Origin: a virus
Virus record (IMG/VR): IMGVR_UViG_3300027137_000011
Span: 1 to 29,723 of that record
Length of the DNA: 29,723 bases
Direction: 5' to 3' (one strand)
Positions 1 through 29,723 of this stretch are shown here, in pieces. Each line of letters begins with the position of its first letter. Positions within the stretch are counted from its first letter, which is position 1. The notes under the pieces are model-generated. The model did not search any database. It had not been told where the DNA came from and was given only the letters and a program-made list of their open reading frames with translations. Position numbers and translations under genes: made by a program.

Positions 1-1
1 A

Positions 2-217
2 TCTGGAACTGCGAATACTGGCGGCGGCGGCGGTGGCGGATCTATTGTTTCGGGTTCGACTTATGGTGGCGGTGGCACGGGCGGCTCTGGCATCGTCATC
101 ATCCGCTATCCAAACACTTATGCAAATGCAGCATCCACAACCGGCTCGCCCACCTTCACCAACACGGGCGGCTACAAGATTTACAAGTTCACGGGATCAG
201 GGAGCATCACCTTCTAA
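2..217 (+). CDS. Glycine-rich tail fibre protein, C-terminal end (partial)
   Basis: This frame is open from the left edge to the TAA at 215-217, so only the last 71 residues are present. They start with a run of seven glycines, continue through a second Gly/Ser/Thr-rich stretch into a GGSGIVIIRYP motif, and end YKIYKFTGSGSITF. From memory, this pattern is the usual C-terminus of large glycine-rich phage tail fibre or receptor-binding proteins, where loops of glycine present the host-contacting surface. The next gene starts in the stop codon (TAATG) and belongs to a family usually found just after such fibres. The N-terminal attachment domain lies outside the window. The fibre assignment rests on composition and context, not on a full domain. 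Confidence 0.75.
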   Translation, partial: SGTANTGGGGGGGSIVSGSTYGGGGTGGSGIVIIRYPNTYANAASTTGSPTFTNTGGYKIYKFTGSGSITF

Positions 218-588
218 TGGCAAACTTTGCCCAGCTCGACGAAAACTACATCGTCACAGAAGTGGTCGTCGTCAACAACGAGACGATCAATGATCTCCCG
301 TTTCCTGAGAGCGAACCAGTTGGCGTGGCGTTCCTGCAATCGCTCTTTGGTTCAACGACCATCTGGAAGCAGACCAGCTACAACGCCAACTTCCGCAAGA
401 ATTATGCAGGGATCGGCTACACCTATGACCAAGTGCTGGATGCATTCATTGCGCCGCAGCCCTATCCGTCATGGGTTTTGAACACGACCACATGCCAATG
501 GCAGGCCCCTGTCCCGTATCCCGACGATGGAAAAATGTATATATGGGATGAGGCAACCTTGTCTTGGGTCTTGGTGGAGCAACCCTAA
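217..588 (+). CDS. Conserved fibre-associated phage protein
   Basis: The product is 123 residues. It begins MANFAQLDENYIVTEVVVVN and contains NYAGIGYTYD, a PQPYPSWVLN motif and a Trp-rich end (DGKMYIWDEATLSWV). I recall this exact architecture from many aquatic phages, where it sits next to tail fibre genes and has no established function. A fibre accessory or chaperone-like role would fit the position but is inference. The ATG overlaps the fibre stop by one base (TAATG), with a GGGAG upstream at about 199-203. It is cytoplasmic in character, with no signal peptide or membrane segment. Codon use resembles its neighbours. Confidence 0.8.
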   Translation: MANFAQLDENYIVTEVVVVNNETINDLPFPESEPVGVAFLQSLFGSTTIWKQTSYNANFRKNYAGIGYTYDQVLDAFIAPQPYPSWVLNTTTCQWQAPVPYPDDGKMYIWDEATLSWVLVEQP

Positions 589-1568
589 TGGCATTCGTAA
601 CCGCTGACCGCATCGCTGACACAACGACAACAGTGGGGACTTCTCCGCTCGTTGTGTCTGGCACTGCGCCTCTTGGCAGTCGGACGTTTTCGACTGTCAT
701 GAGTGTTGGCGACACCTGCTATTATTCAGTCCAACACCAAACGATAAACGAGTGGGAAGTTGGTCTTGCCACCTACTCATCAGCTAACACGCTCACCCGT
801 ACCACCATCTACTCGTCATCCAATGCTGGTTCTGCTGTTACATTCTCGGCGGGGACTAAGGACGTTTTCATCACGATGGCGGCGGCGAGGTCTCCGCAAC
901 TGGACGCGTCAGGGAATGTCACGGCTCTTGGCATTCCAGCTTCAGCAACTTTAACAAATGCCACAGGTCTTCCTTTGACAACAGGTGTCACAGGAACTTT
1001 GCCTATCGCCAACGGCGGAACTAACCTCTCATCTGTTGGATCTGCTGGCAACGTGCTGTTCACCACCAATGGAACCGCTTGGTCATCGACTGCGAAGATC
1101 GTTCAAGCAGCATCTGTTTCACCTTCAGGAACCGCTGCCGCATCCTTTACTGGGCTGCCGTCTTGGGTAAAACGTGTGGTGTTGCAGTTCTCTGCGCTTA
1201 CTAGCGCCACTGGTGGCGCGACTATGGTGGTGCAGCTTGGAACCGGCGCAACGCCGACATATACAACGTCTGGATATACGGGTACACTTGGTCTTACTTT
1301 TAACGGAACTGCCAGCGCGGCTTCTGCGCTTTCGTCTGGTTTTACCATTAACACTGGATATGCGGCCAACGCTGCAATTTATGGGACCGTCACCTTAACC
1401 AATTTGACTGGAAACACTTGGATAGGGAATATGAATTTTGGCCGTACCGGCACACTTATGTCCGGCGGCGGTGGTGGTATCATTGCCCTTGGCGCGACTT
1501 TAACCGCCGTGCAAATTTTGAGTTCTGCCAACTACAACGGCGGAACTGTCAGTATCCTGTACGAATGA
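588..1568 (+). CDS. Tail fibre-like virion protein
   Basis: The product is 326 residues when started at the ATG at 588, which overlaps the previous stop as TAATG. An in-frame ATG at 564 would add eight residues and overlap the previous gene more, so I prefer 588. The first ~100 residues (MAFVTADRIADTTTT, a VGDTCYY motif, then NEWEVGLATYSS and TKDVFITMAAA) match a conserved N-terminal module I recall from phage fibre-like proteins. The middle is a low-complexity Ser/Thr/Gly/Ala region (LPLTTGVTGTLPIANGGTN), typical of fibre shafts. The C-terminal ~150 residues are beta-rich with a GGGGG run and look like a specific tip domain. It is likely part of the adsorption apparatus. Which ligand it binds cannot be told. 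Confidence 0.75.
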   Translation: MAFVTADRIADTTTTVGTSPLVVSGTAPLGSRTFSTVMSVGDTCYYSVQHQTINEWEVGLATYSSANTLTRTTIYSSSNAGSAVTFSAGTKDVFITMAAARSPQLDASGNVTALGIPASATLTNATGLPLTTGVTGTLPIANGGTNLSSVGSAGNVLFTTNGTAWSSTAKIVQAASVSPSGTAAASFTGLPSWVKRVVLQFSALTSATGGATMVVQLGTGATPTYTTSGYTGTLGLTFNGTASAASALSSGFTINTGYAANAAIYGTVTLTNLTGNTWIGNMNFGRTGTLMSGGGGGIIALGATLTAVQILSSANYNGGTVSILYE

Positions 1569-1577
1569 GGGGCACAC

Positions 1578-1769
1578 ATGCAACGCACTGAAGTCAATGT
1601 CCAAACCGGCGAAGTCAAGATCATCCAGTTCACGCCGGAGGAAGAGGCGGCTGCGCTGGCCTATGCCGCCACCATTCAGGAGCCTGTGCCGGTGAAGCCG
1701 ACGCTGGAGGAGCTTCAGGCGCAGCTTGCGGCTATCTCGGCGCAGATACAGGAACTGGCAGCCGGGTAA
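1578..1769 (+). CDS. Small coiled-coil protein in the tail fibre cluster
   Basis: The product is 63 residues. The N-terminal half (MQRTEVNVQTGEVKIIQFTP) looks like a short beta hairpin, followed by EEEAAALAYA and a C-terminal heptad-like helix (EELQAQLAAISAQIQELAAG). From memory, similar short proteins recur beside phage tail or fibre genes and have no proven function. The helix suggests oligomerisation or binding to a fibre. A GAGGGG sequence at 1567-1572 lies six bases before the ATG and supports the start. A 65-base gap with a possible promoter follows. Confidence 0.65.
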   Translation: MQRTEVNVQTGEVKIIQFTPEEEAAALAYAATIQEPVPVKPTLEELQAQLAAISAQIQELAAG

Positions 1770-1770
1770 C

Positions 1771-1798
1771 TTGTGACTATCTAAAAAACCCATATGAT
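1771..1798 (+). promoter_or_regulatory. Candidate sigma-70-type promoter
   Basis: TTGTGA at 1771-1776 and TATGAT at 1793-1798 are separated by 16 bases, four and five matches to the bacterial -35 and -10 consensus. This lies in one of the few real gaps of the late region. It would start RNA near 1805, about 30 bases before the GTG start at 1835. The -10 overlaps a small inverted repeat, so this is only a candidate. Confidence 0.35.
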
Positions 1799-1802
1799 GG
1801 GT
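1783..1802 (-). terminator. Possible minus-strand intrinsic terminator
   Basis: ACCCAT (1788-1793) and ATGGGT (1797-1802) form a six-base-pair stem with a three-base loop. Read on the minus strand, the stem is followed by a run of T from the A tract at 1783-1788. No minus-strand gene is known here, so it would act only on antisense RNA coming from the right. The stem is short and only half GC, and the overlap with the promoter candidate makes this doubtful. Confidence 0.2.
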
Positions 1803-1834
1803 CGTACACCTGCTTCACAAGGAGTTGACCCGTC

Positions 1835-3004
1835 GTGGCATCCCGGCTTGGCATAGGTTCAGCACCAATCGCAAGTTTCCCCATTAGTGGGGCTATTAGC
1901 GTTGGTGGAGGGAACGCCTATACGCTCAGCGCAGAAGTAGGGACTTACACCCAGACTGGTAATCCTGTTACTTTTTCTGTTTCGGCTTCGTATACGCTCA
2001 CTGCGGGAGCCGGAACTTACACCCAGACTGGCGGTCCTGTTACTTTTTTTCGTACAGTTTCCTACACACTGGTTGCCTCCGCAGGGAGCTACACTTATAC
2101 CGGCAGCGCCGCTTCCCTCGCGCTTGCAAGGCAGCTCGTCGGGTCTTCGGGTCTATACAGCTATACCGGAAACGCTGCGTCCATCACCGCCACAAGACAG
2201 CTTGTCGGGTCTCCGGGCTCCTACACCTATACTGGCAGTGCAGCCTACCCTGTGGCTGCCCGACAGCTTCCTGCGTCTACAGCCTCCTACACCTACACTG
2301 GTAGCTCCGCAGCACTCCGCGCCACCAGAACAATTTCTATGTCGGCTGGAGCCTATACCTACGCGGGTATGGATATGATCCTCCGTAAGGGGTTTCTGTT
2401 TTCCACAGCCGCTGGTTCGTATTCATTAGTCGGAAACGCCGTTAATTTTCCAAGAGAATACAAATTAATATCTTCCAGCGGGCAATACTCGACTTCTGGC
2501 TCTGCCGCCACCCTGCGGGCAAACCGGCAATTTTATTTGCTTAATGCAAGTTATAGTTATGTTGGAGAATCCGCTAATCTCAGGCGCTCTATAAATATAC
2601 TGGCTGACGGTACAAACTTTACCGTCTCCGGTGTTCCAGCCAATCTTATAAGACATGCAAAACTTCCAATCGAGTTTGGCTCTTACAGCGTTTCCGGTAT
2701 ACCTGCTCGACTCGTTTTCTCCCAGTATTTTACTGGGGACATGGAGTTTATGTATGTTCCTCAAGAACTTAACACCATAACAATACCAAAGACGCCAGAA
2801 TACGATCCAGACGAGATGTTCGTCGAGCAGGAGTTGCGGACAATGGTCATCTCCGAACCTGCGGACAGAAACGCTACCTATCGAAAGACAATGGTAGTAG
2901 CGCCGGAGTGGCAGATAATGTATGTTCCTTCGAGAGATTTCACCGCTGAAGACCCTGTCCACACAGACCTTCAGGCCCAACCTAGACAGAGGGCGCTCGT
3001 ATGA
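1835..3004 (+). CDS. Repeat-containing virion/tail protein
   Basis: The product is 389 residues from a GTG start, chosen because AAGGAG at 1819-1824 lies ten bases upstream. After a 28-residue leader come twelve tandem repeats (residues 29-296): two of 24 residues, then ten of 22. The core of each is a two-strand pattern, [GS]xYxYTGxAAxLxxxRxL, conserved in the middle copies and decaying toward the end. The last 93 residues are different and carry two related stretches (MEFMYVPQEL and WQIMYVPSRDF). Stacked short beta repeats are typical of phage fibre or adhesin-like structural proteins. The gene overlaps the fibre-tail adaptor by four bases (ATGA), which supports a role at the fibre base. 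I do not recognise an enzymatic domain. Confidence 0.75.
   Translation: MASRLGIGSAPIASFPISGAISVGGGNAYTLSAEVGTYTQTGNPVTFSVSASYTLTAGAGTYTQTGGPVTFFRTVSYTLVASAGSYTYTGSAASLALARQLVGSSGLYSYTGNAASITATRQLVGSPGSYTYTGSAAYPVAARQLPASTASYTYTGSSAALRATRTISMSAGAYTYAGMDMILRKGFLFSTAAGSYSLVGNAVNFPREYKLISSSGQYSTSGSAATLRANRQFYLLNASYSYVGESANLRRSINILADGTNFTVSGVPANLIRHAKLPIEFGSYSVSGIPARLVFSQYFTGDMEFMYVPQELNTITIPKTPEYDPDEMFVEQELRTMVISEPADRNATYRKTMVVAPEWQIMYVPSRDFTAEDPVHTDLQAQPRQRALV
1919..2722 (+). repeat. Twelve in-frame coding repeats, period ~66 bp
   Basis: The repeats encode residues 29-296 of the 389-residue protein. Units 1-2 are 72 bases and units 3-12 are 66 bases. Units 3-6 (about 2063-2326) are the most alike in both DNA and protein, and later units share mainly the Y-x-Y/V-x-G core. 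This looks like expansion from the middle with older copies at the C-terminal end. Confidence 0.8.
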
Positions 3005-3294
3005 GGCTAGGAAGCTTTGTGAAGACTCCTGTCGAGCGTAAGCGATACGCTATCGACTACTCAGAGTGGCTGGACACGGGCGAGACACTGACGACCGTCA
3101 CCTATGCCGTGTCACCAACAACCACCTCACCATTGGTCGTCGATGCCAGTTCCATAGGCAGTGGTAATACCGTCGCGGTGTTCTTCATTAACGGAGGGCT
3201 CAATGGTCGCCAGTACACTGTTGATGTTGTTGCTAATACCTCTGGTGGACAAATCAAGGAAGACACAGTCCTCTTTACAGTGCGGGATGCATGA
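3001..3294 (+). CDS. Phage fibre-tail adaptor-type protein
   Basis: The product is 97 residues with pattern FVKTPVERKRYAIDYSEWLD near the N-terminus, then alternating beta strands (VTYAV, LVVDASSI, VAVFFINGG, YTVDVVANTS) and a final KEDTVLFTVRD. I recall this as the small adaptor family that joins a tail fibre to the tail tube in short-tailed phages. It is an all-beta protein with no signal or membrane segment. It starts within the stop of the repeat protein (ATGA overlap at 3001) and ends in the start of a membrane protein, so it sits exactly at the border between the adsorption and lysis genes. The family assignment is from memory of its sequence pattern. Confidence 0.75.
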   Translation: MRLGSFVKTPVERKRYAIDYSEWLDTGETLTTVTYAVSPTTTSPLVVDASSIGSGNTVAVFFINGGLNGRQYTVDVVANTSGGQIKEDTVLFTVRDA

Positions 3295-3539
3295 TGGATA
3301 CGCAGACGCTTATCAACTTCGCCCTTGGGGCATTGCTCGCGCTGGTTGGGTGGCTTGCCCGGCAACTCTGGGAAGCTGTTGAGCGCTTGAAGGCCGACAT
3401 ACATCAGCTTGAGGTAGAGCTTCCAAGTCACTATGTCAGGCGCGAAGAATTTTCAGAAGGGATCAAAGAAATCAAAGACTTGTGCAGACAAATCTTTGAT
3501 AAAGTAGATAGTTTAGAAAAGAGGAAGGCGGATAAATGA
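3291..3539 (+). CDS. Small membrane protein with coiled coil (lysis-region, holin candidate)
   Basis: The product is 82 residues. Residues 7-24 form one hydrophobic segment (LINFALGALLALVGWLA), followed by a charged helical tail with heptad character (ERLKADIHQLEVEL, then EIKDLCRQIFDKVDSLEKRK). There is no signal peptidase site. The topology fits a one-segment membrane protein with a cytoplasmic coiled coil, a pattern I recall from genes beside phage endolysins. It could be a pinholin-like protein or a lysis regulator. The ATG at 3291 overlaps the adaptor stop as ATGA; an ATG at 3294 would be an equally possible start. Confidence 0.7.
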   Translation: MMDTQTLINFALGALLALVGWLARQLWEAVERLKADIHQLEVELPSHYVRREEFSEGIKEIKDLCRQIFDKVDSLEKRKADK

Positions 3540-4009
3540 CAACGCCGGAAGAAAGGCAGGAGAAGATCGCTCTTGAAATGGCGGCAAACGCCAGCAAGGG
3601 CGCATTGGTTGAAAAAATCACCTTTGCCGGTATTCCGATCCTGTTTTCATGCGTTGTTTATTTGATGAGTGCGCTGTCTAGCGCCAACAATGAGATCATC
3701 CAGCTAAAGTCCAAGATTGCGGTTGTTGTTAATGCCGACAACAAAGCAATCCCCCCGCAGGGGACGACCATAGATATGGCTCAAATCAGGGAGCATTTAA
3801 GCGAACAGATAAGTAAAGTTGATCGTGAAAGTGCTTTGTCTCGTGCCGCGATGACGTTAGATCGAGAAAGGTCTATGGCTGCTATTGAAAAGTCGCGGCT
3901 CGATATGGCGGCAGATGCAGCACAAGCTCGCGCCTCGATCCGTTTCGATACGATGAAGATGGTTTCGGAGTTAGATAAGCGCATCACCTTGCTTGAAAAG
4001 GGACGGTGA
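3536..4009 (+). CDS. Membrane-anchored coiled-coil protein (lysis region)
   Basis: The product is 157 residues. A short charged N-terminus is followed by a transmembrane segment at about residues 28-47 (ITFAGIPILFSCVVYLMSA). From residue 50 to the end it is almost entirely helical and charged, with coiled-coil character (SEQISKVDRESALSRAAM, then MVSELDKRITLLEKG). Topology resembles an inner-membrane anchored rod, so it could be a lysis regulator or a second spanin-like protein, although a clear spanin pair lies downstream. The ATG at 3536 overlaps the previous stop as ATGA, and the stop overlaps the next start. I do not recognise a named family. Confidence 0.7.
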   Translation: MTTPEERQEKIALEMAANASKGALVEKITFAGIPILFSCVVYLMSALSSANNEIIQLKSKIAVVVNADNKAIPPQGTTIDMAQIREHLSEQISKVDRESALSRAAMTLDRERSMAAIEKSRLDMAADAAQARASIRFDTMKMVSELDKRITLLEKGR

Positions 4010-4473
4010 TGGACCCGCTCACACTCCTTGCTGCAGCCAAAGCCAGTTACGAAGCCATCAAGGCTGGTATTGCCGTAGGTAAAGAGTTGCAGAGTATGGC
4101 GGCGGACATGGGTTCGCTCTTCGATAGCGTAGCTGCCATCACCCGCACCGCTGCCGATCCGAAGGGTAGCCTGATGAGCGGCAAGTCCGCGCAGCAAATT
4201 GCGATGGAAGCCTATGCCGCCAAGGCCGAAGCCGATCAGATGATGGAAGAGTTGAAGAACCATTTCATCGGAGAGTTTGGGATTGCTGCGTGGGATCAAG
4301 TGCTTAGCCACACCACGCAGATCAAGAAAGACATGCGCGCCGCAGCTCTTGAGGCTCAGAAGGAGCAAGAAGAACTTATGCAGGCCGTGATGACATGGGG
4401 GTCAGTATTCCTTGCGCTGGTTTTGGTTATTGTTTGCATTGTCCTTCTGGTCATCAGCTTTGTCACTCGATAG
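4009..4473 (+). CDS. C-terminal-anchored membrane protein (lysis region, holin candidate)
   Basis: The product is 154 residues from the ATG at 4009 (TGATG overlap). A GTG one codon earlier is also in frame but less likely. It begins MDPLTLLAAAKASYEAIKAG, continues as an Ala-rich amphipathic helical protein, and ends in a strong hydrophobic segment (residues ~130-153, FLALVLVIVCIVLLVISFV) with a single final Arg, so it is tail-anchored. I recall proteins with this beginning from many marine T4-like and other phages, with unknown role. The position just before the lysozyme makes a holin or lysis-timing role plausible but unproven. Confidence 0.7.
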   Translation: MDPLTLLAAAKASYEAIKAGIAVGKELQSMAADMGSLFDSVAAITRTAADPKGSLMSGKSAQQIAMEAYAAKAEADQMMEELKNHFIGEFGIAAWDQVLSHTTQIKKDMRAAALEAQKEQEELMQAVMTWGSVFLALVLVIVCIVLLVISFVTR

Positions 4474-4483
4474 GAGTTACGCC

Positions 4484-5215
4484 ATGCACATGAGTCAAGG
4501 TGGGTTGGACAACCTGCTCAAGAAGTTCGAAGGCTGCAAACTTAAAGCTTATCGCTGCCCCGCAGGCGTCTGCACGATTGGCTACGGCCATACTTCCGCC
4601 GCAGGGATGCCTCAGGTTACGGACGGGATGACCATTACGCAGGCTCGCGCTGAAGAAATTCTTCGCGTAGATATTGTTAAGTATGAGCGTGCTGTGGATG
4701 ATTTGGTTAAGGTTGAACTAACCCAAAACCAGTTCGACGTGCTCGTCGATTTTGCCTACAACGCTGGTATTGGTAACCTGAAGTCCTCTACCTTACTCAA
4801 AAAGGTAAATGCCGGTAAGTTCGATGACGTCCCAGCGGAACTGATGAAGTGGACGAAGGGCGGCGGTAAAGTCCTTCCCGGATTGGTTCGTAGGCGGCAG
4901 GCTGCAGTGGACTGGTGGAATGCAAGTGAGGCCCTCGCAGATGACCATCCAGACCACCGTGCGGAACCTGATGCTCCTCCGCAAAGAACTATGGCAGACA
5001 GCAAGCAAGGTAATGCGGCGATACTCACGGCGGGTATCGGAGGATTGGGTGTTGCTAAGGAGGTCGCTGCGCAGGCAAAGGATGCGTCTGATGTGGCGGA
5101 TCAATTCGTGGGTTTACTCAGCAACCCTAACTTTATCACGATGGCTGCCGTAATAGGTCTAGGCGGAGCCATCTGGTATTGGCGTAAAAAGAACATGGAT
5201 GAGCACGGTGTTTAG
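4484..5215 (+). CDS. GH24 lysozyme (endolysin) with C-terminal membrane segment
   Basis: The product is 243 residues from ATG 4484, chosen for the AGGAG at 4472-4476 seven bases upstream; the frame extends further left but without a ribosome site. Residues 10-160 match phage lysozymes (glycoside hydrolase 24), which cut the MurNAc-GlcNAc bond of peptidoglycan. The E-x8-C-x5-T catalytic pattern is E16, C25 and T31, followed by IGYGHT. Cysteine at the T4 Asp position is the P22/R21-type variant. Later motifs are QNQFDVLVDFAYNAG and LVRRRQAAVDWW. A linker (160-215) leads to a hydrophobic C-terminal segment (217-234) ending in WRKK. This could anchor the enzyme or be a fused holin-like part. There is no N-terminal signal-arrest segment. 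Confidence 0.93.
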   Translation: MHMSQGGLDNLLKKFEGCKLKAYRCPAGVCTIGYGHTSAAGMPQVTDGMTITQARAEEILRVDIVKYERAVDDLVKVELTQNQFDVLVDFAYNAGIGNLKSSTLLKKVNAGKFDDVPAELMKWTKGGGKVLPGLVRRRQAAVDWWNASEALADDHPDHRAEPDAPPQRTMADSKQGNAAILTAGIGGLGVAKEVAAQAKDASDVADQFVGLLSNPNFITMAAVIGLGGAIWYWRKKNMDEHGV

Positions 5216-5438
5216 TATTCTACTCACCCCGCTTGGCCGCGCCGCCGCCGTTGTGATTGTCCTCACACTGGCGTTTGGCGGGCTTTATGTTAAGATCAGG
5301 TCAGACGCGATTGCCGAAGTTCAGGCCAAGGCGACGGCTGATGCTCTAGGGAGAGTTCAGAATGCGGTTAGGGCTGGCGATAGTGTTGACACTTCTTCTA
5401 GCGGGTTGCTCAAGGATGACGGGCACCGCCGAGACTAA
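5199..5438 (+). CDS. Inner-membrane spanin (Rz-like, i-spanin)
   Basis: The product is 79 residues with an uncleaved N-terminal transmembrane segment at about residues 14-31 (AAAVVIVLTLAFGGLYV) and a soluble periplasmic tail rich in Ala, Lys and Gln that could form a short coiled coil. It starts inside the end of the lysozyme gene (17-base overlap), and its own last 77 bases encode the beginning of a lipoprotein in another frame. This is the classic overlapping Rz/Rz1 arrangement. The pair is known to join inner and outer membranes at the last step of lysis in Gram-negative hosts. It is short for an i-spanin, and the assignment depends on topology and the partner gene rather than on sequence similarity. 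Confidence 0.8.
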   Translation: MSTVFSILLTPLGRAAAVVIVLTLAFGGLYVKIRSDAIAEVQAKATADALGRVQNAVRAGDSVDTSSSGLLKDDGHRRD

Positions 5439-5559
5439 CCTTTCTGCATGTACCGTTTGGAGAGATATCTCTTGGTCTACCAAGGATACCCCTCAGACGA
5501 TTACAGAGGTGAAGGTTAACAATGCCCGGAGAGAGGGCTACTGCAGAGGAGCTATGTGA
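5362..5559 (+). CDS. Outer-membrane lipoprotein spanin (Rz1-like, o-spanin)
   Basis: The product is 65 residues. It has a lipoprotein signal peptide (MRLGLAIVLTLLLAGC) with a lipobox LAGC and the lipidated Cys at residue 16. The mature part is about 50 residues and carries two more cysteines (C29, C61) that could form a disulphide-linked dimer. The ATG follows a GGGAGAG at 5350-5356. The first 77 bases lie within the i-spanin gene in a different frame. The mature part is not proline-rich, unlike lambda Rz1, but the arrangement and the lipobox make the o-spanin role convincing. A Gram-negative host follows from this. Confidence 0.85.
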   Translation: MRLGLAIVLTLLLAGCSRMTGTAETNLSACTVWRDISWSTKDTPQTITEVKVNNARREGYCRGAM

Positions 5560-5759
5560 TGGCTAAAGGTAAGATGCCCTTCGGTGGCAAGATGGCGACA
5601 CCCTTCGGTGGTAAGGAGAAGGGTAAGGAAGAGAAGATGGAAAAGAAGATGGGCAAGAAAGCCTATATGGCTGGAGAGGCCAAGGAGAAGAAGATGGGCG
5701 TGACCAAGATGGGCGCTTATAAGTCTGGCGGCATGGTCAAGGGCCGAAAGGGCTGCTGA
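5559..5759 (+). CDS. Lys/Gly/Met-rich micro-protein
   Basis: The product is 66 residues with an extreme composition: lysine, glycine and methionine dominate. It has an internal repeat (KMPFGGKMATPFGGK), a charged stretch of KEEKMEKKMGKK type, and a SGGMVKGRKGC end. No fold, membrane segment or enzymatic motif is visible, and the protein would be strongly basic and largely disordered. It begins in the stop of the spanin gene (TGATG) and starts a run of seven very small genes. Similar Lys/Gly-rich micro-proteins occur in other aquatic phages as I recall them, without known role. Binding to DNA, RNA or an acidic surface is the simplest guess. Confidence 0.65.
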   Translation: MAKGKMPFGGKMATPFGGKEKGKEEKMEKKMGKKAYMAGEAKEKKMGVTKMGAYKSGGMVKGRKGC

Positions 5760-5941
5760 TGGCCAAGAACTGGATCAAGGGCGCTATTGGAAAGCCCGGC
5801 CAACTCCACAAGGACTTGGGCGTTCCTCAGGGGCAGAAAATCCCCAAAGCGCAACTTGCTGCCGCTGCTAAGAAACCCGGTAAGGTTGGGCAACGCGCCC
5901 GCCTTGCCGTCACTCTCAGCAAGATGCGCAAGGGGAAGTGA
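5759..5941 (+). CDS. Conserved basic micro-protein (KPGQLHKDLGVPQGQKIP type)
   Basis: The product is 60 residues and highly basic. It begins MAKNWIKGAIGKPGQLHKDL and continues with VPQGQKIPKAQLAAAAKK, KPGKVGQRARLAVTL and KMRKGK. I recall this pattern as a widespread small protein in aquatic phages, close to virion genes, with no experimental function. The sequence suggests short helices separated by Gly/Pro turns, compatible with nucleic-acid binding or packing inside the capsid. The ATG overlaps the previous stop (TGATG). Confidence 0.75.
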   Translation: MAKNWIKGAIGKPGQLHKDLGVPQGQKIPKAQLAAAAKKPGKVGQRARLAVTLSKMRKGK

Positions 5942-5942
5942 C

Positions 5943-6134
5943 ATGGCAAAATCCCCCGCCGGTTCTAAGGTAAATGCGGCTGGCAACTACACTAAACCGT
6001 CCATGCGTAAGACCTTGTTCAACAAGATCAAAGCGTCGGCGGTGCAGGGTACAGCCGCAGGACAGTGGTCGGCTCGTAAGGCTCAGCTTCTTGCAAAGCA
6101 GTACAAAGCCAAAGGCGGGGGGTACAAAGACTGA
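5943..6134 (+). CDS. Conserved basic micro-protein (SPAGSKVNAAGNYTKP type)
   Basis: The product is 63 residues from ATG 5943, two bases after the previous stop. The long upstream extension in this frame overlaps the previous gene and is not used. It reads MAKSPAGSKVNAAGNYTKPS, then RKTLFNKIKASAVQG, and ends GQWSARKAQLLAKQYKAKGG. This pattern recurs in phages and, as I recall, in some large viruses of algae, usually in short Lys/Arg-rich proteins. The function is unknown. The even spread of Lys/Arg with aromatic residues suggests a nucleic-acid contact rather than an enzyme. Confidence 0.75.
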   Translation: MAKSPAGSKVNAAGNYTKPSMRKTLFNKIKASAVQGTAAGQWSARKAQLLAKQYKAKGGGYKD

Positions 6135-6379
6135 TGAAGCAACCTCAGCAATCCCTTAAAGCTTGGACTGAGCAGAAATGGCGTACCAAGTCAGGTAAGC
6201 CATCTAGTCAGACTGGCGAGCGGTATCTGCCTGAGAAAGCCATCAAATCTTTAAGTCCTTCGGAATATGCAGCTACAACCGCCGCTAAGCGCGCTGGTAA
6301 GAAAGCTGGTAAACAGTTTGTGAAGCAGCCAAAGTCTATCGCGCAGAAAGTGCGGTCGTACCGTAAGGAAGGTATGTGA
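6134..6379 (+). CDS. Conserved basic micro-protein (LKAWTEQKWRTKSGKPS type)
   Basis: The product is 81 residues. Motifs in order are SLKAWTEQKWRTKSGKPSS, GERYLPEKAIKSLSPSEYAA and GKQFVKQPKSIAQKVRSYRK. The same string of motifs is known to me from other phages and from large DNA viruses, where it is treated as a domain of unknown function. The protein has no acidic patch or cysteine and would be a compact basic domain. It overlaps its upstream neighbour by one base (TGATG), as in the rest of this run. A role as a small DNA-binding virion protein is inference. Confidence 0.75.
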   Translation: MKQPQQSLKAWTEQKWRTKSGKPSSQTGERYLPEKAIKSLSPSEYAATTAAKRAGKKAGKQFVKQPKSIAQKVRSYRKEGM

Positions 6380-6633
6380 TGGCCAAAACTCCAGCATGGC
6401 AGCGCAAGGAAGGTAAGAATCCTTCAGGTGGGCTCAACGCCAAGGGGCGCGCTGCATATAACCGAGACAACCCCGGCAAGCCCGGACTCAAGGCACCCCA
6501 GCCAGAGGGTGGTCCTCGTCGCGATAGCTTTTGCGCGAGGATGAAAGGCATGAAGAAGAAACTCACCTCAGCAAAAACCGCTAACGATCCTAACTCGCGG
6601 ATCAACAAATCCTTGCGGGCTTGGAATTGCTGA
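6379..6633 (+). CDS. Conserved basic micro-protein (TPAWQRKEGKNPSGGLN type; DUF6321-like)
   Basis: The product is 84 residues from ATG 6379 (TGATG overlap). A GTG codon directly before it is in frame but less likely. Motifs are TPAWQRKEGKNPSGGLNAKG, AAYNRDNPGKPGLKAP, RRDSFCARMKGM and a terminal NKSLRAWNC. I recall this as the DUF6321 type, present in phages and other viruses with no function established; the number should be checked. Conserved Trp, Gly-Gly and the C-terminal LRAW are visible. Its neighbours on both sides are other small basic genes. Confidence 0.75.
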   Translation: MAKTPAWQRKEGKNPSGGLNAKGRAAYNRDNPGKPGLKAPQPEGGPRRDSFCARMKGMKKKLTSAKTANDPNSRINKSLRAWNC

Positions 6634-6634
6634 G

Positions 6635-6817
6635 ATGGCTAAACGCGATCCGCTCACCTTTCCGAAGATGAGAACATCATTTGACACGATGTATCGGACG
6701 CTCAAGGAAAGCACCAAGAAACCATTTATTGGTGTCACACAGGGAGGCTCTAGCCGGAAGTCATCAGGAGCAAGACCTGCAGCGACTGACGGCCAGCGCC
6801 GCACTTCACGTAAATAG
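6635..6817 (+). CDS. Small basic hypothetical protein
   Basis: The product is 60 residues (MAKRDPLTFPKMRTSFDTMY, then KESTKKPFIGVTQ and a Ser/Arg-rich end GQRRTSRK). It is basic, without membrane segments or cysteines. I do not recognise a family. The ATG is one base beyond the upstream stop, and a TAGGAG formed by its own stop serves the next gene. It belongs to the same run of micro-genes by position, spacing and composition. Confidence 0.6.
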   Translation: MAKRDPLTFPKMRTSFDTMYRTLKESTKKPFIGVTQGGSSRKSSGARPAATDGQRRTSRK

Positions 6818-6823
6818 GAGAGT

Positions 6824-7003
6824 ATGATGGCCCGTAAACCTGCAGCGACAGAGACTGTCGTCGAGACCCCAAACGTGGTAATTCAAGAGCAGCCCGTTGA
6901 GGAAGCTCGTCCCGTATCCGCTCAAACACTTGCTGAGATGGAAGCTGGACGGGCGACACTGGCTGCCATCGCCGCCAGTTCTAAAGCGGAAACTGAAAAG
7001 TAA
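6824..7003 (+). CDS. Small Ala/Glu-rich protein (59 codons)
   Basis: Reading from ATG 6824 (or the adjacent ATG 6827) gives 59 (58) residues: a basic start MMARKPAATE, a Val/Glu/Pro-rich middle, and a helical end AQTLAEMEAGRATLAAIAAS finishing with KAETEK. The start is supported by TAGGAG at 6815-6820, four bases before the first ATG. It fills the otherwise empty space between the micro-genes and the 578-residue virion gene. Small phage proteins with a KPAA-type beginning and an AEMEAGR helix are familiar to me from similar positions, with unknown role. Unlike its neighbours, it is not strongly basic. Confidence 0.65.
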   Translation: MMARKPAATETVVETPNVVIQEQPVEEARPVSAQTLAEMEAGRATLAAIAASSKAETEK

Positions 7004-7018
7004 TCAAGGGTTTATGCC

Positions 7019-8755
7019 ATGGTTGCAATCAAGCTTAACGCATTTGGTGGAACCATACCGGCAATGGATGACCGTCTGTTGCCGGACAACATGGCCGCGA
7101 CTGCTTCGGATGCTTGGTTGTACTCTGGCGTCCTTGAAGGATTTCGTTCTGCCAAATTGGTCCATACATGCGTTTCGGCTAGTACGAAGCGCGTGTATCG
7201 CATCCCAAAAGACTTTGTCGATCAAGAACATATCATCGACAGCTACTGGCTTGAGTTCCCTTACAAGAACGTGGATGTAATCCACAGCCCTACCGCCAAC
7301 GATAGTTATGAGCGGTACTACTGGGCTGCAGGGGCCGGAGGCACATCGTACCCTCCAAGGTACAACACACTTGCCCGTATTGCTGCTGGTAGTTCTTCGT
7401 TCTTGCTGGGGGTTCCTGCGCCTACTGTAGCTCCGGGTGTCACACATACTGGCGGTTCTGGGTCTCCAGTTAGCCGGTCTTACGTTTATACTTGGGTGAC
7501 TGCGTATGGCGAAGAAGGACCACCTAGCCCTCCTACTGTCTACTCAGCAAACTCGTCGGTTACGTGGGACATTACGCTTACAGCGCCGACCACCGCAGAT
7601 ACGACTGATCGCAACCTCACTAAGGTTCGCATCTACCGCACCATCACATCGTCTGCTGGCGTAGCTACTTACTTTTTAGTCACTGAGCAGGACATTACGG
7701 ACACGACTTACGCCGACGCCAATGCTGACTCCGCCATCTCTGGCAATAACCAACTGCAAAGCACCACTTGGACCGCGCCTCCGGCAGACCTCAGGGGTAT
7801 GGTGTCGATGGCTAACGGTATGGTTATTGGATGGAGAGATAACGAAATCTGGTACGCGGAGCCGTACCGTCCCCATGCATGGCCAGCACTCTATACCCTG
7901 TCCACTGACTTCGAGATCGTTGGGATTGGCGTGATTGGGCAGACGGCGATTATCTGCACGGAGGCGGCGACTTACGCTGCAACTGGTATTACACCATCCA
8001 ACGTCACACTCTCCAAGATATCAACTAGAGACGCTTGTCTGTCTCGTGGGTCGATTGTCTCAACGCCTGACGGTGTGTTCTACGCCACGTCTCGCGGGCT
8101 GGCTCTTGCCACTGCCGGACAGGTTATTAATGCCACTGACAAATTGTTTACCAAAGATAACTGGCTAACTCTTTTAAGTGTTCCCAACCTTCGCTCCGCC
8201 CGTCTTGGTTCGGCGTATTATACCTTTGGATCAGTGACTGAGGGCGTGTTTCAGACGGATGCGTTTGAGCCTACGGCGTTCCAGCAAACAAACTTAACCG
8301 GATCATATACAGGCGGCATGATAGATGCTTCCGATAACAGAATTGGCTTTATGCCACTGACTTCTGATGACGCCACCATGAACCTGTACAACGATCCGTG
8401 GACAAATGAGGTTCTCATCCTTCGTGATGGCGCTGTTTATTGGATGGATGTTGCTGGGACTGAGCCACGGCAAGAGTATGTGTGGCGCTCAAAACGGTTC
8501 CAGCCCACAAACAAAAAGAATCTCGAAGCCATGAAGGTGTACTTCGATAACCCAGAAGGGCTGACAAGCCTTGGGAATATCAAGATATATGCCGATGGCC
8601 GTCTCGCTGCGACGAAGACACTGCTATCGTCCGGGCAGTTGATACGCCTACCGTCAGGGTTCAAAGCAGACTTCTGGCAGATTGAGATTACCACACGGGT
8701 AACCATTAGCTCCGTGCAGATGGCTTCATCTGTGAAGGAGCTTGCCAGTGTCTAG
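7019..8755 (+). CDS. Virion structural protein (tail/hub-type, with FN3-like domain)
   Basis: The product is 578 residues. It opens with KLNAFGGTIPAMDDRLLPDN, a pattern I recall from structural proteins of many short-tailed aquatic phages. Around residues 145-240 there is a fibronectin-III-like or Ig-like beta domain (YVYTWVTAYGEEGPPSPP, then VRIYRT). Residues ~255-400 contain repeated blade-like strands (MVIGWRDNEIWYAEPYRPHA, GQTAIICTEAATY, TPDGVFYATSRGLALA) that resemble a beta-propeller. No catalytic motif is visible. It may be a tail-hub or stabilising protein comparable in role to P22 gp10, but that link is a guess. CAAGGG at 7005-7010 supports the start. The next gene starts within its last codons. 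Confidence 0.75.
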   Translation: MVAIKLNAFGGTIPAMDDRLLPDNMAATASDAWLYSGVLEGFRSAKLVHTCVSASTKRVYRIPKDFVDQEHIIDSYWLEFPYKNVDVIHSPTANDSYERYYWAAGAGGTSYPPRYNTLARIAAGSSSFLLGVPAPTVAPGVTHTGGSGSPVSRSYVYTWVTAYGEEGPPSPPTVYSANSSVTWDITLTAPTTADTTDRNLTKVRIYRTITSSAGVATYFLVTEQDITDTTYADANADSAISGNNQLQSTTWTAPPADLRGMVSMANGMVIGWRDNEIWYAEPYRPHAWPALYTLSTDFEIVGIGVIGQTAIICTEAATYAATGITPSNVTLSKISTRDACLSRGSIVSTPDGVFYATSRGLALATAGQVINATDKLFTKDNWLTLLSVPNLRSARLGSAYYTFGSVTEGVFQTDAFEPTAFQQTNLTGSYTGGMIDASDNRIGFMPLTSDDATMNLYNDPWTNEVLILRDGAVYWMDVAGTEPRQEYVWRSKRFQPTNKKNLEAMKVYFDNPEGLTSLGNIKIYADGRLAATKTLLSSGQLIRLPSGFKADFWQIEITTRVTISSVQMASSVKELASV

Positions 8756-8996
8756 GATATTTCCATCTATCCCGGACCCAGCAGCCAACGTGCAGAGTTT
8801 GTACGACGCCGTTCGCATCATGAAGTACTCCCTTGAACTATTGACGGGTCAGTCCGGTGAGATAGCCGCAGCGCGCGTTTTTGTGCGGGCTACTGTCCCA
8901 GCCCCTCAGGCGTCCGGTGACCTGTGGATTGACACGTCTCGCAATAACAAATTACTAATGTGGGACGGGGTGGACTGGCGGACGGTGACGGTCTGA
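8748..8996 (+). CDS. Short conserved structural-region protein
   Basis: The product is 82 residues from GTG 8748, chosen because GAAGGAG at 8734-8740 lies seven bases upstream; a TTG at 8742 would be too close. It starts MSRIFPSIPDPAANVQSLYD, with a helix (AVRIMKYSLELLTGQ) and a C-terminal beta part (GDLWIDTSRNNKLLMWDGVD). The PSIPDP...LLTGQ pattern is one I recall in small proteins next to virion genes of many phages. The end resembles the small Trp-containing strands used to attach or cap fibres. It overlaps the upstream gene by eight bases and the downstream gene by one. Function is unknown. Confidence 0.75.
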   Translation: MSRIFPSIPDPAANVQSLYDAVRIMKYSLELLTGQSGEIAAARVFVRATVPAPQASGDLWIDTSRNNKLLMWDGVDWRTVTV

Positions 8997-9427
8997 TGAT
9001 AGTTTTCAACAACGCTGTTTATGGCGACAGGATTGCCAAGGCGGCGGGGACTACGTTCAATCAGCGTGGCGACGTGTGTATTGCGCGTGAAGAGCGTGGT
9101 GAGTTATGGGGTGGAGCGATCTACACCGGCTACACTGGGTCAAGCGTTGGCGTCCATATGGCGGGTTTTCGGCCAGATTGGATAAACCAAGACCTGCTTT
9201 GGGTGTGCTTTCACTATCCGTTTGTGCAGCTTGGATGTTCTAAACTACTCGGTCAGGTGCCGTCTTCAAATCTGAAAGCCCTTGAGTTTGACCTAAAAAT
9301 GGGGTTTATAGAAGAGACGCGCGTTAAAGACGTCTTCCCAGACGGCGACTTGGTCGTAATGTCCATGAAGAAGGAAACTTGCCGGTGGCTTAAACTCAAG
9401 CCTCGCAGTTTGAAGGAGCCAGTATAA
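8996..9427 (+). CDS. GNAT-like N-acetyltransferase domain protein
   Basis: The product is 143 residues from ATG 8996 (TGATG overlap); a longer upstream frame only overlaps the previous gene. The pattern follows the GNAT fold: an N-terminal helix, central strands GELWGGAIYTGY and VGVHMAGF, a helix near LLWVCFHYPFVQLG where the acetyl-CoA loop is expected, then PSSNLKALEF and KMGFIEETRVKDVFPDGDLVVMSM, the usual C-terminal strands. The Q/R-x-x-G-x-G/A loop is not canonical here (QLGCSK). Proteins of this kind occur as single genes among phage virion genes. The substrate is unknown: modification of a virion or host protein is possible, and loss of catalysis cannot be excluded. Confidence 0.78.
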   Translation: MIVFNNAVYGDRIAKAAGTTFNQRGDVCIAREERGELWGGAIYTGYTGSSVGVHMAGFRPDWINQDLLWVCFHYPFVQLGCSKLLGQVPSSNLKALEFDLKMGFIEETRVKDVFPDGDLVVMSMKKETCRWLKLKPRSLKEPV

Positions 9428-10524
9428 TGGGTGGCAAAAGTTCTCCTCCGCCTCCTCCCGATTACACTCCTATCGCCAACGCCTCGAAGGAGGCGGCTGA
9501 GATTTCGGCGCAAGTTGCTCGCGAACAACTTGCTTGGGCCAAAGAGCAATATGCCAGCGACAAAGGGATTACCGACCGGGTAGTTAATAAGTTTCTGGAA
9601 ACGCAGGATATTAACGCGGCGACCGCTGCGGCTGACCGTGCACGTTACGAGAAGATTTACCAGCCACTCGAAGATCAGCTCGCCAAGGAGGCTGAGTCCT
9701 ACGCATCTCCCGAGCGCCAAGCGCTTGAGGAGGGTCGCGCGCAGGCTGCGGTGGCTCAGCAGTTTGAGCAGGCTCGTGACTCCTCCATGCGTCAGCTTGA
9801 GAGTTTTGGCGTTGACCCGACGAGCACCAGAGCTGCTGCGCTTGATATCGGGCTTCGCGCCCAGCAGGGAGCTGCGCAGGCCGCTGCTGGTAATCAGGCG
9901 CGTCTTGCCACTGAGGCCACAGGTCGCGCTCTTCGTTCAGAGGCTATCAACGTAGGTCGTGGATACCCCGGCCAGATCGCTGGTCAGTATGGCACGGCTA
10001 TTCAGGGTGGCGCAGGAGCAGCTAATACTGCGCTTGCTCAGACTGCCTCTGGCGCGCAGACTATGGGCACTGGCGCTCAATACATGGGCCTCCAAAACCA
10101 GTCACTTGGGACTTGGTCCGGTGCGCTGAACGCTGGGTATCAAAATCAGTTGGCGGCGTATAACGCAGCCAATCAGGACAGTGGGTGGGGCACAGCGCTT
10201 GGTCTTGTTGGTAGCGCAGTTCTTAAGAAATGGGCTAATGGTGGCCCAGTGGATAATGGCATGACCACTGGTGGTGGCGTGCCCGACGATGCGTCTCCCA
10301 CTGGCGGCGGTGCCATTGACGATGTGCCTGCTCGCCTAACCGCTGGCGAGTTCGTCGTGCCTAAGGACGTGGCGTCTTGGAAGGGCGAGGAGTATTTTCA
10401 AAAGCTCATCGACCAGTCCCGCAAGGCCAAAGAAGGGGCGTCCGCAAAACCTGCGGTTGGATATGCTCCCGCTGAGAACCCTACATTTGTCTCGCGCCCC
10501 TCTGGCGCTCTACCGCTGAGGTAA
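9427..10524 (+). CDS. Putative internal virion / DNA-ejection protein A
   Basis: The product is 365 residues. It starts with a proline-rich motif (GGKSSPPPPPDYTP), followed by a long Ala/Gln/Glu-rich helical region (residues ~15-190), a Gly/Ala/Gln-rich low-complexity stretch, one mildly hydrophobic segment near residues 255-268, and a C-terminal motif DDVPARLTAGEFVVPKDVA followed by GEEYFQKLIDQ. I recall this C-terminal motif from phage proteins encoded just before large internal virion proteins. No enzyme motif is seen. GAAGGAG at 9412-9418 supports the ATG, which overlaps the acetyltransferase stop (TAATG). Gene order (365, 910, 2582 residues) resembles the three ejection proteins of T7-like phages, though I see no sequence similarity. 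Confidence 0.65.
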   Translation: MGGKSSPPPPPDYTPIANASKEAAEISAQVAREQLAWAKEQYASDKGITDRVVNKFLETQDINAATAAADRARYEKIYQPLEDQLAKEAESYASPERQALEEGRAQAAVAQQFEQARDSSMRQLESFGVDPTSTRAAALDIGLRAQQGAAQAAAGNQARLATEATGRALRSEAINVGRGYPGQIAGQYGTAIQGGAGAANTALAQTASGAQTMGTGAQYMGLQNQSLGTWSGALNAGYQNQLAAYNAANQDSGWGTALGLVGSAVLKKWANGGPVDNGMTTGGGVPDDASPTGGGAIDDVPARLTAGEFVVPKDVASWKGEEYFQKLIDQSRKAKEGASAKPAVGYAPAENPTFVSRPSGALPLR

Positions 10525-10527
10525 ACT

Positions 10528-13260
10528 ATGGCTTACGCTCCTCGTCGCCGTGGCGCTGGTAAGGAAGTGCAGGCATTTGCTACCGCTTTCATGCAGGGCA
10601 TGAAACTGTTCTCTGACGATGATCGTCGCAGCGGACGTTCTCGTGATCCGTACTCTGATGAAAATCTTGAAAAAGTTGACGAGCGACTTGGCAGTACAAG
10701 TGCGCTTGGTAAGCTTTTCGGGATGGGTAAGGATGAACTGACCGGCATTGATCGCGGAATTGCGGCCAGCGGTGCTAGACGCGATATCGCAATAGCGCGC
10801 GGTGACGCCCCGAGAATTAAGCAATATACTGAAGAGGGTATCTACCTTCGCAGGTTGCGGGGCGATGATGGCGGCGGTTCCAAACCCGCTGGCGCTTCCA
10901 AACCCGCTGGCGCTATCCCGTCTGTTGGGGCTAAAGATGCTGGCGAAAAGCCACAGCCTCCAGCACGGCCATCCGGACTTGGAGAACCTCCCCCTTCCAA
11001 TGAACAATCTGACGCGGCGCTTAGGCAGGGTGAAGCTACTTCAGGAGCTATTCGGGATTTGCAGCGCAATAATCCTGAACTTTTCCAGAGGCAATCATAC
11101 GATCCTAACTCGGCTGACCGTCAGGAAGCTGCGAAACCAGAATTTACTGAAGCGGTCCTTAGGGACAACGAAAGTATTTTTGATAGGGAAAAAGCAGACG
11201 ACGAAGTGTTTGACGTTGCGCGTGGCGGGCTAATCCCGGCACTGCACGCGGCTCGTGGTATGTCTGTTCCATCCCGCACTGGGGACACTTACCAGTATGG
11301 GTATGTCGAAGACCCGAATGATGCTGGGTTTGGGGAGACTACTATTCCTGAGTCTGCTCCCAGCGCACCTACCGATGGTCCGGCTGTAGAGACGGATGAG
11401 AACGTAGCAAATCTGGGGTTGTCCAGAGACCCAGAAGAGTTAGCTGCCGCCGCCGTCCCCGCTGTCAAAGCCGGGTTAAACCGTATCCAAGCCGAGTTGA
11501 CACCTTCTGGGGCAATCCCCGCGCAAGACCCTGCGTATCAAGAGAAGCTTCAGAAATTTGCTCGTGGGCAGGGACGCATGAGCGACGAAGAAATTCGTCA
11601 GCTAGATGCTATGATTGACCCAGACGGGGAACTTCCAGATGCCTCGAAGTCCGCCGCGCGCCTTGCGGCGATCTATAAGTTCTACGAAGACCGTGGTGAC
11701 CCGGAGACGGCCAGCACCGCTGCCGCCCGCGTCATACTGTACAACAAGTTTGCTGCTCAGACCCGTGGGGCGATGGCTCTTCAGGCATTCAATGATGGCG
11801 ACCTTGAGAGTGGCGTGCGGCTCCTTGCCGATGCGCAGAACAAGGATAATCCAGACGGTAAAACGGTTCGCGGCTCTGTAAATCCTGATGGGACAATCAA
11901 CTTTGAACTTGGTTGGGACAAGCTTACAGGCTTTGAGAAGACCGGAGGTGGCCGCGCCACCAAACAAGATGCGATTCAACTAGCTCAGGCAGCAGCTTCT
12001 GGAACATTGTCGCTTAGCGAGCTTGTAGGGATGCAGCGAGCTGGGGAAGGGAGAACAAAAGGTGCTACCCCTACCGCAGCAGCGACAAATCGAGCTGCTG
12101 CTGCGGCGTCTGTGGAAAAGTTTAACGCTGCTCTTGGCGAGGTTACTACCGCTGCAAAAGCCATAGCCGCCGCGCGTGCAAGTAATGACCCGGACGCAAT
12201 TAAAGCTGCAGATGACGCGCTCACCGCTGCACGCACAAAAGCTATGTCTGGTGCACCTTCAGACAACGTGCGGGCACAGCGAGAAAGAGCGGTTCGTGCG
12301 GCAATTGCACAAGCCATATCGTCTGGCGTACCCACTACAACCTCTCGCGCCCCAACATCAGTTGCCGAGCGGCAAGCTGCCGCCATTGAAGATGAAAAAG
12401 CCGCGATCCTCAAAGAGCAAGCGGCGCTTGAGTACTACAATAGGGCGGGTCGTGGAGTAAATGCGTTCGACATTTACGAGCAGGAACCCGGACCCATTGA
12501 GGCTGTGCGGACAAAGCTACAATCTCGTCTCGCGGATGTTGGGTATAGAGGGGCTAAAGATGCACCTGAAAGCGAGCAACTAGCGGAAGATCGCGCTAAG
12601 CGTTTTATGATGGCGCTTGAAGGTGGAACTGATGATAAAGGTAAAACTGTCGCTGGGTTACTAAATGAAGTACCCGTTGATGCTCGTGGGCAGAAAGACC
12701 CGACTAAAGCTCGACCTAAACTAACCTCTGAGCAACGAGATGCTTATACAGATATCTTTGCCCGCTTAGCCACAAAAAACGATGGAGTAACGCCACGTAC
12801 ATTAGCTTCGGTTGTGTATGACATAACCAATCCTGCAGCCGATGAAGCTGGTGGGCGGGAACGACGCATTGGCGTCGATCCAAAAACTGGCAGGGTGTCG
12901 TTTGGCGGTAAGGTATTTTACGCGGACCAACAGTCTATTGTTGAAATGATGCAGATGCGAGGTAAAGCGTTAAAAAGTATGCGCGCTCAAGAAGGACTCT
13001 CGGTAGCTAAGACTCGTGATAAAGAACTCGCAGATCAGCGCGCCATTGCCGCAGCAAATGCTAACCAACCAGCTATTGGCGGTGAATTGCGTTACCAAGC
13101 ATCTGAACAAATTACAAATTTGGATAAGCAAATCTCTAGTCTGCGAGAAGGTTTAAAGAACCCAAATATGCCACCTCGTATACGCGCCGACCAACAAAAT
13201 CAGATTGAAACTCTGATGCGGCAGAGAGATACTCTTAGCAATCGCCTGAGAAATAACTAA
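10528..13260 (+). CDS. Putative internal virion protein B (910 aa)
   Basis: The product is 910 residues and mostly hydrophilic. The N-terminal 100 residues are basic and helical (MAYAPRRRGAGKEVQAFATA). Residues ~115-230 are low in complexity and contain a perfect 18-base tandem duplication (SKPAGA twice). A small motif ARGGLIPALHAARG lies near 231-244. From ~330 onward the sequence is alpha-helical and Ala-rich. The last ~60 residues form a coiled coil (ITNLDKQISSLREGL, then QIETLMRQRDTLSNRL). No catalytic motif was found. Position between another ejection-like protein and the giant protein, together with size, suggests a virion component injected with or ahead of the DNA. GAGG at 10518-10521 serves the ATG. 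Confidence 0.6.
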   Translation: MAYAPRRRGAGKEVQAFATAFMQGMKLFSDDDRRSGRSRDPYSDENLEKVDERLGSTSALGKLFGMGKDELTGIDRGIAASGARRDIAIARGDAPRIKQYTEEGIYLRRLRGDDGGGSKPAGASKPAGAIPSVGAKDAGEKPQPPARPSGLGEPPPSNEQSDAALRQGEATSGAIRDLQRNNPELFQRQSYDPNSADRQEAAKPEFTEAVLRDNESIFDREKADDEVFDVARGGLIPALHAARGMSVPSRTGDTYQYGYVEDPNDAGFGETTIPESAPSAPTDGPAVETDENVANLGLSRDPEELAAAAVPAVKAGLNRIQAELTPSGAIPAQDPAYQEKLQKFARGQGRMSDEEIRQLDAMIDPDGELPDASKSAARLAAIYKFYEDRGDPETASTAAARVILYNKFAAQTRGAMALQAFNDGDLESGVRLLADAQNKDNPDGKTVRGSVNPDGTINFELGWDKLTGFEKTGGGRATKQDAIQLAQAAASGTLSLSELVGMQRAGEGRTKGATPTAAATNRAAAAASVEKFNAALGEVTTAAKAIAAARASNDPDAIKAADDALTAARTKAMSGAPSDNVRAQRERAVRAAIAQAISSGVPTTTSRAPTSVAERQAAAIEDEKAAILKEQAALEYYNRAGRGVNAFDIYEQEPGPIEAVRTKLQSRLADVGYRGAKDAPESEQLAEDRAKRFMMALEGGTDDKGKTVAGLLNEVPVDARGQKDPTKARPKLTSEQRDAYTDIFARLATKNDGVTPRTLASVVYDITNPAADEAGGRERRIGVDPKTGRVSFGGKVFYADQQSIVEMMQMRGKALKSMRAQEGLSVAKTRDKELADQRAIAAANANQPAIGGELRYQASEQITNLDKQISSLREGLKNPNMPPRIRADQQNQIETLMRQRDTLSNRLRNN
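10879..10914 (+). repeat. Perfect 18-bp tandem duplication
   Basis: Two identical copies of an 18-base unit (TCCAAACCCGCTGGCGCT), at 10879-10896 and 10897-10914, keep the reading frame and encode the hexapeptide SKPAGA twice. They lie in the disordered part of the 910-residue protein. Identity at all three codon positions indicates a recent slippage or duplication event. Confidence 0.9.
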
Positions 13261-13280
13261 CTTACGTCTGGTAGGGTAAA

Positions 13281-16200
13281 ATGGCCGAAGACAACACTCG
13301 CTATATCCCTCAAGAGCGGCTTCTAACCCAGCGTGAAGGGGATTACGGAGAACTCACACCAGAAGATTACGAAACTTCATGGTCTGATTACCGTCGTGCT
13401 CTTGTATCTGGTGGGGCTGGGGTCGTCTCTGGCCTTGCTGGCGGTGCAGAGTATCTGACTGGTGGAGCCCTTGGCGGCGATACTCGCCGTTACTTTGGTG
13501 AGATTTCAGACGATCAGATCAAGGCGATGAGTCCTGTTGGTCGTCGCGCTATTCAGGCTGAGTTTCTTCCTGAAGAAGGTGAAGCGAGCGTATTTGACAA
13601 CTTCGCATCATCGCTTGGCCTGAAGACAGTCTCAGCCTTGCCATCTCTGGTGTCTTCAATCGTCCCAGCCGGACTTGCCGTAAGAGCCCTTCAGGGTGCA
13701 AGTCTTGGTACGCGCGCCCTCGCCGGAGCAGTCACCGCTCGTGGCACTGCGGGGTTGATGGCTGGCGGCGACGTAGCTGGACAAATTTATTCAGCAGTTG
13801 AAAAGATTGAAGATAAAGACCTTCAAGAAAAATCTGACGTTTATGCCGGTTATCGGTCGATGATGTCAGAAGCAGATGCTCGTCGCCTCTACAACCAAGA
13901 TGTAGCTAAAGCTGCTCCTGCTATTGCAGCTCTAATCTCTTCTGCCTTGGGCGGAGCTGAGAGCCAAGCCATATCTCGTTATGCTGGCAAGACAGCAGCG
14001 GCTGGTTTCTTCCGTGGTGTTGGCCGTGGCGCTGGAGCCGAAGCTACGCAAGAAGCTGCTGAGAGCGGGGTTGGCGAACTGCTAGCGCAACTTGCTCTGA
14101 CCGATCAGAACCTCGCTCAGATGAACTGGCAGAAGATACTGTCGAAGGGCCTTGAAGGCGCTACGATTGGCGGTATCATGGGCGGCGGTGTCGGGGGTAT
14201 CTCCGGCATTGGTGGCCGTCCAGATGCGGGCACTTTAACGGCTACGAGCGACCCAGAAGCTATCAAGAAACTTACGGAGGCCGAGCAGGCTCCTGAGACT
14301 GAGTCCCAAGGAGTTGTTCCGCCGAAGGGGTATGGCACTGGAACTGCCCCTGCCCCCGCTGAAGACCCGACCGCTGGCAATCCACAGTCTGCGCCCAGTG
14401 GGTCTGAGAGGCAGTACCCCAAAGGTAAGAGCCCGTCGTTTACCATCGACACGGTTCGCAGTCGTCTCGAAGCTCAGGGAATTGAGTTCCCTGAGAACCG
14501 CCTCTCCGAGATCAACGACCGCATTGCCAAAATTCGCAGGATGAAGAAAGGCGAGCGCGGTTCCCAGTTTGCCGCGTTGTTGGACGATCTATATGCGATT
14601 GGTGGTGCTGAGGGAGAAGTAGCTCCCGGCGTGTCGATCAGCGCTGGGCCAGATGCTGCGCAGGTTGCTGCGATGAATGCAGCCACCCCTGTGCAGAAGG
14701 TGCAGGGACAAAGCGCCGCAGAAGACCTTACTAAGGTCGGAGACGCTGGAAAGGCGATTGCCGACAATCTCTACTCGATGTTGTGGGAAAAAGTTCAAGT
14801 CGGTGATGTTAACGAAAACCGGCGACCGTCTGCTCTTTTACAGGCTGCTAAAGTAGTACGAGATGCTGGGGGACTTACCACTCAAGAACAATTTCGTGCT
14901 TTTGGTACGGAATATGCTAATATCAATACTAAGGGTAAAGAGTTTCAAGCATCTATGCGAGACCTTGTTTCTCGGTATTTACCTTCTCAGACTTCAGCCA
15001 CACCTGTGCAGAAGGTGCAGGCTGCCCCGTCTGTGATGGCTCCTCCCACTCCCCCGCCAGTTGCTGATGCGCTTGGAAATTTGACAACTCCTCGTGCTCC
15101 TGCTCCGCCGCCTGTCCCCGCTCCCGCTCGTGGTCCAAAAGTACCCACTCCGGTCGCCACTGCGGTTGGGCGTCGTCCCGCTCAGGCTCCCGTCGATACT
15201 GGGACAAACCTTCAGCAACCCTCCGCTGATCTTCTTGCGGAACAGGAAGAGCTTATCAGTGGCCAACGCGCCGTACAGATGTTCCCTACGAACACTGCAC
15301 CGCTTGATCTTCCCGAGGGCATGAAGAAAACAAAAACTCGGCGTGGCATTTTTCACTATAACCCGAACGCTACTCTCCCCGATGGCCGTAAGGTAACTGA
15401 AGGATTGATCCAACAGCTATCAGCTAAGGGCCGTGAGAACGAGCTGCTTGGTCTTGGTGACCGTAGCAAACAGGAAGTCGCGGCAGCAGCTCCGAGTGAG
15501 GGCGGCGTCACAGTCGTTAGCGAAATGACCCCCGAAGGTGCTCGCGCCAGAAGCGCAGCCACCACCGTTGCCGACGCTGAGCGTCAGGCGCAGGCTATGC
15601 GTGAGACTGCCGCGCCTGAGAACAATGTTGTTATCGAACCGTCAGAACAGGCGCTCGCTTCTCGTGTAACTCCTCCGGGTCCACGCGTCCTCGAAGATGT
15701 GAGCGAGGCTGGTCAGGCTGCAAGGGCTGCACAGGCGGAAGCCGATGCTGCCGCCGCCGCTCGCGTAGCGGAAGAGAAGAAGGCAATACTGGAGAAAGCT
15801 AAGGCGGACGAAAAAGCTGAAGCCGTCAAGGGCAAGGTCGGTAGAGAAGGAAGTCTTCGTAAACTATCCGACGACCAGCGCGAAGTAATGAAAGAGGTAG
15901 AAGCTGTAGCGTCAGACGCTTTCAGAAAGTTTTCTCCGACACCAATAGAAGATACGTTTTTTGTCGATGAAGACGCGAGTAAGTTAAGCGATCAAGACGT
16001 AGACAAAGCAAAAGCATCTATGGTTGCCCGCCTGAAGGCAATGGTGAAGGCGTATGATGATGGCATCCGTGGTCTCAAAGAGACCTACAAAGGCGTAAAA
16101 TCTGCTGAGGTAATCAAACTACTCAACCCTGCGGAGCGCGGAAGTAAACAGGCTGACGAAATTGTTTTCATCCTGCGCGCTAGGCACTTTGTCAGTAAAC

Positions 16201-19200
16201 GCGAAAAAACAAAGTCTGGCGGGGCGTTCAAGACGTTCGCTGATTTTGCTGCTAAGGAGCTTCAATATCGTGGCGGCAGAGAGTCCGCCGCTGAAGAACG
16301 TGCATTAGAAACAGCAGAACTTGCTCGCAAAGCAAAAATACCCGGACTCGCGGCTGATAAAGTTGAAGAAGGCCCTGTGACTTCACAGGTTGAAGCGCTT
16401 GTCGATACAGGCTTGTCTCCTGAAGATCGTGTGATCGCTTCTGAGGAAGCTCCCGAATTGCGGACGGAAGCGGAAGTCTATGCGGAGGGTCGCGAGCGTC
16501 CAAAGCTATTTAAAGCTCGCGCCGCCGCCGCCGCCGCTGAAGCAGCCGTAACCAGCCAAGAAGGCAAGTTCAAAGTATCTAAGCGTCCTACCTTCGCGGA
16601 AGGACGCCCTACCGTCGCGGGTAAGGTTTCACTGAAACCCAAGGCTGCTGCGGCTGTTGCTGTTGCGCAGAAGACGGAAGTGAAGGCTGCTCCCACTGCT
16701 ACCCTCGGTAGTATGGTGTCCGATGCAAATGCGCTTCTGAAGCAATCCGCAGTCAATGAATATACTGGCGGTGGGTATAAGTTCGTTTACAGAAAGGGTA
16801 GCGACGAGCTGTACCTTGTCCGTTTAGAGGATGGCGGAGAAATCCTCATCGCGGAAGATGCCAGCCAAAAGCCAATCAACGTGCTTATGCGCGACATGCA
16901 GCGCGGCATTCAGACTGCTGGCGTTGATGTTGATCTCCGAGAAGCCAGCCTTCGTGGTGAGCTAGAAGGTGGAGTTTCGCAGGGGACGGCGCAGAGAACA
17001 GACGTTATCGAATCATCTAATGTTCCCATGGACGCTGGGTGGGCTGATGCTTATGCGGGGCTCGATCCTGACAGGAACATCATATATTCGGACGACACAA
17101 TCGCACTAATGTCGGCACGCGCTATAAATGGGAAGACGATCTACATTCCCATCCACCGCACTGCCGGTTACGCCAAAGTGGATATTGATAAATTCGCTGG
17201 TAAGATATTTACCAAGGAACAGACTGATCGCCTCAAGGCTGCGAAGAAGGCGGACGTCGAACTTAGGGAAGCCAATCGGCCCGATAACGCAATTCGCTTC
17301 CCCAACGGCGAGTACATTGTGCCGGATAGGACTATCCGCCTTGCGGATGCTCTGAACGGACTTGATCTGTCTGGGCTTAGCGATACCTTTTCGATCATCA
17401 GAGACCGTGTCATCCGCGATGTGAAGGACGTCCCTGTCCATATCGTGTCCCCTGCGGAGATCGCAAAGGCTGCCGGTAGGTCTACGGACCTTGGGTTCTA
17501 TTCCTACACGGACGCTACGGGTGAGCATATCCTCATCCGTAATGATCTGAGCACTGACAGCAATATCCACACCGTCGTCCATGAGGCGGTTCACGCGCTC
17601 GTCATACGTTCCATGAGGAACAACGTGACGCTCAATAACTTGGCGGTGGCGGTGGCCGACGAGGTCACTGCTTACTGGAAGTCCAAGAACGGCATCGACA
17701 TACGCGATATGCCCTTTGCTCGTTACGCTTACACGCATGTCGATGAGTTCATGGCGGAGGCTTGGGGCAACAAGGAGTTCCAAAACCTTCTTGCGAAGAC
17801 TCCGATCAGCCCAACATTGGCGGCACGCCTCGGCATTGCCGACTGGCGTAAGAGCACGATGTGGGATGCGGTCATCAAGTTCGTCCAACGCACCTTGAAA
17901 CTTCCCAATGACGCTGTGTCAGCGCTTGAGGCTGTTATTCGTGTGACGGACGAGGCTGCAACCGCTCGCGCCACCCTTCCCGCTGCGACCGGACAAGGTG
18001 CTCCTCTGCAGAGCGCGAACATCACAGCGCAAGGAATTATCGGCAGCAGCGTTGATCGCAAGAATGCGTTTACTTCATGGGTCAAGCGATCGTGGGTCAA
18101 AATAATTCCCAGCACTGGCATTCGCCAACAATACTCCGACACCATTATTGGGCCTGCACTGAAGCGCGTTATAGATAGTATTGTTTCGACTGCACCACGC
18201 GCAAGACAGCTTAAAGCAGAGGGAGATAAGTTGGCTACTCGCGCTGCTGACTTATCGAACCAGTTCAAAACCGAATTTGGAAGCCTTACCCAAATCATGG
18301 AAGAGGCTCGTATGCTCGACGTTACAGTCGAAGGGCAAAACTTTTTTGAAAAAAACCCAAAAACGCAAGCTATTAAGTACTGGCAAGGGAAAGCCCGCCT
18401 TAGTAACTTACGGTCCCGTTTCTCTGTCTTGCCACCCGAACTAAAGCAACTGTATCGCGACATGGCGCAGTTCTATCGCGACAGCCATAACTACATTACC
18501 AAGGCCAGTGTCACGAGTATCCTTGAAGGTCTGCAACTTCGCCAGACACGCGGAAAAGCCAAGGGTAATGCCCTTACCGACCAGCAGATTGACGAACTTA
18601 CTCAGAGGGTAATGGATCAAGAAATGACCGCAGCAGACAAGGTTCTGCTCGGAGAGACCATCTATACAGCTCTTGAAAATGCCGCCGCGTTCCACCGCGT
18701 TCGCGGTGACTACTTCCCCCTTATGCGTTACGGCAACCACCTTGTGATAACTACTGATAGAATTAAAGACACGATGGGCGGCAAACTAGAGAAGCCGGAT
18801 ACCGTCCTTTTTCGTAATAAGTCGAACACCGCTGCTCGCAATGCGGCTGAAAACTTTGTAGCCAATTCAGAGTTAAAAGACCTTAGTGTTAGGAAGGTCT
18901 ATTTTGATAATGCTACAAACACTGAACTGGCGAATGAAGATGAGGCGAAGTCATATAACGACGTAGATGTCGGGTATCGCGTCGTTATGCAGACAAAGGG
19001 TGTATATTCTTTCGAGACCGGCACTGCTGCTGAAGCATTTTCGCGTACAAACCCTGAGGGACACGATCAAATTTCCAAACCGGAAATCCGTATAGGCTCT
19101 GAGTATCCGACGCAGGCTATGTCTGGTACGCAAGTGGCTTCGTTAATCTCCGCAATTGATAGTCGCGTTGCGAGTAAGGATATCACTAGCGGTCAAGGTG

Positions 19201-21029
19201 AACTTCTTAAAAGTATCATTAACCAAGCATCCATCCGTATGCTCGGCGGTAATCGCATTGCTTCTCGTCGTCTAAAGTCCCAAAAAGTAATTGGTGCGTC
19301 GAGCGATGTGTCGCGTAACCTCCTTCAATATAACGCTGCGGCGGCAAGTCATATCGCTGTGGCGGAGAACGCGCCTGTCATTCGTGACGGCCTTACTGAA
19401 ATGTCGGATATACTTAAAACGTATTCCGGCAATGATCGCGCACAGTTACTCTCGGTTGTTGATGAAGTTAAGGCCCGTGTCAATGAGGGCATTATTGACC
19501 CTAATGCCCCCGGTTGGCTCATGAAAGATATCATGACCTATGCTTTCATGGCGCGGTTGTTTTCTCCTGCATACACCATCCTTCAGGGTATGCAGCCATT
19601 TATGGTGACAATACCTGCGCTCGGCAGTCGCTATGGTAACTTGGCAGCCTCGGCAGAAGTTGGCCGTGCTTACAGCGATATAGGGTTTGGTGATGTAGCT
19701 CTGCAAGGAGTCGTTAATACCGCTCGCGCTGTAAAACAGACGTTTAAGGCGTCGTTACTTAATACAGATGACATTGTCGGAAGTATGCGTAAAAAACTCT
19801 CCGCCTCACCTGATGGCGCAGATGTTTTGCGTATGATGGACGAAGCCATTCGCCTTGGTGCAATCGACGGTAATGCTGGTATCGAAGCAACCAGCGCCGC
19901 AGCCGAAGGTCGCGGAAAATACGGCCAGACTCTTGCCGGTGTTGATCGTATTGCACGCCAACTCCCGCAGATGATGGAGGCGGTTAACCGTTCTGTCTCT
20001 GGTGTCGCAGCGTATCGCCTTGCCCGTAAGAACGGTAAGACGCATGAACAAGCTACACAGTATGCAATTGATACCATCCAGAACACGCAAGGTGATTACT
20101 CGGCGGCAAACTCTCCGCGCTTCTTCAACAACCCCATCTTGCGCCCCGCGTTGATGTTTAAGAAGTACGCTCTGATGGTGACGTACCTCTTAGGAGATAT
20201 GGCCTATCGGGCGTTTAACGGTGCAACCCCCGAAGAAAAGCGTATTGCCATCAAGCAGATTATGAACATCGTCGGTGTGCAGATACTCGTCGCTGGCGCG
20301 TTTTCGCTTCCCGGCCTTGAACTGTTTAAGGTTGCGTTCCTGCTTATGTCGGCGATGGGGCTTTCTGATGGGTGGGACGAGCAGGAAGACAAACTCCGTA
20401 AATTGCTCGATGACTCTGTCGGCAAATCGCTTGGCGAAATGATCTCTTCTGGGCTTTTGTCTCGGGCTTTTGGTAACGGCGTTGACCTGTCACAACGCCT
20501 GTCCCTTGCGGACATGTGGTTGTTTGGTGAGCCTAAGAGCGATAGTTCAGAAAGTATGCAGGCATACATGTTCCGGCAAGCTGTCGGCGCTCCCGGTGGT
20601 TACTTACTCGATGTGCGTGATGCGTTTATTCTCGCTACTGAAGGTGAGCTTGGTAAAGCTTTTGGTAAATTCTTACCAGTTAAGTTTCTTGGAGATTTCG
20701 CTAAAGCTGCTCATGGGTATAGTGAGAGGGAGTATCAAGTACCGGAAAAGCGCAATGTGTCCGGTCTTGGAGAGGCAGCATTTAATGTTTTAGGCTTCCG
20801 CACTGGCCGTCAGGCTGAGCTTAGTCGTGATCGTAATATCGCTAGGCGAGAGAAACAAGATAAACAGAAAGAGTTCGATAAGCTGATGAAGCAGTGGCGT
20901 ACAGCCCGTAATAAAGGCGACATGGCTAAATCAATCGCTCGCAACCGTGAGTGGAATGCAAATCTTCAAAAGAATGAGTTTCGTTTGAGGCTCCCTGTAA
21001 AACCAAGAGAACTGAGGACTGCGCAATGA
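13281..21029 (+). CDS. Giant internal virion / large polyvalent protein with zincin-like site (2582 aa)
   Basis: The product is 2582 residues, the largest of the window. Residues 41-66, 118-160, 210-225 and 291-312 are hydrophobic and Gly/Ala-rich, a membrane-inserting type of N-terminus. A disordered Pro/Ala region (~330-650) holds two ATPVQKVQ copies. Long charged helices follow to ~1250. A metallopeptidase-like site comes next: H1434-E1435-x-x-H1438 (VVHEAVHALV), with a possible third ligand in EFMAEAW (E1489 or E1493). Further on, YFPLMRYG starts at Y1811, and hydrophobic segments occur near 2283-2312 and 2328-2361. This layout is that of giant phage 'polyvalent' proteins thought to be packed in the capsid and injected. 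I find no RNA-polymerase or transglycosylase motif. GGTAGGGT at 13270-13277 supports the start. Confidence 0.75.
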   Translation: MAEDNTRYIPQERLLTQREGDYGELTPEDYETSWSDYRRALVSGGAGVVSGLAGGAEYLTGGALGGDTRRYFGEISDDQIKAMSPVGRRAIQAEFLPEEGEASVFDNFASSLGLKTVSALPSLVSSIVPAGLAVRALQGASLGTRALAGAVTARGTAGLMAGGDVAGQIYSAVEKIEDKDLQEKSDVYAGYRSMMSEADARRLYNQDVAKAAPAIAALISSALGGAESQAISRYAGKTAAAGFFRGVGRGAGAEATQEAAESGVGELLAQLALTDQNLAQMNWQKILSKGLEGATIGGIMGGGVGGISGIGGRPDAGTLTATSDPEAIKKLTEAEQAPETESQGVVPPKGYGTGTAPAPAEDPTAGNPQSAPSGSERQYPKGKSPSFTIDTVRSRLEAQGIEFPENRLSEINDRIAKIRRMKKGERGSQFAALLDDLYAIGGAEGEVAPGVSISAGPDAAQVAAMNAATPVQKVQGQSAAEDLTKVGDAGKAIADNLYSMLWEKVQVGDVNENRRPSALLQAAKVVRDAGGLTTQEQFRAFGTEYANINTKGKEFQASMRDLVSRYLPSQTSATPVQKVQAAPSVMAPPTPPPVADALGNLTTPRAPAPPPVPAPARGPKVPTPVATAVGRRPAQAPVDTGTNLQQPSADLLAEQEELISGQRAVQMFPTNTAPLDLPEGMKKTKTRRGIFHYNPNATLPDGRKVTEGLIQQLSAKGRENELLGLGDRSKQEVAAAAPSEGGVTVVSEMTPEGARARSAATTVADAERQAQAMRETAAPENNVVIEPSEQALASRVTPPGPRVLEDVSEAGQAARAAQAEADAAAAARVAEEKKAILEKAKADEKAEAVKGKVGREGSLRKLSDDQREVMKEVEAVASDAFRKFSPTPIEDTFFVDEDASKLSDQDVDKAKASMVARLKAMVKAYDDGIRGLKETYKGVKSAEVIKLLNPAERGSKQADEIVFILRARHFVSKREKTKSGGAFKTFADFAAKELQYRGGRESAAEERALETAELARKAKIPGLAADKVEEGPVTSQVEALVDTGLSPEDRVIASEEAPELRTEAEVYAEGRERPKLFKARAAAAAAEAAVTSQEGKFKVSKRPTFAEGRPTVAGKVSLKPKAAAAVAVAQKTEVKAAPTATLGSMVSDANALLKQSAVNEYTGGGYKFVYRKGSDELYLVRLEDGGEILIAEDASQKPINVLMRDMQRGIQTAGVDVDLREASLRGELEGGVSQGTAQRTDVIESSNVPMDAGWADAYAGLDPDRNIIYSDDTIALMSARAINGKTIYIPIHRTAGYAKVDIDKFAGKIFTKEQTDRLKAAKKADVELREANRPDNAIRFPNGEYIVPDRTIRLADALNGLDLSGLSDTFSIIRDRVIRDVKDVPVHIVSPAEIAKAAGRSTDLGFYSYTDATGEHILIRNDLSTDSNIHTVVHEAVHALVIRSMRNNVTLNNLAVAVADEVTAYWKSKNGIDIRDMPFARYAYTHVDEFMAEAWGNKEFQNLLAKTPISPTLAARLGIADWRKSTMWDAVIKFVQRTLKLPNDAVSALEAVIRVTDEAATARATLPAATGQGAPLQSANITAQGIIGSSVDRKNAFTSWVKRSWVKIIPSTGIRQQYSDTIIGPALKRVIDSIVSTAPRARQLKAEGDKLATRAADLSNQFKTEFGSLTQIMEEARMLDVTVEGQNFFEKNPKTQAIKYWQGKARLSNLRSRFSVLPPELKQLYRDMAQFYRDSHNYITKASVTSILEGLQLRQTRGKAKGNALTDQQIDELTQRVMDQEMTAADKVLLGETIYTALENAAAFHRVRGDYFPLMRYGNHLVITTDRIKDTMGGKLEKPDTVLFRNKSNTAARNAAENFVANSELKDLSVRKVYFDNATNTELANEDEAKSYNDVDVGYRVVMQTKGVYSFETGTAAEAFSRTNPEGHDQISKPEIRIGSEYPTQAMSGTQVASLISAIDSRVASKDITSGQGELLKSIINQASIRMLGGNRIASRRLKSQKVIGASSDVSRNLLQYNAAAASHIAVAENAPVIRDGLTEMSDILKTYSGNDRAQLLSVVDEVKARVNEGIIDPNAPGWLMKDIMTYAFMARLFSPAYTILQGMQPFMVTIPALGSRYGNLAASAEVGRAYSDIGFGDVALQGVVNTARAVKQTFKASLLNTDDIVGSMRKKLSASPDGADVLRMMDEAIRLGAIDGNAGIEATSAAAEGRGKYGQTLAGVDRIARQLPQMMEAVNRSVSGVAAYRLARKNGKTHEQATQYAIDTIQNTQGDYSAANSPRFFNNPILRPALMFKKYALMVTYLLGDMAYRAFNGATPEEKRIAIKQIMNIVGVQILVAGAFSLPGLELFKVAFLLMSAMGLSDGWDEQEDKLRKLLDDSVGKSLGEMISSGLLSRAFGNGVDLSQRLSLADMWLFGEPKSDSSESMQAYMFRQAVGAPGGYLLDVRDAFILATEGELGKAFGKFLPVKFLGDFAKAAHGYSEREYQVPEKRNVSGLGEAAFNVLGFRTGRQAELSRDRNIARREKQDKQKEFDKLMKQWRTARNKGDMAKSIARNREWNANLQKNEFRLRLPVKPRELRTAQ
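14682..14705 (+). repeat. 24-bp direct repeat, copy 1 (copy 2 at 14997-15020)
   Basis: Both copies encode ATPVQKVQ in the disordered part of the giant protein and differ at one base (CCCCT versus CACCT). They are about 315 bases apart. The sequence between them is mostly unrelated, so this looks like a short duplicated linker or binding peptide rather than a domain repeat. Confidence 0.75.
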
Positions 21030-21292
21030 AGGGTAAGCGAGACCCCGTAAGCCACCGCACGCCTGAGCAGATCAGGAAGATGGATCGCGGTTACAACGCT
21101 ACGCCGGAGATGGTGAAGAAGCGCACCATGAATAATCAGGCGCGCTCCATGCTTACCAAAGAGGGTAAGGTGCGTAAGGGCGATGGTAAGGATGTGGACC
21201 ACAAGACGCCACTGCGGCATGGCGGTGGAAATGGTAGGTCCAACCTTCGCGTCATGGACAAGAGCAAGAACCGTGCATGGCGCAGCAGCTAA
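21026..21292 (+). CDS. Small HNH endonuclease-like protein
   Basis: The product is 88 residues. The C-terminal half has the HNH-type pattern GDGKDVDHKTPL, GGGNGRSNLRV and NRAWR, giving H59, N73 and N82 as the metal-site candidates with D56/D58 next to the His. The N-terminal half is basic (KRDPVSHRTPEQIRKMD). Phage HNH proteins of this short kind cut or nick DNA, sometimes in packaging together with terminase. No CxxC zinc knuckles are present, and the last position is Asn rather than His, so activity needs proof. The ATG overlaps the giant protein's stop as ATGA, so it is the last gene of the late block. Its stop touches the convergent gene without any spacer. Confidence 0.8.
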   Translation: MKGKRDPVSHRTPEQIRKMDRGYNATPEMVKKRTMNNQARSMLTKEGKVRKGDGKDVDHKTPLRHGGGNGRSNLRVMDKSKNRAWRSS

Positions 21293-21300
21293 CTACTGCT
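21284..21300. terminator. Weak hairpin at the convergent gene junction
   Basis: AGCAG (21284-21288) and CTGCT (21296-21300) can pair around a seven-base loop that contains both stop codons (TAA of the plus gene, TAG of the minus gene). The plus strand continues TTGTGTG, a poor U tract. It may be a weak bidirectional terminator, but five base pairs is little evidence. Confidence 0.25.
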
Positions 21301-21538
21301 TTGTGTGCTGCCACGAACATGCGCCCATGTTCATGCGCCTTTCTAGGTTTGTGCTGATGGTCAGCAGCGCCGTGTTCAGTAAGAGCAGCGCCTCATCTTT
21401 TGACTCGGTCTGACAGCTCAGAAGCTCCGTTATCAGGCAAGCGGCGGAGGCTACAGCATTCTGCAGCTCTTCGCCCTCCACCGCTCTGAACAGGTCTTGG
21501 AGAATTTCTCCAACGACGTCCATGTCAATTTCTGTCAT
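21293..21538 (-). CDS. Small hypothetical acidic helical protein
   Basis: The product is 81 residues, mainly helical and mildly acidic (MTEIDMDVVGEILQDLFRAV, then LITELLSC and EALLLLNTALLTISTNLERR). It ends with CSWQHTKQ. I recognise no family; the length and helices would suit a small regulator or inhibitor. The ATG at 21538 follows a purine-rich AAGGAAGAAGGCAGAGG stretch and overlaps the end of the GcrA-like gene by 14 bases, so it is probably co-translated with it. It is the last gene of the minus-strand block. Confidence 0.6.
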   Translation of the reverse strand: MTEIDMDVVGEILQDLFRAVEGEELQNAVASAACLITELLSCQTESKDEALLLLNTALLTISTNLERRMNMGACSWQHTKQ

Positions 21539-21983
21539 CCTCTGCCTTCTTCCTTCGCGCTGCGATCACTGAACTCTTCACCCATACAACCATATGATGC
21601 TCGGCGCAGTAGCGGGTGCGAACATCACGTCTTGGTTTGGCGCAGAAGAAATGCCCTCGTGAAGTCTCTCCAATAGACCATCGGCAGTCGCCTTCGTTGA
21701 GATCGAGCAGGTGTACGCCACCTATGTTCTCTTCCTCTGTCTCCTCCTGTACGCGCCGCTTGATGATCGACGCTTTTATGTTTCGATGTGTTTCACGGTC
21801 TAATGGGCTCTCGACTACGGCTCGTGGGGCTACTGGCCTGTGCAGTTTATCTATCTCCCCCCGCTCCTGCATCCGGTACACCTGCCCCGCAATCGTGTTG
21901 CGCGAGACGCCCAGCTCCTCTCCCATCTTCTTGAATGTCATGCCAGTGGGAAGAAGCTCTTTTATTCTCTGTGCAATGTCCAT
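21525..21983 (-). CDS. GcrA-like cell-cycle/transcription regulator
   Basis: The product is 152 residues. Residues ~8-40 form an N-terminal helix-turn-helix (TFKKMGEELGVSRNTIAGQV). A variable basic/acidic linker leads to the C-terminal GcrA signature at 98-133: DCRWSIGETSRGHFFC, then RYCAEHH, with C100, C114, C126 and H129/H130 in register with the cysteine/histidine-rich end of GcrA. In Caulobacter, GcrA binds sigma-70 through this end and activates promoters that carry methylated GANTC sites. The family is typical of Alphaproteobacteria, which points to the host. GAGGGCGAATAATG gives a good ribosome site, and the ATG overlaps the primase stop by one base. A phage copy could redirect host polymerase to phage or cell-cycle promoters (inference). 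Confidence 0.85.
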   Translation of the reverse strand: MDIAQRIKELLPTGMTFKKMGEELGVSRNTIAGQVYRMQERGEIDKLHRPVAPRAVVESPLDRETHRNIKASIIKRRVQEETEEENIGGVHLLDLNEGDCRWSIGETSRGHFFCAKPRRDVRTRYCAEHHMVVWVKSSVIAARRKKAEDDRN

Positions 21984-24898
21984 TATTCGCCCTCCAAGAA
22001 TGCCGCCAGCGATGTGCCAGCCAGATGGATTTCGATGAGGTACTCGTTACTGGCGACGGCGTACTGGGTTCCGCCTCCGATACGACCAACAATGTTCTTG
22101 CTACTAAAGTCCTTCTCAAGCGCCCGCGTAAACATGTGCCGCGAGTATCCCTTTTCTTTCAGCCAGTCCGAGAAGTGCGTCGATGATATCCGCATGATCT
22201 TGCTGTTGACCGCGATGTGGACGTAGACGTCTTCAAGTTTACTGGCGTCCCGCACCACCTTGACTGCGTCCTTGGCGGGGCGACCCTTGGCGATGAGGAT
22301 AATATCCGTCCAGAGGGTATGTCTAGCGCGCATGGCGTTGAGGTACTGGGCCAGCACGTTCTCGACGTTGGTGACGTTGGCCATGTCGTTAGGCTGCGCC
22401 TTGATCTGCTCCCGCATACCCTGCAGGGTACGCAGCATGAACTGCTTCAGCTCGTCCTCGTCGATGGCGGTGAACCCCAGCCGGTTGGCGTAGCGAGCCC
22501 CCATGCAGATGATGGTGATGGCGGCGGTCCAGAACCGCTCATCGTTCTGCGCCTTGACCTCGATGCTGATCTGCTTGCGGAACTCCGCGACGTCGATCTC
22601 GACCTGCTCGAAGTTCTCCCCGAGGAACTGCGCATACTGGAGCCCTACGTGCCCGTAGTTATCGTGCAGCTTGGACAGTATCTGGTCCGCCTCAGCCCCC
22701 TCGATCTGCCCCTTCATCCCGCGCTCCACCTCGTATTCGAAGGTGCGGAACACGCCAGCGGTGGTCATCTTCGTGCGGTTAACCACATAGTCTATGATAC
22801 TTTCGTTGGATGCGGAGACGAGCATCGTCTGCCATGTGCCGACGCTGCGCTGCGTCACATCCGACGACATGCGGGAGCGCTCCTTACCCGAGGTGAGTTG
22901 GAACATCAGGTTGACGAACTTCCTCGTATCGTCTTCCGTCTTCAACTCGTCCCAATACAGCGGCAGGGACCTGATCTGTCCGATCTTGTTGAGCACCGAC
23001 AACTGGGTGTCAGAGAGCCCCTGCATGGCCTTTATAGGGTCACCCCACACCGCCTGCGCCACCTTGAGGGCGGTTGTCTTGCCGATACCTGATGCTGCCG
23101 AGTATGTTGACATCATCAGACCGGACTGGCCTGTGAACCGCACGAGAGGCGCTCCAAACGCTGATGCGATGATTGCATTCAGGGCTGGTCGCTCTTGGTC
23201 GGTGATCAGCTCCGCAGCATTCTTCCAAGCGTCCGCGTCACCCGTTGGGGTATAACTCGCTGCGATGACTTGGTCGCCCACGGCGGATGGTCTGGCCCCA
23301 GCGGGGGTCCATATCTGACCGCCGTAGATGAAACCCTCGATCTTGCCTGACTTGATGTTCCACCCAAACGGGGCGGAGTTGACGATGCTGCTCTGTGCCG
23401 CCTGCAGTTTCTGTATCCAGCTCACGATAAACTCCTCAAACATCTGTGATGCACGTCCCGGCAGTAGCGCCAGCCCTTGCCTGCTCAGTGTCGATCTGCA
23501 TCCACCCTGTGTCAGTGCGTCTGCGAACGGCATGGCGATCTGCTGGCTGCTGCCCTTGTGTGCTGTCGTTGTGAAATTCAAAATCCATGGGTTCTTCTGG
23601 AGCCATGGGTCTGTCATGGGGTAGGTCAGTACTGGGATAAGTTCGTTCGACCCGTCCTGCTGCACGATGATCTTATGCACGATGCCATCGGGGTCACGCA
23701 TGTACCCGTTGGGTATGTCCCAGTTCTGGGGTTGTGGTGTTGTTATGGTTTTATGGGGCTTGGCCACGAAGTGGAATGGCGTCTTACCCTTGCCAGCGTG
23801 CGGACATGTAGAGCAGGCTGATGCACCCGTGGCGGAGATCGTGCGACACCCCGGCCACCCCAGTCCCTTCTCATCCTTGTCCTTCTGCTTGCGCTCGAAC
23901 AGTTCGTTGGTGCTCTCGAACGAGTATCCGGGATGCTGGTTCGCCATGCGGTGGGCGTTGGCGTTGTCGTCTTCGCAGAACGTGGCGATGAGCGTCGTCA
24001 GGTTCCACAGAGGGTTTGTGAAGTCCTTACCTCCCGTGGCAAGGGCTTCGCTGACGAAGGGACAAGCCTCGGCCAGACGGGCGATATTCGCTGGCTCTGC
24101 GCGGGTGCTCTCGATACCTGCGGACAATTCGTCGTTCACATTTACGAGAGGTGTGCGAAGCGGCAGTGGAGGTGCCTCAGCCGCGTCGATGAACGGCGAC
24201 AGGGCTGCGGTGATGCGCTCCACCGAGTAGTCGAAGTCCAGCCGTGACCCAGCCAGCCGCACGGGGCGAGGCTTATCCTGCTTGCGGTTGAAGGTGTCTG
24301 GGATACGCAGGATGCGGGCGCTGTCTATCGTGCATTGTGTATCGCACTTGAGCCCGTGCTTCTTAGTGGCTTCCGCCAGCGCCATCGCGAGCGGCTTCCA
24401 TTCGAGCGGCATGAGTGCGCGATCAAGCGTCCAGTAGACATGCAGACCACCACCGGACGCGACGTGCATCGTCGGCCTCGGCATACCAGACGCGGTAAGG
24501 AACTCTGACAGGGCTGCCACAGCGGCTTTCTGGTCAGGGTATCCGTTCGGACCAGCCTTGCAGTCTATGTCCAGAAACAGCGCCTTGAGGGCCACGGCGT
24601 TCGCCTGCGAGCGGATGGGTATGTAGAAGGTAAAGCCCTTGGCCTTGGAAGTCTTCTGCTGCGCCTGTGCCTGCGACGACATACATACGTAGATATCGCG
24701 TGTGTCCTCGCCTTTCAGAGCGAACTCTATCGCCTTGATCGCTTCGTTGAGGGACTTACATGCACGACCGCCCCAGCCGGGGCGATCATATTTCTCTGAT
24801 ACGAACGTCCAGTGGACGTTGATGTACGCGGGCGCGTCACCCTCAAGGGGCCACGGAACGACACGCGCTAGGTATTCGCGGGCATGGTCAAATGTCAC
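21983..24898 (-). CDS. Primase-helicase (archaeo-eukaryotic primase + DUF927-type ATPase)
   Basis: The product is 971 residues from a GTG start. The N-terminal part is an archaeo-eukaryotic primase: motif I LFLDIDCKAG (D110, D112), motif II VASGGGLHVYW (S148, H153) and motif III near D192 in DSARILRIPDTFNRK. Residues 279-365 hold C279, C351, C362 and C365, a candidate zinc site. The C-terminal half is a DUF927-like ATPase with Walker A SAASGIGKTTA (G606, K607, T608) and Walker B LPLYWDEL (D650, E651), followed by a helical region. It would make primers and unwind DNA at the fork. A hairpin lies in the 53-base gap upstream, and the ribosome site before the GTG is weak. A separate DNA polymerase must be encoded elsewhere. 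Confidence 0.9.
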   Translation of the reverse strand: MTFDHAREYLARVVPWPLEGDAPAYINVHWTFVSEKYDRPGWGGRACKSLNEAIKAIEFALKGEDTRDIYVCMSSQAQAQQKTSKAKGFTFYIPIRSQANAVALKALFLDIDCKAGPNGYPDQKAAVAALSEFLTASGMPRPTMHVASGGGLHVYWTLDRALMPLEWKPLAMALAEATKKHGLKCDTQCTIDSARILRIPDTFNRKQDKPRPVRLAGSRLDFDYSVERITAALSPFIDAAEAPPLPLRTPLVNVNDELSAGIESTRAEPANIARLAEACPFVSEALATGGKDFTNPLWNLTTLIATFCEDDNANAHRMANQHPGYSFESTNELFERKQKDKDEKGLGWPGCRTISATGASACSTCPHAGKGKTPFHFVAKPHKTITTPQPQNWDIPNGYMRDPDGIVHKIIVQQDGSNELIPVLTYPMTDPWLQKNPWILNFTTTAHKGSSQQIAMPFADALTQGGCRSTLSRQGLALLPGRASQMFEEFIVSWIQKLQAAQSSIVNSAPFGWNIKSGKIEGFIYGGQIWTPAGARPSAVGDQVIAASYTPTGDADAWKNAAELITDQERPALNAIIASAFGAPLVRFTGQSGLMMSTYSAASGIGKTTALKVAQAVWGDPIKAMQGLSDTQLSVLNKIGQIRSLPLYWDELKTEDDTRKFVNLMFQLTSGKERSRMSSDVTQRSVGTWQTMLVSASNESIIDYVVNRTKMTTAGVFRTFEYEVERGMKGQIEGAEADQILSKLHDNYGHVGLQYAQFLGENFEQVEIDVAEFRKQISIEVKAQNDERFWTAAITIICMGARYANRLGFTAIDEDELKQFMLRTLQGMREQIKAQPNDMANVTNVENVLAQYLNAMRARHTLWTDIILIAKGRPAKDAVKVVRDASKLEDVYVHIAVNSKIMRISSTHFSDWLKEKGYSRHMFTRALEKDFSSKNIVGRIGGGTQYAVASNEYLIEIHLAGTSLAAFLEGE

Positions 24899-24918
24899 GG
24901 CAGGCTCATCGGGTGGGT

Positions 24919-24940
24919 GGGTCGAGCTTTCGCCCGACCC
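24919..24940 (-). other. Hairpin with GAAA tetraloop in the primase 5' leader
   Basis: Read on the minus strand, GGGTCGGGC and GCTCGACCC form nine consecutive base pairs (one G-U) around a GAAA (GNRA) loop. The same bases on the plus strand give an A-C mismatch, so the structure suits minus-strand RNA. It ends 21 bases before the primase GTG and follows the upstream gene's stop. No T tract follows, so it is not an ordinary intrinsic terminator; it may be an RNA processing, stability or translation-control element. Confidence 0.6.
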
Positions 24941-24951
24941 GTTGCTACAAC

Positions 24952-25926
24952 TTATTTAGGAAGCAGGCTATCGAGCTGAGCATCAAGCTCGTCGTCGAAG
25001 CTAGACGGTGCCTCTCCTTCGTCCTCGTCCTCAACAGGCGGCGGGGGCGGGGCTGCAGCTTTCTTCTTGTACTCACGCTTGGGAGCGGGCTCCTTGATCT
25101 CGCCCGTCTCTGGATCGTGGGCCGGAGCTTTAACCTCAGCAGGCTTGGCGATCTGCGGCGGCTGCTCAAACACCGCTGCAGGGGTAGGTGCGGGTTGGTC
25201 CGTAGCAACCTCCGACTCAGAGAGAATACGCCCGACACGGGGGTCTTCGCGCAATGCGATGATCTGGTCAGCCTCGGCGTCTGTGAGCGGACGGATGGCG
25301 TTGAACACAAACTTCGGGAACGCCTCCTTGGTGTCGAAGGAGATGCGTGTACCAATCGCATAGTATGGGTAACCCATCGACCCCATCTTCTGACCGTACT
25401 GCGCCAAGTCTTGGAGGGATGCTGCAGGGATACGCAGCAGCATGGGTCCGCCATAGACCTCGTTGGTCAGATCAGCCAACGGCACAACAACCGCACGCTT
25501 GCTGTCAGAGCACGCCTTGCCGGGCTTACCAGCCGGAGTAATGCGCGACCCCCAAGCATTCATGGGGCAGGCTGCGCAGGTGTTGGACTGCTTGGCCTTG
25601 GAGTTGATATCCGGCGTGACGCCATTGTTCGAGTAGCAGTCAGGGCTCTCGGTCGATCCCTCCTTGTACCCGTCCTTGTAGAATATCTTGCTGAGGTGCC
25701 CCGCAGCTTTGAGGATGACGACCTCGATGGATGAGCGCGGACCATCTCCGTCCTCGCGCATGAGGTTGGTCTCCTCACCACGGAACTTGGTGCGCCACAC
25801 CTTGCCGCGATAGCTGATGATGCCGTAGCCAGTCGAGACGCCAGCCGAGAGATCATCTTCAACTTTTTGATTGGCGAAGCGGGTGGACACTGCGCCGAAG
25901 TTATTGGGTACTACGATATTAGACAT
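24952..25926 (-). CDS. Probable single-stranded DNA-binding protein
   Basis: The product is 324 residues. Residues 1-235 look like a beta-rich core (GYGIISYRGKVWRTKFRG, IEVVILKAAGHLSKIFY) with four cysteines, C97, C117, C120 and C139, that could bind zinc much as in T4 gp32. A Pro/Ala/Lys linker follows (~240-297), then a very acidic C-terminal tail (VEDEDEGEAPSSFDDELDAQ and on to LLPK). A folded core plus an acidic tail is the hallmark of phage and bacterial ssDNA-binding proteins, where the tail recruits replication partners. The family itself is not one I can name. GGAG lies five bases upstream of the ATG, and the gene sits between a helicase pair and the primase, fitting this role. Confidence 0.6.
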   Translation of the reverse strand: MSNIVVPNNFGAVSTRFANQKVEDDLSAGVSTGYGIISYRGKVWRTKFRGEETNLMREDGDGPRSSIEVVILKAAGHLSKIFYKDGYKEGSTESPDCYSNNGVTPDINSKAKQSNTCAACPMNAWGSRITPAGKPGKACSDSKRAVVVPLADLTNEVYGGPMLLRIPAASLQDLAQYGQKMGSMGYPYYAIGTRISFDTKEAFPKFVFNAIRPLTDAEADQIIALREDPRVGRILSESEVATDQPAPTPAAVFEQPPQIAKPAEVKAPAHDPETGEIKEPAPKREYKKKAAAPPPPPVEDEDEGEAPSSFDDELDAQLDSLLPK

Positions 25927-25935
25927 GTGTGCTCC

Positions 25936-26334
25936 TTACTTGCGGCGAACGCCGACGACATAGGTAGTTGAGAAATTAACTCCGGGAGGCGGAGCGTTGT
26001 TCTCTTCGATAAAGTCAGAAACGGCAGTGACGTTGGCTTTGCGGTCCAACAAGTCCCAAGCTTCGCTCCCGATCACGTACCGCATGAAAGCGTCAGGGTC
26101 AGCGAGGGACGCCGCCTTCTTCTCGGTGCGGTACACGGTGCCAGTGTCAGTGCGGACACTTTCTCCGTTGATTGTGTTGAGGTGGTCGAGGAGCACGGAG
26201 TTAAGCTTATCAAGCATCTCCTTGTATGGCTTCATCGCCGCCTTGTGTTCATCCTCCTTGGTCTTAATCAAATCACGAAGTCGCACATATTGGTCTACGC
26301 GCTTACTAATGTCTACAGTGGGTGGGTGTTCCAT
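25936..26334 (-). CDS. Conserved coiled-coil protein of the replication block
   Basis: The product is 132 residues. An N-terminal coiled coil (YVRLRDLIKTKEDEHKAAMK, then MLDKLNSVLLDHL) is followed by a small domain with SVRTDTGTVYRTEKKAASLA, PDAFMRYVIGSEAWDLLDRK and PPGVNFSTTYVVGVRRK. I recall this kind of protein beside ssDNA-binding protein genes in many phages, without a known activity. It could be a replication or recombination accessory factor. AAGGAG six bases before the ATG is formed within the end of the helicase gene, and its own stop region provides the AAGGAG of the next gene. Confidence 0.7.
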   Translation of the reverse strand: MEHPPTVDISKRVDQYVRLRDLIKTKEDEHKAAMKPYKEMLDKLNSVLLDHLNTINGESVRTDTGTVYRTEKKAASLADPDAFMRYVIGSEAWDLLDRKANVTAVSDFIEENNAPPPGVNFSTTYVVGVRRK

Positions 26335-26337
26335 TGG

Positions 26338-27894
26338 TTACTCCTTGCTTGCTTCCTCGAACAGTTCGAGAAACTTCTCCTGCACGCGCTGTTTCTTTTG
26401 GAGCAGCGCGTAGATTTTCTTCTCCACCGGGGTGGACTGCAGATGCAACAAAAGCTGCTTGTGCTTCTGTCCAACGCGGCGGATGCGGTGGTTCGCCTGA
26501 TCGTAAATCTCAAGAGAGGTGACGGGTGCGAACCATATAATCGTATCAGCAGCGGTCAGCGTAATACCGTGCGCCAAGCACTGCGGATGAGCGACTATAA
26601 CTCTGTATTTGTTGGTGTTCTGGAACAGGTTAAACACCTGCGCCCGGTCATTGGCTGGGGTGTCGCCAGACACTACAGCGTGCTCGATACCCTCTTGGGT
26701 AAGCGCATCGCTGATGCCACCCAGAGCATGTTTAAATGGTGCGAAGACAAGCACCTTGCGGTCTGTGGCGTTGATGGCGTCCAGCAAGGCTGTGACGCGG
26801 CTGTCGTTATCCAGCGAGACGGTCGAACCGTCCGATGAGTAGACCCAGCCAGTCGAGACCTGCAGCAGCTTCATCATGACCGCGCCAGCATTTGCTGCCG
26901 TGATCTCCTTGGCCAGCACGGCTGCGTGGGCATGATCCAGCAGCGCCTTGTAGACCTTGGCCTGCTTGGAGCCTAGCTCAACATCTACGAAACGCTCTAC
27001 GCATTCGGGTAACTCGACAACGTCATCGAGGGTGTACCGCACCGCTGGCTGCATGGCGGCGAAGGCTCTTTCTACCGCATCCGGTTTGGGAGCCCATTTG
27101 AACTGGGTGATCCTGTGCATGAGTTCTTCGCGAAACCTGCTGAAAAACTTAGGCACGTTGTTGGGCGTGACGATGGTGCATTGCGCCCACGCATCCGTTG
27201 GCTCGTTGGGGATGGGCGATCCAGTCATCCCCCATACCCATGTCATGCGCTGAGCCAGCTTGCGGGTGATCTTGGTGCGTTGCGATCCACCATTACGGTA
27301 GACGGCAAGCTCGTCGATGACCATGGTGTCAATGTCTTTGCGCGCCGTGATCTCGTCGATCAGCACCTTCAACCCATCGTGGTTGATGATGAACACATCA
27401 GCGTCCGGGTCTTTAAGTATCTCCAACCGCTTCTCGCGTGACCCATGGAGCACCACGGCTTTGACGTGCGGCAGCGTCTGGAATATCTCCTTGCTCCACG
27501 TAAACTTCAACGTGGACAGCGGTGCGACCACAAGAAGCTTATGGGCCAGCCCAGCTTTGTGCAGATAGTCCCACGACCACAATGCAGCTTTCGTCTTGCC
27601 GGTGCCCATGCCGTTGAGCACATAGGCTCGCTGGTTCATGGTCAGCATCGAGCAGGTTTTTATCTGTACATCGAATGGCTTGCCCTCGCACCAATCATAG
27701 TGCGTTGTGATGGGCGATGGCACATCGAACCCTAGTTTACGCAGCAGGTATGTTTCTGTCGGACCATGATTGACGGCAAGCGCTGGCCTACCCTTCATGG
27801 TAATTGGCGGTGCGGACGGAAATAAGTTCTGCACATCCGCGCGCAGTGGTACTCCGATGATTTTATGTTTCTGGCTCACTTGGACGGGGAGCAT
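26338..27894 (-). CDS. SNF2-like helicase/ATPase (superfamily 2)
   Basis: The product is 518 residues with two RecA-like domains. Motifs in order: Walker A NGMGTGKTK (residues 94-102), Ia region LLVVAPLSTLKFTW, II MVIDELAVYRN (D194, E195; DELA rather than DEAH), III WGMTGSPIPN, a C-terminal domain with KVLVFAPFKHAL, V AHGITLTAADTIIW, and VI YDQANHRIRRVGQKH. These are typical of phage SNF2-family translocases, which move along double-stranded DNA and remodel bound proteins or assist recombination and replication. GGAG lies 11 bases before the ATG, and the first 32 bases overlap the VRR-NUC gene. No nuclease or zinc domain is fused to it; the nuclease is encoded just upstream. Confidence 0.9.
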   Translation of the reverse strand: MLPVQVSQKHKIIGVPLRADVQNLFPSAPPITMKGRPALAVNHGPTETYLLRKLGFDVPSPITTHYDWCEGKPFDVQIKTCSMLTMNQRAYVLNGMGTGKTKAALWSWDYLHKAGLAHKLLVVAPLSTLKFTWSKEIFQTLPHVKAVVLHGSREKRLEILKDPDADVFIINHDGLKVLIDEITARKDIDTMVIDELAVYRNGGSQRTKITRKLAQRMTWVWGMTGSPIPNEPTDAWAQCTIVTPNNVPKFFSRFREELMHRITQFKWAPKPDAVERAFAAMQPAVRYTLDDVVELPECVERFVDVELGSKQAKVYKALLDHAHAAVLAKEITAANAGAVMMKLLQVSTGWVYSSDGSTVSLDNDSRVTALLDAINATDRKVLVFAPFKHALGGISDALTQEGIEHAVVSGDTPANDRAQVFNLFQNTNKYRVIVAHPQCLAHGITLTAADTIIWFAPVTSLEIYDQANHRIRRVGQKHKQLLLHLQSTPVEKKIYALLQKKQRVQEKFLELFEEASKE

Positions 27895-28183
27895 GGTGGT
27901 TGCGCTCCAAAAACGCTTTGAGTTCGTGGGTGGAGTCTACCGAGTCGATGACGAATACAGCGCCACCGGCACGAGTGATCTGACCGATGACCATCTTTTG
28001 TCGGTCAGTCGGTTTTTTACCGGGGGCCTTAGTCTCGATGGCGACGAACTTGCCGCCGACGCACAACAGATAATCGAGACTAGACGCGCCAAACCCACCC
28101 GGCACAGGCATGAACTTATACACACTCTTGTACTGATCTATGACGCGGTTGACCGCAGCTTTGACCTTGCCTTCAGGCGTCAT
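27863..28183 (-). CDS. VRR-NUC domain nuclease
   Basis: The product is 106 residues from ATG 28183. An ATG at 28228 would add 15 residues but overlaps a TATAAT promoter candidate and has no ribosome site, while GGTGGG lies just before 28183. The VRR-NUC (PD-(D/E)XK-type) core is clear: MTPEGKVKAAVNRVID, PVPGGFGASSLDYLL (D37), VAIETKAPGKKPTDRQ (E50, K52, Q62) and a C-terminal strand GAVFVIDSVD. Phage stand-alone VRR-NUC proteins are predicted structure-selective nucleases, similar in fold to the nuclease part of FAN1. It is encoded directly before the SNF2 helicase, which in other phages often accompanies it, so the two may act on branched DNA together. Confidence 0.85.
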   Translation of the reverse strand: MTPEGKVKAAVNRVIDQYKSVYKFMPVPGGFGASSLDYLLCVGGKFVAIETKAPGKKPTDRQKMVIGQITRAGGAVFVIDSVDSTHELKAFLERNHHAPRPSEPET

Positions 28184-28226
28184 GTCCCACCTATATCTGC
28201 TTGTATTATGAGGGTTGCAAGCCCCC

Positions 28227-28232
28227 ATTATA
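28227..28232 (-). promoter_or_regulatory. Candidate -10 element of a minus-strand promoter
   Basis: A perfect TATAAT occurs on the minus strand within the 103-base gap before the VRR-NUC start, preceded by an A/T-rich stretch. No good -35 hexamer lies 16-18 bases upstream. RNA would start near 28220, giving a leader of about 37 bases. If real, it would drive the nuclease, helicase, ssDNA-binding, primase and GcrA-like genes. Confidence 0.35.
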
Positions 28233-28274
28233 CATATTTTTAGTCTACGCCATAGGTGGTGGTGACCCTACAGC

Positions 28275-28284
28275 ATAGTACTAT
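28275..28284. promoter_or_regulatory. 10-bp perfect palindrome upstream of the promoter candidate
   Basis: ATAGTACTAT is self-complementary and lies three bases after a minus-strand stop codon, about 43 bases upstream of the TATAAT. It could be a small operator for a dimeric regulator. A 10-base palindrome can occur by chance, so support comes only from its position in one of the few non-coding gaps. Confidence 0.2.
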
Positions 28285-28286
28285 TA

Positions 28287-28583
28287 CTAGCCTGCGAGCA
28301 TCATGAGTTGCGCCATCAGTGTATCATCCGGGAACTTCTCCAACTCGTCTGGGCGTACTTCTACATGTATGTCCGAATGCAGTGTCCAATCTTGCTTCAG
28401 GATGCGGATGCGGATGATAAACACATCTAACTCGACGCTCCGCATGATATCTACTCTCGGAAGTAACTTCGGGTCGATGATGTTTCGTATTCTAGCCTCA
28501 GCCATACTCGTGACTACTTGCAGTTGGCGAGATGGTTTCTCGTCGTAAAAAGGTGGCGGGCTGGGTCTGCTCATGCCTCCCAT
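28287..28583 (-). CDS. Small hypothetical protein with FPxDxLxxQL C-terminus
   Basis: The product is 98 residues. A Pro-rich start (MGGMSRPSPPPFYDEKPSRQ) is followed by a helix, beta strands (VELDVFIIRIRIL, then IHVEVRPDEL) and a C-terminal helix FPDDTLMAQLMMLAG. That last motif is nearly matched by the small protein at the right end of the window (FPSDALITQLRMIQK). I recognise no family. GGAGAG before the ATG at 28583 supports the start; the ATG at 28574 is an alternative. It begins one base after the stop of the Cas4-like nuclease gene and is followed by the only sizeable gap of the minus block. Confidence 0.6.
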   Translation of the reverse strand: MGGMSRPSPPPFYDEKPSRQLQVVTSMAEARIRNIIDPKLLPRVDIMRSVELDVFIIRIRILKQDWTLHSDIHVEVRPDELEKFPDDTLMAQLMMLAG

Positions 28584-28584
28584 G

Positions 28585-29268
28585 TCACTCTCCGTGATGC
28601 GGGCACACCGTTACCGGGCACCAGCGTTTGCATAGAGGTCCGGGCTTGGCTGGATATGTCATGGTGTTATGGGCGTACTCAAGGGACTCGACACGAGGCC
28701 AGATGCCTCTCCAGATTTCAGCCATACCCTCACGAGTAAAGTCGGCACGAGTGGTGGCGTCCTCTTTGAGCCAGATAAACTCGCTGCGGACTTTCTTAAC
28801 CTCGGGGTGATGAGCGAAGACACACGCAGCCATTAGCGCGAGCTGCGATCCGTCTTCTAGGATTTTACCAGTCTTGTAATCGACGATGAGCGCCACGGGT
28901 CCAACGATCTTGATGACGTCGCCGATACCGCGATACCACGCCTTGTCTCCGAACCAGCTTTCAGGTCCGAACTCCTTGTTGATGGCAAGCTTCTGCTCAA
29001 CGAGTATGGTCCCGCCACCATGCAGTATGCGCTCCGCCCACTTCTCATATTCAGCCATGGACTTCGGCAGCGCCACGTTCTTGTCTACACGCTCAGCCAA
29101 CGCCTTATGGACTGCGTTGCCCCACAACAGCGCCTCACCTTCCTCTTCTTTAATGTCACGCTGGATATCGACATGCCAGTATCTCTTCGGACAGGTCTCG
29201 TAGTTCTTCAGCTTCGAATAACTCCAAGCGAAGGGCTTCGGTTTGTTGCGGACTGTTGTGACCTGCAT
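28585..29268 (-). CDS. Cas4/RecB-like PD-(D/E)XK nuclease with probable Fe-S cluster
   Basis: The product is 227 residues. Signature elements are FAWSYSKLKNYETCPKRYW with C26, GNAVHKAL with H54, GIGDVIK with D117, LIVDYKTGK with D130 and K132, and a following Q142 (SQLALMA). The C-terminus has C213, C217 and C222 (CKRWCPVTVC), so with C26 four cysteines are placed as in Cas4 and AddB-type nucleases that hold a 4Fe-4S cluster. Known relatives are 5'-3' exonucleases or endonucleases of recombination. No Cas1/Cas2 or CRISPR repeat is nearby, so this is a phage DNA-processing enzyme and not an adaptation module. It is translated after the gene at 29270 with only one base between stop and ATG. Confidence 0.88.
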   Translation of the reverse strand: MQVTTVRNKPKPFAWSYSKLKNYETCPKRYWHVDIQRDIKEEEGEALLWGNAVHKALAERVDKNVALPKSMAEYEKWAERILHGGGTILVEQKLAINKEFGPESWFGDKAWYRGIGDVIKIVGPVALIVDYKTGKILEDGSQLALMAACVFAHHPEVKKVRSEFIWLKEDATTRADFTREGMAEIWRGIWPRVESLEYAHNTMTYPAKPGPLCKRWCPVTVCPHHGE

Positions 29269-29269
29269 G

Positions 29270-29461
29270 TTACCGTGCTTTCTTCTTTTCGACGATGGTG
29301 ACCGTCGCAGGTGAGACTTGGTCGTTAAGTGCTTCAGCTATGAGCTTCGCGTAGTCCAGTGTCGGACACGTCGCGATGACGTAATAGCTTTCTCCGATGG
29401 CGCAGCGAGCGACATAGTACTTACCGCGATTTTGTGATGATGTGATGGTTATATATTTCAT
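29270..29461 (-). CDS. Small hypothetical protein
   Basis: The product is 63 residues, an alpha/beta mixture (MKYITITSSQNRGKYYVARC, a strand SYYVIATC, a helix LDYAKLIAEALNDQ, a final strand TVTIVEKKKAR). The pattern beta-beta-alpha-beta would suit a tiny single-domain protein, but I recognise no family. The start overlaps the upstream stop by three bases of ATGA type, and the stop is one base from the nuclease ATG. It is placed to be co-expressed with the Cas4-like nuclease. Confidence 0.55.
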   Translation of the reverse strand: MKYITITSSQNRGKYYVARCAIGESYYVIATCPTLDYAKLIAEALNDQVSPATVTIVEKKKAR

Positions 29462-29721
29462 TTCTGGATCATCCTCAGTTGGGTGATTAGGGCGTCGGAT
29501 GGGAACATATTTGCATCGTCTTCGAGCACCACATACGCGCCATTATTGCAGACAAACACAGCCACACGCTCAGGTGAGATGCGGTAGGACGAAATGAAAT
29601 CAATCCCTTTGTCTGGGCTGACATACTGTTGCCCATTGTACAGACGCATAAAGATCATCTGGTCATCAGAAATGCCGCCTGTATTATAATTGTGCTTTAC
29701 CCAGTGCGGTATTTGATTAGG
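29458..29721 (-). CDS. Hypothetical protein, N-terminus probably beyond the window (partial)
   Basis: The frame is open from the right edge to the TGA at 29458-29460. The internal ATG at 29658 would give 66 residues (MIFMRLYNGQQYVSPDKGID onward) but has no ribosome site, and the codons before it (WVKHNYNTGGISDDQ) read like protein, so the true start may lie outside. The sequence has beta strands (VAVFVCNN, GAYVVLEDD) and a C-terminal helix FPSDALITQLRMIQK that resembles the end of the protein at 28287-28583. I recognise no family. Confidence 0.5.
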   Translation of the reverse strand, partial: PNQIPHWVKHNYNTGGISDDQMIFMRLYNGQQYVSPDKGIDFISSYRISPERVAVFVCNNGAYVVLEDDANMFPSDALITQLRMIQK

Positions 29722-29723
29722 TG

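Follow-up and report, generated by a model that had tools for sequence, protein, structure and literature searches.

A viral DNA fragment of 29,723 bases from IMG/VR, referred to here as the window (its longest relatives measure ~58-62 kb), carries at the end of a block of replication genes an open reading frame whose product resembles GcrA. This locus raises the question of whether the product belongs to the GcrA family and, if so, which promoters it would act on. GcrA belongs to a small set of bacterial activators that recognise methylated DNA in association with a sigma factor. Its sigma-interacting domain binds sigma region 2, and its DNA-binding domain reads methylated promoters (PMC7403470); some target promoters of host GcrA contain no GANTC (PMC7987155). 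In the preliminary description of the window, which was made from the sequence, the gene was proposed to encode a GcrA-like regulator that could recruit host sigma-70 to phage promoters or disturb the host cycle, and the dependence of GcrA on CcrM methylation of GANTC was taken as its background.

Family membership, domains and phylogeny

The open reading frame was recovered exactly as it had been described, with the stop codon included, and was found to lie on the minus strand, which had not been specified before (Table 1). The motifs DCRWSIGE, HFFC and YCAEHH, on which the initial assignment had relied, were all found in the 152-aa product.

Table 1. Coordinates of the gcrA-like gene, its domains and the neighbouring genes in the window
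Feature	Position	Strand	Remarks
gcrA-like gene, 152 aa	21525..21983	-	HTH ~1-45, linker ~46-88, sigma-interacting domain ~89-135
DNA-binding domain, residues 1-45	21849..21983	-	helices 3-13, 17-24, 28-40
sigma-interacting domain, residues 89-135	21579..21719	-	host-type Cys/His/aromatic core
primase/helicase, 971 aa	21983..24898	-	DUF927, phrog_25314
rest of replication/early operon	24952..29658	-	reaches almost to the window end
orf81, overlaps gcrA end	21293..21538	-	no Pfam, PHROG or NCBIfam match
large polyvalent protein, 2582 aa	13281..21029	+	weak LPD39 match, phrog_37402
small HNH-like protein	21026..21292	+	end of plus-strand cluster

In the Pfam search, the GcrA profile PF07750 matched residues 5-135 of the protein over profile positions 9-146 of 155, with a score of 57.3 bits (E=3.1e-15; curated cut-off 26.9). 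The C-terminal domain, whose assignment the preliminary description had proposed to check by a profile search, falls within this match, over the cut-off. When the protein was compared with solved structures by phmmer, the best PDB match was C. crescentus GcrA (chains 7ye1/7ye2, E=3.3e-6), and the sigma-interacting domain of C. crescentus GcrA (5yix) was matched at E=0.003. The two domains were also scored separately. For this, 142 genomes were drawn from the class of a Rhodobacteraceae MAG (Alphaproteobacteria), GcrA was found over the cut-off in 84 of them, and one HMM per domain was built from 30 GcrAs out of those 84 genomes. The DNA-binding part scored 18.3 bits (maximum of 8.8 in 2000 shuffles), and the sigma part scored 28.0 bits (maximum of 6.6 in 2000 shuffles). 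Both domains that had been proposed, the N-terminal HTH and the C-terminal Cys/His-containing sigma-interacting domain, were thus found by Pfam and by the domain HMMs. Three related contigs (L002, L003 and L005) carry homologues at the corresponding position, and all four proteins, that of the window included, exceeded the PF07750 cut-off with both domains in the same order. Membership of the 152-aa protein in the GcrA family, with both domains, is confirmed at the level of sequence. The protein is not called an orthologue of GcrA, the host cell-cycle regulator, because it scored 37 bits against the host GcrA equivalog NF050816 of NCBIfam, for which the cut-off is 280.

Compared with the 30 host GcrAs, the DNA-binding domain retains R28, N29, G33 and R37. 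The host-invariant N-terminal Trp of 'SWT' is missing from its HTH, the Trp of 'LW' is replaced by L at position 11, and the Lys and His of 'GKVHR' are replaced by Q34 and Y36. In the sigma-interacting domain, C100, W102, G105, F112, C114, Y125, C126 and H129 correspond to columns that are invariant in the 30 host GcrAs, and its C/C/C/H residues are likely metal ligands. The comparison of gcrA from the window with that of L002 (dN 0.12, dS 1.22; dN/dS ~0.10) indicates that the gene evolves under purifying selection. By domain, dN/dS was lowest in the sigma domain (~0.05) and was ~0.15 in the HTH.

The structure was modelled by AlphaFold with a 6-sequence alignment. The three HTH helices were predicted with a pLDDT of 82-88; the sigma domain reached a pLDDT of only 42-59 and was not modelled, probably because the alignment was thin. 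When this model was compared with the PDB by Foldseek, all matches were generic HTH proteins with E values of 0.15 or worse, so that neither the model nor the fold search bears on the sigma domain. It had also been argued from the divergence of the linker that promoter choice may differ from that of host GcrA. This argument carries no weight and was dropped because host GcrA linkers vary as much, being equally free in length and sequence.

Phage-encoded GcrA is not new in itself. Caulobacter phage phiCbK and its relatives were already known in 2012 to encode it (PMC3556154), as does Brucella phage Y17 (PMC11836647), and records annotated as GcrA were found for Rhizobium phage RHph_X2_24 (X2_24), Pseudanabaena phage Pam5, Bajun, the podovirus ctHz2215 and two 'Synechococcus' phages. 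What the window protein adds is a divergent phage branch. In a tree of the two domains, the copies of phiCbK, Bajun and Yong-M4-211 were placed among host GcrAs, and the window group was placed in a phage-only clade together with X2_24, 7-7-1, Pam5 and ctHz2215 (ultrafast bootstrap 97). The ultrafast bootstrap of this clade was 91 after the addition of 18 sequences, which came mostly from host genomes and included second copies. Because the alignment comprised ~95 columns and the branches are long, so that long-branch attraction is possible, the phage-only clade is considered moderate evidence. In two scans of genome contigs for a host gene from which the window gcrA could have come, one gave nothing closely related and the other only one host-type GcrA.

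The copy of Agrobacterium phage 7-7-1, F406_gp103 (L033, 3905-4375), is annotated as hypothetical; it is GcrA-like, with 28 bits against the host model. In RHph_X2_24, a gene (L095, 42588-43187) is annotated as a postulated decoy of the host sigma factor (Srd), and the presence of both gcrA and Srd in this phage suggests that more than one of its genes acts on sigma.

The replication operon and its neighbours

As the preliminary description had stated, the gene belongs to a replication block: genes for a primase/helicase, an SNF2 helicase and VRR-NUC and PD-(D/E)XK nucleases lie on the same strand, and gcrA is the penultimate gene of this minus-strand operon. The stop codon of the primase/helicase overlaps the gcrA start codon (TAATG), which suggests translational coupling of the two genes. 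Upstream of the primase/helicase, the operon encodes a protein of unknown function, a phrog_13900 protein, the SNF2 helicase, the VRR-NUC nuclease, the PD-(D/E)XK exonuclease and small ORFs. Since it continues to near the end of the window, its promoter probably lies outside. A scan of the operon for promoter-like sequences gave results at chance level, the scan for terminator-like sequences was not interpretable, and nothing relevant was found in searches for repeats, tRNAs and Rfam families.

Homologues of orf81 come after gcrA in L003 (E=1e-25) and L005 (4e-9); contig L002 stops near the end of gcrA. No PF07750 match was found in more distant viral-contig relatives, and gcrA was neither annotated nor detected in RHph_TM29 (Rhizobium phaseoli; primase identity 47%). 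In these gcrA-less relatives, no orf81 homologue was found beside the primase. The gcrA-orf81 pair looks like a two-gene cassette of the window sub-lineage. Given its company with gcrA in L003 and L005, orf81 is a possible partner or regulator.

The large polyvalent protein encoded on the plus strand shows similarity to the DarB-like antirestriction family, and similarly large ORFs stand at its place in relatives. In several relatives, the corresponding convergent junction also encodes a protein similar to the small HNH-like one. A 'putative integrase' of RHph_TM29 (L026, 19986-23069) aligns with the primase/helicase and is probably misannotated. Both the GcrA family and the closest phages point to an alphaproteobacterium, possibly a member of Rhizobiales, as the probable host of the window phage.

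GANTC sites and methyltransferases

A map of GANTC sites across the complete phage genome had been proposed as a check of the GcrA assignment; it was carried out on the 29.7-kb fragment, outside of which the operon promoters likely lie. There are 28 GANTC sites in the window, all inside ORFs and none intergenic. To obtain expected numbers, codons were shuffled synonymously within genes. The long genes of the window contain 24 coding sites, compared with 65.6 +/- 6.3 expected. The depletion was complete in the contig sequences of the gcrA-bearing relatives L003 (0 vs 15.6 expected) and L005 (0 vs 36.2 expected), that is, 0 sites vs ~52 expected for the two combined, and GANTC was also absent from L004 (18.1 expected) and G021 (41 expected). 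The complete genome of RHph_TM29 (60,940 bases; L055+L026) contains no GANTC, with ~101 sites expected in its genes. Four sites are present in the complete genome of X2_24 (55,689 bases), none of them at a promoter-like place: three are within genes, including one in gcrA itself, and one lies between the ends of two genes that converge. When 4- and 5-letter palindromes were ranked by avoidance, GANTC came first in L003+L004+L005 and in TM29 and second in the window and in X2_24. No earlier report of this purge was found in the literature searched.

The purge is not universal, since the region of Agrobacterium phage 7-7-1 hardly avoids GANTC. The idea that gcrA is the cause of the avoidance was rejected, RHph_TM29 having zero GANTC and no gcrA annotated or detected; the cause could be restriction or interference with CcrM/GcrA. 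Near-total avoidance of another site was observed in a relative, G008 (L038-L041), in which GTAC occurs once in 62 kb vs ~120-157 expected.

Because there are no sites in the L003 and L005 contigs and none placed at a promoter in the whole X2_24 genome, phage promoters are unlikely to be controlled through GANTC in these three. The window phage itself, with 28 sites in the fragment, may still make use of GANTC. The dependence on CcrM and GANTC on which the preliminary description had drawn is thus weakened for phage promoters, given that GANTC is absent or scarce in gcrA-bearing relatives and that host-invariant HTH residues are lost; binding of host sigma-70 by the window protein is plausible. 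Of the results obtained, the GANTC purge in the relatives is the more unusual, and in its light a mode of action other than the one proposed earlier becomes more likely.

The claim that the window contains no CcrM-like methyltransferase holds for PF01555, PF05869 and [DN]PP[YFW] motifs in the 29.7-kb fragment, and neither PF01555 nor PF05869 was matched in the relatives. The 'putative methyltransferase' annotated in RHph_TM29 (L055, 20984-21517) was rejected as a candidate: its sequence is of low complexity, rich in Gly and His, and matched no methyltransferase, and the annotation is probably wrong.

Possible modes of action and comparison with known systems

In the ranking favoured here, a cofactor with changed DNA reading comes first, action on methylated host promoters second and a sigma decoy third. 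The first reading, to which about an even chance is given, is that the protein is a GcrA-family cofactor of a phage lineage, which would dock on sigma-70 and whose HTH would guide the choice of promoters other than by GANTC. The gcrA product would be synthesised alongside the replication proteins. Its C-terminal domain would most likely dock on region 2 of host sigma-70, and its N-terminal HTH would steer the sigma-70 holoenzyme to promoters of the phage, or to a subset of host promoters, via a sequence other than methylated GANTC. Such targeting is favoured because the HTH is divergent and hardly any GANTC is found in the relatives that carry gcrA. The contrast between the retained residues of the sigma domain and the lost residues of the DNA-binding domain was counted in favour of this reading. 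A broader version is put forward only tentatively: the phage-only branch, which is spread over unrelated alphaproteobacterial phages, may have been re-purposed as a GANTC-methylation-independent sigma-70 cofactor that brings the RNA polymerase of the host to phage promoters, with the GANTC-purged genome hidden from CcrM/GcrA.

It is considered rather improbable that the protein is a host-directed mimic of GcrA, which would bind sigma-70 and those host promoters that contain methylated GANTC and bring the cell into a replicative state, the phage genome being no target. The same proposal was published for gp222 of phiCbK (PMC3556154); the retention of R28, N29, G33 and R37 in the recognition helix agrees with it, and, with hardly any GANTC in the phage genome, the protein would stay available for sites of the host. 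However, the HTH is divergent (18 bits against the host model, with Lys-to-Gln and His-to-Tyr changes), the equivalog score of 37 bits is far from 280, and the purge of GANTC from RHph_TM29, where no gcrA was seen, implies that the purge was not caused by gcrA.

The pattern of constraint bears on the next reading, in which the protein competes with host GcrA for its site on sigma region 2 and shuts off the transcription that depends on host GcrA, activating no promoter. Its sigma domain is indeed the most constrained part, and small sigma-binding inhibitors are used by other phages (PMC7403470). But the HTH, dispensable for a protein that acts only as a decoy, is also conserved (dN/dS ~0.15) and is present in all four homologues, so that this reading is considered quite unlikely. 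The notion of an ordinary DNA-binding HTH protein whose zinc-finger tail is unrelated to GcrA and only resembles it, in line with which the HTH alone weakly matches many generic HTH families, is largely refuted and highly improbable in view of the two-domain PF07750 matches of all four homologues and of solved GcrA as the top PDB match.

If the favoured reading of a cofactor with changed DNA reading is true, the preservation of the sigma domain together with the change of the DNA-reading domain in GANTC-avoiding genomes would amount to a natural uncoupling of the two GcrA functions, which is directly testable in rhizobial phages.

The domain order of the window protein is the same as that of host GcrA from C. 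crescentus and other Alphaproteobacteria (PF07750; 7ye1, 7ye2, 5yix), and the two share the Cys/His/aromatic sigma core and the R-N...G...R pattern of the recognition helix. However, the identity of the window protein to the 30 host GcrAs over the two domains is 28% at the median and 34% at best, and its HTH is without the Trp, Lys and His that are invariant in host GcrA. The gp222 protein of phiCbK is likewise a phage-encoded member of the GcrA family, for which an effect on the host cycle has been proposed (PMC3556154), but it clusters with host GcrAs (46% identity to the best host protein), whereas the window protein is on a separate phage branch. The GcrA-like proteins of RHph_X2_24, Pam5, ctHz2215 (MW202485) and 7-7-1 belong to that same branch, are short and, like the window protein, have lost most of the N-terminal motif of host GcrA; they differ from it in genome context, and their identity to it over the two domains is 26-34%.

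Sinorhizobial and Ochrobactrum phages encode their own GANTC methyltransferases with CcrM-like specificity (PMC5537653, PMC7139368). These enzymes also touch the CcrM/GcrA circuit and are also encoded beside replication genes. However, those phages methylate GANTC, whereas the window fragment and its relatives, in which no such enzyme was found, avoid it. Avoidance of GANTC would be a second strategy beside the known methylation of this site in phages of Alphaproteobacteria.
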